Shown: in pieces, positions 1 through 64,000 of the stretch
How positions within the stretch are numbered: the stretch's first letter is position 1
Layout: every line of letters begins with the position of its first letter
Assembly: GCF_031457275.1 (NCBI RefSeq)
Contig: NZ_JAVDWH010000001.1
Location: 2,542,001 to 2,606,000 of the forward strand
Length of the DNA stretch: 64,000 nucleotides
Source: Aeromicrobium panaciterrae
Lineage (GTDB): Bacteria; Actinomycetota; Actinomycetes; Propionibacteriales; Nocardioidaceae
Direction: 5' to 3'
Translations under genes and position numbers: made by a program
The notes under the pieces: generated by a model
The model's database searches: none
Seen by the model: only the letters and a program-made list of their open reading frames with translations
What the model was told of the DNA's origin: nothing

Positions 1-85
1 ACCCAGGCAACGAGTCGAGCAGGGCACGCAAGCCGCTGCGCACCACCGGATGGTCGTCGGCGAGGAGCACGCGGATGGGATCCAT
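1..85 (-). CDS. Response regulator, N-terminal fragment (NarL/LuxR type)
   Basis: Only the first 28 codons lie in the window; the gene continues off the left edge. The minus strand reads MDPIRVLLADDHPVVRSGL followed by RALLDSLPG, the start of a CheY-like receiver domain. The LLADDHP stretch carries the acidic pair that binds Mg2+ in NarL/FixJ-type regulators. The phospho-accepting Asp and any helix-turn-helix are outside, so the DNA-binding output is inferred from family resemblance only. No Shine-Dalgarno precedes ATG 85. GACACT sits at -12 to -7, so the mRNA may be leaderless. The divergent neighbour starts at 236. Confidence 0.8.
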   Translation of the reverse strand, partial: MDPIRVLLADDHPVVRSGLRALLDSLPG

Positions 86-99
86 GAGACCAGTGTCTC
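86..99. promoter_or_regulatory. Inverted repeat abutting the response regulator start
   Basis: GAGAC-N4-GTCTC (minus-strand reading) lies immediately upstream of the response regulator ATG and covers its likely -10 position. Such a repeat could be an autoregulatory site, but the arms are only 5 bp and chance is possible. Confidence 0.25.
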
Positions 100-235
100 G
101 CCTACGCGGTCTGATGACCCGGGATCTTGCACCTATACGACCCGGGAGATGTCCCGGAGAATCAGGAACGCCGACGGATGTGGACGGGTCGTGCGAGGAC
201 CAACGTGGAGGTCACACCCCAACCAAGGAGTCACC

Positions 236-622
236 ATGAACACCACAGACGCACCGTGGTCAACCAAGAACAAGGTTGGTCTCGGTCTTGCCATCTTCTA
301 CGGGATCACCAACATTCCCAGCTTTCTGATCCCGACAGGCGACGGCGAGGACAGCCCTCCGATGGCGATCCTCATCATCTCCTCGCTACTCGCCGTCGTC
401 GCCGTCGTTGCGGGCATCGTCGCCTGGCGACAGCGCAGCAGGCCAGCAGCTCGACTCACGGCGGCCAGCATCATCGTCATCACACTGACGTCGCTACCGG
501 TGTTCTTCGTCGACGTTTCGTCCGACATCAAGGCGATCTCGGCGCTCGGCGTCGTGCTCACCGTCGTCATCGTCGTGCTGATGTTCTCGTCCTCGAAGCG
601 TCAGTCGGAGGTTCGCTCATGA
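236..622 (+). CDS. Small multi-pass membrane protein, unknown function
   Basis: A 128-residue hydrophobic protein starting MNTTDAPWSTKNKVGL. I read about four membrane segments: around residues 13-32, 43-65, 73-92 and 98-118. A basic loop (WRQRSRPAARL) follows the second. The start at ATG 236 is chosen because AAGGAG lies 5 bases upstream; the longer upstream reading has no membrane-like sequence. The stop overlaps the next ATG by four bases (ATGA), so the two genes are translationally coupled. I do not recognise the family. The adjacent divergent response regulator suggests, but does not show, a signalling connection. Confidence 0.75.
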   Translation: MNTTDAPWSTKNKVGLGLAIFYGITNIPSFLIPTGDGEDSPPMAILIISSLLAVVAVVAGIVAWRQRSRPAARLTAASIIVITLTSLPVFFVDVSSDIKAISALGVVLTVVIVVLMFSSSKRQSEVRS

Positions 623-915
623 TTGCCGTCGTCACCGTGCTGCTCGCGTTCCCGCTGGGCTTCTTGCTGAGGTCGCACCTCAACGCGAACGTCACGTATG
701 CAATCGCCTACCTCTGGGCCTTCACCTACCAAGGTCTCGCACTCACGCGGGAGTGGGTCGGTGGCGACACCTCAGCATTCCCCAAGAATCCCGACACGGT
801 TCCGATCTCGTACGGTCTGGTTGCCGCGGCAATCTTCGCGGTCGGGTTCGGTCTCGTGGCCCTCGGCCACAGGCTCGGATCCAAGCGCCACGGTCGCCGA
901 CTCGTCGCCGCTTGA
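619..915 (+). CDS. Small membrane protein, unknown function
   Basis: A 98-residue protein beginning MIAVVTVLLAFPLGFLLRSH. Three hydrophobic segments are visible (about residues 1-17, 24-42 and 67-86), ending in a basic tail (HRLGSKRHGRRLVAA). It is coupled to the preceding membrane protein through an ATGA overlap, so the pair probably forms one operon and perhaps one complex. It ends just before a strong terminator hairpin. No family recognised. Confidence 0.7.
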   Translation: MIAVVTVLLAFPLGFLLRSHLNANVTYAIAYLWAFTYQGLALTREWVGGDTSAFPKNPDTVPISYGLVAAAIFAVGFGLVALGHRLGSKRHGRRLVAA

Positions 916-929
916 ACTCCAGAAAACCG

Positions 930-958
930 GGACCCGACTCCGTGGCGGAGTCGGGTCC
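930..958. terminator. Bidirectional hairpin terminator
   Basis: A perfect 13-bp stem (GGACCCGACTCCG with its complement) closes a TGG loop between two convergent genes ending at 915 and 977. There is no clear U-tract, as is common in actinobacteria. Confidence 0.8.
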
Positions 959-976
959 TGGTCGTCCGTCAGTGGT

Positions 977-1447
977 CTAGTTCGGACTGGTCAGCACCTT
1001 CTCGAAGCACAGCGAGTAGACCAGCTGCTCGTACGGCGGGTAGATGTCGATCGGCGTGTAGCCGTGCCGTTCGTAAAACGCCAACGCCGCCTGCTGCCGA
1101 CCTCCCGTGTGCAGGATCAGCCGAGGTGCACCCAGCGACCGGGCCTCACGTTCCACCTCGGCCAGCAATCGCTCGGCCAGATCGCCACCGCGTCGTTCGG
1201 GAACGACGTACATCCGCTTGATCTCAAGGTCATCGCCCAGGCGTCGCAGTGCGACGTGACCGATCGGCTCGTCACCATCGCGGATCACCGCGGTGAACAC
1301 GATGGAACCCGGATCAATCTCGAGTCGGCCGTCGCGGTTCTGCGACGTCGGGTCATCGGCGTACATCCCCCGAATCTCGGCTTGCATGGCGTCGCGCAGT
1401 CGTACGGCGTCCGCGTCGTCCCACTCGACCCTCGCGGGGACGGTCAA
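977..1447 (-). CDS. GNAT family N-acetyltransferase
   Basis: A 156-residue acetyl-CoA-dependent acyltransferase. Beta-4 and motif A are visible as LEIKRMYVVPERRGGDLAERLLAE, with the R/Q-x-x-G-x-G/A-like pyrophosphate loop at RRGGDLA (about residues 85-91). Motif B follows as AALAFYERHGYTPIDIYPPY. The substrate cannot be told. It starts at TTG 1447, chosen because TTG overlaps the TGA of guaB3 (TTGA), making it the last gene of the guaB unit. The link to purine metabolism is positional only. Confidence 0.85.
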   Translation of the reverse strand: MTVPARVEWDDADAVRLRDAMQAEIRGMYADDPTSQNRDGRLEIDPGSIVFTAVIRDGDEPIGHVALRRLGDDLEIKRMYVVPERRGGDLAERLLAEVEREARSLGAPRLILHTGGRQQAALAFYERHGYTPIDIYPPYEQLVYSLCFEKVLTSPN

Positions 1448-2541
1448 CCGACGACGACCTCGACCCGCTGGAATTCCTTGAGGTCGCTGTAACCAGTCGT
1501 CGCCATGGCACGTCGCAGCGCCCCGATCAGATTCATCGTGCCGTCGGGGACGGACGAGGGGCCGAACAGCACCGACTGCAGGTCGCCGACCGTGCCGATC
1601 TCGACGCGCTCACCACGGGGCAGTTCTGCGTGCCATGCCTCCGCGCCCCAGTGGACGCCTCGACCCGGCGCCTCTGCGGCGCGAGCAAAGGGCGAACCGA
1701 TCATCACAGCGTCCGCACCGCAGGCGATGGCCTTGGCTATGTCGCCGCTGCGACCAATCGAGCCGTCGGCGATGACGTGGACGTAGCGGCCGCCCGACTC
1801 GTCGAGGTAGTCACGACGCGCTGCTGCCACATCGGCGACAGCCGATGCCATCGGCACCGAGATGCCCAGCACGGAGCGAGTCGTATGTGCGGCTCCGCCG
1901 CCGAAGCCGACGAGTACGCCCGCAGCGCCAGTACGCATGAGGTGCAGCGCTGCCTGGTAGGTCGCACAGCCACCGACGATGACGGGCACGTCCAGCTCGT
2001 AGATGAATTCCTTGAGGTTGAGCGGCTCCGCGCTGCCCGACACGTGCTCCGCGGAGACCGTGGTGCCGCGGATGACGAACAGGTCGACTCCGGCCTCAAC
2101 GACGGTCGAGGCGAACTGCTTGGTGCGCTGTGGCGACAACGCTCCTGCAACGGTCACTCCCGAGTCGCGTACCTGCTGAAGTCGAGCCTTGATCAGCTCG
2201 GCCTTGATCGGCTCGGCGTAGATCTCCTGGAGGCGCTTGGTGTCGGCCGGGCCATTTGCCAGCTCGTCGAGGAGCTTCTCGGGATCTTCGTAGCGAGTCC
2301 AGAGGCCTTCAAGGTCGAGTACGCCGAGGCCACCGTGCTTGCCGAGGGCAATCGCGGTGTCCGGGCTCATCACCGAGTCCATCGGCGCGGCGATCAGCGG
2401 GAGTTCAAAGCGGTAGGCGTCGATCTGCCATGCGGTCGAGACCTCTTGCGGGTCGCGCGTACGACGGCTCGGCACAATCGCGATGTCGTCGAACGAATAG
2501 GCCCGCCGACCGCGCTTGGCGGTGCCGATCTCGATGTCCAT
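1444..2541 (-). CDS. guaB3: IMP dehydrogenase-related protein GuaB3
   Basis: A 365-residue TIM-barrel protein of the IMPDH/GMPR family without the CBS domain insert. It begins MDIEIGTAKRGRRAYSFDDI, with the substrate-barrel signature LPLIAAPMDSVMSPDTAIAL near residue 50. Where true IMP dehydrogenases have GSICTTR, this protein reads GAAHTTR (about residues 215-221), so the nucleophilic Cys is His. HVIADGSIGRSGDIAKAI matches the conserved phosphate-binding segment. This pattern fits the actinobacterial GuaB3 branch, whose reaction I do not assign. It follows the NYN gene and is coupled to the acetyltransferase. Confidence 0.9.
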   Translation of the reverse strand: MDIEIGTAKRGRRAYSFDDIAIVPSRRTRDPQEVSTAWQIDAYRFELPLIAAPMDSVMSPDTAIALGKHGGLGVLDLEGLWTRYEDPEKLLDELANGPADTKRLQEIYAEPIKAELIKARLQQVRDSGVTVAGALSPQRTKQFASTVVEAGVDLFVIRGTTVSAEHVSGSAEPLNLKEFIYELDVPVIVGGCATYQAALHLMRTGAAGVLVGFGGGAAHTTRSVLGISVPMASAVADVAAARRDYLDESGGRYVHVIADGSIGRSGDIAKAIACGADAVMIGSPFARAAEAPGRGVHWGAEAWHAELPRGERVEIGTVGDLQSVLFGPSSVPDGTMNLIGALRRAMATTGYSDLKEFQRVEVVVG

Positions 2542-2558
2542 AGGGACAGCGTAGTGGG

Positions 2559-3635
2559 CTACTGAACGCCTCGAGCGATGTCATCAAGCGAGAGGTCGGA
2601 CAGCATGCCAGCGGGGTTGCTCTGGCGTCGGACGAGGACCGGCTGTACGTCGTCACTCTCACGCGCCAAGGCGTACTGGGTATCGGCGAGAGCGAACCGC
2701 AGAGCACGGGACAGCGAACTGACCTTGGCGTCCGACGGGCTCAGTTTGGGTGCAGCTGCCTTGAGCGCCATCGCGAGGATCGGGAGGGTGCCGCCCTGGT
2801 TGGCGAGCTTGTCGCAGAAGCTGCGAACCTTCGAGTCGTTCAGCACCTTCTTGATGATCGCCTTGTAGTCCTCAGGCGATTTGGCTGGACCCTTGTGGAC
2901 GACGGCGATCTCCTGAGCCATGTCGTGCCAATTGACCTTGCCCGATGACTTGGCTGCAACCGGTGCGACCTTCTTCGCTGGCGCAGCCTCAACCTTCGGC
3001 TTCTCGGCAGGCACCTTCGCTGGCGCAGTCTTCTTGGCCGGCTCAGCCTTCTTGGCCGGCTCAGCCTTCTTGGTCGGAGCAGCCTTCTTGGTCGGCTTAG
3101 CTGCATCGCCTGAGAACACCGGCTGCAAGGCTGCGGCCGGTGGCGCCTTCTTCACCTTGAGTGCGACGTACTGGTCGACTTCCTTCTCCAGCACGGAGTT
3201 GACCGGGTGGTTGGCGAGGGTCGCGCCGATGACGTACTTGTTGAGCTCGTGGAGGCGTCGGACCAACGGCACGAAGTCTCCGTCAGCAGAAACGAGGATG
3301 AAGACCTCGAGCTGGTCCAGGTCAGCGGCTGCTCGTAGACAGTCGACGACCAGGACGATGTCGGCCGCATTCTTTTCTGCCTTGCCGACCGAGAACACCT
3401 GCACGGTCTCGACCCCGCTGCGCACCACGTCGCGGCGGTAGTCCTCCAGACCGATCCGCCCCCAGTCGGCGTATGCCCGCGAGAGCGCGATGCTGCCGGA
3501 GCCGGCTTCGCGCGACGCCGCCTTCTCGAGCTGGTCGAGGATGTCATCCATCGACACGTCAGGGATGTCGAGCTTGCCGTAGCCCTTGAAGAGATTCTCG
3601 GCGTCGATGAAGACCGCGACGTTTCGAGTGGCCAC
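2559..3635 (-). CDS. NYN-domain protein (PIN-like RNase fold) with Lys/Ala/Pro linker
   Basis: A 358-residue protein. Residues 1-155 form a NYN/LabA-like domain: VAVFIDAENLF at the start, AADIVLVVDCL near 95 and VSADGDFVPLVRRL near 115 supply the acidic residues expected of the metal-dependent RNase site. Residues about 165-225 are a repetitive linker of KKAEPAKKA-type units. The last 130 residues look helical and unassigned. Start is GTG 3635, four bases after the guaB stop. The conserved acidic residues suggest an active nuclease, but the target is unknown. An alternative is a non-catalytic RNA-binding role. Confidence 0.85.
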   Translation of the reverse strand: MATRNVAVFIDAENLFKGYGKLDIPDVSMDDILDQLEKAASREAGSGSIALSRAYADWGRIGLEDYRRDVVRSGVETVQVFSVGKAEKNAADIVLVVDCLRAAADLDQLEVFILVSADGDFVPLVRRLHELNKYVIGATLANHPVNSVLEKEVDQYVALKVKKAPPAAALQPVFSGDAAKPTKKAAPTKKAEPAKKAEPAKKTAPAKVPAEKPKVEAAPAKKVAPVAAKSSGKVNWHDMAQEIAVVHKGPAKSPEDYKAIIKKVLNDSKVRSFCDKLANQGGTLPILAMALKAAAPKLSPSDAKVSSLSRALRFALADTQYALARESDDVQPVLVRRQSNPAGMLSDLSLDDIARGVQ

Positions 3636-3639
3636 CGAT

Positions 3640-5208
<1,569 letters not shown>

Positions 5209-6186
5209 TCAGCTGACCTTGGCGAGGTCGTCGGCCAGTCGGTTCATCAGGTCGGCGTACGCCTGGTAGCTCGGCGGTGCGACCGACGTCCACGGGATGT
5301 ACGCCTTGTTCTTGGCCGCTGCGAGCGTCTGGAACACCGGCTGATCGTCGAGCAACTTCAGCCCAGCCTCGCCGGTGCGGTCGTCGTACAGGAAGACGTC
5401 GCCGTCGTACTTGTCGGCCTTCTCCCAGCTCAGGCTCTCGAAGTATCCGCCCGGGTCAGGGTTGGACGGTACGACGAGTGGCAGGTTCAGTTCTTCGCGC
5501 CAGTAGCTCAGGTCCGGGCTGACTGCCGGGTTCGACACGTAGAAGAGTTCCTTGGACGGGGATCCCGCGAGGATCTTGCGGTCACCGAGTGCGGCACCGG
5601 CAGCCTCAACGCGCTTGGCCGCTGCATCGAACTCGTCGTGCGCTTCGGTGACATCGTCGTCATCGAGGTCGGCGCCAAGCGCCGTGGCAGCCCGCTCCGT
5701 ACCGTCGAGCAGCTCTGGCAGCGTCTTGCCATCGAAGCTGACAACCGCGATGGGCGCGAGCTTCTTCAGGTCTTTGGCGGTCGCGTCGTTGATGTACCAG
5801 AGGTCGTCGTCGAGGTAGGCGCTGGTGACGACCAGATCGGGCTTGAGAGTTGCCGCCTTCTCCAGGTCGATCGAGCCGTACTCACCCGCAGCGGTGACAT
5901 CCGTGACGTCATCGATGTCGAGGCCGGCGACCTGCGAGTCGGGCTCGCCGGCTGCGTTCTTGAGCGGACCGAACGTTCCGACAATCTCGTCGCCAAGTCC
6001 AAGGTCGGTCAGGGCTGCCGCCATCGAGGACTGTACGAGGAGTCGCTCGGGCGCAGAGTCGAGCGAGATCTTGGTGCCGAGGTCGTCGGTGAACGTCCAT
6101 GGTCCGGACTCGCTGTCGTCGGAGGAGCCGCAGGCGGCAAGGGTCAGGAGGGCTAGTGCGGCGATGGCCGCTGGGAGTCGTTTCAT
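5209..6186 (-). CDS. Iron-siderophore ABC transporter substrate-binding lipoprotein
   Basis: A 325-residue class III periplasmic-binding-type lipoprotein. The signal peptide MKRLPAAIAALALLTLAACG ends in lipobox LAAC, so Cys19 should be lipidated and the protein held on the outer face of the membrane. The body (FTDDLGTKISLDSAPERLLV, then ATLKPDLVVTSAYLDDDLW) matches FepB/FecB-like proteins that deliver ferric siderophores. An iron box overlaps the start codon, supporting iron repression. No permease or ATPase gene is adjacent, so it must work with a transporter encoded elsewhere. The ligand is inferred from family and operator, not seen. Confidence 0.88.
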   Translation of the reverse strand: MKRLPAAIAALALLTLAACGSSDDSESGPWTFTDDLGTKISLDSAPERLLVQSSMAAALTDLGLGDEIVGTFGPLKNAAGEPDSQVAGLDIDDVTDVTAAGEYGSIDLEKAATLKPDLVVTSAYLDDDLWYINDATAKDLKKLAPIAVVSFDGKTLPELLDGTERAATALGADLDDDDVTEAHDEFDAAAKRVEAAGAALGDRKILAGSPSKELFYVSNPAVSPDLSYWREELNLPLVVPSNPDPGGYFESLSWEKADKYDGDVFLYDDRTGEAGLKLLDDQPVFQTLAAAKNKAYIPWTSVAPPSYQAYADLMNRLADDLAKVS

Positions 6187-6204
6187 AAGGGCAGCCTAAC
6201 CTAA
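6186..6204 (-). promoter_or_regulatory. IdeR/DtxR iron box
   Basis: TTAGGTTAGGCTGCCCTTA (minus strand) matches the known IdeR consensus TWAGGTTAGSCTAACCTWA at 17 of 19 positions. It directly abuts and overlaps by one base the ATG at 6186 and contains the probable -10 hexamer, so iron-loaded IdeR would block RNA polymerase. Confidence 0.85.
6193..6198 (-). promoter_or_regulatory. -10 element of the siderophore-binding protein gene
   Basis: TAGGCT lies at -12 to -7 from ATG 6186, inside the iron box. No Shine-Dalgarno precedes the start, so the transcript is probably leaderless. Confidence 0.6.
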
Positions 6205-6237
6205 TCTTTGCTGTCGGCGGGAAGGGCCCCAGAACGC

Positions 6238-6271
6238 AAGTACGCCCGCCCCTTTCGGGACGGGCGTACTT
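6238..6271. terminator. Hairpin terminator after groEL
   Basis: AAGTACGCCCG and its perfect complement form an 11-bp stem, with a further CCC/GGG pairing in the loop. It lies 12 bases past the groEL stop and separates that operon from the iron-regulated gene. Confidence 0.85.
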
Positions 6272-6282
6272 GTAAACCAGTC

Positions 6283-7956
<1,674 letters not shown>

Positions 7957-7961
7957 TCACA

Positions 7962-8255
7962 TCACGAAACGACAGCGAGGACGTCGCGAGCGGAGAGGAT
8001 GAGGTACTCCTCGCCGTCGTACTTGACCTCGGTTCCGCCGTACTTGCTGAAGATGACCTTGTCGCCAACGGCGACATCGATCGGAACGCGGTTGCCGTTG
8101 TCGTCGACCCGACCGGGGCCTACTGCAACGACAAGACCTTCCTGCGGCTTCTCTTTGGCGGTTTCTGGAATGACCAGACCCGACTTGGTGGTCTGCTCGG
8201 CTTCGACAGCCTGGATGACCAGACGATCTTCGAGCGGCTTGATGGTGACCGACAC
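7962..8255 (-). CDS. groES: Co-chaperonin GroES
   Basis: A 97-residue lid protein of the GroEL chamber. The order [18 protein letters not shown], a mobile loop around [19 protein letters not shown], then [22 protein letters not shown] is canonical. Start GTG 8255 is chosen because GGGGAGGT lies just upstream and homologs begin here; the longer upstream reading has no similarity. It heads the groESL operon, 74 bases before groEL. Two CIRCE operators upstream point to HrcA repression relieved by heat. Confidence 0.97.
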
Positions 8256-8332
8256 GTGTCGACCTCCCCTTTCAGGCGGTGGAACTCTGGACGCTGGTGA
8301 GCACGCCGTCGCGGGGGTCATGCACACCTTTG

Positions 8333-8359
8333 CTGGCACTCTCATAGCGAGAGCGCCAA
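8333..8359. promoter_or_regulatory. Second, degenerate CIRCE element
   Basis: CTGGCACTC-N9-GAGCGCCAA matches the CIRCE arms TTAGCACTC and GAGTGCTAA at 7 of 9 positions each, with the correct 9-base spacer. It is nearer groES, centred 35 bp from the good copy. Paired CIRCE sites are known for groES promoters in actinobacteria. Confidence 0.7.
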
Positions 8360-8367
8360 TACGAAAC

Positions 8368-8394
8368 CTAGCACTCGCAGTGCGAGAGTGCTAA
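8368..8394. promoter_or_regulatory. CIRCE element (HrcA operator)
   Basis: CTAGCACTC-N9-GAGTGCTAA differs from the consensus by one base. It lies about 115 bp upstream of groES and 55 bp upstream of the divergent methyltransferase gene, and it is the expected binding site of the HrcA heat-shock repressor. hrcA itself is not in the window. Confidence 0.93.
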
Positions 8395-8448
8395 GGGTGT
8401 TCGCGCTCCGCTGAACTCTCCGCTGGGGGCACACGGCAGAATCCATGC

Positions 8449-9603
8449 ATGGATCTGGTGACGTTCGAGAAGCTGCTCTCCCCCGCGGGTCAGCTGCTGC
8501 TCGACGAGGTCGCCCAGAGTGCCGGCAAGGAGACCGACCTGGCCCTCGGCACCCGGCTCCGCAAGACGTACGCATCGGCCCTCGTCGCGGCCGCTGTGAC
8601 GCAGAATCACCTGCGCGGCAAAGCGATCGCCAAGTTCGGCGAAGACGCCAGCCGGATGTACTTCACCCACGACGCTCTGGAGCAGTCGACCCGCCAACGG
8701 GTCGCTGCCCATCGAGCTTCTCGCCTGGCCTCGACAGGCGCCGAGTCTGTGGTCGACCTGGGGTGCGGCATCGGCGGCGACTTGATCGCTTTTGCCCGTG
8801 CTGGGCTCCGTGTACGCGGCGTCGAGCTGGATCCCGTACGAGCCGCAGTCGCAGAGGCCAACCTGCACGCGCTGGGTCTCGACGGTGAGGTCATCACCGC
8901 GGACGTACGCAAGGTTGAGATCGGCAAGGACGAGGTGGCGTTCATCGATCCGGCTCGACGCGATGGGCGCGGTCGTACGTTCTCCACCTCCGACCTGCAA
9001 CCGCCGTGGGAATGGGTGTGCCGGCTGCTGGAAGGTCGCGCGGTGGCGAAGGTGATGCCAGGACTCGCACATGACGCGGTGCCGCAAGGCGTCGAGGCTG
9101 AGTGGGTCAGCGATGGCGGCGATCTGGTCGAGGCTTGCCTGTGGGGCGCACCCTTCGCCACGGCCACGCGCCGTGCCACCGTCCTCCCGTCGGGACAGGG
9201 ACTGGTCTCGATCGGCGAGCTGGCGGCTCTCGCCCAGCCCGGTGCCTACATCTACGAACCCGACGACGCCGTCATACGGTCGGGGCTGGTCGGCGAGCTG
9301 GCCGGAGATATCGGCGGCTGGCTGATGGATACGCGCATTGCGTACGTCAGCTCCGACCGTGCCGTGACGACTCCACTGGCACGCGGTTTCCGGGTCATCG
9401 ACGAGCTTCCCTTCCGTGAGAAGCCGCTCAAGGCCGCCCTGCAGGTGCGCCGCATCGGGACGCTGACGGTCAAGAAGCGGGGCGTCGACATCGTCCCCGA
9501 GGAGCTGATCAAGCGACTCAAGCTCAAGGGGCCCAATCCGGCGACCGTGATCATGACCCGCGTACGCGGCGACGGGCGGGCCTTCCTCGTCGAACGGGCA
9601 TAA
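8449..9603 (+). CDS. Class I SAM methyltransferase with THUMP-like C-terminal domain
   Basis: A 384-residue actinobacterial protein. Residues about 98-125 (VVDLGCGIGGDLIAFARAG, then LRVRGVELDP) form SAM-binding motif I and the acidic motif II. FIDPARRDGRGRTF near 165 is a DPAR variant of the DPPY catalytic motif. The C-terminal part (LKAALQVRRIGTLTVKKRGVDI onward) resembles the THUMP-like domain, so an RNA substrate is plausible but unproven. ATG 8449 is chosen because CAGAAT sits at -12 to -7 and there is no Shine-Dalgarno. It is divergent from groES and shares its operator region. Confidence 0.85.
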   Translation: MDLVTFEKLLSPAGQLLLDEVAQSAGKETDLALGTRLRKTYASALVAAAVTQNHLRGKAIAKFGEDASRMYFTHDALEQSTRQRVAAHRASRLASTGAESVVDLGCGIGGDLIAFARAGLRVRGVELDPVRAAVAEANLHALGLDGEVITADVRKVEIGKDEVAFIDPARRDGRGRTFSTSDLQPPWEWVCRLLEGRAVAKVMPGLAHDAVPQGVEAEWVSDGGDLVEACLWGAPFATATRRATVLPSGQGLVSIGELAALAQPGAYIYEPDDAVIRSGLVGELAGDIGGWLMDTRIAYVSSDRAVTTPLARGFRVIDELPFREKPLKAALQVRRIGTLTVKKRGVDIVPEELIKRLKLKGPNPATVIMTRVRGDGRAFLVERA

Positions 9604-9636
9604 CTGACGTCCGTAGGTGCACTTAGGGTGTCCTGA

Positions 9637-11436
9637 GTGAACGTCATCCCTGCAGCCGAACAGCCCCTGCGTTCCTTGTGGAAGCGGCACCGCGTCTATC
9701 GCCGGCGCTTCATCCTCGCGGTGACCATGTCGACGATCAACAAGGTCGCCGATGTCGTGCCTGAGCTCCTGATAGGTGCCGCAGTCGACGTCGTCGTACG
9801 TGGGGACGCGTCGTTCGTCGGCGAGATCCTGGGCGTCGAGTCCCGCTACTCCCAGCTCGGCTGGCTTGCCGCGATCAACGTCGTGGTCTGGATCATCGAG
9901 TCGGCGAGCCAATACGTCGCCGACGTCCTCTGGCGCGGCCTGGCACAGGGTGTCGAGCACGACCTGCGCGTGGAGGCGTACGACCATGCCCAGCATCTCG
10001 ACATGTCGTGGCACGAGTCGCGACCGAGCGGATCAACGTTGGCGACGCTCAACGATGACGTCAACCAGCTCGAACGCTTCCTCGACATCGGCGCCCCAGC
10101 GATCATCCAGACGTTCCTGAACGTGGTTCTCGTCGGCGCGGTCTTCGCCCTGTCGTCCTGGACTCTGTTGCTGTTCGCCTTCACACCGATCCCGGTGATC
10201 GTCGTCGGATCCCTGGTCTTCCAGCGCCGTCTCGAGCCGCTCTACGACCGCGTACGCGAGGCTGTTTCCGATCTCTCGAGCGCCCTCAGTGCGAACCTCG
10301 CCGGCATTGCCACGATCAAGGCGTTCACCGCTGAGGACCGCGAGCGTGACCGGATCGCCGCCGTGTCGACCGCGTACCGGACCGCGAACACCGACGCGAT
10401 TCGTTCGTCGGCCGCCTTTGTGCCCTTGGTCCGGATGGCGATCCTCGCGGGCTTCACGTGCACGCTGCTCCTGGGCGGCTGGGCTGTGCTCCGCGGCGAC
10501 CTCGAGGTCGGCCTCTACTCCGTGCTCGTCTTCATGACCCAGCGCCTGCTGTGGCCGCTCACCGACGTCGCCACCGTGTTGGACCTCTATCAGCGCGGTC
10601 GCGCGTCGACGCAGCGGATCCTGACCCTGCTTGCTGTGCCGATCACTGTCCCTGCCGGCACGACCGTCCTGGCCAAGCCGGTTCAGGGACGCATCGAGCT
10701 CCGCGGCGTTCGCGCTGGATATGCCGACGGTCCTGACGTCATCCACGACCTCGATCTGGTGGTTCCAGCCGGAGAGACGCACGCGATCGTAGGCACGACG
10801 GGAGCCGGCAAATCTACGCTTCTGAGATTGGTGCTCCGATTCGACGATCCGCGGGCAGGCACGATCGAACTCGATGGAACCGACATCCGCGATCTCGACT
10901 GGGACTCCCTGCGTGGGTCGATGGCATACGTCGCCCAGGACGTCTACATGTTCGCTGGCACCATCGCCGACAACATCGCGTACGGGCGCCCGGACGCGAC
11001 TCGAGCCGAGATCGAGGCAGCTGCCGAGGCAGCCGCGGCCCGTGACTTCATCGACGCCACGGCCGATGGCTTCGACAGCTGGGTCGGCGAACGCGGTGTG
11101 ACCCTGTCAGGCGGACAGCGCCAGAGACTCGCGCTGGCTCGAGCGTTGCTTCGCGAGCCGAGCGTGCTGGTTCTCGACGAGGCAACCAGCGCCGTCGACA
11201 ACGAGACCGAGGCAGCCATCCAACGTTCGCTGCGCGTGGCGACCGCGGGCTGCACGGCGCTGGTTGTTGCCCACCGGCTGTCCACGGTCCGCCATGCCCA
11301 CCGAATCTGGGTCCTCGACGCCGGACGCGTCGCGGAGTCCGGCACCCACGACGACCTGATCGCCGCTGACGGCGCCTATGCCGCTCTGTGGCGGGTTCAG
11401 ACGGGCGAACTGGCGCTCGACGAGCCGTCAGCCTGA
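9637..11436 (+). CDS. ABC exporter, fused membrane and ATPase domains
   Basis: A 599-residue half-transporter of the MsbA/LmrA type. Residues about 25-320 hold six membrane helices; residues 350-590 hold the ATPase with Walker A GTTGAGKST, Q-loop YVAQDVYMF, signature LSGGQRQRLALARALL, Walker B VLVLDEAT and the H-loop in VVAHRLSTVRHA. It should act as a homodimer exporting a hydrophobic compound or lipid; the substrate cannot be inferred. Start GTG 9637 has no Shine-Dalgarno but TAGGGT lies at -13 to -8. It is separate from the mce importer and is not its ATPase. Confidence 0.93.
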   Translation: MNVIPAAEQPLRSLWKRHRVYRRRFILAVTMSTINKVADVVPELLIGAAVDVVVRGDASFVGEILGVESRYSQLGWLAAINVVVWIIESASQYVADVLWRGLAQGVEHDLRVEAYDHAQHLDMSWHESRPSGSTLATLNDDVNQLERFLDIGAPAIIQTFLNVVLVGAVFALSSWTLLLFAFTPIPVIVVGSLVFQRRLEPLYDRVREAVSDLSSALSANLAGIATIKAFTAEDRERDRIAAVSTAYRTANTDAIRSSAAFVPLVRMAILAGFTCTLLLGGWAVLRGDLEVGLYSVLVFMTQRLLWPLTDVATVLDLYQRGRASTQRILTLLAVPITVPAGTTVLAKPVQGRIELRGVRAGYADGPDVIHDLDLVVPAGETHAIVGTTGAGKSTLLRLVLRFDDPRAGTIELDGTDIRDLDWDSLRGSMAYVAQDVYMFAGTIADNIAYGRPDATRAEIEAAAEAAAARDFIDATADGFDSWVGERGVTLSGGQRQRLALARALLREPSVLVLDEATSAVDNETEAAIQRSLRVATAGCTALVVAHRLSTVRHAHRIWVLDAGRVAESGTHDDLIAADGAYAALWRVQTGELALDEPSA

Positions 11437-11472
11437 TTGCTTCGACGCCCGCGTCACGCAAAGATGCAGCGC

Positions 11473-12162
11473 ATGAAGGATCTGCGCAAGCTCGTCATCT
11501 GGCTCATCATCGGCTCGTTTTCAGTCGCCGCATTGCTGGGCATCGTTGCCCTGCTCGCTGGTGGCACCTTCGGTGAGGCAGAGGCGAAGGTCCTGCTCAC
11601 GACAGTGATCGTCGGCGTCGAGTCGATCGCTGTACTCTGCTACCTCTCCGTGGCAGGTCGACCAACGGCAATCGTCGGCATCCTGGGTGGGCTGGTGTCC
11701 CTCGTGCCTTTCGGTCTCGCTCTCTGGCTGACCTGGCTCGAAGGTGATGGCCTCGATGACGAAGCCGTGTGGCAGACGTTCGGGGTCGGCGTCACCATTG
11801 CTGCATCGATCGCGCAGGCGTGCCTGTTGCTTGCCATGGCGGAGCGCAAGAAGTTCGATTGGCTGCTTGTCTCGACGCTCGCCACGATTGTCATCGTCGC
11901 CGGCATGATCTCGCTCGCCATCGTCGACGGAGCCGATCTCGGCGACGGCTTTTGGCGGACGTTCGGCGTGGTCGCCATTCTCGACGTGCTCGGCACCGTC
12001 GTGATCGCTGCGATGAAGGCATTCGGCCGCGACCAGAAGCCCGAGGGCGAGCCAGCACTGCTGACTGCCGCCATCGAGTCCCGCATCGCGACGGCAGCCA
12101 AAGAACGCGGCGTCAGCCCAGCGGCCCTGATCACCGAGGCACTCGACAACTTCCTGAAGTAG
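11473..12162 (+). CDS. Membrane protein with cytoplasmic helical tail, unknown function
   Basis: A 229-residue protein starting MKDLRKLVIWLIIGSFSVAA. About six hydrophobic segments occupy residues 5-180 in tightly spaced pairs. The last 35 residues (LTAAIESRIATAAKERGVSPAALITEALDNFLK) resemble a ribbon-helix-helix or short amphipathic oligomerisation motif. ATG 11464 is a possible alternative start; neither has a clear Shine-Dalgarno. It ends convergent with the next gene, two bases apart. Family not recognised. Confidence 0.65.
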   Translation: MKDLRKLVIWLIIGSFSVAALLGIVALLAGGTFGEAEAKVLLTTVIVGVESIAVLCYLSVAGRPTAIVGILGGLVSLVPFGLALWLTWLEGDGLDDEAVWQTFGVGVTIAASIAQACLLLAMAERKKFDWLLVSTLATIVIVAGMISLAIVDGADLGDGFWRTFGVVAILDVLGTVVIAAMKAFGRDQKPEGEPALLTAAIESRIATAAKERGVSPAALITEALDNFLK

Positions 12163-12164
12163 AC

Positions 12165-12737
12165 CTAGTCGGTCTGGAAGTCGACGACCAGGCGTGCCGG
12201 GTTGTCGAGAGTTGTGACCTTGAACGGCACTTCGTTGCGCAGTCCAACCGCCCAACTGAGCACGGCCTCAAAGTCGCCCGCACTGACGACGCCCGTGATT
12301 TCAGAGGTCTTGTCGTTGGTGACGGTATTGGGACCCGTGTAGGTCTCCTCACCTGCCTCCATGTCGAATCCCGAGGACGGAGTGAGCACGATCTGGACCG
12401 CGGTCTCGGCGTCCGGCAGGTCGATCGGTTCGCCCGATCCGTCCGCCAGGACGGGAAGCTCGACGTACTTCACCGTGTAGCCGGGCACGCTTTCGGAGAA
12501 CTCGAGTACGACTCGATCGAACCCCGGGTGAGCCCCAACCCTGACCGCCACGAGCTGGCCGAAGTCCTCCGACTCCTCGCTGACGTCATCCGTCGAAAAG
12601 TCGGACGGAGTCTCAGTCGCTGACGGCGTTGGTGCCGATGTCGTTTCGGTGGGCTCAGATGGAGCGTCATCGCCACAGGCGCTCAGAAGAGCCGCCATCG
12701 CAATCGCTGCTGTCGCCAGCCGCAAGGAGTTCTTCAT
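12165..12737 (-). CDS. Secreted lipoprotein, AMIN-like domain
   Basis: A 190-residue lipoprotein. The signal peptide MKNSLRLATAAIAMAALLSA is followed by Cys of the lipobox (LLSAC), then a Ser/Thr/Pro/Glu-rich linker to about residue 55. The folded part (VRVGAHPGFDRVVLEFSESVPGY, ending NPARLVVDFQTD) resembles the AMIN-like beta domain found in actinobacterial cell-envelope proteins. ATG 12737 is chosen with GGTGG upstream. It lies next to the GH3 hydrolase, which fits a wall-associated role, but binding to peptidoglycan is only inferred. Confidence 0.78.
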   Translation of the reverse strand: MKNSLRLATAAIAMAALLSACGDDAPSEPTETTSAPTPSATETPSDFSTDDVSEESEDFGQLVAVRVGAHPGFDRVVLEFSESVPGYTVKYVELPVLADGSGEPIDLPDAETAVQIVLTPSSGFDMEAGEETYTGPNTVTNDKTSEITGVVSAGDFEAVLSWAVGLRNEVPFKVTTLDNPARLVVDFQTD

Positions 12738-12790
12738 GACAACCACCGTTCTGCCGGGGTTCGAAGCCTATCGAGTCATGGGAGGGCGGA

Positions 12791-14458
12791 CTAGCATTGC
12801 TTGACGGCGATCCCGTCGACGGGAAGCTTGCCGCGGGCCTCTGCTTTGCCGGTGAGCACGGCCACCAACGCGCGCATCGCCGGTAGCTCCGTGCCGTACA
12901 GGGCGATCTTGGTGGGTGCCGTGCTGTTCGCCAGCGCGTACGGACGATCGGTCGACACGACGATGTCGGCGTACGCGCTCCGAGAACTGGTGAAGGCAAG
13001 CGAAGAGCCGCCGCTCGTCGACAGCCCCGCCTCCTTGGCGGCGGCCTTGAAGTTGGCCACCGCTGCGGATGAGCCACTCGGTCGTACGGCCGTGACTGGA
13101 TCCGACGCGCCGCACACCTCGCTGACCATGGTGATGGCGGCAGCGCTGAGTGCCTGTGACTCGATCGCGTGGCTCCCCGCATCGCCGTTCAGCTGTGGTG
13201 CCGCGTCGGCGTGGAGCAGGTGCGCGATCACGCGTGCCACCGACGCTCGGGCCTGCTTCTCGGGAATCTCGCCGGACTTCAGGGCAGCCAGGACCGCGAG
13301 GTACGCCCGATCGTTGTCTGCCGGCATGAGCGCCAGATCGCTGCCAGCCTTGATCGCCTGTACTGCCGCTTCGCCTCCCGGATAGCGCTTCACCACAGCC
13401 CCCATGCCGAGCGAGTCGCTGACGACAAGGCCGTCGTAGCCGAGCTCCTTGCGCAGCACGCCGGTGATCACCTTGCGCGACATTGACGCCGGAACGCCCG
13501 GATCGATGCTCGAGACGTTGAGGTGACCCGTCATGATGCTGGGCGCGCCCGCAGCAATGGCCGATTTGAACGGTACGAGGTCGTGATCGGCAAGGCGCTT
13601 CTTGTCGCTCGCCAACAGCGGTAGAGCGCTGTGACTGTCAGCGGAGACGTTGTGGCCTGGGAAGTGCTTGACCGCGGAAATGAGCCCTGCCTGCGAATAG
13701 CCAGTGACTGCTGCAACTACCGACTTGGCAACGATCGCGGGATCAGTGCCGGCGGATCTGGTGCCGATGATCGGGTCGGCCGCACCGATCGTCACGTCTC
13801 CGATGGGCGCGAATACCGTGTTGAATCCTGCGGCTCGCAACTCAGCGCCAGAGGCTTTTGTCGCCCCGGCGACCGCTTGCGCGCCCTGCTTCGGATCTCC
13901 GGCTATCGCCGCACCAGCCGACATGAACGTCGGGAACGGTGTCATTGGCCGCTTGAGCCTGGTGACCAGGCCGCCTTCCTGATCAACCGGCACCATCACG
14001 GGGTAGTCGCGCTCACCGCCTGCTTCCTGAATGTCGGCGTTGAACGCCTTGATCTGGCTCAGCGGGTCGTTTGTCGAGACATCAAGGATCTGCGGACTGG
14101 TGACCATCACGCCCGCAAAGTGCTTGTCGCGTACGAGGGCGAGCGAGGCGGCATTGTTGCGGTGCCGGGCGATGATCAGCTGACCCGCGAGGTCCTCGAG
14201 GCTGAGGTCGTTGGCGAGAGTCTTGGCGGCAGCGCTCTCGATTGATGTCGGCGACCACTTCATCGCCTTCTTGGTTGCGGACGGCGAGGTAGTACTGGCC
14301 GCGTCCGAAGTCGTTGCCACCGGGGTCTCGATCGGATCGGCGCGACTCAGCCACCAGACAGCCGTGCCACCGATGATGACCACCGAGAGTGCAACAGAGA
14401 GGTTGCGGCGCCAGTGCGACTTTCGAGGCGCGCGGTGGCTCGCCCTATGGCTGGGCAT
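12791..14458 (-). CDS. Glycoside hydrolase family 3, NagZ-like beta-N-acetylhexosaminidase
   Basis: A 555-residue envelope hydrolase with a basic N-terminus and one anchor (LSVALSVVIIGGTAVWWL, about 18-36). The catalytic barrel follows: MVPVDQEGGLVTRL, then AVKHFPGHNVSADSHSALP, corresponding to the NagZ general-acid motif KHFPGHG-x-DSH, and LVVSDSLGMGAV with the nucleophile Asp. The Gly of GHG is Asn here. NagZ enzymes remove GlcNAc from muropeptides. ATG 14458 is two bases after the tsaD stop, so the pair is probably cotranscribed. The C-terminal 130 residues resemble the second GH3 domain. Confidence 0.85.
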   Translation of the reverse strand: MPSHRASHRAPRKSHWRRNLSVALSVVIIGGTAVWWLSRADPIETPVATTSDAASTTSPSATKKAMKWSPTSIESAAAKTLANDLSLEDLAGQLIIARHRNNAASLALVRDKHFAGVMVTSPQILDVSTNDPLSQIKAFNADIQEAGGERDYPVMVPVDQEGGLVTRLKRPMTPFPTFMSAGAAIAGDPKQGAQAVAGATKASGAELRAAGFNTVFAPIGDVTIGAADPIIGTRSAGTDPAIVAKSVVAAVTGYSQAGLISAVKHFPGHNVSADSHSALPLLASDKKRLADHDLVPFKSAIAAGAPSIMTGHLNVSSIDPGVPASMSRKVITGVLRKELGYDGLVVSDSLGMGAVVKRYPGGEAAVQAIKAGSDLALMPADNDRAYLAVLAALKSGEIPEKQARASVARVIAHLLHADAAPQLNGDAGSHAIESQALSAAAITMVSEVCGASDPVTAVRPSGSSAAVANFKAAAKEAGLSTSGGSSLAFTSSRSAYADIVVSTDRPYALANSTAPTKIALYGTELPAMRALVAVLTGKAEARGKLPVDGIAVKQC

Positions 14459-14460
14459 GA

Positions 14461-15504
14461 CTAGGCGGCCAGTACCTGCGTCACAGGCATGCTGGAGTCG
14501 ACGGGCAGATCCAGCGATGAAGGCGGCAGTCCCCTGCGTACGACCTCGGCTCCGAGCGCAGCCACCATCGCGCCGTTGTCGGTGCACAGACCGAGCCGCG
14601 GCACCCGAACGGTGATGCCGGCCTTGGCCGCACGCTCCTCGGCAAAGTGGCGCAGCCGCGCGTTGGCGGCGACACCTCCGCCGATGATCAGGGTGTCGAC
14701 GTCGTGGTCCTTGCAGGCCGCGATGGTCTTCTTGGTCAGCACATCGCAGACCGAGTCCTGGAACGCGGCCGCGACATCGGCCACGTTGAACGTACGACCC
14801 ATGCGCTCCTCGTGTTGAACGAGTCGAGCGACTGCACTCTTGAGCCCGGAGAACGAGAAGTCGTACTTGTACTTCTCGGCGTCGCGACCGGTGAGTGCGC
14901 GCGGGAAGTCGTACGCAGTGCCGTCACCATCGCGGGCAACCCGATCGATGTGGGGTCCGCCGGGATAGGGCAGCCCGAGCAGGCGGGCAACCTTGTCGAA
15001 GGCCTCCCCCGCTGCGTCGTCGATCGTCTGGCCAAGCAGCGTGATGTCCGTGGCGATGTCGTCGACAAGCAGGATCTCGGTGTGTCCGCCGCTGACGAGC
15101 ATCGCGGCCATACGTCCATCGAAGCGACCATGTTCCAGCTGGTCCACGGCCACGTGAGCGGCGAGATGGTTGACGCCGTAGAGCGGCTTGTCGTGCGCCA
15201 ACGCGAGTGCCTTGGCGGCAGCGACGCCGACCAGCAGAGCGCCGGTCAGTCCCGGGCCGCTGGTCACTGCGATCGCGTCAACGTCCTGGATGCGTACGCC
15301 CGACTCGGCGTACGCCTGCTCGAGCGTCGGAACCATGGCTTCGAGGTGAGCACGGCTGGCCACCTCGGGCACGATGCCGCCGAAACGTACGTGCTCCTCC
15401 ATGCTCGATGAGAGCGCATGCGCGAGCAGCTCGGTGCCACGGACAATGCCGACACCAGTCTCGTCACACGACGACTCAATCCCGAGTACAAGAGGTTCGC
15501 TCAC
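14461..15504 (-). CDS. tsaD: tRNA N6-adenosine threonylcarbamoyltransferase TsaD
   Basis: A 347-residue catalytic subunit that moves the threonylcarbamoyl group to A37 of ANN-decoding tRNAs. It begins [19 protein letters not shown]. The metal-binding HxxxH pair is HLAAH in [13 protein letters not shown] (near residue 113), and [13 protein letters not shown] near 270 completes the ASKHA ATP site. GTG 15504 has no Shine-Dalgarno; CACAAT at -12 to -7 suggests leaderless transcription. Its partners TsaB and TsaE are encoded 2.6-5.3 kb away on the same strand. Confidence 0.96.
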
Positions 15505-15528
15505 CGAGTCATTGTGTCAGGGTGAAGG

Positions 15529-16017
15529 GTGACTCCAACCGATACACCGGAATCGTTCGACGAGCGCAGCATCCTCCTGCAGATGCTCCGCTATTCGCAG
15601 GAGACTGCAGTTGGGAAGGTGCGCGGGCTCAGCCAGGAGCTCGCCCGTACGGCACCGCTGCCGACGTCGCCCAAGATGTCTCCGGCCAACATCCTCAACC
15701 ACCTGCGCTGGGTCGAGTGGTCATGGATCCACGAGGATCTGTACGGCAAGACGCGCACGCAAGAGCCAGCGACTGGCTCGTCCTTCGGTGAGGGCTCCGT
15801 ACTGCCACTAGAAGATGTGATCCGGCTCTACGAGGAGCAGGCTGCCGCGACGCTTGAGGTCTTTGCTGAGGTCGATTTGGACATGCTCATGCAGGGCACG
15901 CTCAGCGACCACCCGCTGACCGCCCGATGGATCCTGCAGCACCTGATCGAGGAGACCGCTCGCCACAACGGACACCTCGACATCCTGCGCGAGATGGCCG
16001 ACGGCTCAGTCGGCTAG
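15529..16017 (+). CDS. DinB-like DUF664 family protein (copy 1)
   Basis: A 162-residue four-helix-bundle protein of the DinB/DUF664 superfamily. Conserved His-bearing helices are ILNHLRWVEWSW (about 57-68) and HLIEETARHNGHLDILREM (about 138-156); in this fold three such histidines can bind a metal. DinB-like proteins include thiol-dependent transferases, but no reaction can be assigned. GTG 15529 follows GAAGG. It is clearly a duplicate of the next gene, and both are inverted within the otherwise minus-strand tsa cluster. Confidence 0.82.
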   Translation: MTPTDTPESFDERSILLQMLRYSQETAVGKVRGLSQELARTAPLPTSPKMSPANILNHLRWVEWSWIHEDLYGKTRTQEPATGSSFGEGSVLPLEDVIRLYEEQAAATLEVFAEVDLDMLMQGTLSDHPLTARWILQHLIEETARHNGHLDILREMADGSVG

Positions 16018-16037
16018 TCCTGTGTCAGGGTGAGTCC

Positions 16038-16538
16038 ATGGTCCGTACTGACACTCCTCCTGCCGGCGACGAACGCTCCGTGATGATGCAGATGTTGGAG
16101 TACGTCCAACAGACCGCGCTGTTCAAGGTTCGAGGTCTGTCCGAAGAACTCGCCCGTACGGCTCCGATCTCGACATCGCCGCTGACCAACCCGGCATCGC
16201 TGCTCAATCACCTGCGGTGGAACGAGCATTACTGGGTAGAGGTCGTCATCCTCGGCGGCGAGGACCGCGCGCCCTGGAGCGAGGAGCACCCCGACGGCGA
16301 GCTCGAAGCAGGGCTTGAGGTCCCGCTGCAGGAAGTCATCGACGGCTACTCAGAGCAGGTCCAGCTGACTCGTACGTTGCTCGCAGATCTCGACTTCGAC
16401 ACCGAAGCCGACAAGGTGCTCAAGGACTTCCATCCCAACGTGCGTTGGGTCGTCCTGCACCTCATCGAGGAAACGGCCCGCCACAACGGACATCTCGACT
16501 TGCTCCGTGAGATGGCCGACGGTTCCGTCGGGGACTAG
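16038..16538 (+). CDS. DinB-like DUF664 family protein (copy 2)
   Basis: A 166-residue paralog of the preceding gene. Identical blocks include KVRGLS, ELARTAP, LLNHLRW-type and HLIEETARHNGHLD, plus LREMADGSVG at the end, so the pair arose by tandem duplication. The middle section (residues 65-120) is diverged. ATG 16038 lacks a Shine-Dalgarno; CAGGGT lies at -12 to -7. The same string TGTGTCAGGGTGA occurs upstream of both copies, showing the duplicated unit included the promoter. The 3' end overlaps plsC by four bases. Confidence 0.82.
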   Translation: MVRTDTPPAGDERSVMMQMLEYVQQTALFKVRGLSEELARTAPISTSPLTNPASLLNHLRWNEHYWVEVVILGGEDRAPWSEEHPDGELEAGLEVPLQEVIDGYSEQVQLTRTLLADLDFDTEADKVLKDFHPNVRWVVLHLIEETARHNGHLDLLREMADGSVGD

Positions 16539-17305
16539 GCCTTTTTGCCCTCGGCCTTGGCGGCGCGGCGCGCGGCCCGAGCAATGAGTTCTTCCTCGTC
16601 CAGCTTCTTGGCCTGCTCGGGGGTCGGAGCCGTACCGCCGTGGCGAGCCGGCGCCCACCACTGTCCCTCGGGGCTGATCGGGTACTCCGCGATTGCCTTG
16701 TCGAGCAGCGCACTCATGGCCTGACGCAACTTCTCGGTCTCGGCGACGGGATCCTCACCGGTCACCTCAATCGGGGTGCCGACATGCAGGCCGATCGTCT
16801 TGCCGCGGCCCTTGAGGTCGGACTCGTGGTCCTTGGTCTTGAGCAGCTGAGTGCCCCACGTGACCATCGGAATCAGCGGAACGCCAGCCTCGGCAGCCAT
16901 ACGTACGGCGCCGGTTTTGAGCTCCTTGATCTCGAAGGAGCGACTGATCGTGGCCTCGGGGAAGATGCCGACGATCTCGCCGTTGCGCGCGTACTCAACA
17001 GCCTGGTCGTACGACTCCACACCGTGCTCACGGTCGACCGAGATGTGGTGCAGCGATCGCATGATCGGCCCGGAGATCTTGTTGTCGAACGCATCCTTCT
17101 TGGCCATGAACCGCACCAGCCGCTTGTTGGGGTGCGCTGCGAAACCGTCAAACACGAAGTCGACATAGCCGATGTGGTTGGCGGCCAGGATCGCGCCACC
17201 TTCACGCGGGATGTTCTCGGTGCCTGACATCTGGAACTTCATGCCGAGGACCTTGAACAGCGTCTTGGCGGTGAAAATGACCGGCGGGTACGTGATGTCG
17301 CGCAT
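16535..17305 (-). CDS. 1-acyl-sn-glycerol-3-phosphate acyltransferase family protein (PlsC-like)
   Basis: A 256-residue membrane-associated acyltransferase. The catalytic motif I NHxxxxD is NHIGYVD (about residues 43-49); motif III is GIFPEATISRS near 113, and LIPMVTWGTQL gives motif IV. The family acylates lysophosphatidate to phosphatidate, though related enzymes use other lipids. ATG 17305 has no Shine-Dalgarno. TAGGCT at -12 to -7 includes the TAG stop of the upstream DUF5709 gene, so plsC may have its own promoter inside the operon. The lysine-rich C-terminus is unassigned. Confidence 0.9.
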   Translation of the reverse strand: MRDITYPPVIFTAKTLFKVLGMKFQMSGTENIPREGGAILAANHIGYVDFVFDGFAAHPNKRLVRFMAKKDAFDNKISGPIMRSLHHISVDREHGVESYDQAVEYARNGEIVGIFPEATISRSFEIKELKTGAVRMAAEAGVPLIPMVTWGTQLLKTKDHESDLKGRGKTIGLHVGTPIEVTGEDPVAETEKLRQAMSALLDKAIAEYPISPEGQWWAPARHGGTAPTPEQAKKLDEEELIARAARRAAKAEGKKA

Positions 17306-17311
17306 CCGGAG

Positions 17312-17317
17312 AGCCTA
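17312..17317 (-). promoter_or_regulatory. -10 element of plsC overlapping an upstream stop codon
   Basis: TAGGCT is at -12 to -7 of ATG 17305; its first three bases are the TAG stop of the DUF5709 gene. It would give a leaderless plsC mRNA. Confidence 0.5.
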
Positions 17318-17731
17318 GTCGCCGTCCTCGATCACGTGTACGGCCGCTTCCTCGGCACTGGCTCCTGCACCATCAATCCCGACATCCTCACCGAAGAGCT
17401 CCGAGTCGATGTCCTCACCGAGACCCTCGTCCGGGGAGACGAGGCGGCCAGCCCGCGCTGAACCAACCTCTCCGTCGTCGAGGTCCTCACCATCCACCTC
17501 TGCGTACGGGTCGATGTCGGGCTCTTCTTGCGCGATGCGCTGATCCAGGTTCTCGCCCTGCAGCGCCTCTTCGGCCGTCGTGCCGAATCCCTCGCCAGCC
17601 GACCACTTCTCGGCGGGCGAATAGCCCTCATCGAGAATGTCGTCGACCCCGCGATCGACCAACGTGTCCTCTGGCTGGAGCTGGTCCAGGTTGTCGGACT
17701 CGTCGGGCAACCCATCAGGCGTCTGCGTCAT
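17315..17731 (-). CDS. DUF5709 acidic protein
   Basis: A 138-residue, strongly acidic, probably disordered cytoplasmic protein. The family hallmark DTLVDRGVDDILDEGYSPAEK spans about residues 23-43, followed by RIAQEEPDID and a Gly/Glu/Asp-rich tail. DUF5709 proteins are actinobacterial and of unknown function. Its ATG overlaps the rimI stop (ATGA), so it is translated with the tsa cluster. No signal peptide or membrane segment is visible. Confidence 0.85.
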   Translation of the reverse strand: MTQTPDGLPDESDNLDQLQPEDTLVDRGVDDILDEGYSPAEKWSAGEGFGTTAEEALQGENLDQRIAQEEPDIDPYAEVDGEDLDDGEVGSARAGRLVSPDEGLGEDIDSELFGEDVGIDGAGASAEEAAVHVIEDGD

Positions 17732-18150
17732 GGCTCCAGAGTGCCACGCAATTCCATGATGAGTGCGTCGATCCCGCCCGGGTAGTAACCCTTGCGGGTG
17801 CTGATCGTCGAGAAGCCGAACGACTCGTACAGTCCGATCGCTGCTTCATTGTCGGCAGCGACCTCGAGCAGCATGCGTTCGGCGCTCGACTCGGCGACGA
17901 GCACGTCCAGCAGCTCGCGAGCTAGTCCACCTCGGCGGACTGAGGGGACCACGGCGATGCGATCAAGATCGGCCACGTCGCCCAGGACAGAGACAACGCC
18001 GTACGCGACGTCGTCGTGGATCAGCGCGATCCGATGATCGGCAGCCAGGTGTTCGCGTACGAGTTGTTCGCTCCAGGCCGCAGCACCGAAGCACTCGGCT
18101 TCGATCGAGACGATCACCGCGACATCAGCCTCGGTCGCGGGCCGAATCAT
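17728..18150 (-). CDS. rimI: Ribosomal protein S18 alanine N-acetyltransferase RimI
   Basis: A 140-residue GNAT enzyme. Motif A is LDRIAVVPSVRRGGLARELL (about 63-82) and motif B is NEAAIGLYESFGFSTISTRKGYY, with the Tyr-rich end typical of RimI. It acetylates the N-terminal Ala of S18 in characterised relatives. It is coupled to tsaB by ATGA, the standard tsaB-rimI pairing. The start ATG 18150 follows from that overlap. Confidence 0.9.
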   Translation of the reverse strand: MIRPATEADVAVIVSIEAECFGAAAWSEQLVREHLAADHRIALIHDDVAYGVVSVLGDVADLDRIAVVPSVRRGGLARELLDVLVAESSAERMLLEVAADNEAAIGLYESFGFSTISTRKGYYPGGIDALIMELRGTLEP

Positions 18151-18782
18151 GCGCGGTTGTTGACGATCGCTGGCACGGCATCTGGGCGGCGCAGGTAGAG
18201 CGGCTCCAGCGGCAGCTCGATGACCCGGCCAGCAACCACGGCTGATGCGAGTGCAGATGCGCGCGGGTCCTGGGCCTCGCCTGCCGGTCGAAGCACGTCG
18301 GCGTACAGGTCTCCCCCACGCCCGTACGTGAGCAAGTCCGGATGTTGGTTCGCCAGATCAGCCGGGAACGAGACGTGCGGTCCATCGAGCCGTGCGCCGT
18401 CAGCACCGTAGCGAGCCCAGTAGACCTCTTTGCGCCGAGCATCTGTGGCCACGAGAAATTCCGTGTCAGCGTGGACGTCGGCGGCAACAATGTCGAGCGA
18501 GCAGACACCATGCTGAACGAGACCGAGAGTCGAGCCGAGAGTCAGCGCAGTGACAACGCCTACGCGCAGGCCGGTGAACGGCCCGGGGCCAACGCCGACC
18601 GCGACATCGGTGAGATCAGCCATCGCCGCACCAGCCTGCTCCATTGCATCGCGGATCGCCGGGGCCAGCAGCTCACCGTGTGCCATCGCTCCATGGCCAG
18701 TCGCTTCGCCGACGACGGTCGAGCCATCGTGGACCGCGACCGTGATGGCCGGAGTCGCAGTATCAAACGCAAGGAGAAGCAC
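18147..18782 (-). CDS. tsaB: t6A biosynthesis protein TsaB
   Basis: A 211-residue ASKHA-fold partner that dimerises with TsaD and is required for t6A formation. It starts LLLAFDTATPAITVAVHDG and has the conserved GVGPGPFTGLRVGVVTALTLG segment (about 63-83). The C-terminal half is short and lacks the ATP-site residues of TsaD, as expected. Start GTG 18782 lies nine bases after the TsaE stop. Confidence 0.95.
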   Translation of the reverse strand: MLLLAFDTATPAITVAVHDGSTVVGEATGHGAMAHGELLAPAIRDAMEQAGAAMADLTDVAVGVGPGPFTGLRVGVVTALTLGSTLGLVQHGVCSLDIVAADVHADTEFLVATDARRKEVYWARYGADGARLDGPHVSFPADLANQHPDLLTYGRGGDLYADVLRPAGEAQDPRASALASAVVAGRVIELPLEPLYLRRPDAVPAIVNNRA

Positions 18783-18791
18783 GAGTCGACC

Positions 18792-19754
18792 CTATTCCCC
18801 GAGCAGCGTGGATCGGAGCGGTACGCCGACCCAACGCGGGCCGTGGGGCTTGACCGTGACAACGCGCGTTTCGTCTCCGTCGGTGTCGACCGAAGTGCCG
18901 AGAGGATCGCCGGGGCGTGCCCCGCGCACCTCAATCCGTACGTGGAGCCAGCTGTCGCTGAGCTGCTCAGCGAGACCGTCGCCCCATTCGACGACCGTGA
19001 CCGCGTCGTCGGTGGTTGCGTCCAGATCGATGTCATCAATCTCTGCAGCGTCGCCCAACCGATACGCGTCGACGTGCACCAACGGTGGACCGCCGACCAG
19101 CGACGGGTGCGTACGCGCAATGACGAATGTCGGCGAGGTCACGGGACCGCGAACGCCGAGGCCATCGCCCAATCCCTGCGTGAACGTGGTCTTGCCAGCT
19201 CCGAGGTCGCCCGAGAGCACCAGCAGATCGCCTGCGTGCAGCAGCGTCGAAAGGCGACCGGCAAAGGCCTTCATGTCATCGGCGGTCGGAATCTCACGCG
19301 ACAGCCACAGCGTCTTGCCGAACTCGATCGTCGATCCGTCCTGCGCATGTGGGTGATAGAAACGACGCGTCCAGAACTGCACGGTCTCCGGCAGCTCTTC
19401 GCGTACGTGGAGCCAGATGCCGTCCTTGCCGCGTTCCTCGGCCGTGTCTTCTGCGACACCGACCATCGCTGAGGCCACACCGCGATCCTGCAGGTCAGGG
19501 TCAACTGCGACGCGGCGTAGACCGAGCAGACCCGGACGCGACTCGTCGAACAGCAACGCGCCCATGGGCAGTCCGCGGCGCTCGACCAGCAGACCACCTG
19601 GGCCCGCAAGTACGGCCGCTACTGACTCCTCCGTCTCGTCCATTGCGGTCGAGGGCGGATCAAGCGCCGGTCGTGAACCGAACGACCGGTGAATGATGTC
19701 CACGACCTGCTTGGCGTGCTCAGGTCCGGCTTCGATGACATTGAGGGCGGTCAT
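18792..19754 (-). CDS. tsaE: GNAT acetyltransferase fused to TsaE ATPase
   Basis: A 320-residue two-domain protein. Residues 1-145 are an intact GNAT domain: LLGLRRVAVDPDLQDRGVAS (motif A) and an ETVQFWTRRFYHPH motif B. Residues about 155-320 are TsaE, the ATPase that drives the TsaBDE complex, with the P-loop SGDLGAGKTTFTQGLGDGLG, then TSPTFVIARTH, VHVDAYRLG and VVEWGDGL. TsaE alone is usually about 150 residues, so the GNAT is an addition; no internal start is needed to explain it. ATG 19754 overlaps the hydrolase stop (ATGA). Confidence 0.92.
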   Translation of the reverse strand: MTALNVIEAGPEHAKQVVDIIHRSFGSRPALDPPSTAMDETEESVAAVLAGPGGLLVERRGLPMGALLFDESRPGLLGLRRVAVDPDLQDRGVASAMVGVAEDTAEERGKDGIWLHVREELPETVQFWTRRFYHPHAQDGSTIEFGKTLWLSREIPTADDMKAFAGRLSTLLHAGDLLVLSGDLGAGKTTFTQGLGDGLGVRGPVTSPTFVIARTHPSLVGGPPLVHVDAYRLGDAAEIDDIDLDATTDDAVTVVEWGDGLAEQLSDSWLHVRIEVRGARPGDPLGTSVDTDGDETRVVTVKPHGPRWVGVPLRSTLLGE

Positions 19755-20728
19755 CGCAGCTCCTCCACAAGACTCTCGATTGCCTCGGACACCTGCTGGT
19801 TCGCTTCGAACGGGAGCATATGGCCGCCGTCCTCGATCGCTACCAGTCGCGCTCCCGGGATGTGGTTCGCCAGCCTGCGGCTGTGCTTGAGCGGGGTCAA
19901 CAGATCATGGGAGCCACCGATGACGATCGTCGACGCCTTGCCGACCGTCTTGAGTGTGTGCTCAAGGTCGAGGTCGATGAACAGCGGCGAGAAGTCCATC
20001 AGCACATGCGTCGGTGCCTGCAGGATCATTTCGTTCGTCATGTCGACGTGGCGTTCGAGGGCGTTCGGGCCGAGTCCCCAACGCCGGATGATCGAGTAGC
20101 TGTTGAACGCGCGACCCCAGTCGAGGACTGGGGATGCGACGCGCACGAGCGGCAACAGCCTGCGCAACGCCGGGCTGCCACGCGCCAGCCTGCCGCTGCT
20201 GGTCGCAATCAACGCAACACCCTTCACCCGCTTGCCGAAGAGTTCGGGCTTCGCGGCAGCGAGCTCCATGATCGCCATACCCCCGAGCGAATGACCGACG
20301 AGGATGATCGGGCCCCTCGGGACCAGTTCGGAGAGCACAGTGTTGAGGTCATCGGCCAGCTGATCGATCGACGAGTTGTCGACATGCGAGCGGCCCGACA
20401 AGCCATGGGAACGCTGGTCGAGGAAGACCATGCGCACCTTGTCGCGCAGCGCGAGCCGTTGGTAGTGCCATACATCGAGCGTCTCGACCCAACCATGGAT
20501 GAATACGACTGTTGGCGTCTTGCGAGGACCTTCGTCGACCTCAGCATGAATCTTGACGCCGTCGCTCGCTGTCACAGTCAGCTTGGCGCTATGGACCGAG
20601 CCGAACTCGACCTCTTCGCCACGGCGGAGCTGCCGCTTGTGCCGCTGACGACCATTGAGCAGCGTGGCAGCCACACCAGCGGCAACGAAGGCCCCAGCGG
20701 TCGTGGCGACGCGCGTTGACTTGTTCAT
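19751..20728 (-). CDS. Alpha/beta hydrolase with N-terminal membrane segment
   Basis: A 325-residue serine hydrolase. One hydrophobic stretch (VATTAGAFVAAGVAATLL, about 7-24) may anchor it. The oxyanion region is VVFIHGWVET, the nucleophile elbow VGHSLGGMA (Ser near 146), the acid GGSHDLLTP and the His in EDGGHMLP near 305, so the triad is complete. Family members hydrolyse esters or amides; the substrate is unknown. It sits between alr and tsaE with ATGA overlaps on both sides, a position often seen in actinobacteria. Confidence 0.9.
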   Translation of the reverse strand: MNKSTRVATTAGAFVAAGVAATLLNGRQRHKRQLRRGEEVEFGSVHSAKLTVTASDGVKIHAEVDEGPRKTPTVVFIHGWVETLDVWHYQRLALRDKVRMVFLDQRSHGLSGRSHVDNSSIDQLADDLNTVLSELVPRGPIILVGHSLGGMAIMELAAAKPELFGKRVKGVALIATSSGRLARGSPALRRLLPLVRVASPVLDWGRAFNSYSIIRRWGLGPNALERHVDMTNEMILQAPTHVLMDFSPLFIDLDLEHTLKTVGKASTIVIGGSHDLLTPLKHSRRLANHIPGARLVAIEDGGHMLPFEANQQVSEAIESLVEELR

Positions 20729-21828
20729 CGTTCACCCCGGAAGGTGCGCTCGATACGTCCGCCAAGGCGAGTGACCACTTCGTACGCGATCGTTCCGGCT
20801 GCGATCGCCCAGTCATCAGCCGTCGGTCCGCCAGGCCCGAACACTGTCACGACGTCGCCACGCTGGGCGCTCGCGTCGCCGAGGTCGACGACGAACTGAT
20901 CCATGCAGATAGTTCCGGTGACAGGTGCGCGCTGATCTCCATACGCGACCTGGCCCTTGTTGGACGCGGTGCGCAGGATGCCCTCGGCATAGCCAATCGG
21001 CACGAGCCCGAGCGTTGTCTCTCGTTCGGCAGTCCAGGTGTGCCCGTACGAGACGCTGGTCCCAGCCGGCACGCGCTTCACGGCTGCGAGCTCTGCCTGC
21101 AGCGTCATCACGGGCAACAGCGTGGCGTCATGAACGAGACTGCGGTCAGGATTGATGCCGTACGACGCGATGCCCACCCGTACGAGGTCAAGGTGAGCCG
21201 AGGGCCGAGTCAGAGTGGCCGCGGAGTTGCTGAGGTGGCGCAGTGCAGGCGTGACTCCGGCAGCAGCGAGCTCGGCGACGGCTTCCGTGAACACGCGCTC
21301 CTGCTCGTCGTTGGCGGGGTGCGCTGGCTCATCCGCGCAGGCGAAGTGCGACCAGACGCCCGTGATCTCAGCGGTGCCGGCCGACTGAGCGGCCGCCGCA
21401 GCGGCGACGAGCGCAGTCCATTGATCTCCGTATGCGCCGTTCCGCGACAAGCCGGTATCGACCTTGAGCTGCACCTTGGGTCGCGCTCCTGCAGCGATGA
21501 TCTCGGCAAGCTGCTCTGCCGATGAGGCAGTGACTTCAACGCCTGCGGCAGTTGCTGATGCGAAGTCGGCGCCGGGGCTTGCCAGCCAGCACAGCACGTC
21601 GCCGGTGTCGCCATCCGCACGTAGAGCGAGCGCCTCGACGATTGTGGCGACTCCAAGCCAGGCGGCACCAGCCTCACGAGCGGCCCGGGCACACTGCGGC
21701 ATCCCGTGGCCATACGCATCGGCCTTCACGACCGCCATCAGCGCGGAGTTGGGCGCGTACGCCGCTAGGGTCGCGATATTAGCGCGGTACGCGTCGAGAT
21801 CGACAATGGCTTCGGCCTGAGGAGGCAC
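20725..21828 (-). CDS. alr: Alanine racemase
   Basis: A 367-residue PLP enzyme that makes D-alanine for peptidoglycan. The PLP lysine is in MAVVKADAYGHGMPQ (about residue 35), PLP-phosphate contacts include GIASYGINPD, and the second catalytic base Tyr lies in SVSYGHTWTAE (about 260). CMDQFVVDLGD is the dimer-interface segment. Start GTG 21828 follows GAGGG, one base after the nnr stop. The C-terminal EVVTRLGGRIERTF matches the family end. Confidence 0.96.
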   Translation of the reverse strand: MPPQAEAIVDLDAYRANIATLAAYAPNSALMAVVKADAYGHGMPQCARAAREAGAAWLGVATIVEALALRADGDTGDVLCWLASPGADFASATAAGVEVTASSAEQLAEIIAAGARPKVQLKVDTGLSRNGAYGDQWTALVAAAAAAQSAGTAEITGVWSHFACADEPAHPANDEQERVFTEAVAELAAAGVTPALRHLSNSAATLTRPSAHLDLVRVGIASYGINPDRSLVHDATLLPVMTLQAELAAVKRVPAGTSVSYGHTWTAERETTLGLVPIGYAEGILRTASNKGQVAYGDQRAPVTGTICMDQFVVDLGDASAQRGDVVTVFGPGGPTADDWAIAAGTIAYEVVTRLGGRIERTFRGER

Positions 21829-21829
21829 G

Positions 21830-23263
21830 TCAGTCCCTCCAGTCGCGTACGTCGTCGAGCGTTCCGGCGATGAAGTCGGCGATCGTGACCGGCAATGCCG
21901 CGGCCACGTCCGAAGCGGTCACTGGACCACCCGGATTGGCGTGCACACTGGCGGCACCGTGGAGGAACGCTGCAAACGAGCCAGCATCGTGCGGATCTGC
22001 TCCGGCAGCCAGCAGGGAGCCAGCGAGCCCGGCGAGCACATCGCCAGCGCCGGCGGTGCCGAGCCACAACGATCCCGTCAGGTTGACACGAGTCGCGCGA
22101 CCCGGAGTCGCCACCAAGGTTCTGGGTCCCTTGAGCAGGACAGTCGCATTCCAGCGCTCGGCTGCCCTGGTGACGTGACTGAGAGGATCGGCCTCAACGT
22201 TCTCTCGATCCGTGTCGAGCAATCTCGCCAGCTCACCAGCGTGCGGAGTGAGGAGCGCGGGCACGTCGAACGACCCGGGCAGGTACTCGAGCTCGAGTGC
22301 CGCGGCATCGAGCACTACCGGCACGCCGTCGGCAAGCGCTGCCGTGATCAGTGCTCCGACGTCGTCGCCACCGCCTGGGCCGACTACCCAAGCCTGCACA
22401 CGTCCCGGAGCTGCGACAACCTCAGGCGCACGGTCGACAACACGAGCCGACAGCGCTTGAGAGCCAGCGAAGCGCACCATCCCCGCCATCCCGGCCTGTG
22501 CGCCCGCGACACAGAGGTGAGCCGCACCGGCGTACTCCTCCGAACCGGCAGCGATTCCGACAACACCGCGCGAGTACTTGTGGCTCGCGGGATCATCCAG
22601 CCAGGCAAAGCACTCGGCCATCAGGTCCCCGTCGTCGCCCTCAAGGGCCTCCAAGGAAGGCTCGGAGAGGTGCGGACCGAGTCCTATGTCGACAAGCTCG
22701 GGAAAGCCGGAGGCTGACTCGGCAGGAGTCGCGAGGAGCGCGTTCTTGTACGTGCCGAACGCAATGGTCGAGTCGGCTGTCACGTACATGGAGGACAGCG
22801 TCGCGGTGTCGACACCGATTCCAGAAGGTACGTCAACCGCCACCGTGTAGGGGTCGTTCTCGGCGATCCACTCGGCCCATTCCGCTGCCTTGCCGCTGAG
22901 GCCGGGTCGGGCCCCGATGCCAAAGATTGCGTCGAGGCACCAGCGCTGGCCGCTCGGCTCCTCGACGATCTGCGCGCCACCAGCCTGCGCTGCGGCGAGT
23001 CCATCAGCGTGCACCTTGGTCTCGTCGAGCAGGCACAGGTCGACGCGTACTCCCCGATCGAGCAGGTGCACGGCGGCATACAGCGCGTCGCCCCCGTTGT
23101 TGCCCGGTCCGATCAGCATCACGACGACCTCGCCCGCGGGGATGAAGTCGACGCGCTCGGCGAGACCCTTCGACGCCCGACGCATGAGTTCGCCCTCGGG
23201 CAGCGTCGCTGCGAGGGCCTCTTCGGCCGCGCGAATGTCAGCGACGAGGTGCGCCGTGAGCAT
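21830..23263 (-). CDS. nnr: Bifunctional NAD(P)H-hydrate epimerase / ADP-dependent dehydratase
   Basis: A 477-residue metabolite-repair enzyme. The N-terminal epimerase (about 1-200) has MLIGPGNNGGDALYAAVHL and VAVDVPSGIGVDT. The C-terminal ribokinase-like dehydratase (about 225-470) has LLTPHAGELARLL, VLLKGPRTLVATP and LWLGTAGAGDVLAGLAGSLL, the nucleotide-binding signature. Together they restore damaged NADHX and NADPHX. It lies between acpS and alr, the usual actinobacterial order. Confidence 0.95.
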   Translation of the reverse strand: MLTAHLVADIRAAEEALAATLPEGELMRRASKGLAERVDFIPAGEVVVMLIGPGNNGGDALYAAVHLLDRGVRVDLCLLDETKVHADGLAAAQAGGAQIVEEPSGQRWCLDAIFGIGARPGLSGKAAEWAEWIAENDPYTVAVDVPSGIGVDTATLSSMYVTADSTIAFGTYKNALLATPAESASGFPELVDIGLGPHLSEPSLEALEGDDGDLMAECFAWLDDPASHKYSRGVVGIAAGSEEYAGAAHLCVAGAQAGMAGMVRFAGSQALSARVVDRAPEVVAAPGRVQAWVVGPGGGDDVGALITAALADGVPVVLDAAALELEYLPGSFDVPALLTPHAGELARLLDTDRENVEADPLSHVTRAAERWNATVLLKGPRTLVATPGRATRVNLTGSLWLGTAGAGDVLAGLAGSLLAAGADPHDAGSFAAFLHGAASVHANPGGPVTASDVAAALPVTIADFIAGTLDDVRDWRD

Positions 23264-23272
23264 GGTGCAGCC

Positions 23273-23626
23273 TCAGCGCTCTGTCACGACGAACGCCGTC
23301 GCGATGCTGGTGTCGTGCGAGATCGACAGGTGAATCGTCTCGATGCCCAGTGAGGCGAGGCGCTCGGGTGCGGCCCCATGAAGTTTGAATGTTGGCGCGC
23401 CATGGGAGTCGTTGACGATTTCGAAGTCCTGCCAGGAGAGTCCAGCCGGGGCACCCATCGCCTTGGCGAGCGCCTCCTTGGCGGCGAATCGGCCCGCCAG
23501 GGATTCGAGCGGCAGGTCCCGCTCGGCGTCGGTGAACAAACGTGTGCGCATCGTCGGCGTACGTTCGAGGGTCTCCTTGAAACGTGCAAGGTCGACGACA
23601 TCGACTCCGATACCCAAGATGCTCAT
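23273..23626 (-). CDS. acpS: Holo-[acyl-carrier-protein] synthase
   Basis: A 117-residue phosphopantetheinyl transferase that activates ACP using CoA. The Mg2+ site is ILGIGVDVVDLARFKE (Asp9-like) and AGRFAAKEALAKAMG (Glu near 50), and HLSISHDTSIATAFVV closes the fold. ATG 23626 is set by the ATGA overlap with glmS and by family length; the longer upstream reading is not conserved. Confidence 0.95.
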   Translation of the reverse strand: MSILGIGVDVVDLARFKETLERTPTMRTRLFTDAERDLPLESLAGRFAAKEALAKAMGAPAGLSWQDFEIVNDSHGAPTFKLHGAAPERLASLGIETIHLSISHDTSIATAFVVTER

Positions 23627-25467
23627 TCGACTGTGACTGACTTCGCGAGGTTGCGGGGCTGGTCGATGTCGTGACCGAGCTGGTTGGCGAACTCGCACGC
23701 GAAGATCTGCAGCGGCACCGTCGCCACGAGCGGCTGCAACAGAGTTGGAACCTTGGGCAACCGGATCAGGTGATCGGCGTACGGCACCACGTCTTCGTCG
23801 CCGTCCTCAGCCAGCACGATCGTACGAGCGCCACGGGCGCGGATCTCTTGGATGCTGCTGACCGTCTTCTCCTGCAATTGGTCGCGACCCTTGGGCGGCA
23901 CCACCACGAATACGGGAAGGCCTTCTTCGACCAGGGCGATCGGACCGTGCTTGAGCTCGCCAGCGGCAAAGCCCTCAGCGTGGATGTATGCGAGCTCCTT
24001 GAGCTTGAGTGCGCCCTCGAGTGCGACTGGGTAACCGACATGGCGACCCAGGAATAGGATCGACCGCGATCCGGCGAGCTCGGTGGCGAGCTTGCGCACT
24101 TGGTCGCCTTCATCGAGCATCCGCTGGATCCCTGCAGGCAGTTTCTGGATCTCGGCCAGGATGGACGCGATCTCGTCGCCGTACTTGGTGCCCTTGACCT
24201 GCGCTACGTACAGCGCCAGCAAGTAACACGCGACGATCTGCGACAAGAAGCCCTTCGTCGAAGCGACGGCGATCTCCGGTCCGGCGTGCGTGTAGAGCAC
24301 CGCGTCAGACTCACGCGGAATCGTCGAGCCGTTGGTGTTGCAGATCGAGAGGACTCGGGCGCGCTGCTGGCGGGCGTACCGAATCGCCATGATCGTGTCC
24401 ATGGTTTCGCCGGACTGGCTGATCGTGACGACCAGCGTGCTCTTGTCGAGAATCGGGTCGCGGTAGCGGAACTCCGAAGCAAGCTCCACCTCGCACGGGA
24501 TGCGGGTCCAGTGCTCGATGGCGTACTTGGCGACCATCGCGGCATAGAACGACGTGCCACACGCAATGACGATGATCTTGTCGACCTCGCGCAGCTCGTC
24601 GTCGGACAGGCGCATCTCGTCGAGCTGGAGACGACCGTCCACGGAGTGGCGACCCAGGAGGGTGTCGGCGACAGCTCGCGGCTGCTCGTCGATCTCCTTG
24701 AGCATGAACCAGTCGAATCCACCCTTTTCGGCAGCCGAGACGTCCCAGTCGACGTGGTAGTCCTTCGTCTCCGCGGGATTGCCGTTGAAGTCCGTGACGA
24801 CGATGTCGTTGGGCGTGATCGTGACGACCTGGTCCTGGCCGAGCTCGATCGCCTCGCGGGTGTACTCGATGAAGGCCGCGACATCTGAGCCCAGGAAGTT
24901 CTCGCCTTCGCCGCGGCCGACGACCAGCGGCGAGTTGCGGCGCGCTCCGACGACGACGTCGGGGTGGCGGGCATCGCAGAAGACCAGCGTGAAGGCACCC
25001 TCGAGGCGGCGGCACACGGCGCGTACGGCGTCCGACAGGTCGTCGGTCGACTTGAGCGCTTCCTGCAGCAGGTGGGCAACGATCTCAGTGTCCGTCTCGG
25101 ACACCATCTCGTAGCCGAGGCCTTCGAGCTCGGTGCGGAGCTTGGCGAAGTTCTCGATGATGCCGTTGTGCACGACGGCGACCTGGCCGGTCTGGTCAAG
25201 GTGCGGGTGTGCATTGCGATCGTTGGGCGCGCCATGCGTGGCCCACCGCGTGTGGCCAATGCCAGTGTTCGCCTGCGGCAGCGGATGCGCGGCCAGCTCG
25301 GCGTCCAGATTGGTGAGCTTGCCGGCCTTCTTGGCCGACACGATCTTGCCGTCCAGCACGAGCGCGATGCCTGCAGAGTCGTATCCGCGGTACTCCATAC
25401 GCCTCAAACCGCCGATGACGACGTCTTCAGCAGAGCGCTCTCCGACGTACCCGACAATTCCGCACAT
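23623..25467 (-). CDS. glmS: Glucosamine-6-phosphate synthase
   Basis: A 614-residue amidotransferase that makes glucosamine-6-phosphate from fructose-6-phosphate and glutamine, the entry to UDP-GlcNAc. Cys1 after the initiator Met (MCGIVGYVG) is the glutaminase nucleophile, and HTRWATHG, NGIIENF and SDTEIVAHL follow. Two SIS domains (about 290-430 and 460-605) include CGTSFYAAMVAKYAIE and SQSGETMDT; the end DQPRNLAKSVTVE is canonical. ATG 25467 is fixed by the required Cys2. TATCGT at -13 to -8 with no Shine-Dalgarno suggests a leaderless mRNA. It heads the long minus-strand cluster. Confidence 0.97.
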   Translation of the reverse strand: MCGIVGYVGERSAEDVVIGGLRRMEYRGYDSAGIALVLDGKIVSAKKAGKLTNLDAELAAHPLPQANTGIGHTRWATHGAPNDRNAHPHLDQTGQVAVVHNGIIENFAKLRTELEGLGYEMVSETDTEIVAHLLQEALKSTDDLSDAVRAVCRRLEGAFTLVFCDARHPDVVVGARRNSPLVVGRGEGENFLGSDVAAFIEYTREAIELGQDQVVTITPNDIVVTDFNGNPAETKDYHVDWDVSAAEKGGFDWFMLKEIDEQPRAVADTLLGRHSVDGRLQLDEMRLSDDELREVDKIIVIACGTSFYAAMVAKYAIEHWTRIPCEVELASEFRYRDPILDKSTLVVTISQSGETMDTIMAIRYARQQRARVLSICNTNGSTIPRESDAVLYTHAGPEIAVASTKGFLSQIVACYLLALYVAQVKGTKYGDEIASILAEIQKLPAGIQRMLDEGDQVRKLATELAGSRSILFLGRHVGYPVALEGALKLKELAYIHAEGFAAGELKHGPIALVEEGLPVFVVVPPKGRDQLQEKTVSSIQEIRARGARTIVLAEDGDEDVVPYADHLIRLPKVPTLLQPLVATVPLQIFACEFANQLGHDIDQPRNLAKSVTVE

Positions 25468-25512
25468 AGGGTCAACGATACCGGCGAGGGACCATGCGGG
25501 GAGAATGGCGGC

Positions 25513-26454
25513 ATGACGCGCGACCAGTCTCCGTATGTCGAGCTTGAGCGCTCTGCGTGGGCTGAGCTCGCCGGAGACGCCCCGCAGCCTCTCAACCCTG
25601 ACGAAATCGAGCGCGTCCGTGGTCTTGGCGACGAGCTGGACCTCGAGGAAGTTCGTCAGGTCTACCTCCCGTTGACGCAGCTGATCAGCCTGCGCGTACG
25701 CGCCGCGGCGGGCCTGTACCGGGCCACTGACAAGTTCCTCGGCCGCCCGCAGCCGAAGCGCACACCATTCGTGATCGGCATCGGCGGATCCGTCGCGGTC
25801 GGCAAGTCGACCACCGCGCGCCTGATCCAGGAGCTGCTGGCGAAAGCGCCCGGGCATCCTCATGTCGAGCTCGTCACGACCGACGGCTACCTGTTCCCGA
25901 ACGCCGAGCTCGAGCGTCGAGGCATCCTCGAGCGCAAGGGCTTCCCTGAGTCGTACGACCGCAAGGCACTCCTGCGATTCATCGTCGACGTGAAGTCAGG
26001 CGTGGAGGTCGTGACGGCCCCGGTCTACTCGCACCTGACGTACGACCGCACCGACGAGGTCGTCACCCTTAAGGAACCCGACATCGTCATCGTCGAAGGC
26101 CTCAACGTTCTCGCGCCGGCCCGTGCTCGTGGCGACGGCTCCCCCGGGCTCGCAATCGCCGACTTCTTCGACTTCTCGATCTACGTCGACGCTTCGAGCA
26201 AGGACATCCGGCGCTGGTACGTCGAACGGTTCCTCACGCTACGCAAGACGGCGTTCGCCAATCCGGAGTCCTATTTCCACCGCTACAGCGCGCTGACGGA
26301 CGACGAGGCAGTCACCCGCGCCAGCGAGCTGTGGGACACGATCAACTGGCCCAACCTCCGCGAGAACATCCAGACGACCCGCGGCCGCGCGTCGTTGGTG
26401 CTGCGGAAGGGACCCGACCATCAGGTCAGCTGGGTCCGCCTCCGCAAGCTCTGA
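25513..26454 (+). CDS. coaA: Type I pantothenate kinase
   Basis: A 313-residue enzyme that phosphorylates pantothenate, the first step of CoA synthesis. The P-loop is GIGGSVAVGKSTTARLI (about 91-107). LVTTDGYLFPNAELERRG, FPESYDRKALLRF and PVYSHLTYDR match the bacterial CoaA family, and IVEGLNVLAPAR precedes the lid. The family end WVRLRKL is present. ATG 25513 has no Shine-Dalgarno, with GAGAAT at -12 to -7. Divergent from glmS with 45 bases between starts. Confidence 0.96.
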   Translation: MTRDQSPYVELERSAWAELAGDAPQPLNPDEIERVRGLGDELDLEEVRQVYLPLTQLISLRVRAAAGLYRATDKFLGRPQPKRTPFVIGIGGSVAVGKSTTARLIQELLAKAPGHPHVELVTTDGYLFPNAELERRGILERKGFPESYDRKALLRFIVDVKSGVEVVTAPVYSHLTYDRTDEVVTLKEPDIVIVEGLNVLAPARARGDGSPGLAIADFFDFSIYVDASSKDIRRWYVERFLTLRKTAFANPESYFHRYSALTDDEAVTRASELWDTINWPNLRENIQTTRGRASLVLRKGPDHQVSWVRLRKL

Positions 26455-26457
26455 CCG

Positions 26458-27126
26458 TCAGTCCAAGCAGTCGATGATTGAGAACTGGAGATCCGAGGTC
26501 GACTTGCCCGCTGCTCCTTCGTAGGCGAACGCTGTTGCCGTGACGTGATACGTCCCGACACCCTGCAACGGCGTATACGTGAATGTCACGCGGCCATTGG
26601 CGTCTTCCTTCCTAAAGAATGTCCCGTCTGGAGTCGCGAAGCTCACATCGCGACCCTGTCTGCCCGGCGAGAAGTCGACGAAAACCGTCAGCGGACCGGT
26701 GTCGTAGTCACACACAAAGTTGGGAGTCAGCGCCGCGTACTCGACCTTCTGCGAAGCCAGGACGACGTGCTTGGAGTAGCCGACGATCTTGGCGTACGCA
26801 TGGCCCCCGACTGTCGTGCTGGGTGCGTAGTAGCGGTAGTAGCGGCTCCTGGACGAGTGAGTGACCATCTCGAAGGTTCCGTATGTGCTTGACGTTGTCG
26901 ACAGCGTCGTCGTCCATGAGCCGGAGTTCTTGTTGCGATACTGCAGCTTGACTTGCCGGGCCACCGGGGTTGTCAGCGTGCCGTACGCAGAGAAGTCCTC
27001 GTTCTTCATCGGCTTCGGGTGATAGATCTGCAAAGTCTTGGAGCCGGCAGCATTGGCGGGCTCGACCACGATGGCAATCGCAGTGAAGGCGAAGAGTGCA
27101 AGGAGCAACAGACGGATGGCGCGCAC
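26458..27126 (-). CDS. Secreted protein with RYYRYYAPST motif (paralog A)
   Basis: A 222-residue exported protein of unknown function. The signal peptide MRAIRLLLLALFAFTAIAIV ends at about residue 26 (ANA-AG). The mature part is beta-rich. SRYYRYYAPSTT, AKIVGYSK and SQKVEYAALTP lead to Cys in NFVCDY, then FSPGRQGRDV and a second Cys three residues from the end. The cysteines could form a disulfide outside the cell. Start GTG 27126 follows GAGAGG. It is paralogous to the gene at 28648. No enzyme motif is visible. Confidence 0.75.
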   Translation of the reverse strand: MRAIRLLLLALFAFTAIAIVVEPANAAGSKTLQIYHPKPMKNEDFSAYGTLTTPVARQVKLQYRNKNSGSWTTTLSTTSSTYGTFEMVTHSSRSRYYRYYAPSTTVGGHAYAKIVGYSKHVVLASQKVEYAALTPNFVCDYDTGPLTVFVDFSPGRQGRDVSFATPDGTFFRKEDANGRVTFTYTPLQGVGTYHVTATAFAYEGAAGKSTSDLQFSIIDCLD

Positions 27127-27208
27127 GATGGGCCTCTCATTCGGTGCCCCGACCGTACTCCTGTCAGCGACGCTGCGCGGACCGTTCAGCAAATCAGCTT
27201 GGTCATCC

Positions 27209-28177
27209 TCAGATCGTGCGTATGTACTCAGCGAGCCAGGCAACCTGGCGGAAGCCCATAGTCTCGTTGACGGCAATCATGTGTTGGTTACTGGCGGCGT
27301 TGTAGGTATGAATGCGGCGCCGCCCATCGAGCAGATCTGCGGCCTCGTGCATTGTGAACACCTTCAGCGCCAGACCAAGCCCGTGGCCGCGGTGTGATGA
27401 CAGTACGAGCGTGTCCCATTGATAGACCTCGACGCTGTCCCTCGGGAAGATCAGCTGGGTGTGGCCGACGACTGATCCGTCACCTGCGATCGCGACGCTG
27501 ACTTGCGGCACCCGACCCGACTTCTCCCACTTGGCTTCTTCCGAACGTACGCGGGCAGCATCCCAGTGCTCGTTCTCAAGCCCCGCGTCACCGCTCGGGG
27601 CCTCCTGCACCATCAGTCGGCGTACATCGGCGTAGCCGTCGATCAGCTCGTCAGGGCACGCACCGCGCCAGCTACGGATCTCGTAGGCGGAGTCGATCAC
27701 CAACGCCGGGAGCTTCGCCGGCAGGAGCAGCTCGCGATGGGCGTCCATGATCTCGAGGGTGAATCCGGCCTGCTCTGCGAACTGCTTGGCCGGCGCCTCC
27801 TGATCATCGACACCCCACGCACCTTCGCAGAGCAGTGTCGATCGACCGGCGCCGGCGCAGGCATCCGCCAGTGCCTCGACCAGCACCGAACCGTGCCCGT
27901 GCCGCCGCTGCTCAGGCACGACGAAGACCTCGCCATACGCGAAGGTCAGGTTGTCCTTGAGCGGCAATTCAGCCCACGCACCTCCGACGACAACACCTTC
28001 GCTGTCGCGAGCCAAAACGGCGACCGTTGAGTTGTAGTCGTCCGGAACCATGTCGATCGCCAGCTCGACGGCCGTGTAGGGCTGGTCGAACTCACGATTG
28101 AACGATCGCCGGTACGCGTCGTAGAACTCACTGAAGACCGCCGACTCGGCTGGATCGATCCGCACCACGGTGGTCAT
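27209..28177 (-). CDS. Tandem GNAT-domain acetyltransferase
   Basis: A 322-residue protein with two GNAT folds. The first (about 1-150) has FAYGEVFVVPEQRRHGHGSVLVEAL, a canonical acetyl-CoA loop. The second (about 165-320) has WDTLVLSSHRGHGLGLALKVFT and MIAVNETMGFRQVAWLAEY. The architecture recalls mycothiol synthase-like proteins, but substrate identity is not shown. ATG 28177 has no Shine-Dalgarno; TAGACT at -12 to -7 predicts a leaderless transcript. It lies divergent from the VOC gene and between two secreted paralogs. Confidence 0.85.
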   Translation of the reverse strand: MTTVVRIDPAESAVFSEFYDAYRRSFNREFDQPYTAVELAIDMVPDDYNSTVAVLARDSEGVVVGGAWAELPLKDNLTFAYGEVFVVPEQRRHGHGSVLVEALADACAGAGRSTLLCEGAWGVDDQEAPAKQFAEQAGFTLEIMDAHRELLLPAKLPALVIDSAYEIRSWRGACPDELIDGYADVRRLMVQEAPSGDAGLENEHWDAARVRSEEAKWEKSGRVPQVSVAIAGDGSVVGHTQLIFPRDSVEVYQWDTLVLSSHRGHGLGLALKVFTMHEAADLLDGRRRIHTYNAASNQHMIAVNETMGFRQVAWLAEYIRTI

Positions 28178-28183
28178 CCGACG

Positions 28184-28189
28184 AGTCTA
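28184..28189 (-). promoter_or_regulatory. -10 element of the tandem GNAT gene
   Basis: TAGACT at -12 to -7 from ATG 28177 with no Shine-Dalgarno; the identical hexamer and spacing occur before the DM13 gene. Confidence 0.55.
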
Positions 28190-28214
28190 TGAAGTGTCGG
28201 ACACAAGGAGCAGC

Positions 28215-28586
28215 ATGGGCGTCATGAGCACACCTCAACATCACCGCATCAACTACATCGAGCTCGCAGCGACCGACATCCCGCGCGCCAAACAGTTCTA
28301 CGCGGATGCCTTTGGCTGGGCTTTCAACGACTACGGGCCCGACTACGCCGGGATCCAGGGCGCCAGCGCGACCGATCCCGAGATCGGCGGTCTCAACCCG
28401 CAGGGCACGCCGAGCCGCGACGGCGCTCTCATCCTGCTGTTCTCGGACGACCTCGACGCGTCAGTCGAGGCCGTCCAAGCTGCCGGCGGCGAGGTCGTCA
28501 ACGGCCCGTACGAGTTCCCGGGCGGCCGCCGATTCCACTTCACCGATCCGAGCGGCAATGAGCTCGGAGTCTGGTCAGAGGCTTAG
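28215..28586 (+). CDS. VOC (glyoxalase/bleomycin-resistance-like) family protein
   Basis: A 123-residue vicinal-oxygen-chelate protein with two beta-alpha-beta-beta-beta modules. INYIELAATDIPRAKQFYADAFGWAF opens the fold, LILLFSDDLDASVEAVQAAGGEV begins the second half, and FHFTDPSGNELGVWS ends it with a probable metal Glu. Substrate unknown. ATG 28215 is chosen because AAGGAG lies four bases upstream; ATG 28224 is an alternative. Confidence 0.88.
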   Translation: MGVMSTPQHHRINYIELAATDIPRAKQFYADAFGWAFNDYGPDYAGIQGASATDPEIGGLNPQGTPSRDGALILLFSDDLDASVEAVQAAGGEVVNGPYEFPGGRRFHFTDPSGNELGVWSEA

Positions 28587-28647
28587 CTACCCGGGCCCGA
28601 CTGCTCCACGGACCACATGTTCCGGGGAGCGCTCCTTCGACTACCGA

Positions 28648-29340
28648 TCAGAAGTCAAAGCACACGCCCTGGCTGTAGCTGACCGGGCCAGAGAACTTGG
28701 CGGACGCCCCCGCCAATGGCTGGGCCTTGGCCTGCAAGTTGTATTCAGAGATGATCGACGTGCCTGGGTTAAACGTGATCGCAACACTTCCCCTGCGATC
28801 TTGTGGGCCGAACTTGGGACCCGTGTGCGTCTCGACCACGACTTGACGGCCCGGGCGCGCCGGGTAGAACTGGGCATACAACGTCACGTTGTGAATATCG
28901 TCCGTGCACTGTTGCGAGGGCGTGAGACCGAAGTACGTCGCCTTCTGCGACACAACAGTGACCTTCTTGGCATAGCCGACAATCTTGGCGCCGCTCTCTC
29001 CACCACTTCCAGTCGTGCTGGGCGCGTAGTAGCGGTAGTACCGAGTCTTGCTCGTCGTCACCAAGGTGAACTCAAACCCGTCGCCATCCGCGGCCTCGGT
29101 CACCGTACGGATGGTCTTCCAGGTGTCGCCGCTCTTGTATTGCAGGCGGACAAGTCGCTCGAAGTGCGTCTTGACGTTTCCGGCGAGCGTGAATTCTTCG
29201 TTCGCCATGACCTTCGCGTGGAACTGCGCGGTCAGGTATTTGGAGCTGTCGGCGGCGCCTGCGCCACCTGTCGTGGAGCCCACGACGACGAATCCGCTGA
29301 TCGCCAGGATGGCGACCCCGAGCAAGCGCAAAGCACGCAT
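28648..29340 (-). CDS. Secreted protein with RYYRYYAPST motif (paralog B)
   Basis: A 230-residue exported protein. The signal peptide MRALRLLGVAILAISGFVVV runs to about residue 29 (AGAADS). It shares with paralog A TRYYRYYAPSTT, AKIVGYAK, SQKATYFGLTP, a Cys soon after, FYPARPGRQV and a Cys near the end (GVCFDF). The N-terminal regions also align (signal, then a basic-Met-Asn-Glu-Glu-Phe segment). GAGGAG lies six bases before ATG 29340. Function unknown; an envelope or extracellular adhesive or structural role is only a guess. Confidence 0.75.
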   Translation of the reverse strand: MRALRLLGVAILAISGFVVVGSTTGGAGAADSSKYLTAQFHAKVMANEEFTLAGNVKTHFERLVRLQYKSGDTWKTIRTVTEAADGDGFEFTLVTTSKTRYYRYYAPSTTGSGGESGAKIVGYAKKVTVVSQKATYFGLTPSQQCTDDIHNVTLYAQFYPARPGRQVVVETHTGPKFGPQDRRGSVAITFNPGTSIISEYNLQAKAQPLAGASAKFSGPVSYSQGVCFDF

Positions 29341-29414
29341 GATTTCTCCTCAAATTGGATTGAGTCGAAAATACGGCTGATCGGCGATCAATATGCTCAA
29401 ACCGGAGAGATTGT

Positions 29415-30758
29415 TCAGAGCGCGAGGTTGGTGCGAACTACCTCGGCGAGGTGCTCGGCTACTGCCGTCGCTTCCTCATGCGTCGCGGCTTCGACCATCA
29501 CGCGTACGAGTGGCTCGGTGCCTGACTGACGCAGCAGCACTCGGCCAGTGTCTCCGAGCTTCGCTGAGGCAATCGCAACCTCGCCGCGGAGCACCGGGTC
29601 GGTGTCGGCCCGCGCCTTGTCGACATCCGGAACGTTGACGAGCACCTGCGGGAGGCGCTTCATGACTGACGCCATCGAGGCCAGCGACTCACCGGTCATG
29701 ACCATGCGCGCGGCAACGTTCACAGCCGCGAGCACACCGTCGCCGGTCGTGGCGTGGTCGCTCATGATGACGTGACCCGACTGTTCGCCGCCAAGGTTGT
29801 AACCGCCACTGCGCATCGCCTCAAGAACGTAGCGGTCACCGACCGACGTCTGAATCACGGTGATCTCGGCGGCGGTCAGTGCCTGAACGAATCCGAGGTT
29901 GCTCATCACCGTCGCCACGACGGTGTTGTCCGTCAGCGTTCCGGCATCACGGGCAGCGAGCGCCAGGATCGCCAGGATCTGGTCGCCATCGACCAATTCA
30001 CCCTTCGCGTCCACGGCGAGGCACCGATCGGCATCGCCATCGAAGGCGAATCCGGCGTCGGCGCCGTACTCGACGACAGCTCGCTGCAGGTCCTCGATAT
30101 GTGTCGAGCCGCAATTGAGGTTGATGTTGAGTCCGTCGGGCTCGGCGTGGATCGCGATGACCTTCGCGCCGAGCTCCTCGAACACCTTGGGTCCAGTTTC
30201 GTAGGCAGCGCCGTTGGCGCAGTCGAGCACGATGGTGAGCCCGTCGAGGCGTCCAGGAGCAGATGCGACGAGGTGCTTGATGTAGGCACCGACACCTGCA
30301 TGGCTGTCGCCAATGCGCCCGACCCCTGCACCGATCGGGCGATCCCAGGGCTCTTGGAGGCGCTGCTCGATCAGTTTCTCGAGGTCGTCGTCGAGTTTGA
30401 GGCCGCCGCGGGACAGGAACTTGATGCCGTTGTCCGGCATCGCGTTGTGGCTCGCGGAGATCATGACGCCCATGTCGGCTTCGAGGAACGCCGTCAGGTA
30501 CGCCGCACCGGGCGTCGGCACGACGCCGAGGCGGTGAACATCAACACCGGCAGACGCAAGACCCGCGACCACCGCAGCCTCCAGGAATTCTCCTGAGGCG
30601 CGGGGATCGCGGGCTACGACTGCTGTGGGGCGAGTGTCGGCAAATGCGCCAACCTCACCGAGAATGTGGGCCGCCGCGACCGCAAGGTCTACGGCGAGCT
30701 CGGCGGTCAGATCACGATTCGCGACTCCGCGAACGCCATCCGTGCCAAAGATGCCCAC
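29415..30758 (-). CDS. glmM: Phosphoglucosamine mutase
   Basis: A 447-residue enzyme converting glucosamine-6-phosphate to glucosamine-1-phosphate for UDP-GlcNAc. The phosphoserine is in [16 protein letters not shown] (near residue 101), the metal site is [14 protein letters not shown] (near 240), and the sugar- and phosphate-binding loops are GGEQSGHVI and [13 protein letters not shown]. It starts at GTG 30758, nine bases after the rpsI stop, so it is probably cotranscribed with rplM-rpsI, as in many actinobacteria. Confidence 0.97.
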
Positions 30759-30767
30759 AAGTCTGGC

Positions 30768-31280
30768 TCAGCGCTTGCTGTACTGCGGAGCCTTACGTGC
30801 CTTCTTGAGACCAGCCTTCTTGCGCTCCTTGATGCGCGAGTCGCGCGTCAGGAGTCCGGCCTTCTTGAGCAGCGGGCGGTTGACCTCTTCGTCGATCGCG
30901 TTGAGCGAACGAGCAACGCCGAGACGCAGTGCGCCGGCCTGGCCAGTCATGCCACCACCGGTGACACGAGCGATGACGTCGAAGCGGTCCTGGAGACCAG
31001 TCTCGGCGAAGGCTTCCTTGGCAATCTGCTGGTGCAACTTGTTGGGAAGGTACTCCTCGAGCGGCTTGCCGTTGACGGTCCACACGCCGGTGCCGGGGAC
31101 GATGCGCACGCGCGCAACAGCCTCCTTGCGGCGACCAGTGGCAGCACCCGGAGCGATCGTCGCGGGCTTGTCGGGGGTGACCGACGAGCCAGCGGTCTCG
31201 GAGGTGTAAGCGACACCGTCTTCGTTGGGCACGAAGTCTTCGGTCTCGTTCTCGGTCACTTCTGCGGTGGTTTCAGTCAC
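30768..31280 (-). CDS. rpsI: Ribosomal protein S9
   Basis: A 170-residue small-subunit protein. The core from [19 protein letters not shown] (about residue 47) to the end [11 protein letters not shown] is canonical; the basic tail reaches the P-site tRNA. The first 45 residues are an acidic extension ([20 protein letters not shown]) common in actinobacteria. Start GTG 31280, 21 bases after rplM. Confidence 0.97.
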
Positions 31281-31301
31281 GATGCGCCTTGAGTCTCTTC
31301 T

Positions 31302-31745
31302 TTACTGGGAGATCTGCGTGATCTCGAACGGCTGGGGCTTCTGGGCGCTGTGCGGGTGCTCGGGGCCGCTGTAGACCTTGAGCTTCGTGATCAGCTGATC
31401 ACCCAGACGGTTCTTGGGGAGCATGCCGCGGACCGACTTCTCGATCGCCTTGCGGGCATCCTTCTCGAGCAGGTCACCGTAAGCGATGGACTTGAGTCCA
31501 CCCGGGTAACCGCTGTGACGGTAGGCGAGCTTGTCGGTGCGCTTGTTGCCCGACAGTGCCACCTTCTCGGCGTTGATGATGATGACGAAGTCGCCACCGT
31601 CAACGTGAGGGGCGAAGGTCGGCTTGTGCTTGCCGCGGAGCAGCGTCGCAGCCTGAACGGCGAGACGACCCAGGACGATGTCCTCGGCGTCGATGACGTG
31701 CCACTGACGGGTGATGTCAGACGGCTTGGGGCTGAACGTGCGCAC
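31302..31745 (-). CDS. rplM: Ribosomal protein L13
   Basis: A 147-residue large-subunit assembly protein. [51 protein letters not shown] and the end [13 protein letters not shown] match the family. Start GTG 31745 is chosen because GAGAAGGT lies upstream and homologs start at [10 protein letters not shown]; longer readings are unconserved. First gene of the rplM-rpsI-glmM unit. Confidence 0.97.
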
Positions 31746-31849
31746 GGCGTGACCTTCTCGTTCTTGGATTGAGTCTTGATTCGATATTGCTTGAATGAGT
31801 TCTGCGGCGGTCGATCCCACGGCATCAGCCAGTGGAGACACAACACCCA

Positions 31850-31879
31850 AGGTTAACTGCCGAGGCGTACTTGGGTCAA
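31850..31879 (-). promoter_or_regulatory. Promoter of rplM-rpsI-glmM
   Basis: TTGACC (31874-31879) and TAACCT (31850-31855) on the minus strand are separated by 18 bases, a good housekeeping sigma promoter. The predicted leader before GTG 31745 is about 100 bases. The rest of the 263-base divergent spacer to citrate synthase shows no further gene. Confidence 0.6.
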
Positions 31880-32008
31880 AACGGGGCTGTCCGCATGACC
31901 CCACAGACAGCGGATCTCAATGACCGCACTAAGTTTAGAGGTGCTGCACTACCCCGCGGCGCCGCCCATCTTGGGGCAAACAGAGCCACACGTCACAGGA
32001 GACCCATC

Positions 32009-33304
<1,296 letters not shown>

Positions 33305-33339
33305 TCCCGAATTCTCGCTGATTGCGGCAGAGTGTCCGC

Positions 33340-33903
33340 ATGAGTATCGGCGAGACACGTTCGGGAGCGTCGCTGTGGCGACTCCCGGCGCTGAACATAA
33401 GCGTCATCGTCATGAGTGTGGCGCTGACCTGGACGTACCTCGGTATGCGGGCGGTCATGGACGTCGGCGGCTCGTGCGCTGAGGGCGGGCCTTACGTCAG
33501 CGCCCAACCCTGCCCCGATGGCTCGGGACTCCTGGTGCTCGGCATCCCGGTTGCGCTGATCGCGATGTTCGCCGGTTCAATCTTCGCCGTCATGCTCAAG
33601 GCGCCGACGCTCCTGTTCCCGTTCTGGGTGGGCCTGTTCGGCTCGCTGGGCTGGAACTTCTTCGACTACGGCCTCAACAGCGAGGGCGGAGAAGTCATCT
33701 CCTGGATCGTGTGCGGCGTCGTGTTCTGGCTGATGGCGGCGCCCGCGCTGTGGCTCATGACCAAGTTTGACTACAGCAAGGACTCGTACGACGGCGTGGG
33801 CAAGGCACAAGGCGCGGGGCGCAACACATGGCTGGCGATCTATGCCGCGCTCGGCATCGTGGGAGCGGCCCTGGGCGTGTGGTCCTTCAACTCGTGGACG
33901 TGA
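33340..33903 (+). CDS. Membrane protein, unknown function
   Basis: A 187-residue protein with about five hydrophobic segments (roughly 17-38, 64-85, 88-105, 117-138 and 162-182). Two cysteines in the first extracytoplasmic loop (GGSCAEGGPYVSAQPCPDG) could form a disulfide. No Shine-Dalgarno precedes ATG 33340; CAGAGT is at -12 to -7. No family recognised; the position between gltA and truA gives no clue. Confidence 0.7.
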   Translation: MSIGETRSGASLWRLPALNISVIVMSVALTWTYLGMRAVMDVGGSCAEGGPYVSAQPCPDGSGLLVLGIPVALIAMFAGSIFAVMLKAPTLLFPFWVGLFGSLGWNFFDYGLNSEGGEVISWIVCGVVFWLMAAPALWLMTKFDYSKDSYDGVGKAQGAGRNTWLAIYAALGIVGAALGVWSFNSWT

Positions 33904-33911
33904 CCGCCCGA

Positions 33912-33917
33912 TAGCGT
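33912..33917 (+). promoter_or_regulatory. -10 element of truA
   Basis: TAGCGT lies at -12 to -7 of ATG 33924, only nine bases after the preceding stop codon, with no Shine-Dalgarno. It suggests a leaderless truA transcript. Confidence 0.55.
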
Positions 33918-33923
33918 GGTCCC

Positions 33924-34715
33924 ATGCGTCTGCGGCTTGATCTCTCGTACGACGGCGCCAACTTCAAGGGCTGGGGCGTCCAACCCGGCCTACGCACGGT
34001 CCAGGGCACGATCGAGACCGCGATGGCGACGATCCTGCGTCTGCCCAAGAATCCGTCGCTGACCTGTGCTGGACGCACCGACGCCGGAGTTCATGCTCGC
34101 GGTCAGGTGGCTCATGTCGACCTCGACAAGGTCGATCCGATCTCACTTGAGCGACGCCTGAGAAGCCTGCTCCCTGAAGACATCAGCCTGAAGGCGCTGA
34201 CCGTGGCCGCAGACGGGTTCGACGCCCGGTTCGCGGCTCTCGAGCGGCGCTACATCTACCGCCTCACCGACTCCCCCACCGGCCCAGATCCGCTCGAGCG
34301 GGGCACAGTCGTGCGATGGCAACGCCATCTCGACGTGGACGCGATGAACTCCGCCGCGACGCACCTGCTCGGGCATCACGACTTCGCAGCGTTCTGCAGG
34401 AAGCGCAAGGGCGCAACCACGATCCGTACGCTGCTCGACCTTCACACCGTCCGCAACGGCTCGATGCTCGAGACAACGGTGCGGGCGGACGCGTTCTGCC
34501 ACTCGATGGTGCGGTCGCTGATGGGCGTGCTTGTCGCGGTCGGTGAAGGTCGCTTCGAGCCGACCTGGGCTGGCGAAGTGCTCGCCCACGCTGAGCGCAA
34601 TGCTCGGGTGACGGTCCTCCCGCCACACGGACTGGTGCTCGAAGAGGTCATCTACCCCGATGCGGCTGGCCTGGCCGTCAGGGCCGAAGAGGCTCGTAGG
34701 CGGCGTGACGAATGA
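33924..34715 (+). CDS. truA: tRNA pseudouridine(38-40) synthase TruA
   Basis: A 263-residue enzyme that isomerises uridines at 38-40 of the anticodon stem. LDLSYDGANFKGWGVQPGLRT opens the fold, and the catalytic Asp is in CAGRTDAGVHARGQVAH (about residue 53). FCHSMVRSLMGVLVAVGEG is the conserved C-terminal segment. It overlaps the MmcQ gene by ATGA. In many actinobacteria truA follows rplQ; here it is on the other strand, about 2 kb from it. Confidence 0.95.
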   Translation: MRLRLDLSYDGANFKGWGVQPGLRTVQGTIETAMATILRLPKNPSLTCAGRTDAGVHARGQVAHVDLDKVDPISLERRLRSLLPEDISLKALTVAADGFDARFAALERRYIYRLTDSPTGPDPLERGTVVRWQRHLDVDAMNSAATHLLGHHDFAAFCRKRKGATTIRTLLDLHTVRNGSMLETTVRADAFCHSMVRSLMGVLVAVGEGRFEPTWAGEVLAHAERNARVTVLPPHGLVLEEVIYPDAAGLAVRAEEARRRRDE

Positions 34716-35041
34716 AGTGGGAAGAGGTCGTCGCAATTGCGACCGAGCTGCCTGAGGTCGGGGAGTCGACGTCGTACGGCACACCGGCCCTCAAAGTCGC
34801 CGGCAAGCTCATGGGGCGCCTGCGTACGGACTCCGATGGATCATTCGCGCTGAAGACCTCTGACAAGGAGGCACTGGTCGCCAATGACGACCCGGCGTAC
34901 TTCACGACTCCGCACTACGACGGCTACAACTACATCTTGATCAACCTCGAGCTCGCGGACGCTGACGAAATGGCCGAGCTCATCGATGACGCATGGCATA
35001 TCGCGGCCCCCGCCAAGGTCAGAGCCCAGCGGAACGCATGA
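34712..35041 (+). CDS. MmcQ/YjbR family protein
   Basis: A 109-residue protein of the CyaY-like MmcQ/YjbR group. ELPEVGESTSYGTPALKVAGKLMGRL, FALKTSDKEALVAND and YFTTPHYDGYNYILINLELAD fit the family, which is often labelled DNA-binding without firm evidence. It is coupled to truA at the start and to the GH114-like gene at the end by ATGA overlaps. Confidence 0.88.
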   Translation: MKWEEVVAIATELPEVGESTSYGTPALKVAGKLMGRLRTDSDGSFALKTSDKEALVANDDPAYFTTPHYDGYNYILINLELADADEMAELIDDAWHIAAPAKVRAQRNA

Positions 35042-35808
35042 ATACCTTCCTGGCCGCCGTCGCCGCACTCATCTCGATCGCGCTGGGACTCACCGATGTC
35101 GCCTTACCGCCGACCGCCGGCGTCGCTGACTATCAGCTCGGAGGCGCGTATCCGCCCGCCGACAACGTCGAAATCGTGACTCGTGACCGGACCGAACAGC
35201 CTGAGGCCGGTCGCTACAACATTTGCTACGTCAACGCCTTCCAGACTCAGCCAGGCGAACTCTCCTTCTGGAAGTCCAAGCACCCCTCACTCCTGCTTCG
35301 ACACAAGGGCAAGTTGGTGATCGACGCCAACTGGCCTGACGAGGTATTGCTCGACATCCGCACCGCTGCCAAGCGTCGAGCGGCCGCCGATGTCATGGGC
35401 ACATGGTTCGACGGATGCGCCAAGGACGGGTTCAATGCCATCGAACCGGACAACCTCGATTCGTGGACCCGCTCCAAAGGTCTGATCAAGCAGTCCGAAG
35501 CACTCGCATTCGCCAAGCAACTCGTGGCTCGCGCCCACGGGAGTGGGCTCGCGATTGCCCAGAAGAACGCCGCCGAGTGGTCCAGCAAGAAGATCGGCTT
35601 CGACTTCGCCGTGGCAGAGGAGTGCCAGGTGTACGACGAGTGCGGGGTCTACACCAAGGCGTACGGCGGTCACGTCATAGAGATCGAGTACGCCAACAAG
35701 CCGTTCAAGACGTCCTGCGCTGCGCGCGCCGGCAAGATCTCGATCATCCGCCGCGACCTCGATGTCGTACCGCGCGACGACCCCTCGTACATCTATCGGA
35801 CGTGCTGA
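35038..35808 (+). CDS. Secreted GH114-like (endo-alpha-1,4-polygalactosaminidase-type) protein
   Basis: A 256-residue exported TIM-barrel protein. The signal peptide MNTFLAAVAALISIALGLTD is followed by a GH114-like body: YNICYVNAFQTQPGELSFW, LVIDANWPDEVLLDIR, the acidic pair in DGFNAIEPDNLDSW (about 138-151), and GLAIAQKNAAEW. DFAVAEECQVYDECGVY gives another catalytic-type Glu. The family degrades galactosaminogalactan-like polymers; activity here is inferred. Its ATG overlaps the preceding stop. Confidence 0.82.
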   Translation: MNTFLAAVAALISIALGLTDVALPPTAGVADYQLGGAYPPADNVEIVTRDRTEQPEAGRYNICYVNAFQTQPGELSFWKSKHPSLLLRHKGKLVIDANWPDEVLLDIRTAAKRRAAADVMGTWFDGCAKDGFNAIEPDNLDSWTRSKGLIKQSEALAFAKQLVARAHGSGLAIAQKNAAEWSSKKIGFDFAVAEECQVYDECGVYTKAYGGHVIEIEYANKPFKTSCAARAGKISIIRRDLDVVPRDDPSYIYRTC

Positions 35809-35820
35809 AAGACTGATCCA

Positions 35821-36411
35821 GTGACGGACCACTACTTCAGCGGGCAGCCAGGCTCTGAGGACCGGCGTCGCGAGATCACCACTCGCATCTGGGACCGCGA
35901 GATGACCTTCACAACCTCCAGTGGCGTCTTCGCCCAGGAGGGCCTCGACAAGGCCACTGCGGTCTTCCTGCAGCACAGCACGCCGCCGAGCGGCGGCACA
36001 ATCCTCGACCTCGGCTGTGGCTGGGGACCCATCGCTTGCGCCATCGCAACTGCAGCACCGGACGCGACCGTATGGGCCGTCGACACGAACGAGCGCGCGC
36101 TCGACCTCACGCGTACGAACGCAGAGCGGCTCGGCGTCGCGGTGCACGCTGCGCTGCCCGAGAGCGTCCCGGCCGACCTCGTGTTCGACGAGATCTGGTC
36201 CAACCCTCCGATCCGCATCGGCAAGGCGCCACTCCACGAGCTGCTGCTGCAGTGGCTCCCGCGCCTTTCACCAGATGGCTCGGCTCACCTGGTGGTCGCC
36301 AAGAATCTCGGCGCAGATTCACTGCAGGCGTGGCTGGGAGACCAAGGGTGGCCCACCGAACGACTGGCCAGCGCAAAAGGCTTCCGGATCCTACGAGTGA
36401 CTCGGCCCTAG
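35821..36411 (+). CDS. RsmC-like class I SAM methyltransferase
   Basis: A 196-residue small-domain methyltransferase. SAM motif I is ILDLGCGWGPIACAIATAAP (about 60-79), acidic motif II is WAVDTNERAL, and the catalytic NPPI is in EIWSNPPIRIGKAPLHE (about 123-127). NPPY/NPPI proteins of this type methylate guanines in rRNA (RsmC/RsmD-like), so an RNA target is likely. GTG 35821 has AAGACT at -12 to -7 and no Shine-Dalgarno. It overlaps the DM13 gene at the 3' end by four bases. Confidence 0.87.
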   Translation: MTDHYFSGQPGSEDRRREITTRIWDREMTFTTSSGVFAQEGLDKATAVFLQHSTPPSGGTILDLGCGWGPIACAIATAAPDATVWAVDTNERALDLTRTNAERLGVAVHAALPESVPADLVFDEIWSNPPIRIGKAPLHELLLQWLPRLSPDGSAHLVVAKNLGADSLQAWLGDQGWPTERLASAKGFRILRVTRP

Positions 36412-36896
36412 ATCTCCAGAGCCGCTGAGCCGAACGCAACGCGGAATCGCTTGCACCAGATCACAACGCTCTTGATGTCGTCGAGGTCGGCATCGGCGGG
36501 AATCGCGTAGTTGTGGTTGCCCTTGTTGGCCTTGAGCTCCCCCAGCTCGATGCGGTTGCCCTCGTCGTACTTGAACCAGCTTCCGCCGGCAGCGCGATCG
36601 GACAGCCACACGTGCAGATCGGGCCCGTTCGTTGTCTCGAAGCCCTCGAGGCGCAGGGTCAGCGACCCATCGGCCAGTCGAAGGATCTGGGCAGCACCCG
36701 AGGTGTCGTGCTCCTGGCTGACGAACGTGCCGCGTGCCATCTCCATCGGCAGGATCTCGGTCGAAGTTGGCGTCGGAGCAGAACGGGTCGGCACGGGTTC
36801 GTCAATCGTCTTGTTGGTGAAGCCCGTCCATGGCTCGAAGACAAATGCGGCGCCGACCAGCGCCACCGCAACGACCGCGAGAATCAACCGCTTCAT
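36408..36896 (-). CDS. DM13-domain envelope protein
   Basis: A 162-residue protein with an N-terminal signal or anchor (LILAVVAVALVGAAFVF, about 4-20) and a Thr/Pro-rich linker. The DM13 domain covers about 52-162: RGTFVSQEHDTSGAAQILR, FETTNGPDLHVWLSD, LGELKANKGNHNYAIP and SVVIWCKRFRVAFGSAAL with the invariant Cys. DM13 is proposed to bind a redox cofactor or act in electron transfer; this is from the family only. TAGACT at -12 to -7 of ATG 36896 suggests a leaderless transcript. Confidence 0.88.
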   Translation of the reverse strand: MKRLILAVVAVALVGAAFVFEPWTGFTNKTIDEPVPTRSAPTPTSTEILPMEMARGTFVSQEHDTSGAAQILRLADGSLTLRLEGFETTNGPDLHVWLSDRAAGGSWFKYDEGNRIELGELKANKGNHNYAIPADADLDDIKSVVIWCKRFRVAFGSAALEI

Positions 36897-36902
36897 CTGG
36901 GA

Positions 36903-36908
36903 AGTCTA
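36903..36908 (-). promoter_or_regulatory. -10 element of the DM13 gene
   Basis: TAGACT at -12 to -7 from ATG 36896, with no Shine-Dalgarno in between; the same hexamer and spacing as at 28184-28189. Confidence 0.55.
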
Positions 36909-36920
36909 GGTCGGGCAACG

Positions 36921-36956
36921 CAGAAGGCCCGCCACCTTGCGGTGACGGGCCTTCTG
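36921..36956. terminator. Hairpin terminator after rplQ
   Basis: CAGAAGGCCCG and its complement form a perfect 11-bp stem, with an inner CACC/GGTG pairing. It lies 13 bases past the rplQ stop and ends the alpha operon. Confidence 0.85.
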
Positions 36957-36969
36957 AACGAATGTTTGC

Positions 36970-37563
36970 CTACTTGGCGTCGTCCTCGGCAGCTTCCTCA
37001 GCGGGAGCTTCCTCGGCGACCTCAGCCTCAGCAACGACTTCGGCCTCTGCCGGAGCCTCAGCCTCGACTGCGACCTCTTCGACAGGTGCTTCGTCGACGA
37101 CGTCTGCTTCGACAACCTCAGCCTCTTCAGCCGGAGCCTCAACCGGGGCAGCTGCCTTCGGTTCGGGCTTGGGCTTCTTGGGGGCCTGGTTCTGAGCGGC
37201 GAACGTCTTGGCTTCAACGATCTCGATGACGGCCATGGGGGCGTTGTCGCCCTTGCGCGGCGCGACCTTCGTGATGCGCGTGTATCCGCCGGGACGGGTC
37301 GCCATGGCGGGACCGATCTCGGTGAACAGCGTGTGCAGGATGCTCTTGTCACGAATGACCTTCACGACCTGGCGGCGGTTGGCCACCGTGTCGTTCTTGG
37401 CCTTCGAGATGAGCGACTCCGCGTACGGACGCAGACGACGCGCCTTGGCCTCAGTCGTCGTGATCTTGCCGTGCTCGAACAGGTTCTGAGCAAGGTTGGC
37501 AAGGATCAGCCGCTGGTGCGCTGGGCTGCCGCCGAGGCGGGGTCCCTTGGTGGGCGTAGGCAT
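36970..37563 (-). CDS. rplQ: Ribosomal protein L17 with acidic C-terminal tail
   Basis: A 197-residue protein. The core (about 1-120) is canonical: [38 protein letters not shown] and [20 protein letters not shown] at the nascent-chain exit region. About 76 further residues form a Glu/Ala/Val-rich tail starting [11 protein letters not shown], nearly all acidic or small. L17 is usually about 120 residues; extended tails occur in actinobacteria, and their role is unknown. Last gene of the alpha operon. Confidence 0.96.
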
Positions 37564-37597
37564 GATTTCTCCAGTTTCAGATCAGTCAGGCGAGCAG

Positions 37598-38608
37598 TTA
37601 GTACTGCTCGTCCTCGGCGAAGCTTGCGTCGTCGTCATAGGCGTCGATGACGGCCGACGGGTCGAAACCAGCCGGGCTGTCCTTGAGTGCAAGACCCATC
37701 TCAGCGAGCTTGGCCTTGACCTCGTCGATCGACTTCGAACCGAAGTTACGAATGTCGAGCAGGTCCTGCTCCGAGCGCGTGATGAGCTCGCCCACGGTGT
37801 GGACGCCCTCGCGCTTGAGGCAGTTGTAGGACCGCACGGTGAAGTTGAGGTCCTCGATCGGCAGAGCCAGGTCAGCAGCGAGCTGCTCGTCGACCGGGCT
37901 GGGACCGATGTCGATGCCCTCGGCCTCGACGTTGAGCTCACGGGCCAGGCCAAAGAGCTCGACCAGGGTCGAACCGGCCGACGCGATCGCGTCACGGGGC
38001 AGGATCGACTTCTTGGTCTCGACGTCAATGACGAGCTTGTCGAAGTCGGTGCGCTGCTCGACACGAGTTGCCTCGACCTTGTAGGTCACCTTGAGGACCG
38101 GCGAGTAGATCGAGTCGACCGGCATGCGGCCGATCTCTTCGTCACCGGACTTGTTCTGCACGGCCGAGACGTAGCCGCGGCCACGCTCGACAACGAGCTC
38201 GATTTCGATCTTGCCCTTGGTGTTGAGCGTTGCGATGTGCAGCTCGGGGTTGTGAACCTCGACGCCAGCGGGAGGCTGGATGTCGGCAGCGGTGACCGCG
38301 CCGGCACCTTCCTTGCGGACGTACATCACGACGGGCTCGTCGTTCTCCGAGGAGACGACCAGTTCCTTCAGGTTCAAGATGATCTCGGTGACGTCCTCGG
38401 TGATACCGGGGATGGTCGAGAACTCGTGCAGGACACCGTCGATCTTGATCGACGTAACTGCGGCGCCGGGAATCGACGAGAGCAGCGTACGGCGGATCGA
38501 GTTGCCGAGGGTGTAGCCGAAGCCGGGCTCGAGGGGCTCGATGACGAACCGCGAACGGAACTCGTCAACGACCTCTTCTGACAGGGCGGGGCGCTGGGCA
38601 ATGAGCAT
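37598..38608 (-). CDS. rpoA: RNA polymerase alpha subunit
   Basis: A 336-residue subunit. The N-terminal domain has [20 protein letters not shown] and [22 protein letters not shown] for dimerisation and beta/beta-prime assembly. The C-terminal domain (about 250-315) has [20 protein letters not shown] and [17 protein letters not shown] for UP-element and activator contact. The acidic tail ends [15 protein letters not shown] 38608 begins MLIAQRPAL as in homologs; the upstream in-frame start lacks support. Confidence 0.98.
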
Positions 38609-38682
38609 TGTGTTCTTTCCTTTCCGAACCAACCTCTATTTGAAGGTCCGGGTTGTTCTCTGTTTGCAGAGACGGTTGGGGA

Positions 38683-39291
38683 TCAGATCTTGGAGTAGAA
38701 CTCCACGATCAGCTGTTCCTGGATCGGAACGGTGATCTGCTCGCGTACGGGCTGGGCGTGGACGAGGATGCGGCCGCGATCGGGCGCAACATCGAGCCAG
38801 GCAGGAACGGTGTCCTTGTCGAAGGTCTCGCGCGCCACGATGAACGGCGTGCTCTCCAGCGACTTGGTCTTGACGTCGATGATGTCGTGCTTGCTCACCT
38901 GGAACGACGGGATGTCGGTCTTGACGCCGTTGACCACGAAGTGACCGTGGTTGACGAGCTGGCGGGCGTGACGACGCGTACGGGCGAAGCCTGCACGGTA
39001 GACAACGTTGTCGAGACGAGACTCGAGGATCTGCAGCAGGTTGTCACCGGTCTTGCCGGGACGACGCGATGCGAGCTCGTAGTACTTGCGGAACTGCTTC
39101 TCGAGCACTCCGTAGGTGTAACGCGCCTTCTGCTTCTCGAGCAGCTGGTTGCGGTACTCCGACTCCTTGACCCGGGCGCGGCCGTGCTGGCCGGGAGGGT
39201 AAGGACGCTTTTCGAATGCAGCGTCACCACCGACGAGGTCGATGCCGAGGCGGCGCGACTTCTTGGTGAGAGGTCCGGTGTAACGGGCCAT
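38683..39291 (-). CDS. rpsD: Ribosomal protein S4
   Basis: A 202-residue primary assembly protein of the 30S subunit. MARYTGPLTKKSRRLGIDL, PGQHGRARVKESEYRNQLLEKQK and the S4/RNA-binding domain LDNVVYRAGFARTRRHARQLVNHGH are seen. The N-terminal zinc cysteines of some S4 proteins are absent (zinc-free form). Confidence 0.98.
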   Translation of the reverse strand: MARYTGPLTKKSRRLGIDLVGGDAAFEKRPYPPGQHGRARVKESEYRNQLLEKQKARYTYGVLEKQFRKYYELASRRPGKTGDNLLQILESRLDNVVYRAGFARTRRHARQLVNHGHFVVNGVKTDIPSFQVSKHDIIDVKTKSLESTPFIVARETFDKDTVPAWLDVAPDRGRILVHAQPVREQITVPIQEQLIVEFYSKI

Positions 39292-39320
39292 GATGGATAA
39301 CTCCTAAAGAAAGGTGAGCG

Positions 39321-39716
39321 TCAGAGACGACGGTGCTTGGGGGGACGGCAGCCGTTGTGGGGGCTGGGTGTCACGTCGGAGATGGTGCCGACCTCAAGGC
39401 CGACTCCGCTCAGCGACCGGATTGCGGTTTCGCGGCCCGAACCGGGGCCCTTCACGAAAACGTCAACCTTCTTCATCCCGTGCTCCATCGCCTGGCGTCC
39501 GGCCGACTCAGCGGCCATACCTGCGGCGAACGGCGTGGACTTGCGCGAACCCTTGAATCCAACGGTTCCGCCAGAGGCCCATGCGATGACGGCACCCGTG
39601 GGGTCCGTGATCGTCACGTGTGTGTTGTTGAACGTGCTCTTGATGTGGGCTTCGCCCGCAGCAACGTTCTTCTTCTCCTTGCGGCGAGTCTTCTTGCCGG
39701 CTGTCTTAGGAGGCAT
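39321..39716 (-). CDS. rpsK: Ribosomal protein S11
   Basis: A 131-residue 30S platform protein. [40 protein letters not shown] and [14 protein letters not shown] match the family; the end [11 protein letters not shown] is invariant. ATG 39716 is six bases past the rpsM stop. Confidence 0.98.
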
Positions 39717-39722
39717 GCGCTA

Positions 39723-40091
39723 TCACTTCTTCTTTCCGGCAACGGTGCGCTTGGGGCCCTTGCGGGTACGCGCGTTGGTCTTGGTCCGCTGGCCACGAAC
39801 GGGCAGGTGCGCACGGTGGCGACGGCCCTGGTAGCTGCCGATCTCCATCTTGCGGCGAATGTCGCCCGTGACCGTACGACGCAGGTCGCCTTCGGTCTCG
39901 TAGTTCGCTTCGATGTGATCGCGGAGTGCGACGAGGTCATTGTCGTCGAGCTCGTGGACGCGCTTGTCCGGGCTGATGCCGGTTGCAGCGAGTGTCTGGG
40001 CGGCGCGGGTGCGACCGATCCCGAATACGTACGTGAGTGCGATCTCAATGCGCTTTTCGCGCGGGAGATCTACTCCAACGAGGCGTGCCAT
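39723..40091 (-). CDS. rpsM: Ribosomal protein S13
   Basis: A 122-residue head protein contacting P-site tRNA and L5. [39 protein letters not shown] and [20 protein letters not shown] are canonical. ATG 40091 matches homologs; the leader before it contains two hairpins. Confidence 0.98.
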
Positions 40092-40148
40092 GTAGGCAGT
40101 TCCTTCCGTTCGGCGAGGTATGGCCACCTGATGCATCCCAACTGCCTC

Positions 40149-40168
40149 CAGAACCTTCGGCGGTTCTG
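40149..40168. promoter_or_regulatory. Hairpin in the rpmJ-rpsM spacer (proximal)
   Basis: CAGAACC and GGTTCTG form a 7-bp stem around a 6-base loop in the 183-base untranslated spacer before rpsM. It may be a leader structure or mRNA processing site. Confidence 0.4.
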
Positions 40169-40200
40169 AGTCGGGCCCCGGCCTACGCTTCCGGGGGTAA

Positions 40201-40225
40201 CCCGCCTCGATGCTGCTGAGACGGG
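40201..40225 (-). promoter_or_regulatory. Hairpin in the rpmJ-rpsM spacer (distal)
   Basis: On the minus-strand RNA, CCCGUCUC pairs with GAGGCGGG (one G-U) around a 9-base loop. With the hairpin at 40149 it makes the spacer unusually structured for an operon interior. Confidence 0.4.
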
Positions 40226-40274
40226 AGCTATCAGATGTTGCATGTTGCTTGTGCTGTGAAGAAGTTGTGCTTGC

Positions 40275-40388
40275 TTAGCCCTGGCGCTGCTTGTGACGCG
40301 GGTTTTCGCAGATCACCATGACGCGGCCGTGGCGACGAATCACCTTGCACTTGTCACAGATCTTCTTCACGCTCGGGTTGACCTTCAT
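40275..40388 (-). CDS. rpmJ: Ribosomal protein L36
   Basis: A 37-residue protein read directly from the minus strand: [20 protein letters not shown], then [17 protein letters not shown]. The zinc ligands C-x2-C...C...H (Cys11, Cys14, Cys27, His32) are complete, so this is the zinc-binding form. ATG 40388 lies 44 bases past the infA stop, the usual infA-rpmJ-rpsM order. Confidence 0.96.
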
Positions 40389-40432
40389 CGAGATTCTCTC
40401 TTTGGGATCTGAACGTGTGTAGGTGTTGCTAT

Positions 40433-40654
40433 TTACTTGTAGCGGTAGACGATGCGTCCGCGGCTGAGGTCATACGGCGAAAGCTCCACCACGACCCGGT
40501 CCTCAGGGAGGATTCGGATGTAGTGCTGGCGCATCTTGCCGCTGATGTGGGCGAGTACTTTGTGCCCGTTGGCGAGCTCGACGCGGAACATCGCGTTGGG
40601 CAGCGCTTCAACGACAGCGCCTTCCATCTCGATGACGCCTTCTTTTTTCGCCAT
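40433..40654 (-). CDS. infA: Translation initiation factor IF-1
   Basis: A 73-residue OB-fold protein that occupies the ribosomal A site during initiation. [58 protein letters not shown] and RGRIVYRYK are canonical. ATG 40654 has GAAGAGG upstream. First gene of the alpha operon here. Confidence 0.98.
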
Positions 40655-40770
40655 AACCTCTTCTTCGGTTGCTTGTCTACTGTGTGTCAGCCCTGTCCGG
40701 CGCACCCCAACCACACCGCCGAAGCGGAAGCCGTGGCATGGGAATACGGACCTGAAAAGGCCGACTCCCA

Positions 40771-40800
40771 ATTCTACGCGCACACAGGCGGCAGACTCAA
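40771..40800 (-). promoter_or_regulatory. Promoter of the infA-rpmJ-alpha operon
   Basis: TTGAGT (40795-40800) and TAGAAT (40771-40776) on the minus strand with an 18-base spacer. The predicted leader before infA is about 110 bases. The surrounding 254-base gap (40655-40908) shows no gene. Confidence 0.65.
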
Positions 40801-40908
40801 ATCGCCGAGACTGAGGCCGCCCGCGGCCGAACGTCGAGGTGGGTTGAGCGAACCGCGGCGAAGCTGCCAGGAAGGTCGAAACCAGGCGAGATCACCGCCC
40901 AAGGGGAG

Positions 40909-41388
40909 TCAGCCGGAGACGTCGAAATCGCCCTGAGTCGAGAGTCCGTGCCGATCGATCAGCCGCGACAGGACGATAGATGTCTCGGTGTGGTCAATCG
41001 CCGACGTCTCAGTCCGCACCCGCTCCAGCGCTCGTTCGAGGTCTCGTACGTCCTTGGCGACGATACGGAGCATCGCATCGGCCTGACCTGAGATCGTGGC
41101 GGCCGAATGAACCTCGGGTACGCGCGAGAACGCGTTGCGCAGCTCGTCAGGCGAGATGGCGCCCTTGCAATGCACCGCGACGTACGCCTCGGTGCTCCAA
41201 CCGACCAGGTCCGGATCGAGCACGGCGGTAAAGCCGCTGATGACGCCATCGGCAAGCAATCGGTCGGTCCGACGCTTCACAGCTGGCGCGGAAAGGCCGA
41301 TCTTGTCGCCGATCGCGGCATAACTGGCGCGCCCGTCTTCGAGCAAACAGCTGATGAGCTGGCGGTCGATGTTGTCCATGTTGAACAT
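40909..41388 (-). CDS. Lrp/AsnC family transcriptional regulator
   Basis: A 159-residue regulator. The N-terminal HTH is IDRQLISCLLEDGRASYAAIG through LSAPAVKRRTDRLLADGVI (about 6-53). The RAM effector domain (about 68-145) includes TEAYVAVHCKGAISPDELRN and the ligand-site-type SGQADAMLRIVAKDV. ATG 41379 (MDNIDRQL) is an alternative start. It is divergent from the dimethylargininase gene and probably regulates it in response to an amino acid; this is inferred from position. Confidence 0.9.
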   Translation of the reverse strand: MFNMDNIDRQLISCLLEDGRASYAAIGDKIGLSAPAVKRRTDRLLADGVISGFTAVLDPDLVGWSTEAYVAVHCKGAISPDELRNAFSRVPEVHSAATISGQADAMLRIVAKDVRDLERALERVRTETSAIDHTETSIVLSRLIDRHGLSTQGDFDVSG

Positions 41389-41542
41389 CTTCGCAAGAAA
41401 TCGTCACACATGGGCAAATCGCACAACAAATCTACGGGTCAATGCACAGTTTCGACTTCGCCAGTGCGCCACCCGCGCAACTAACATTGATTCATTGCAA
41501 GGGAGTTCACATTTTTCTCGATGAACACTGCCGGAGGCCACA
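41389..41542. promoter_or_regulatory. Divergent regulatory region, Lrp gene and dimethylargininase
   Basis: A 154-base AT-richer spacer between divergent starts. It carries a direct repeat CATTG-ATT-CATTG near 41488 and several short A/T runs of the kind Lrp-family proteins wrap. No single strong palindrome was found, so an operator cannot be pinpointed. Confidence 0.4.
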
Positions 41543-42400
41543 TTGACCGTCATCGACACACGCACGCAGACCGCGCCCCAACGGACGGCCCGTACCCGGC
41601 ACTACCTCATGTGCCCGCCTCAGCATTTCGAGGTCACGTACGCCATCAATCCGTGGATGAATACGCAGGTACCCGTCGATGTCGAGCGCGCTCATGTGCA
41701 ATGGGAAGTCCTTCGCAACACCTATCTGAGCCTCGGCCACACGGTCGAGCTGATCGAGCCCATGGCCGGGCAGCCCGACATGGTGTTCGCCGCCAATGGC
41801 GGCCTCGTGGTCGGCAAGCGTGCCTATGGAGCGAAGTTCCGCTTCCCCGAGCGCACGGCCGAAGGCGTCGCCTACGGCGAATGGCTGAGCGAGTTCGGTA
41901 TCGACGTCTTCCAGCCCGCGCAGATCAACGAGGGTGAGGGCGACTTCCTGGCCCTCAAGAAGATGATCCTCGCCGGCACCGGCTTCCGTACGTCTCTCGA
42001 GGCGCACATCGAGGCCGCCAACGCCCTCGACCGCCCCGTCGTCTCGCTCGAACTCGTCGACCCGCGGTTCTATCACCTCGACACCGCGATCGCGATCCTC
42101 GACGACGGCCACGGCGACTCCCCCGCGGAAATCGCCTACTTCCCCGGCGCGTTCAGCAGGCACAGCCAGCGCACTCTGCGCGACCTGTTCCCGAACGCGA
42201 TCCTCTGCACCGAAGCTGACGCCCTTGTCCTGGGCCTCAACTCCGTGAGCGACGGACGCAACGTGGTCGTACCGTCCGCTGCTGAGCGATTCAGTGAGCA
42301 GCTACGCGAGCGTGGCTACAACCCGGTGCCGGTCGACCTGAGCGAGTTCCTCAAGTCAGGCGGCAGTGTGAAGTGCTGCACCATGGAGATGCACCGCTAA
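41543..42400 (+). CDS. ddaH: Dimethylarginine dimethylaminohydrolase (DDAH) family protein
   Basis: A 285-residue amidinotransferase-fold enzyme. It should cleave methylarginines (or arginine-like substrates) to citrulline and an amine. HYLMCPPQHFEVTYAINPWM, the substrate-side MVFAANGGLVVGKRAYGAKF, EGEGDFLAL and the C-terminal nucleophile Cys in GGSVKCCTMEMHR are all present. Start TTG 41543 is chosen because GGAGG lies six bases upstream. It pairs with an Lrp/AsnC regulator, a frequent arrangement for this gene; ornithine aminotransferase, often linked, is not here. Confidence 0.88.
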   Translation: MTVIDTRTQTAPQRTARTRHYLMCPPQHFEVTYAINPWMNTQVPVDVERAHVQWEVLRNTYLSLGHTVELIEPMAGQPDMVFAANGGLVVGKRAYGAKFRFPERTAEGVAYGEWLSEFGIDVFQPAQINEGEGDFLALKKMILAGTGFRTSLEAHIEAANALDRPVVSLELVDPRFYHLDTAIAILDDGHGDSPAEIAYFPGAFSRHSQRTLRDLFPNAILCTEADALVLGLNSVSDGRNVVVPSAAERFSEQLRERGYNPVPVDLSEFLKSGGSVKCCTMEMHR

Positions 42401-42413
42401 ATCACGGCGAGGC

Positions 42414-43226
42414 TCAGTGGCCGCCGTACGGCACGCCAAGAGCTTCGAGCCTGGCCTTGCCGCCATCGAGTGCGGTGAGCACCCACGCACCCGTGTCCGT
42501 GAGCGTGAAGGTGTGCTCGTAATGGGCTGCCCATGAACCGTCGGTCGTCACAACGGTCCAGTCGTCGGCGAGCGTACGAGTGTTGGGCGTATCGAGGGTG
42601 ACCATCGGCTCAACCGCAAGGGCTAGTCCCTTGACCAGCTTGACGCCGCGACCCGGTCGACCCACATTGGGCACGTTGGGTGGCTGATGCATTGCCGATC
42701 CGATCCCGTGACCGGTGAAGCCCTCGACGATCCCGTAGTCACCCTGGGCGCGTACGGAAGTCTCGACGGCGTGGCTGATGTCGGAAACCCGCCCGCCGAG
42801 CCGAGCGGCGGCAATGCCATCCCACAGCGACTGCTCAGTAACGCGCATCAGCTCGGTGACCTCGTCGGGTACGTCGCCGATCGCAACCGTGATCGCCGCG
42901 TCGCCGTGCCAACCGTCAATGATCGCGCCGCAGTCGATCGAGATGATGTCGCCATCCTGCAGCGTCCGAGTGCCAGGGATCCCGTGCACAACTTCGTCAT
43001 TGACTGACGTACAGATGACACCCGTGAACCCGTGATAGCCGAGGAAGTTGGACGTCGCGCCCTGGGAGCGGATGTGATCGTGCGCCAGGGCATCGAGCTC
43101 GGCGGTCGTCATACCGGCCTGAACGGTGGAGCGTAGGAGCTCAAGCGTCGAACCGACCACCAGGCCGGCTTCGCGCATCGACTCAATCTGAGCCGGGGTC
43201 TTGATCTCGATCCCGCGGTCGAACAT
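42414..43226 (-). CDS. map: Methionine aminopeptidase, type I
   Basis: A 270-residue metalloenzyme removing initiator Met. NEVVHGIPG-like NDEVVHGIPGTRTL gives the substrate His, and the metal ligands lie in SIDCGAIIDGWHGDAA (Asp pair), FTGHGIGSAMHQPP (His), AVEPMVTLD (Glu) and AHYEHTFTLT (Glu). Its ATG shares a base with the adk stop (TGATG). Third gene of the secY-adk-map unit. Confidence 0.97.
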   Translation of the reverse strand: MFDRGIEIKTPAQIESMREAGLVVGSTLELLRSTVQAGMTTAELDALAHDHIRSQGATSNFLGYHGFTGVICTSVNDEVVHGIPGTRTLQDGDIISIDCGAIIDGWHGDAAITVAIGDVPDEVTELMRVTEQSLWDGIAAARLGGRVSDISHAVETSVRAQGDYGIVEGFTGHGIGSAMHQPPNVPNVGRPGRGVKLVKGLALAVEPMVTLDTPNTRTLADDWTVVTTDGSWAAHYEHTFTLTDTGAWVLTALDGGKARLEALGVPYGGH

Positions 43227-43789
43227 CAGCGAGGCAGCGCGTCGACGATCCGTTGGCCGACTTCGTCGGCTTCGCCCATGCCGTCAACCTCGATCAGCAG
43301 ACCGCGGCCGCCGTAGATCTCGATCAGCGGTGCCGTCTCGTTCGTGTAGACCTCTTGACGGTGACGGATGACGTCTTCGGTGTCATCTGCCCGGCCGCTG
43401 GTCTCTGCACGCTTGAGGAGACGCTGAATGAGTTCTTCGGGATCGACGACAAGCTCAATCACGCCGTCGAGCTTGGTGCCGAGCGATTCAAGGATTCCGT
43501 CAAGGGTCGATACCTGATCGACCGTTCGGGGGTAACCGTCGAGGATGAACGCGTCGCGAGCATCGTCTTGCGCCAGCCGGTCCTTGACCATGGCGTTGGT
43601 GATCTCGTCGGGTACGTACTCGCCGGCGTCCATGTAGCGCTGCGCCGCCTGGCCCAGCTCCGTCTGCTGCGACACGTTGGCGCGGAAGATGTCACCGGTC
43701 GAAATGTGGGCACCACCGAGCAGTGTCGCGAGCCCAACAGCCTGGGTGCCCTTGCCCGCGCCGGGGGGTCCCATGATCAGCAGCCGCAT
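43226..43789 (-). CDS. adk: Adenylate kinase
   Basis: A 187-residue short-type enzyme balancing AMP, ADP and ATP. The P-loop is LIMGPPGAGKGTQAVGLA (about 4-21), HISTGDIFRANV binds AMP, and ILDGYPRTVDQ precedes the lid. The lid is short and lacks zinc cysteines. The start shares a base with the secY stop (TAATG). Confidence 0.97.
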   Translation of the reverse strand: MRLLIMGPPGAGKGTQAVGLATLLGGAHISTGDIFRANVSQQTELGQAAQRYMDAGEYVPDEITNAMVKDRLAQDDARDAFILDGYPRTVDQVSTLDGILESLGTKLDGVIELVVDPEELIQRLLKRAETSGRADDTEDVIRHRQEVYTNETAPLIEIYGGRGLLIEVDGMGEADEVGQRIVDALPR

Positions 43790-45096
43790 TACTTGAGGAA
43801 GCCTTCGTAGTTGCGCTGCTGCAGCTGGCTCTCGATCTGCTTGACCGTGTCAAGACCGACGCCCACGATGATCAAAATCGTGGTGCCACCGAACGGGAAG
43901 TTCTGGTTGGCGTTGAGCAGGGCAATGGCAATCGACGGGATGAGCGCGATCAACCCCAGATAGAGAGCACCCGGAAGAGTGATGCGGCTCAAGACGTATG
44001 CGAGGTAGTCCTGCGTCGGGCGGCCTGCTCGGATGCCCGGGATGAACCCGCCGTACTTCTTCATGTTGTCGGCGACTTCTTCGGGGTTGAACGTGATCGA
44101 GACGTAGAAGTACGTGAAGAACACGATCAGCAGGAAGAACGACGCCATGTAATAGGGGTGATCGCCCTTGACGAAGTGCGCGACGACCCAGTTGGACCAG
44201 GGCGCGTCAGGGTTGAACTGAGCAAGCAAAGCGGGGAGATACATCAGGCTCGAGGCGAAGATGACCGGGATGATGCCGGCCTGGTTGACCTTGAGCGGAA
44301 TGTACGTCGACGAGCCACCGAACATGCGACGCCCGACCATGCGCTTGGCGTACTGCACCGGGATGCGGCGCTGAGCTTGCTCGATGAAGATGACGGCCGC
44401 GACGATCACGAGACCGACGAGCACCACGAGGACGAAGGTCGCCCAGCCCTTTGACTGCTGGATACCCCACATCGCTCCGGGGAACGTTGCCGTGACCTGC
44501 GTGAAGATGAGGATCGACATACCGTTGCCGACGCCGCGGTCAGTGATGAGCTCACCGAGCCACATGATCACGGCGGTACCGGCCACCATGGTCAGCACGA
44601 TCAACAGGAACGACCAGATGCTGTCGTTGTTGTAGAGGAGGGGTTTGCCGCTGTCAGCACCACCGAAGAGGTTGCCGCTGCGGGCGAGCGCCACGATGCC
44701 GGTCGCCTGCAAAATTGCGAGGCCCAGCGTCAGGTAGCGGGTGTACTGCGTGATCTTGGTCTGTCCCGCCTGACCCTCCTTCTTGAGGGCCTCCAGACGA
44801 GGGATCACGACGACGAGCAGCTGCAGGATGATGCTCGCCGTGATGTAAGGCATGATGCCCAGCGCGAAGACCGTCAGCTGCAGCAGTGCGCCGCCTGAGA
44901 AGACGTTGATCAGGGAGAACAGTCCGCTGTTCTCACCCGTGGATGCCGCCGTGACAGCGTCTTGGACGTTGGCGACGTTGATGCCGGGGGCAGGCGTAGT
45001 CGATCCCAGTCGGAACAGGACGATGATGAAGAGGACGAAGAGAAGCTTCTTCCTCAAGTCAGGCGTCCTGAACGCGTTGACGAAGGCGCTGAGCAC
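43789..45096 (-). CDS. secY: Preprotein translocase subunit SecY
   Basis: A 435-residue channel subunit with ten membrane helices. PDLRKKLLFVLFIIVLFRLG opens it; GSTTPAPGIN, the plug-region INVFSGGALLQLTVFALGIMPYI, and the cytoplasmic loops LEALKKEGQAGQTKITQYTR and KYGGFIPGIRAGRPTQDYL are canonical. Start GTG 45096 follows GAGGAGG. Two hairpins separate it from rplO. Confidence 0.98.
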   Translation of the reverse strand: MLSAFVNAFRTPDLRKKLLFVLFIIVLFRLGSTTPAPGINVANVQDAVTAASTGENSGLFSLINVFSGGALLQLTVFALGIMPYITASIILQLLVVVIPRLEALKKEGQAGQTKITQYTRYLTLGLAILQATGIVALARSGNLFGGADSGKPLLYNNDSIWSFLLIVLTMVAGTAVIMWLGELITDRGVGNGMSILIFTQVTATFPGAMWGIQQSKGWATFVLVVLVGLVIVAAVIFIEQAQRRIPVQYAKRMVGRRMFGGSSTYIPLKVNQAGIIPVIFASSLMYLPALLAQFNPDAPWSNWVVAHFVKGDHPYYMASFFLLIVFFTYFYVSITFNPEEVADNMKKYGGFIPGIRAGRPTQDYLAYVLSRITLPGALYLGLIALIPSIAIALLNANQNFPFGGTTILIIVGVGLDTVKQIESQLQQRNYEGFLK

Positions 45097-45142
45097 CGCG
45101 AGCCTCCTCGTGCACTGATGTGCGTGTGTATGACCGACAAAA

Positions 45143-45158
45143 GCGGGCTTTCGCCCGC
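45143..45158 (-). terminator. Hairpin with U-tract upstream of secY
   Basis: GCGGGC and GCCCGC pair around a 4-base loop and are followed on the minus strand by TTTTGT, a compact intrinsic terminator. A -10-like TAGAGT at 45165-45170 just upstream raises the alternative that it is an attenuator in the secY leader. Confidence 0.6.
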
Positions 45159-45183
45159 GCTAGAACTCTAACAGTGAAGAAAA

Positions 45184-45217
45184 TCACCGGAGCAGGACAT
45201 ATGTCCCGCTCCGGTGA
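45184..45217. terminator. Hairpin terminator after rplO
   Basis: TCACCGGAGC and its exact complement form a 10-bp stem; the loop contains the palindrome GGACATATGTCC. It begins four bases after the rplO stop and separates the S10-spc genes from secY. Confidence 0.85.
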
Positions 45218-45220
45218 TCA

Positions 45221-45664
45221 TCAGCCGAGGACGGTGACGCTGCCGCCGGCTGCTTCGATCTTGGTCTTGGCCGAGCCGGAGAACTTGTTCGCCGTGACCT
45301 GGACCTTGACAGTGATCTCGCCCTGTCCGAGGACCTTGACGGGGCGGCCCTTGCGGACAGCACCGTTGGCAACCAGAGCCTCGACGTCGATGGAGCCACC
45401 CTTGGGGAAGAGCTCCTCGATGCGATCGAGGTTGACGACCTGGTATTCCTCGCGGAACGGGTTCTTGAACCCCTTCAGCTTGGGCAGACGCATGTGAATC
45501 GGGACCTGGCCACCTTCGAAGCCAACCGGTACCTGGTAACGAGCCTTCGTTCCCTTGGTACCGCGACCAGCGGTCTTGCCCTTCGAGCCCTCACCACGAC
45601 CAACGCGGGTCTTGGCAGTCTTGGCTCCGGGAGCCGGGCGCAAGTGATGCAGCTTGAGCGCCAT
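45221..45664 (-). CDS. rplO: Ribosomal protein L15
   Basis: A 147-residue large-subunit protein. [37 protein letters not shown] and the C-terminal [19 protein letters not shown] match the family. ATG 45664 is one base after the rpmD stop. Last gene before the terminator. Confidence 0.97.
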
Positions 45665-45665
45665 G

Positions 45666-45851
45666 TCAGTCAACCTCCTTGAGGTCCACGAGGTGCGGAA
45701 TGGACTCAGCCATGCCACGGATCTCTGGACGGTCTTCCTTGACGACGACATCGCCGATGCGCTTGAGACCCAGCGAACGCAGAGTTTCGCGCTGCTTGGG
45801 CTTACGGCCGATGGCCGAACGGAGCTGGGTTACCTGAAGCTTCTTGGCCAT
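45666..45851 (-). CDS. rpmD: Ribosomal protein L30
   Basis: A 61-residue protein with the family core [20 protein letters not shown] and [16 protein letters not shown]. The start shares a base with the rpsE stop (TGATG), so the two are coupled. Confidence 0.97.
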
Positions 45852-46471
45852 CAGACACCTGCTCCGGCTTCAGCCTTGGCTTTCGCCTCGGCAATGCCTT
45901 CCTTGCCGGCACGAAGCAGAGCCGCCGGGGCGACCTGCTCGACCGTGAGGCCACGACGCGCGGCAACCATCTCCGGCGATTCGAGCAGCTTGAGTGCTGC
46001 CACGGTCGCGTGAACGATGTTGATCGCGTTCGAGGAACCCAGCGACTTCGACAGAACGTCGTGGATGCCCGCAGCTTCGAGCACTGCACGCACCGGGCCA
46101 CCGGCGATGACGCCGGTACCGGGCGATGCGGGACGCAGGAAGACGACGCCAGCCGCCTTCTCGCCCTGCACCGGGTGGGGGATGGTGCCCTGGATGCGCG
46201 GAACGCGGAAGAAGGACTTCTTGGCCTCTTCGACGCCCTTGGCGATCGCGGTGGGAACTTCCTTGGCCTTGCCGTAGCCGACGCCGACCTGTCCGTCGCC
46301 GTCGCCGACGATCACGAGAGCGGTGAAGCTGAAGCGACGACCACCCTTGACGACCTTGGCGACACGGTTGATCGTGACGACTTTTTCGATGTACTGGGAC
46401 TTCTCGGCGCCGCGCTCATTGCCGCGACCCCGTCCGCCCGCTCCGCCTCCGCGGCGCTGTTGGGTGCTCAT
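45851..46471 (-). CDS. rpsE: Ribosomal protein S5
   Basis: A 206-residue 30S fidelity protein. The double-stranded RNA-binding N-domain has [20 protein letters not shown] and [20 protein letters not shown]; the C-domain has [20 protein letters not shown] and [18 protein letters not shown]. About 25 Gly/Arg-rich residues extend the N-terminus. Overlaps the rplR stop by one base. Confidence 0.98.
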
Positions 46472-46854
46472 CAGAACTCCAGTCCTGCTTCACGGGCGCC
46501 GTCGGCGAGTGCCGCGACGCGTCCTGCGTACTTGTTGCCAGCGCGGTCGAAGACGACGGTCGAGATGCCGGCCTTCTTGGCGCGGTCCGCTACGAGCTCA
46601 CCGACGCGCTTGGCCTTGGCCGACTTGTCGCCAGCCAGTCCACGCAGATCAGCTTCCATCGTCGATGCGGAGACCAGGGTGCGGCCTTCGAGGTCGTTGA
46701 CGACCTGAGCGACGATGTGCTTGCTCGAGCGCGTGACGACGAGACGCGGCCGGTCAGCCGAGCCTTCGATCTTCTTGCGTCCGCGCACCTGACGACGCAG
46801 ACGCGACGCAGTGCGAGGCGCTGTGTGCTTGGCGTGCTTGATCGAGATTGCCAT
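46471..46854 (-). CDS. rplR: Ribosomal protein L18
   Basis: A 127-residue 5S rRNA-binding protein. [40 protein letters not shown] and [20 protein letters not shown] are canonical. Starts immediately after the rplF stop. Confidence 0.98.
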
Positions 46855-47397
46855 TTACTTACCGGCCTTTCCGACCTTGCGACGAACGTGCTCGCCGGCG
46901 TAGCGCACGCCCTTGCCCTTGTAAGGCTCAGGCTTGCGGATCTTGCGGATGTTGGCTGCGACTTCACCGACGGCCTGCTTGTCGATGCCGTGCACGGCAA
47001 ACTTGGTGGGTGACTCGACCGAGAACGTGATGCCCTCGGGAGCCTGGACCGGGACCGGGTGGCTGAAGCCGAGCGCGAACTCGAGTGCAGCCGGGCCCTT
47101 GGCCTGGACGCGGTAACCAACGCCGACGATTTCGAGCTTCTTCTCGTAACCTTCGGTGACGCCGATGACCATGTTGCTGATCAGCGTGCGGGAGAGGCCG
47201 TGAAGAGCCTTGCTCTTGCGCTCGTCGTTGGGACGCTCGACTGCGAGCGTGCCGTCATCGTCCTTGCGAACGGTGATCGGCTCGGCCACGGTGTGCGCGA
47301 GCTCGCCCTTGGGGCCCTTGACGCGAACGTCCTGGCCTTCGATCGTCACTTCGACACCCATAGGTACGGCGACGGGCATCTTGCCGATGCGTGACAT
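46855..47397 (-). CDS. rplF: Ribosomal protein L6
   Basis: A 180-residue protein near the factor-binding site. [52 protein letters not shown] and the end [20 protein letters not shown] identify it. Confidence 0.98.
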
Positions 47398-47410
47398 GTC
47401 GTACCTCCCT

Positions 47411-47818
47411 TTACCAGACGTAGGCGAGGACTTCTCCGCCTACGCCCTTCTGGTTTGCCTGACGATCCGTGAGGAGGCCCTGGCTGGTGGAAATGATGGC
47501 GACGCCGAGTCCGCCGAGCACCTTGGGCAGGCCAGTGGACTTCGCGTAGACGCGGAGGCCGGGCTTGCTGATGCGGCGGATGCCAGCGATCGAACGCTCG
47601 CGATGAGGTCCGTACTTGAGGGTGATCGTGAGCGACTTGCTCACCTCTCCCTCCTTGGGCTCAGTCACGTCGATCGAGGTGATGTAGCCCTCCTGCTTCA
47701 GGATCTCGGCGACGCCGGCCTTCAGCTTGGAGTACGGCATGCTCACGCTGTCGTGGTATGCCTGATTGCCGTTGCGGACACGCGTCAGCATGTCGGCGAT
47801 CGGATCGGTCATTGTCAT
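47411..47818 (-). CDS. rpsH: Ribosomal protein S8
   Basis: A 135-residue 16S-binding assembly protein. [20 protein letters not shown], the end [10 protein letters not shown] and the [14 protein letters not shown] signature are canonical. ATG 47818 rather than 47812 matches homologs. The 67-base gap to rpsN shows no feature. Confidence 0.97.
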
Positions 47819-47885
47819 AGTTCAGGTGTTCCATTCCTGCCCCGGTTTCCTCAACGGACCTGTGGCGTTCAGTGGGTTTAGGTGA

Positions 47886-48071
47886 TTACCAGGAGCTCTT
47901 GGTGATGCCGGGCAGCTCGCCGCGGTGTGCCATCTCGCGAAGGCAGATGCGGCAGAGGCCGAACTTCTTGTAGACCGAGCGCGGGCGTCCACAACGCTGG
48001 CAGCGGGTGTAACCGCGGACAGCGAACTTGGGCTTGCGAGCGGCCTTGACCTTCAGTCCAGTCTTCGCCAT
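47886..48071 (-). CDS. rpsN: Ribosomal protein S14, type Z
   Basis: A 61-residue zinc-binding S14. The zinc ribbon is [20 protein letters not shown] (about 24-43), and the end [11 protein letters not shown] is canonical. ATG 48071 ([16 protein letters not shown]) lies one base after the rplE stop; the longer upstream reading is not conserved. A zinc-free paralog elsewhere would be expected for zinc starvation but is not here. Confidence 0.97.
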
Positions 48072-48072
48072 G

Positions 48073-48636
48073 TCAGTTCTCCTTGTAAGGGAACCCGAGC
48101 AGCTTGAGCAGCGCGCGTCCCTCGTCGTCGTTGGTCGCCGTGGTGACGATCGTGATGTCCATTCCACGCGAGCGGTCGATCTTGTCCTGATCGATCTCGT
48201 GGAACATGACCTGCTCGGTCAGACCGAACGTGTAGTTGCCACGACCGTCAAACTGCTTGGGCGAAAGCCCACGGAAGTCGCGGATACGAGGAAGTGCGAG
48301 CGTCAGCAGACGATCGAGGAACTCCCACATACGGTCGCCGCGCAGTGTGACGTGCGCACCGATCGGCATACCTTCACGCAGTTTGAACTGCGCGATGGAC
48401 TTGCGAGCCTTGGTGACCTGCGGCTTCTGGCCCGTGATGGCGGTCAGGTCCTTGATGGCACCTTCGATGAGCTTGCCGTCGCGAGCAGCCTCGCCGACGC
48501 CCATGTTGACGACGATCTTGGTGAGGCCTGGAACCTGCATGACGTTGGCGTAGTTGAACTCCTCGCGGAGGGCCGGAAGGATCTCTTCGCGGTAACGCGC
48601 CTTGAGGCGGGGTGCTGTAGTAGCGGTGTCAGCCAT
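48073..48636 (-). CDS. rplE: Ribosomal protein L5
   Basis: A 187-residue 5S rRNA-binding protein. [57 protein letters not shown] and [20 protein letters not shown] are canonical. ATG 48636 gives the family start [15 protein letters not shown]. It starts one base after the rplX stop. Confidence 0.98.
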
Positions 48637-48637
48637 T

Positions 48638-49015
48638 TCAGATCTCCTTTCCGGTCTTCTTGGCGATACGCACGCTGCGGTGCGCGGAGTAGGTGGAACC
48701 GTCGGGACGGGACTTGGTGACCTCGTCGCGGCGGAAGCCGATGCGAGTAGTGGTCTTGCCACCCTTGCCATCGACGAGCAGCATCACATTGGAGATGTGA
48801 ATCGGGGCCTCGCTGGTGATGATGCCTCCCGTGCTTCCGCCACCGGCCTGTCCAGCCTTGGTGTGACGCTTCACGCGGTTGACGCCTTCGACGATGATGC
48901 GGTTCTGCTCGCTGATCACTTCGATCACCGAACCAGTCACACCCTTGTCCTTGCCAGCGATGACCTTGACCTGGTCACCCTTTTTGATGCTGATGGAACC
49001 TGCGTTGCGGGCCAT
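48638..49015 (-). CDS. rplX: Ribosomal protein L24
   Basis: A 125-residue assembly initiator with a KOW motif: [20 protein letters not shown] (about 10-29), then [20 protein letters not shown] and [23 protein letters not shown] 49015 begins [14 protein letters not shown]. It starts one base after the rplN stop. Confidence 0.97.
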
Positions 49016-49016
49016 C

Positions 49017-49385
49017 TCAGAGCACCTCCGGTGCGAGAGAAATGATGCGCATGAACTTCTTGTCGCGAAGCTCGCGCCCAACGGGACCGAAGATGCGCGT
49101 ACCGCGCGGGTCGCCATCGGCCTTGAGAATGACTGCTGCGTTCTCGTCGAACTTGATGTACGAACCATCCGGACGACGGCGCTCCTTGACGGTGCGCACG
49201 ACAACAGCCTTGACGACCTCACCCTTCTTGACGTTTCCGCCGGGGATTGCGTCCTTGACAGTGGCGACGATGGTGTCACCGATGCCGGCATAGCGCCGAC
49301 CCGAGCCACCGAGCACACGGATGCAAAGGATTTCCTTGGCACCGGTGTTGTCGGCGACCTTGAGTCGCGACTCTTGCTGAATCAT
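49017..49385 (-). CDS. rplN: Ribosomal protein L14
   Basis: A 122-residue large-subunit interface protein. [40 protein letters not shown] and [20 protein letters not shown] are canonical. It starts 10 bases after the rpsQ stop, with GGAGACGAC upstream. Confidence 0.98.
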
Positions 49386-49395
49386 CTGTCGTCTC

Positions 49396-49683
49396 CTACT
49401 TGGCCTTCTCGAGGATCTCGACGATGCGCCAACGCTTGGTGGCGGACAGCGGACGAGTCTCCATGATGAGAACCCGGTCGCCGATGCCAGCGTCATTCGC
49501 TTCGTCGTGAGCCTTGAGCTTGATGTTGCGACGCAGAACCTTGCCGTAGAGCGCGTGCTTGACGCGTTCTTCGACGTTGACCACGACGGTCTTGTCCATC
49601 TTGTCGCTGACGACAAGTCCCTCGCGGGTCTTGCGCGCGGTGCGGTCGGTCACTGCTTCGTCCTTCGTCTTCTTGTCATTCAT
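49396..49683 (-). CDS. rpsQ: Ribosomal protein S17
   Basis: A 95-residue 16S-binding protein. [34 protein letters not shown] and [20 protein letters not shown] identify it. ATG 49683 overlaps the rpmC stop (ATGA). Confidence 0.97.
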
Positions 49684-49916
49684 GCCTTGGCCACCTCATC
49701 CGATACAGACTCGACGATGCCGAGCTCGCGCTCACGCATGACGGTGTAGATCCGTGCGATGTCCTTGCGCACTGCCCGAAGTCGGGCGGTGTTGTCGAGC
49801 TGTCCGGTTGCGTTCTGGAAACGCAGGTTGAACAGTTCTTCCTTGGCTTCTGCAAGCTTGAGCGCCAGGTCCTCGGCGCCAACCGTGCGCAGCTCTGCGG
49901 CTGTCGACTGCGGCAT
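49680..49916 (-). CDS. rpmC: Ribosomal protein L29
   Basis: A 78-residue helical-hairpin protein at the exit tunnel. [40 protein letters not shown] and [16 protein letters not shown] are canonical. ATG 49916 shares a base with the rplP stop (TGATG); GTG 49919 is a possible alternative. Confidence 0.97.
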
Positions 49917-50335
49917 CACAGCTCACCTGTCTCTCGGGTGATGAAGCGTGCCTTCATGGGCAGCTTGTGGATCGCGCGGCGCATGGCCTCGCGTGCGGTG
50001 CCTTCGTCGACGCCGGACAGTTCGAACATGACGCGTCCGGGCTTGACGTTGGCGACCCACCACTCAGGCGAACCCTTACCGGAACCCATGCGGGTCTCGG
50101 CAGGCTTCTTGGTGAGCGGACGGTCCGGGTAGATGTTGATCCAGACCTTTCCGCCACGCTTGATGTGGCGCGTCATGGCGATACGAGCGGACTCGATCTG
50201 ACGGTTGGTCACGTATGCAGGCGTAAGCGCCTGAATGCCGTAGTCACCGAACGCCAGCGTGGTGCCGCCCTTGGCTGCACCGCGACGGGTGGGGTGGTGC
50301 TGCTTGCGGTACTTGACCCTACGTGGCATCAACAT
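49916..50335 (-). CDS. rplP: Ribosomal protein L16
   Basis: A 139-residue A-site-region protein. [40 protein letters not shown] and [20 protein letters not shown] are canonical. ATG 50335 shares a base with the rpsC stop. Confidence 0.98.
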
Positions 50336-51159
50336 CAGGAAGCCTCCCCTGCGGGTGCGGCTGCCACTGCTTCGGCCGGAGCTTCGGCAGGTGCGGCGGT
50401 CTCGGCTGCCGGAGCGGCCGCGTCATCACGTGCGGGGCGACGCGGGGCGCCAGCGCCACCACGTGCCGGGGGACGGCGGTTGGAGCCGGGTGCAGCCGCA
50501 CGCTTGGCCGCTTCGGCCTCGCGCTCGGCGCGGGTGCCCGCAACCTCGCCCTTGTAGATCCAGACCTTGACGCCAATGCGACCGAAAGTCGTCTTGGCCT
50601 CGTAGAAGCCGTAGTCGACGTCAGCGCGGAGCGTGTGCAGTGGCACGCGGCCTTCGCGGTAGAACTCCGAGCGGCTCATCTCGGCGCCACCGAGGCGGCC
50701 CGAGCACTGGATACGGATGCCCTTGGCACCGCTGCGCATCGTGGTCTGCATCGCCTTGCGCATGGCACGACGGAACTGGACACGACCCGAGAGCTGCTCG
50801 GCAACACCCTGGGCAACAAGCTGAGCGTCCATCTCGGGGTTCTTGACCTCGAGGATGTTCAGCTGAACCTGCTTGCCCGTGAGCTTCTCGAGGTCGCCGC
50901 GGATGCGGTCAGCCTCGGCGCCACGGCGGCCGATGACAATGCCAGGACGAGCAGTGTGGATGTCGACACGTACGCGGTCACGCGTGCGCTCGATCTCGAC
51001 ACGGCTGATGCCAGCGCGGTCCATGCCCTTGGTGAGCATCTTGCGGATCTGCACGTCTTCACCGACGTAGCTCTTGTAGAGCTTGTCGGCGTACCAACGG
51101 CTCTTGTGATCCGTCGAGATGCCCAGTCGGAAACCGTGCGGGTTGATTTTCTGTCCCAC
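50335..51159 (-). CDS. rpsC: Ribosomal protein S3 with Ala/Pro-rich tail
   Basis: A 274-residue mRNA-entry protein. [20 protein letters not shown], the KH-domain [18 protein letters not shown] and [20 protein letters not shown] are canonical. After [10 protein letters not shown] (about 210) some 60 residues form a low-complexity Arg/Pro then Ala/Glu/Pro tail, longer than in E. coli. GTG 51159 overlaps the rplV stop by one base. Confidence 0.97.
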
Positions 51160-51617
51160 TATCGGGCCCCGCCCTTCTTCTTGGAGTTCTTGATGTTGGC
51201 CGCTTCGCGCTTGGCAGCAACGAGCTCTGCCGGCTGAACGACCACGGTCAGGTGGCTGCTGCGCTTGAGGATGCGGTTGGCCGCACCCTTGGCGCGCGGA
51301 CGCCAACGCTTCATCGTCGGGCCCTCGTCCACGTGGACGACGGTGATGACGAGCTGCGAGCGGTCGAGACCTTCAGTGGTCTCGGCGTTGGCAGCGGCGC
51401 TGTCGACGAGCTTGTAGAAGTTCTCGGCAACGGCCTGCGGTGCGAACTGCAGGATCGCCAGAGCGTTGTCTACGGACTCGCCACGGATCAGGTCGCCAAC
51501 ACGGCGCGACTTCTGCGCGGTGACGCGCACGAAACGTGCCACGGCGAACGAGCCGGGCTCGTCGCCGAGCAGGCGCTCGCGGCGCGCGCTCACGCTTTCA
51601 CGGGTAGCTGCACTCAT
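51159..51617 (-). CDS. rplV: Ribosomal protein L22
   Basis: A 152-residue tunnel-wall protein. [20 protein letters not shown], the tunnel loop region [20 protein letters not shown] and SHLTVVV are canonical. About 25 residues ([20 protein letters not shown]) extend the N-terminus. ATG 51617 overlaps the rpsS stop (ATGA). Confidence 0.97.
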
Positions 51618-51895
51618 CGCCTCTTCGCCTTCCGATCGTCCTTCTCGTGACCGCGGAACGTACGGGTCGGGGCGAATTCGCCCAGCTTGTGACCCACCAT
51701 CGAGTCCGTGACGAACACGGGTACGTGCTTGCGGCCGTCGTGCACGGCGATCGTGTGTCCAATGAAGGACGGCAGGATCATCGAGCGGCGCGACCAGGTC
51801 TTGATCACGTTGTGGGTCTCGGCAGCGTTCTGCGCGTCGACCTTCTTCTCGAGGTGCCCGTCAACGAACGGGCCCTTCTTCAAACTGCGTGGCAT
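51614..51895 (-). CDS. rpsS: Ribosomal protein S19
   Basis: A 93-residue head protein. [40 protein letters not shown] and [20 protein letters not shown] are canonical. ATG 51895 is 17 bases after the rplB stop. Confidence 0.98.
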
Positions 51896-51912
51896 CTGTA
51901 AACCAATCCTTC

Positions 51913-52740
51913 TCAGCGGCCGGACTTGCGGCGGCGGACGATTTGCGAGTCGCTGGCCTTGCGCTTGCGCGTACGGCCTTCCGGCTTGCCCCACGGGGAG
52001 ACGGGGTGACGTCCACCGGACGTCTTGCCCTCACCACCACCGTGCGGGTGATCGACCGGGTTCATGGCGACACCGCGGACGGTCGGGCGCTTGCCCTTCC
52101 AGCGGTTACGGCCAGCCTTGCCCCAGTTGATGTTGGACTGCTCGGCGTTGCCGACCTCACCGATCGAGGCGCGGCAGCGAACGTCGACGTAGCGCATCTC
52201 GCCGGAAGGCAGACGCAACTGCGCCTTGGCGCCTTCCTTGGCGACGAGCTGAACCTTCACACCGGCGGAGCGACCCATCTTGGCGCCACCGCCCGGACGC
52301 AGCTCCACATTGTGGATCAGCGTTCCGACCGGGATGTTGCGCAGCGGAAGGTTGTTGCCGGGCTTGATGTCGGCGCCAACACCGGACTCGACGGCCATGC
52401 CCTGCTTGAGGCCCTCGGGAGCAACGATGTAGCGCTTCTCGCCATCGGCGTAGTGCAGCAGCGCGATGCGAGCGGTGCGGTTGGGGTCGTACTCAATGTG
52501 AGCGACCTTGGCCGGCACGCCGTCCTTGTCATAGCGACGGAAGTCGATGATGCGGTAAGCGCGCTTGTGACCGCCACCCTGGTGACGCGTGGTGATGCGT
52601 CCCTGGTTGTTGCGGCCGCCCTTCTTGGGCAGCGGCTCCGTCAGCGACTTCTCAGAAGTCGTGCGGGTGATCTCGGCGAAGTCGGCGACGCTCGAGCCAC
52701 GACGGCCCGGCGTTGTCGGCTTGTACTTGCGAATAGCCAT
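51913..52740 (-). CDS. rplB: Ribosomal protein L2
   Basis: A 275-residue peptidyl-transferase-region protein. [40 protein letters not shown], the functional His in [20 protein letters not shown] and the end [14 protein letters not shown] are canonical. Confidence 0.98.
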
Positions 52741-52753
52741 ATGTCCTCAGTCC

Positions 52754-53059
52754 TCAGGCGCTCGGCGTCGAGAAGATGTCGATGCTCTGACCGGCGGCCA
52801 CGCTCACGATTGCTCGCTTGGTGTCCTTGCGCTTGCCAAGGCCCGTCTTGGTACGACGGGTCTTGCCCTTGCGGTTGAGCGTGTTAACAGCGGTGACCTT
52901 GACGCCGAAGATCTTCTCAACGGCGATCTTGATCTCGGTCTTGTTGGCATCCGGGTGCACCACGAAGGTGTACTTGTTGTCGTCGAGCAGGCCGTAGCTC
53001 TTCTCGCTGACAACCGGAGCGATCAGGATGTCGCGGTGGTCCTTGTGGATCGTGCTCAC
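52754..53059 (-). CDS. rplW: Ribosomal protein L23
   Basis: A 101-residue exit-site protein that docks trigger factor and [43 protein letters not shown] and [20 protein letters not shown] are canonical. Start GTG 53059 overlaps the rplD stop (GTGA). Confidence 0.98.
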
Positions 53060-53967
53060 TTGTCGTCTCCAGTCTTCTTCGCAGGAGCCTTCTTAGCGGG
53101 CGCCTTCTTGGCTGCAGGTGCCTTCTTGGCGGCAGCCTTGGCAGGAGCAGCCTTCTTGGCAGCTGCCTTGGCCGGAGCCTTCTTGGCCGGAGTTTCAGCA
53201 GCAGCCTTCTTGGCAGCAGGCGCCTTCTTGGCGGCCGGTGCAGCCTCGGTCTCGACGGCCTTCGCCGGCGCGGCCTTCTTGGCAGGTGCCTTCTTCGCAG
53301 GAGCCTTGGCGGCCGGCTTGGTGTCCGGGTCCGTTGCGGCCTTGCTCAGCGCGATCGTCTTGGCACCCTCGGCGGAACGAGCCGCCACGAATGCGTCGAA
53401 CGCAGCCTGCGTGAAGACGATGTCGTCACTCAGCAGGACGTCGTACGTGTTGAGCTGGTCGAACGACAGGATGACCGTGTCGGTGACGTTGCGCAGGCTC
53501 AGCTCGGTGACGCTGTCGTTGCGGTCAACGACCACAAGGATGCGCGTACGAGTCGTGAGACCAGCAAGCGTTGCGATGGCGGACTTGGTCGACGGCTTGT
53601 CACCCTCGACGAAGCTGTCGATGACGTGCAGACGGCCAGTGCGTGCCCGGTCGGAGAGGGCACCGCGCAGGGCGGCAGCCTTCATCTTCTTGGGGGTGCG
53701 CTGTTCGTAGTCACGCGGCTTGGGGCCGTGGACGATGCCACCACCGTTGTACTGAGGTGCGCGGATCGAGCCCTGACGAGCGCGACCTGTGCCCTTCTGG
53801 CGGTAAGGCTTCTTGCCACCACCGGACACCTCGCCACGCGACTTGGTGCTGTGCGTTCCCTGGCGGGCAGCAGCCAGCTGGGCAACGACGACCTGGTGGA
53901 TCAGCGGGATGTTGGTCTGTACGTCGAAGATGTCGACGGGCAGCTGAGCATCAATGGTCTTTGCCAT
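53056..53967 (-). CDS. rplD: Ribosomal protein L4 with long histone-H1-like tail
   Basis: A 303-residue protein. Residues 1-215 are ordinary L4: [60 protein letters not shown] in the tunnel loop, and [17 protein letters not shown]. Residues about 219-303 add an 85-residue tail of [11 protein letters not shown] repeats with about 25 lysines, resembling eukaryotic H1 or mycobacterial HupB tails. Typical L4 is about 205-220 residues. The reading frame is continuous and rplW follows by GTGA overlap, so the tail is genuinely encoded. Its role is unknown. Confidence 0.96.
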
Positions 53968-53972
53968 GGTGT

Positions 53973-54629
53973 TCAGGCTCCCTTCACAGCGGAGCGGAGG
54001 ACGACGAGTGCGCCCTTGGGGCCGGGTACGGCGCCCTTGACGAGAATGACGCCCTTGGCAACGTCAACCGCGTGAACCGTGAGGTTCTGCGTGGTGACCT
54101 GCTCGGCGCCCATGTGACCGGCCATGCGCAGACCCTTGAAGACGCGACCCGGAGTGGCGCAGGCGCCAATCGAGCCGGGCTTGCGGTGGTTGCGGTGCGC
54201 GCCGTGCGAGGCGCCCACGCCGTGGAAGCCGTGACGCTTCATGACGCCGGCGAAGCCCTTGCCCTTGCTGGTCGCGGTGACATCGATGATGTCGCCAGCG
54301 GCGAAGATCTCCGGGGAGATCTCCTGGCCCAGCGTGTAGTCGGCGACGAGTTCCGTGCGGATCTCGACGATGTGGCGACGAGGCGTCACACCGGCCTTGG
54401 CGAAGTGGCCCGATACCGGCTTGTTGACCTTGCGGCCATCGATCTCACCGAAGCCGAGCTGAACGGCGGAGTAGCCGTCGGTCTCGCGCGTACGGATCTG
54501 CGTGACAACGTTGGTGTCAGCGGCGATCACAGTGACGGGAATGATCTTGTTGTCGGCGTCCCAAACCTGGGTCATGCCGATCTTGCGGCCGAGGAGGCCG
54601 CGTGCGGTGGCAGTGCTGCTGGTGCTCAT
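53973..54629 (-). CDS. rplC: Ribosomal protein L3
   Basis: A 218-residue early-assembly protein. [60 protein letters not shown] and [20 protein letters not shown] are canonical. ATG 54629 is 14 bases after the rpsJ stop. Confidence 0.98.
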
Positions 54630-54643
54630 GGTCGCTGGCCTCC

Positions 54644-54952
54644 TTAGAGCTTGATCTCGATGTCGACGCCGGCAGGCAGGTCGAGGCGCATGAGCGAGTC
54701 GACTGTCTTGGGCGTCGGGTCAATGATGTCGATGAGCCGCTTGTGCGTACGCATCTCAAAGTGCTCGCGGCTGTCCTTGTACTTGTGGGGCGAACGGATC
54801 ACACAGAACACGTTCTTTTCAGTGGGCAGTGGCACCGGTCCTGCGACCTTGGCACCCGTGCGCGTCACCGTGTCGACGATCTTGCGCGCCGAGGAGTCAA
54901 TGACCTCGTGGTCGTAGGCCTTGAGCCGGATACGGATTTTTTGTCCCGCCAT
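54644..54952 (-). CDS. rpsJ: Ribosomal protein S10
   Basis: A 102-residue 30S head protein that also binds NusB in antitermination. [40 protein letters not shown] and [20 protein letters not shown] are canonical. ATG 54952 is the family start; an in-frame ATG at 55021 would add 23 unconserved residues. First gene of the S10 operon; no str operon (rpsL, rpsG, fusA, tuf) precedes it in this window. Confidence 0.98.
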
Positions 54953-55275
54953 GCTCTCGCTCGTCCTTCTCTTCGTTCCGCTTCGCTTGGTCTCGCCTCG
55001 GGTTCGAGGGAGAAAACTCATCCTCCCGCCGACCCCCGAGGTCGGGCGTGTCGCGGGCGCTCTAGGCGCGTACGTCACACACTTCTCGAGTTAGGTGGTT
55101 GGACCCGCAGATACTGGTTAAACAACACCGTGCGGGACAAGCTCGATCTCAGGTTCGGCGCCGGCGTCATGATCGGCGTGAGAGCCGGACGGTCGGCGCC
55201 CCAGCGATCAAGCCGGAGCAACCGAACTATTCTGACAGACACGTCGCCGTAAAGACAAATCCGCCCCCGCTGGTG
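54953..55275 (-). other. Long untranslated leader and promoter region of the S10 operon
   Basis: A 323-base stretch without a convincing gene between rpsJ and the MerR-type gene. It holds a 6-bp hairpin (CCGACC-N5-GGTCGG, 55029-55045) and a candidate promoter at 55229-55258, implying a leader of about 270 bases. Pyrimidine/purine-biased sequence just before rpsJ is not conserved coding sequence. Confidence 0.6.
55229..55258 (-). promoter_or_regulatory. Candidate promoter of the S10 operon
   Basis: TTGTCT (55253-55258) and CAGAAT (55229-55234) on the minus strand are 18 bases apart. Both deviate from consensus, so this is a best guess in the leader region. Confidence 0.35.
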
Positions 55276-55956
55276 CTAGGAGCGGGTGATCGCTGCATTG
55301 GTCGCTCGTTCGAAGCCGCTGACGACGGCCTGCAATGTCAGGGCGCGCAAGCGCTGGATCGTGAGCTCAAGGCGCGCGGACTGTTCCTCTGTACGCGGGA
55401 CCGATCGATAGGGCTCGAGCACCTGGCGATTGAGGATGTCATTGAGGTCGTCACGCAAAGCCCGCATGTGCCGATCGATCGCCGCGCCTGCCTCGGTGAT
55501 GCCGTCGACGGGGATCTCGACATCGAGTAGCTCGACTCCCATTTCGAAGCCGGGAAGCGGCGAGTATGTACGACCGATTTGCTCGAGCACGCCGGTTTCG
55601 ACGAGCAGGGCAACTTCATCGGGGGTCAACTCCCGGCCCGCACGGCCATCGAGCTGCTGGCGATCGAGCACCTCAGGGCCGCTTGGTGACCACGAGGTGA
55701 GCACTGCTCGCTGGACGGCGATGTCCTCGACCGTCGCATCGTTGGGGATCCGGCTCATGGCCTTCTCAATGGCGGCCATCGTGAAGCCATGAGCCTGCAG
55801 CGCGCGAATCAGAGACAGACGAGCCGCGTGCTCCGCGCCGTAATAGGCGACCCGGCCACGCCGAGTCGGTGGGGGCAAAAGACCCAGGCTCGCGTAGTAG
55901 CGGGTCGTACGTACCGAGATGCCTGCGCTCTGGGCAAGTTCGTCGACGGTCTTCAT
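55276..55956 (-). CDS. MerR-family transcriptional regulator, divergent from mce operon
   Basis: A 226-residue regulator. The winged HTH occupies about 1-70: MKTVDELAQSAGISVRTTRY, then YASLGLLPPPTRRGRVAYYG and RLSLIRALQAHGFTMAAIEK. A helical middle follows, then a domain with LVETGVLEQIGRTYSPLPGF and a C-terminal helical bundle lacking metal-binding Cys pairs, so it should sense an organic ligand or protein. ATG 55956 is chosen; GTG 55986 is an alternative. Its promoter is embedded in palindromes shared with the mce promoter, so it probably regulates itself and mce. Confidence 0.87.
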   Translation of the reverse strand: MKTVDELAQSAGISVRTTRYYASLGLLPPPTRRGRVAYYGAEHAARLSLIRALQAHGFTMAAIEKAMSRIPNDATVEDIAVQRAVLTSWSPSGPEVLDRQQLDGRAGRELTPDEVALLVETGVLEQIGRTYSPLPGFEMGVELLDVEIPVDGITEAGAAIDRHMRALRDDLNDILNRQVLEPYRSVPRTEEQSARLELTIQRLRALTLQAVVSGFERATNAAITRS

Positions 55957-55990
55957 GTCGTCGATGGCATCGGAGAGGGCGGTCACAGCG

Positions 55991-56012
55991 GTGACAATAT
56001 TACTGTCACAGT
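55991..56012. promoter_or_regulatory. Operator candidate at the MerR-type gene promoter
   Basis: GTGACA-N7-TGTCAC (55991-56009) overlaps the perfect palindrome ACTGTCACAGT (56002-56012). A -10-like TAATAT for the regulator (56002-55997, minus strand) lies inside, so binding would control its own transcription. Confidence 0.6.
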
Positions 56013-56059
56013 GATCGCGCAATTCTTTCTGCAATCTGGGTGAAGTTCTGAAGAGACAA

Positions 56060-56077
56060 CCGTGACCCCGGTCACGG
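56060..56077. promoter_or_regulatory. Central palindrome in the MerR-mce spacer
   Basis: CCGTGACC-CC-GGTCACGG is a perfect 8-bp inverted repeat with a 2-base spacer, midway between the divergent genes. Its GTGAC/GTCAC cores match those of the site at 55991. Confidence 0.6.
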
Positions 56078-56094
56078 CGGCGTCGTTGAAGACC

Positions 56095-56125
56095 TTGACG
56101 ACGATGCCAGATTCACTGTTACAGT
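56095..56125 (+). promoter_or_regulatory. Promoter and operator of the yrbE-mce operon
   Basis: TTGACG (56095-56100) and TACAGT (56120-56125) are 19 bases apart, a plausible but long-spaced promoter. The palindrome ACTGTTACAGT (56115-56125) covers the -10 and differs from the site at 56002-56012 only in its central base. Confidence 0.6.
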
Positions 56126-56185
56126 TCCGGCGTCACATACCGGGGATCGATTTCGATGCCTCGCCCATGACGACGGAGGTGACGG

Positions 56186-57001
56186 GTGCCATCGGTTGAG
56201 TCCGCCACAGCCGTACGTCGTTCAAAGCGTCCTGGCCCGCTGCGTGAAGCCCTGGAGATGGTCCGTCTGGGTCTCGGTGTCGCACGCGCGATACCCGCCT
56301 CGATCTCCGCCCGACGCTTCCCCGCCGAAGAGACGATCCGACAGACGTGGTTCACCATCACGGTCTGCACTCTCCCTGCTCTGGCCGTGTGCATCCCATT
56401 CGGCGTGATCCTCGCGCTGCAGGTCAACGTACTGGCGCAAGAGGTTGGTGCCACCGGCTTCACCGGTGCCGGCAACACCCTCGCGGTCGTACGCCAGGGC
56501 GCGCCGATCATCACGGCACTGATGCTCTCGGGCGTCGCTGGCTCAGCCATCTGCTCAGAGCTCGGCTCCCGCCGAATCCGTGAAGAGATCGACGCGCTTG
56601 AGGTCATGGGCGTGCGGGTCACTGAACGAGTGGTCCTCCCCCGCGTCATCGCCACGGTCATCGTGTCGATGTTGCTCAACGGCGTAGTGACGTTCTTCTC
56701 GATCGTGACCACACTGCTGGTCAGCATCACCGTGCAGGACCTGTCCGCGGGTGGTTACTTGGCTTCGGTCGCGACACTGGCCCGACCCAGCGACATGGTT
56801 CTGTCCTTCGTCAAAGCCGGGATCTTCGGAACCATCTGTGCCGTCGTCGCCTCATACAAGGGACTGAAGGTGGAGAACGGTCCGTCCGGCGTCAGCGACG
56901 CCGTGACCTCGGCAGTCGTCACCAACTTCGTGCTGCTGTTCGCTGCGAACTTCGTCATCTCACAGACGCAAGCGACGCTCTTCCCGGGAGGCGTCGCGTG
57001 A
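56186..57001 (+). CDS. yrbEA: MCE-associated ABC permease, YrbEA type
   Basis: A 271-residue MlaE-family permease with about five or six membrane segments. The signature region is ALQVNVLAQEVGATGFTGAG and LMLSGVAGSAICSELGSRRI, followed by EEIDALEVMGVRVTERVVLP, the conserved coupling segment to the ATPase. It should pair with YrbEB in the inner membrane to move lipids delivered by Mce proteins. GTG 56186 is preceded by GGAGGT at five bases. First gene of the cluster. Confidence 0.94.
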   Translation: MPSVESATAVRRSKRPGPLREALEMVRLGLGVARAIPASISARRFPAEETIRQTWFTITVCTLPALAVCIPFGVILALQVNVLAQEVGATGFTGAGNTLAVVRQGAPIITALMLSGVAGSAICSELGSRRIREEIDALEVMGVRVTERVVLPRVIATVIVSMLLNGVVTFFSIVTTLLVSITVQDLSAGGYLASVATLARPSDMVLSFVKAGIFGTICAVVASYKGLKVENGPSGVSDAVTSAVVTNFVLLFAANFVISQTQATLFPGGVA

Positions 57002-57828
57002 GCATGCTGATGAAGGCCCTCGACGTCACCGTGGTGAATCCGCTGACCCGGCTTGGCGACTTCCTGTGGTTCTGCCTCGTGGCAATCATTCGTATCCCCC
57101 TCGCGATCCGCCACTACCCCGCCCAGATCGGCCGACACCTCGCAGAGGTGAGCCTCGGTGGCGGTGCGCTCGTTGTCGGCGGTGGAGCCGTGGGGGTCGT
57201 GTTCCTGATGTCGACCCTGACCGGCACCGAGGTCGGGCTCGAGGGCCACAACGGCCTCGACATCATCGGCCTCGCCCCGCTCGTGGGCTTCGTGTCGGGT
57301 TACGCCAACACTCGCGAGCTCGCCCCGATCATCGTGGCGCTCGCCTTCGCCGCGCGTATTGGCTGTGGCTTCACTTCACGCCTTGGTGCCATGCGCATCA
57401 GCGAAGAGATCGACGCCCTCGAGGCCATGTCGATCCGGCCCGTTCCATACCTCGTCTCGACCCGCATCGTGTCGGCGCTCATCATGGTGATCCCGCTCTT
57501 CCTGCTGGGGCTGGTCGGCACCTACATCACGACTGACCTGGTCGTCACGGTCTTCTACAACCAGTCGGCTGGCACGTACGACCACTACTTCTCGACGTTC
57601 GTGTCCCTCACTGACGTGCTGCTGGCTGCAGTCAAGGTCGTCGTGCTGACGACGATGGTGACGTTGGTGCACTGCTACTACGGCTTCTTCGCAACCGGTG
57701 GGCCTGAGGGAGTCGGCCGGGCGACCGGTCGCGCCATTCGCACCAGCATCATTGGCATCACGCTGTTGGACATCGCCCTGACACTCGCGCTGTGGGGCCC
57801 TGACCAGCAAGTGACGATTTCCGGATGA
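56998..57828 (+). CDS. yrbEB: MCE-associated ABC permease, YrbEB type
   Basis: A 276-residue MlaE-family permease. STLTGTEVGLEGHNGLDIIG, ANTRELAPIIVALAFAARIG, CGFTSRLGAMRISEEIDALE and AMSIRPVPYLVSTRIVSALI give the family pattern, with EEIDALEAM as the ATPase-coupling motif. GTG 56998 overlaps the yrbEA stop (GTGA) and its own stop overlaps mceA (ATGA). No gene for the cognate ATPase (MceG/MlaF) occurs nearby. Confidence 0.94.
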   Translation: MSMLMKALDVTVVNPLTRLGDFLWFCLVAIIRIPLAIRHYPAQIGRHLAEVSLGGGALVVGGGAVGVVFLMSTLTGTEVGLEGHNGLDIIGLAPLVGFVSGYANTRELAPIIVALAFAARIGCGFTSRLGAMRISEEIDALEAMSIRPVPYLVSTRIVSALIMVIPLFLLGLVGTYITTDLVVTVFYNQSAGTYDHYFSTFVSLTDVLLAAVKVVVLTTMVTLVHCYYGFFATGGPEGVGRATGRAIRTSIIGITLLDIALTLALWGPDQQVTISG

Positions 57829-59093
57829 ACACTGAACCCACTCGCTTGCAACGCCTGGTGATCGGCACCATCGGCCTGGTCGCGACCGTGGCCCTCGGCC
57901 TCTGGCTCACACTGTCCTACTTCGGCGTCTGGACCAGCGACACGAAGGTCTCGGTCGAAGTCGAGCGCCTCGGCGACGCCATTGGGCCCGGAGCCAAGGT
58001 CCGCTATCACGGCATCATCGTCGGGCGCGTGCTGCGACTGTCCGAGCACGGCGACGGCTATCGCCTGCAGTTGCTGGTGAATGAAGGCCATTCGGAGTCG
58101 ATCCCTTCGGACGCCACGGCCCGAATCCTCCCGAGCACTGTCTTCGGATCGGAGTATGTCGAGCTGTTGGCTGATAAGGATGCGACCGGCAGCGCCCATC
58201 TCGCGTCAGGCGACGTACTCGCCGCTGACAGCACCGAAGCAACTCTGGGCCTGATGAAATCATTCGATGAAGCCGAGCGGCTGATCTCAGCCGTGGATGC
58301 CGAAGACATCAACCGCATCACCGGCAAGCTTGCGCCCGCTCTCGCCGGCAAGGGCGACGACATCAAGGACTTCCTGGAGCGCACCGACCGTGTCGTCACC
58401 GACTTCAACCGGGACCTCCCCACCACGTGGGAGACCTTGACGCTCGCCACGAAGGCGCTGGGAACGATCGCCGACATCGAGCCTGACCTCACGTCGGCAA
58501 TGGACCATTCGCGTACGACCACCGACACGATCGTCGATCAGGACAAGAAGATTGGCTCGGTCATCAACGGGTCAGCGAAGGTTGTTGCCCGCGCCGACAC
58601 CCTGCTCAGCGGTGTCCAGGACATCCTGCTGCCCTTCGTCCAGCGTCTCGAGCGACTGACCGACCTCGCCGCCGACAACGCACCGTCTGTCCAGCAGATT
58701 CTGGCCAATTTCGCGAAGACTGGAACGAATGGCGCTGCCGGCGTGGACGACAACGCCATCCAGATGATCGGCACGATCGGGCTCGACATTCCACATGCCT
58801 ATACGGCGGACGATTGCACCCGCTACGGCCCGACCCTGATCGCAACGAACTGCGGCAATCCCGTTCCAGCTGAAGCTTCGTCTACGGCAACGACAGACAG
58901 TACGGGCATCGGCGGACTCGCAGCGAAGATCACGGACCTGCTCGAGCAGGCGGAAGCTGCGGCCAACGGTGACAAACCGGTCGGCGGCTCGGTCGCGACA
59001 TTGCCCGCTACGCCGTCGGACGCCGAGGAACCTGAAGGGCTTCTCGCGTTCCTTCGCGACCTCGGGCTGCTCATGGGGAGGACCACCCCATGA
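57825..59093 (+). CDS. mceA: MCE family protein, MceA position
   Basis: A 422-residue lipid-binding subunit. One N-terminal anchor (LVIGTIGLVATVALGLWLTL, about 10-29) is followed by the MCE/MlaD domain (about 38-115: VEVERLGDAIGPGAKVRYHG, IIVGRVLRL, ARILPSTVFGSEYVEL) and a long helical region to about 300. The last 100 residues are low-complexity with two cysteines (DDCTRYGPTLIATNCGNP). The helical parts are expected to build a tunnel across the envelope. Confidence 0.93.
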   Translation: MNTEPTRLQRLVIGTIGLVATVALGLWLTLSYFGVWTSDTKVSVEVERLGDAIGPGAKVRYHGIIVGRVLRLSEHGDGYRLQLLVNEGHSESIPSDATARILPSTVFGSEYVELLADKDATGSAHLASGDVLAADSTEATLGLMKSFDEAERLISAVDAEDINRITGKLAPALAGKGDDIKDFLERTDRVVTDFNRDLPTTWETLTLATKALGTIADIEPDLTSAMDHSRTTTDTIVDQDKKIGSVINGSAKVVARADTLLSGVQDILLPFVQRLERLTDLAADNAPSVQQILANFAKTGTNGAAGVDDNAIQMIGTIGLDIPHAYTADDCTRYGPTLIATNCGNPVPAEASSTATTDSTGIGGLAAKITDLLEQAEAAANGDKPVGGSVATLPATPSDAEEPEGLLAFLRDLGLLMGRTTP

Positions 59094-60106
59094 CCCTTCT
59101 GCGCCGATACACCTGGGAGATCGCCGGACTGGTGGCGTTCACCATCGTCGCCCTGATCATGACGATGACCGTCGCCAACACTCTTGCCCGTCGAGATCCT
59201 GGCGACACCACCCACTACTCCGCGATGTTCACCGATGCCTCGGGCATTCGTGTCGGAGATGACGTACGCATTGCAGGCGTCCGAGTCGGCCGAGTCGAGG
59301 GACGAGAGCTTGACGGCGGTCTGGCACGGATCGACTTCGTCGTGGCTTCCGATCAACCGATACGCACTGACACGGTGTCCCGCATCTCCTACCTGAACCT
59401 TCTGGGCCAGCGTTACCTGGCGCTCGAGGCCGGCTCCAAAACCGGAAAACGGCTGCCGGCGGGTTCGACGCTCGGTGTCGAGAACACCCGACCTGCGCTC
59501 GACCTGACCGAACTGTTCAACGCGTTCAAACCGATGTTTGAGGCTCTCGATCCCAAGGACGTCAACCTCATCGCAACCGAGGTCGTACAGACCTTGCAGG
59601 GTGAAGGCCCGCGACTCTCCCACTTGATGGAACAGACGTCGCAGCTCACGGCACATCTGGCCGACCGGGACGAGGTCATCTCGCGCGTCATCTCCAACGT
59701 CACGACCGTGATGCAGGCGACCTCGGAACACCGTGAAGAGCTGCGCTCGGTCATCGGCGGGCTGGACGGGTTGGTCGGCGATTTGGCTGACGATTCTGGT
59801 GACATCGATTCCGCCGTTGTGGCTCTCGACCGTATGACTGGGTCGCTCGGCGGCTTGCTCGACGAGTCGTCGGGACCGTTGAGCGCGGCACTCGCCCGGT
59901 TCGCCGAGCTGGGCAAGACGATCGTCGAGACCAACGACCTGCTCTCGACCACGCTCAAGGACACGCCGCGCCTGCTTGAGGGCTTCAACCGCGCGCTGAG
60001 CCACGGGTCATGGCTCAACACCTACGTCTGCACCCTGGACTTCGGTGCCTCATCTATCAAGACCCCTGACTTCCCCGGGCTTGGACATTCGAGGCCCTGC
60101 CGATGA
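59090..60106 (+). CDS. mceB: MCE family protein, MceB position
   Basis: A 338-residue Mce subunit. The anchor is IAGLVAFTIVALIMTMTVAN (about 10-29). The MCE domain (about 38-120) shows YSAMFTDASGIRVGDDVRIA, GVRVGRVEGRELDGGLARID and SYLNLLGQRYLALEAG. A helical region follows. Coupled by ATGA to both neighbours. YVCTLDFG near the end is the small conserved Cys region. Confidence 0.93.
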   Translation: MTLLRRYTWEIAGLVAFTIVALIMTMTVANTLARRDPGDTTHYSAMFTDASGIRVGDDVRIAGVRVGRVEGRELDGGLARIDFVVASDQPIRTDTVSRISYLNLLGQRYLALEAGSKTGKRLPAGSTLGVENTRPALDLTELFNAFKPMFEALDPKDVNLIATEVVQTLQGEGPRLSHLMEQTSQLTAHLADRDEVISRVISNVTTVMQATSEHREELRSVIGGLDGLVGDLADDSGDIDSAVVALDRMTGSLGGLLDESSGPLSAALARFAELGKTIVETNDLLSTTLKDTPRLLEGFNRALSHGSWLNTYVCTLDFGASSIKTPDFPGLGHSRPCR

Positions 60107-61071
60107 CTGCCACGACACGCAAGACACTCATCGTCGGGGTTGCCCTCGTGCTCCTCGTCCTGCTGGCGTGGCGCGCGCTCAAGCCAGCCGATGCCTCGTA
60201 CCGGGCCGAGTTCGTCCACGCTTCCGGCATCAAGACCGGCGACGAAGTACGCGTGGCTGGCATCGAGTCCGGAAAGGTCTCGAAGATCACGCTCGATGGG
60301 GGCAAGGCCGTCATCGACTTCAAGCTCGATCGCGACGTGACGTTGCACGCGGACTCTGAGGCACGGGTCAAGCTCGCATCGATGCTTGGCACCACGTTCC
60401 TGGATGTCTCGATCGGCAAGGGCCCGAAGCTCAACCACGGGGCCACAATCACCACTGAGCACACGGCGCCCTCGTACACCGTCTCCGATGTCTTCACCGA
60501 CAGCAACGACCTCTTGCACGACCTCGACCTCGACGCGATAGACAAGGCCGTCGCCACCTTGTCGACCGAGCTCGACCAGGACCCGAAACTCACCCAGCGC
60601 GCCATGGAAGACACGGCCGCATTGGCCCGCCTGATCGGTGACAAGGACAAGCAGATCGGCCGCCTGCTCACGTACACCCGCAGGGTCACCGGAGTCGTCC
60701 GCGATCAACAGGGCGAGCTCGAGCAACTTCTGGTCAACGCGGAGAAGGTCACCGGGCTGGTCCAGCGGCGCCGCGAAACGATCGAGCGACTGGTCCGCAA
60801 CGGGAAGCAAGTTGTGACGACCCTCGACACCATGGCCGACGACAACGACGCGACGATGCGGACGCTGCTGAATCAGTTCGATGACACGCTTGGGGTCCTG
60901 CAGGAGCATTCCGACGAACTCGGCCAGACCTTGCGCACCTCGGCGCCGTTTGCCCGCTACTTCGCCAACGCGACCGGAAATGGCCCGTGGCTCGAAGTCG
61001 GCGCCCCCTACTTCCTGCTGCCCGACAACATGTGGTGCCCGCTGGTCCAGCCGGAAGGCGGATGCTCATGA
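60103..61071 (+). CDS. mceC: MCE family protein, MceC position
   Basis: A 322-residue Mce subunit with anchor LIVGVALVLLVLLAWRAL (about 8-25). The MCE domain (about 30-110) has YRAEFVHASGIKTGDEVRVA, GIESGKVSKITLDGGKAVID and VKLASMLGTTFLDVSIGKGP. The helical remainder ends WCPLVQPEGGCS with two cysteines. It is coupled to mceD by ATGA. Confidence 0.93.
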   Translation: MTATTRKTLIVGVALVLLVLLAWRALKPADASYRAEFVHASGIKTGDEVRVAGIESGKVSKITLDGGKAVIDFKLDRDVTLHADSEARVKLASMLGTTFLDVSIGKGPKLNHGATITTEHTAPSYTVSDVFTDSNDLLHDLDLDAIDKAVATLSTELDQDPKLTQRAMEDTAALARLIGDKDKQIGRLLTYTRRVTGVVRDQQGELEQLLVNAEKVTGLVQRRRETIERLVRNGKQVVTTLDTMADDNDATMRTLLNQFDDTLGVLQEHSDELGQTLRTSAPFARYFANATGNGPWLEVGAPYFLLPDNMWCPLVQPEGGCS

Positions 61072-62165
61072 TCCGCTCGAGACTGTTCCAAGTCGTTGCC
61101 GCTGGAGTGGTGACCCTGCTGGTCGTCGCAGGCCTGCTGTTCGCCCTTCGCCCCAGCTCGCAGTCGACCTCGTTCACCCTTCAGTTCACCGACACCACTG
61201 GCCTCTATGTGGGCAATGACGTGCAGACGATCGGCGTACGCATCGGCGAGGTCACGAAGATCGAGCCGCGTGGCCCTCGAGTCGACGTGACGGTACGTGT
61301 CGACGAGCCGGTCGCCGCCGATGTCGGCGCCATCATCATGCAGTCAGCACTGGTCACCGACCGATTCGTCGAGCTCACGCCGCCCTGGACGAAGGGCCCC
61401 AAGCTTGCTGCTGGCGCGGTCGTTCCACTCGAACGTACGAAGGCGCCCGCCAACGTCGACGACATCTTCGCCGCAGTCGACGACCTGTTGGTCGCCGTGT
61501 CAGACACCACCAAGGACGGCAAGGACATCGGTGACCTGCTGTCAGTTACCGCTGAGCAGCTCGAGGGGAAGGGCGAGGCGTTTGCCGCACTGCTGAACGA
61601 GTCGGGCCGCGCGCTCACAACCGTCAGCGATGCCGACGAGGACCTCACCGCGATCGTCGGAGACGCCGACGACCTCGTCACCATGCTCGCCAAGCGCGAC
61701 AAGACGATCCGATCCTTGGCCAGCTCAGTCGCCGACAGCTCAGAGCTGTTCGCCGGGCAGCGCGAAGACATCGCGGAATCGCTGGTCACCCTCGACCAGC
61801 TGAGCCGCAAGATGACTGACTTCATCCAGGACAACGAGACCGTGATGACTCGTACGGTCGATCGCACTTCCGATGTCCTCGGCACGATCGCGGAACAGCG
61901 CGAAGCCATCGCGTCCGCCTTCAACACGCTGCCGCTTGCCGCCGAGAACATCGCGCGCGCCTACGACGCACCGTCGCGGAACCTGCGGGTGAGGCTCGAC
62001 GCACGGCGTACGGCGCCATACGGCGAGGTCGCACGCGAATCCTTCTGCAATGCGTTCGTGCCCGAGAACCTGGGAGTCTGCAAGACCCTCGTCGACGACA
62101 ACGCCGTCTTCTTCGACGGTTTCCTCGACATATTCGCGCGACTCGTGGACGGAGTGATTCCGTGA
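61068..62165 (+). CDS. mceD: MCE family protein, MceD position
   Basis: A 365-residue Mce subunit. The anchor is VVAAGVVTLLVVAGLLFAL (about 9-27). The MCE domain has FTLQFTDTTGLYVGNDVQTI, GVRIGEVTKIEPRGPRVDVT and QSALVTDRFVELTPPW. ATG 61068 is chosen over 61062 for the ATGA overlap with mceC. The helical region extends to a C-terminal segment with two cysteines (FCNAFVPENLGVCKTL). Confidence 0.92.
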   Translation: MIRSRLFQVVAAGVVTLLVVAGLLFALRPSSQSTSFTLQFTDTTGLYVGNDVQTIGVRIGEVTKIEPRGPRVDVTVRVDEPVAADVGAIIMQSALVTDRFVELTPPWTKGPKLAAGAVVPLERTKAPANVDDIFAAVDDLLVAVSDTTKDGKDIGDLLSVTAEQLEGKGEAFAALLNESGRALTTVSDADEDLTAIVGDADDLVTMLAKRDKTIRSLASSVADSSELFAGQREDIAESLVTLDQLSRKMTDFIQDNETVMTRTVDRTSDVLGTIAEQREAIASAFNTLPLAAENIARAYDAPSRNLRVRLDARRTAPYGEVARESFCNAFVPENLGVCKTLVDDNAVFFDGFLDIFARLVDGVIP

Positions 62166-63298
62166 TGCGCACACGTCCGCTCAGCCGTGTAGTCGTGGCC
62201 GGCGTCGCTCTCGCGACCGCGTTCACCTTGGGCGGCTGCGGGCCGGACCTGTACGACGTCCCACTGCCCAGCAAGGTCAAGGGCGAGACCTATTCATTGA
62301 GCGCCGACTTCGAATCAGCGCTCAACCTGCCGCCTGCGTCCCCAGTCAAGCTCGAGGGCAGGACGGTCGGCCAGGTCACGGAAGTCACGACGTCCGACTA
62401 CGTCGCGCATGTGTCATTCGAAGTCATGAAGGACACCAAGATCCCGACCGGATCCAGAGTCGAGGTACGACTGACAGCCCCCGTGGGTGAAGCATTCGTG
62501 GCCCTCATTCCACCCGCCGAGCCGACATCCGGTGTTCTTGCCGCGGGCACGAAGATCGGCCTGGAGAACACCAACACCGCGCCTGACACGACAGATCTGC
62601 TCACCGGAGTCTCGGCGGCAGTCACAGGTGGCAGCTACGCGGACCTGAAGGTCGTCGTTGACGAGCTGGCGACTGCGATGGACGGCTCGTCCACCACCGT
62701 CCGACATCTGCTGCGAGAGGTCGACAACCTCGTCACCTCCACCAACCGACACCGCGATGACATCGACGCCAGTCTCGACGCGCTGGATCGGCTGACGGCT
62801 GGGCTTGCCGACGACACCGAGCTCATCGCCTCTTCCATCAAGAAGCTCGACCCGGCAATCCGCACTCTCCAAGGGCATGAGGACAAGGCAGTCAAGCTCC
62901 TCGTTGCGCTCGACCGCATCGAGGCATCCAGCCGCAAGAACGTCGAGGGGATGCGCGGGCGCCTGCGCAACCAGCTCAAGGACACTCGCGTTCTCGTGGA
63001 CGCGGTGATCGCTGAGCGGGACCAGCTCCGACCCATCATGACCGGGATCACCGCATTCGCCGATGCTCTCGATCGCGCGACTCCGGGTGACTTCGCGATG
63101 TTCGACCTCACGTTCAACCTGATCCCGGCCTTGCCAGCGGCCCTCGGCAATGTGCCAATCGCCCCCGATGCCACGACTCTCCTCGAAGGCGATCTGGCCG
63201 AACTGCTGACTGGCCTGCAAGACACCGTGACCGACATTGCCGGCGATGAAGGCCTGGTGGGACAGCTCATCGGCGGTCTCGCGGGAGGTGGTGGCTGA
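62165..63298 (+). CDS. mceE: MCE family lipoprotein, MceE position
   Basis: A 377-residue subunit with a lipoprotein signal: MRTRPLSRVVVAGVALATAF ending in lipobox LGGC, as expected for MceE. The MCE domain (about 40-125) has YSLSADFESALNLPPASPVK, LEGRTVGQVTEV and VRLTAPVGEAFVALIPP. ATG 62165 shares a base with the mceD stop; GTG 62162 is equally possible. A helical region and a Gly-rich end follow. Confidence 0.93.
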   Translation: MRTRPLSRVVVAGVALATAFTLGGCGPDLYDVPLPSKVKGETYSLSADFESALNLPPASPVKLEGRTVGQVTEVTTSDYVAHVSFEVMKDTKIPTGSRVEVRLTAPVGEAFVALIPPAEPTSGVLAAGTKIGLENTNTAPDTTDLLTGVSAAVTGGSYADLKVVVDELATAMDGSSTTVRHLLREVDNLVTSTNRHRDDIDASLDALDRLTAGLADDTELIASSIKKLDPAIRTLQGHEDKAVKLLVALDRIEASSRKNVEGMRGRLRNQLKDTRVLVDAVIAERDQLRPIMTGITAFADALDRATPGDFAMFDLTFNLIPALPAALGNVPIAPDATTLLEGDLAELLTGLQDTVTDIAGDEGLVGQLIGGLAGGGG

Positions 63299-64000
63299 TG
63301 ACTCGCCTGATCGATCGTCGCAACACGCGCCTAGCCGAGGTTGTCCTGCTCGGCATAGCGATCCTCGGCCTGCTGTATCTCGGGGACCGAGTGATCGGAT
63401 CGTCCGTGTTCTCGTCGACGCATTCGGTATCGGTGCAGCTGCCATCCGGCGGCGGCATCTACCCGGGCGCCGATGTCACGTACCGCGGCAGCACCATCGG
63501 ACGCGTCGATGATGTGGAGCTCGAGGACGACGGCGTAGTCGTCAAGCTCCACATCAAGGGCAAGTTCGACGTACCGACCGACACAGAGGCAGTTGTCTCC
63601 AACCTCTCGGCGATCGGTGAGCAGCGACTCGACTTCCGCCCGCGTACGGACCACGGACCGTACCTGCGCGACGGCGACGTCGTTTCTCGGGCCAACTCCG
63701 CCGTACCCCGTCGGTTCGACACGATCATCAGGCACCTCGGCGATGTTGCAGGGCAGATCGACGAGAAGGATCTGACAACGATCACGTCGGAACTCGGAAC
63801 AGGGCTGGACACCGAGGTTGACCTCGCGACTCTGGGCCGCGACGCCGACAACGTCGTGTCAATGCTCGAGTTGCTGGCTCCCAAGATCACCCACCTGACC
63901 ACACAGGCTCAGGTACCGCTCCGCACCGTTGTCGATACGGGCGACGATCTGCGGTCATTCGCCGCGAACATCGATCTCGTGACTGCGCAGCTCGAAAAGT
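63298..64000 (+). CDS. mceF: MCE family protein, MceF position (truncated by window edge)
   Basis: The first 234 codons of an Mce subunit that runs off the right edge with the frame still open. The start ATG 63298 shares a base with the mceE stop. MTRLIDRRNTRLAEVVLLGI leads into an anchor (about 14-31), then VSVQLPSGGGIYPGADVTYR, GSTIGRVDDVELEDDGVVVK and AVVSNLSAIGEQRLDFRP form the MCE domain. It completes the canonical A-F set after two yrbE genes. Confidence 0.92.
   Translation, partial: MTRLIDRRNTRLAEVVLLGIAILGLLYLGDRVIGSSVFSSTHSVSVQLPSGGGIYPGADVTYRGSTIGRVDDVELEDDGVVVKLHIKGKFDVPTDTEAVVSNLSAIGEQRLDFRPRTDHGPYLRDGDVVSRANSAVPRRFDTIIRHLGDVAGQIDEKDLTTITSELGTGLDTEVDLATLGRDADNVVSMLELLAPKITHLTTQAQVPLRTVVDTGDDLRSFAANIDLVTAQLEK

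Follow-up and report, generated by a model that had tools for sequence, protein, structure and literature searches.

Mce1R is GntR/FadR-like and Mce3R is a TetR-type protein, and in these systems the regulator genes lie beside the mce operons. Regulators of the LiuR type, which are MerR proteins, govern branched-chain and fatty-acid utilization in proteobacteria. In mycobacteria, a single palindrome serves the autoregulated TetR-type repressor KstR at mce4 and at fadE, fadD, and thiolase genes (PMC1995591). The KstR motif is TnnAACnnGTTnnA, and cholesterol induces many of the KstR targets. A FadR-like repressor of mce1 is mentioned in PMC1810536. In actinobacteria, most of what is known about the matching of lipid import to lipid breakdown concerns TetR and GntR regulators of mycobacteria (PMC1995591). 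The fadAB promoters of Streptomyces coelicolor are enhanced by oleate, the regulatory signals and genes being then undescribed (PMC5539140), and in Nocardioides simplex cortisone acetate induces KR76_27330, a gene of the MerR family (PMC7807495). No report of a MerR-mce pair was found in the available portions of the open-access literature, including PMC5045206, PMC7807495, PMC8752091, PMC3751702, PMC8401907, PMC1810536, PMC5539140, PMC12505454, and PMC1995591, in keeping with the view of the preliminary description of this DNA that a MerR-type protein would represent a different control logic for mce.

The locus described here consists of a merR gene that faces an mce operon. The best explanation of the findings, to which we assign a probability of roughly 0.7, is that a dimer of the encoded MerR-type protein would bind a 17-bp dyad, TGACAG-N5-CTGTCA, at the merR and mce promoters, and that the protein belongs to a lineage concerned with lipid breakdown. 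It probably coordinates lipid import with lipid breakdown, and its predicted targets resemble a MerR-type regulon for lipid catabolism, with mce as one member rather than the only one. In having one regulator and one palindrome for mce, fadE, fadD, and thiolase genes it resembles the KstR regulon, but the protein family and the motif are different and the targets look like those of general fatty-acid oxidation. The regulator gene adjoins the mce operon as in the Mce1R and Mce3R systems, whereas the DNA-binding families are unrelated; with the LiuR-type regulators it would share the service of a MerR protein to acyl-CoA catabolism. The N-terminal MerR HTH and the location of a dyad inside a predicted 19-nt promoter spacer, here that of mce, are shared with the activators MerR, CueR, SoxR, and BmrR. 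Unlike these, the present protein has no cysteines, a C-terminal domain of its own of ∼150 residues, and a predicted metabolic regulon, with overlapping operators and mostly 17-nt spacing at fadE.

The window (the whole stretch of 64 kb that was analyzed) is part of a genome assembled as a single contig of 2.8 Mb. Within it, merR and yrbEA are divergent, yrbEA starting with a GTG, and the spacer between them is the site of the palindromes (Table 1). The merR product has an N-terminal MerR winged-HTH domain that scores 65.2 bits against MerR_1, for which the cut-off is 21.6. The layout of actinobacterial mce operons, two YrbE permeases and then six Mce proteins, is seen here in the form of two MlaE and five Mce proteins identified by family scan and a sixth by position. 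The ORF beyond merR is presumably rpsJ of the S10 ribosomal operon. A search of the genome for MlaE identified eight permease genes, and because these fall in four pairs, we count four mce operons; the three others are located near 145, 2163, and 2642 kb of the contig (L042–L044 on G000:C1). An in-frame GTG (55984–55986) adjoins the merR-side operator and is a possible alternative start of merR, perhaps on a leaderless mRNA, and an ATG abuts the operator in many mce-linked relatives of merR.

Table 1. Coordinates of genes, predicted promoter elements, and palindromic elements in the 64-kb window
Feature	Position	Strand	Remarks
merR	55276–55956	minus	ATG at 55956; 226 aa; MerR_1 by Pfam, E = 5.9e-18
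GTGACA-N7-TGTCAC	55991–56009	no strand	located in window
TGACAATATTACTGTCA, merR-side dyad	55992–56008	no strand	11/12 to TGACAG-N5-CTGTCA; sole 11/12 dyad of the 64-kb window
ACTGTCACAGT, palindrome at merR side	56002–56012	no strand	ACTGTNACAGT present in 28/29 mce-type spacers
CCGTGACCCCGGTCACGG = CCGTGACC-CC-GGTCACGG	56060–56077	no strand	CRP-like GTGA-N6-TCAC core or minus-strand terminator-like stem
Predicted mce -35, TTGACG	56095–56100	plus	sole TTGACN-N14..23-TANANT of the window, either strand
TGCCAGATTCACTGTTA, mce-side dyad	56105–56121	no strand	10/12; between -35 and -10 of predicted promoter
ACTGTTACAGT, palindrome over predicted mce -10	56115–56125	no strand	located in window
TTACAGTTCCGGCGTCA, second overlapping register	56119–56135	no strand	9/12; 14 bp downstream of mce-side dyad
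Predicted mce -10, TACAGT	56120–56125	plus	19-nt spacer after TTGACG
yrbEA (MlaE permease)	56186–57001	plus	GTG at 56186; Pfam PF02405, E = 5.8e-59
yrbEB (MlaE permease)	56998–57828	plus	Pfam PF02405, E = 7.5e-59
Five consecutive mce genes	57825–63298	plus	NCBIfam TIGR00996, 5/5 above its cut-off
Bounds of the five mce genes	57825–59093, 59090–60106, 60103–61071, about 61062–62165, 62162–63298	plus	
Sixth ORF of mce row	63298–64000	plus	mce-like by position alone; open ORF, cut by window end

The four palindromic elements reported in the preliminary description were all located in the window. The genome has three occurrences of ACTGTNACAGT, of which two fall in the merR-mce spacer and one inside an ORF, and since a reversed control pattern likewise has three occurrences, the argument for this palindrome comes from clustering and conservation and not from its genome count. 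Lack of conservation beside orthologous merR-mce pairs had been named beforehand as one outcome that would refute the proposed operator; it was not observed, the exact palindrome being retained in all but one of 29 such spacers versus 0 in 50 rounds of shuffles. Of the mce spacers 28 of 29 contain CTGTNACAG, as do 60 of 74 fadE spacers, with shuffle means of 0.26 and 0.5; L111, the fifth locus from the window's genus, lacks it. One orthologous spacer (G013, MerR 49% identical) carries both palindrome variants, the C form next to merR and the T form next to mce.

The better conserved unit in the aligned spacers is, however, the 17-bp dyad TGACAG-N5-CTGTCA, our predicted operator. It is preferred to the palindrome in this role because CTGTNACAG is missing from 14 of the 74 fadE spacers and one of the 29 mce spacers, whereas the dyad is missing from three and none, respectively; the ACTGTNACAGT/CTGTNACAG palindrome, being less widely kept, was set aside as the operator itself. 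Matches of at least 11/12 were found in 107 of 111 spacers (29/29 facing mce, 71/74 facing fadE, and 7/8 without a recognized neighbor), the exceptions being L059, L110, L143, and L162. The corresponding shuffle means were 0.08, 0.06, and 0, with at most one locus per shuffle round. Perfect 12/12 dyads occur in 20 of the 29 mce spacers, and a dyad of at least 10/12 lies in both halves in 25 of the 29. The loci on which the motif was counted are those whose spacer alignments it was derived from, and the fadA-facing paralog spacers and genome-wide exact counts described below are more independent checks.

Variation of the gap between the half-sites over the 111 spacers gave matches at 107 loci for a gap of 5, one for a gap of 6, and none for gaps of 0–4 and 7–10. 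A gap of 11 gave 30 (22 mce, 5 fadE, and 3 without a recognized neighbor), the examples listed being mostly drawn from the merR-side seam TGACTGTCACAG...CTGTCA. Among pairs of dyads in these spacers (each at least 9/12, within 40 bp), 72 of 81 are spaced by 14 bp, so the ACTGTNACAGT/CTGTNACAG palindrome can be read as the shared seam of two overlapping dyad registers. The multi-site operator for autoregulation and mce control that had been proposed is consistent with the conserved sites at both promoters, but its details require amendment: the best unit is the dyad, the palindrome is the overlap of two such units, and CCGTGACC-CC-GGTCACGG is not such a site.

A family search of 341 genomes listed 113 matches at E up to about 1e-60, of which 111 were analyzed, the close orthologs G322:C199 and G110:C1 being left out; L009, L028, L029, and L030 stand outside every count. 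Pairing with an acyl-CoA dehydrogenase (fadE) gene was found for 74 orthologs, in three of which (L160, L162, and L165) fadE is ∼1.2 kb off with something in between. A further 29 face yrbEA, and 8 have neither neighbor and were counted apart. The link between this regulator and mce that was originally suggested is consistent with the sites at the predicted mce promoter but is not specific, as judged from the predominance of fadE among the neighbors and from the same dyad at unlinked β-oxidation promoters. When neighbors are mapped on a tree of 135 MerR proteins, linkage to mce requires nine changes, at least seven of which are forced by supported branches. Long branches, such as those on which L002 and L145 meet, make individual switches uncertain, but the regulator gene appears to have changed neighbors between mce and fadE several times, and site and gene would have switched together.

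More distant paralogs (35–44% identical), which form one side of a branch in the same tree, provided 24 loci paired with fadA, five of them from family f3 of the same order. The dyad is present at 11/12 with the same gap in all 24 spacers, including 5/5 from f3; the distance to fadA is 703 and 1415 bases in two of these loci (L010 and L013). In family f18, where three loci facing fadE were compared, a 10/12 dyad is present in two and lacking in the third, and no dyad of at least 10/12 was found in the 6.6–6.7 kb around homologs (35–40% identical) near fadAB in seven f20 genomes (L288–L293 and L297).

Genome-wide counts in ten genomes gave 26 exact dyads versus 0 for the reversed pattern, and assignment with tblastn and Pfam places most of them ahead of lipid-catabolism or mce genes. 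Seven precede, or coincide with the start of, CoA-transferase family III genes; the same holds for LLM genes with or without an F420 partner (five), merR-fadE (three), merR-mce (three), and genes for MpaB-like oxygenases (two). Single cases precede genes for an acyl-CoA dehydrogenase, a thiolase, an acyl-CoA ligase, an α/β hydrolase, and an amine-oxidase-like protein, and one is without assignment. In three genomes where merR faces mce (G252, G302, and G270), an unlinked LLM gene that is followed at ∼1.1 kb by an acyl-CoA dehydrogenase has kept an exact dyad, such that the dyad is found in trans at an LLM gene in 3/3 mce-linked genomes of genus g25 (Nocardioides) that were searched. Genes resembling MpaB/rubber oxygenase repeatedly lie behind the dyad (L248, L171, and L266) and would be unexpected regulon members.

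The window's own genome has a second merR, of the fadA type, at 426,834, beside fadAB and a CoA-transferase/acyl-CoA dehydrogenase pair. An 11/12 dyad lies between this gene and fadAB, and an exact one 10 nt before the pair. Dyads with at most one mismatch number eight in this genome versus three in the control, five of them at gene starts and three within coding sequence. At the other three mce operons there is no dyad of at least 10/12 within the stretches compared.

A σ70 scan restricted to spacers of 16–18 nt gave no promoter in the merR-mce spacer. The predicted mce promoter has a 19-nt spacer, and TTGACN-N19-TACAGT is found at the seam in four mce-linked loci of the genus (the window, L057, L145, and L002). 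These four retain CTGTTACAG together with the 19-nt promoter, with MerR identities of 48–100% and spacers 50–59% alike to that of the window; the upstream half of the mce-side dyad is poorly kept in L057, L145, and L002. The fadA promoters of f3 read TTGNNN-N19-CANAAT in 5/5. Those of the window's genus (n = 19) have 17-nt spacing in three cases and 16 nt in one, the rest being without TTG at 15–21 nt. At fadE-side sites, TTG is placed at 17-nt spacing in 51 of 79 and at 19 nt in none. The MerR-type arrangement, a dyad in a promoter spacer of 19–20 nt, is therefore predicted at mce and at f3 fadA but not at most fadE promoters, and because of the mostly 17-nt spacing of the latter, one simple mode of MerR activation does not fit.

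In the model we favor, a MerR dimer would bind TGACAG-N5-CTGTCA at its own promoter and, in degenerate form, inside the mce promoter. The same dyad before acyl-CoA dehydrogenase, CoA-transferase family III, thiolase, acyl-CoA ligase, and LLM/F420 genes would place lipid breakdown under its control. Binding at merR would be autorepressing. A fatty acid or acyl-CoA, bound at the C-terminal domain, might switch mce on, and activation could occur through untwisting of the 19-nt spacer, as in MerR activators. Least certain in this model are the identity of the ligand and whether the control exerted at mce is positive or negative.

It could be argued that the regulator governs itself and β-oxidation and that what stands on the mce side in Aeromicrobium is a remnant, either decaying or merely adjacent, with mce not controlled. 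The mce-side dyad of the window reaches 10/12 only, its upstream half-site is degenerate in the three relatives named above, and no exact dyad is found at an mce operon in four genomes with a fadE-linked merR (G194, G198, G308, and G105). Yet there is no close YrbEA ortholog in those four, the best matches being 44–45% in two and absent at E up to 1e-60 in two. Retention of CTGTTACAG and the 19-nt promoter in four loci despite such dissimilar spacers, and the perfect dyads in more than half of the mce spacers, run counter to decay, and we regard a remnant as unlikely.

A different lipid regulator could be the reader of the dyad, with merR just one of its targets; there is a precedent in the TetR-type KstR, whose targets include mce4 and many lipid genes (PMC1995591). 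Such an arrangement seems quite improbable here, given that the dyad follows merR through at least seven neighbor changes, lies beside it in almost every locus analyzed, and recurs with the same gap wherever the divergent paralog faces fadA. The position of ACTGTTACAGT across the predicted mce -10 might be taken to mean that only promoter boxes are conserved, their symmetry being due to chance. Promoter constraint of this kind would predict neither the sharp dependence on a gap of 5 nor the 14-bp phasing nor the excess of exact sites in ten genomes, and we give it very little credence. The favored reading, a MerR regulon with a clear and rare 17-bp motif over mce, fadE, caiB, fadD, fadA, and LLM/F420 genes, would be a testable Nocardioidaceae equivalent of the mycobacterial systems, and its composition hints at fatty acids, rather than sterols, as the substrate class of the Mce importer.

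The absence of metal-binding cysteines from the regulator, pointed out earlier, extends to every one of its 226 residues. Metal sensing was rejected because of this, and the scores are far below the equivalog cut-offs for CadR, MerR, and CueR. HTH residues Arg-16, Arg-19, and Tyr-21 do not vary among 59 diverse members, which include fadA-type proteins. AlphaFold models gave pLDDT 73 with pTM 0.43 and pLDDT 84 with pTM 0.49, and the values of the second make the domain arrangement uncertain. Fold searches returned good matches only for the HTH part (VIA-align Z of 10–12 over about 70–105 residues to PbrR, CadR, CueR, and SoxR chains), the C-terminal domain being without clear relative. The 50 matches listed in a viral-library search were HTH-type or unnamed proteins, with nothing informative on that domain.

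One lead for the C-terminal domain came from Foldseek, in which Rv1264N, the regulatory domain of the mycobacterial adenylyl cyclase Rv1264, appeared at rank 40 (E 0.036, TM 0.43/0.51, root mean square deviation 7.3); it was not among the 50 VIA-align matches listed. Oleate has been found in the structure of the Rv1264 regulatory domain. For the window protein, five families are listed at E up to 10, and the corresponding one, PF16701 (Ad_Cy_reg), is not among them, the Pfam cut-off not being reached. For comparison with the family, 27 of 30 matches were extracted and 22 aligned, L340 having a stop; also omitted were L326, the near-copy L314, and L329 and L341, whose reading frames are doubtful. 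The C-terminal parts of the window group alone aligned with it over 142 columns (score 13.5, probability 1.6%; eight shuffles up to 5.3), and the best whole-protein alignment sets the MerR HTH, residues 2–58, on the cyclase domain (probability 10.3%).

A third group of MerR paralogs (L362 at G000:C1:2409580–2410236 and L343–L357) was picked up by a loose PF16701 search in five of 13 genomes (E 8.5e-4 to 0.16). Against the cyclase regulatory domains, its C-terminal profile gave an alignment of 143 columns (score 21.3, probability 13.8%; 10 shuffles up to 7.5); against the window group, the probability was 97.7%. The pooled set scored 19.0 against PF16701, and one of 20 shuffles reached 15.2. 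On this mixed evidence the C-terminal domain may bear some resemblance to the Rv1264 regulatory domain, a weak lead and not a membership. A joint reading would be a fatty-acid-sensing MerR protein, its C-terminal domain of Rv1264 regulatory-domain stock, that links mce import to β-oxidation by activating at 19-nt and repressing at 17-nt spacers, the two registers 14 bp apart forming the switch; we consider it possible but doubtful. If the resemblance were true, the effector domain would be a ligand domain that is not known from any described MerR protein.

The remaining element of the spacer, CCGTGACC-CC-GGTCACGG, was rejected as a MerR site, as it is without dyad halves and its core, GTGACCCCGGTCAC, is confined to two of 111 spacers, those of the window and its closest relative, L057. 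The stretch is the one terminator-like site within 55500–56600, on the minus strand (shuffles 0.3), and fits 8 of 10 positions of the CRP/GlxR core TGTGA-N6-TCACA. Among the mce spacers, 27 of 29 reach a CRP-like score of at least 8/10 (shuffles 3.9), compared with 6 of 74 fadE spacers; the count is confounded, as gaps of 3, 9, and 11 also give 23–26 of 29. The CRP-like dyad lies ∼63 nt upstream of the predicted mce start. The sequence TTGACG-N4-TCACA is present in 20 of 29 mce spacers versus 0 of 74 fadE spacers.
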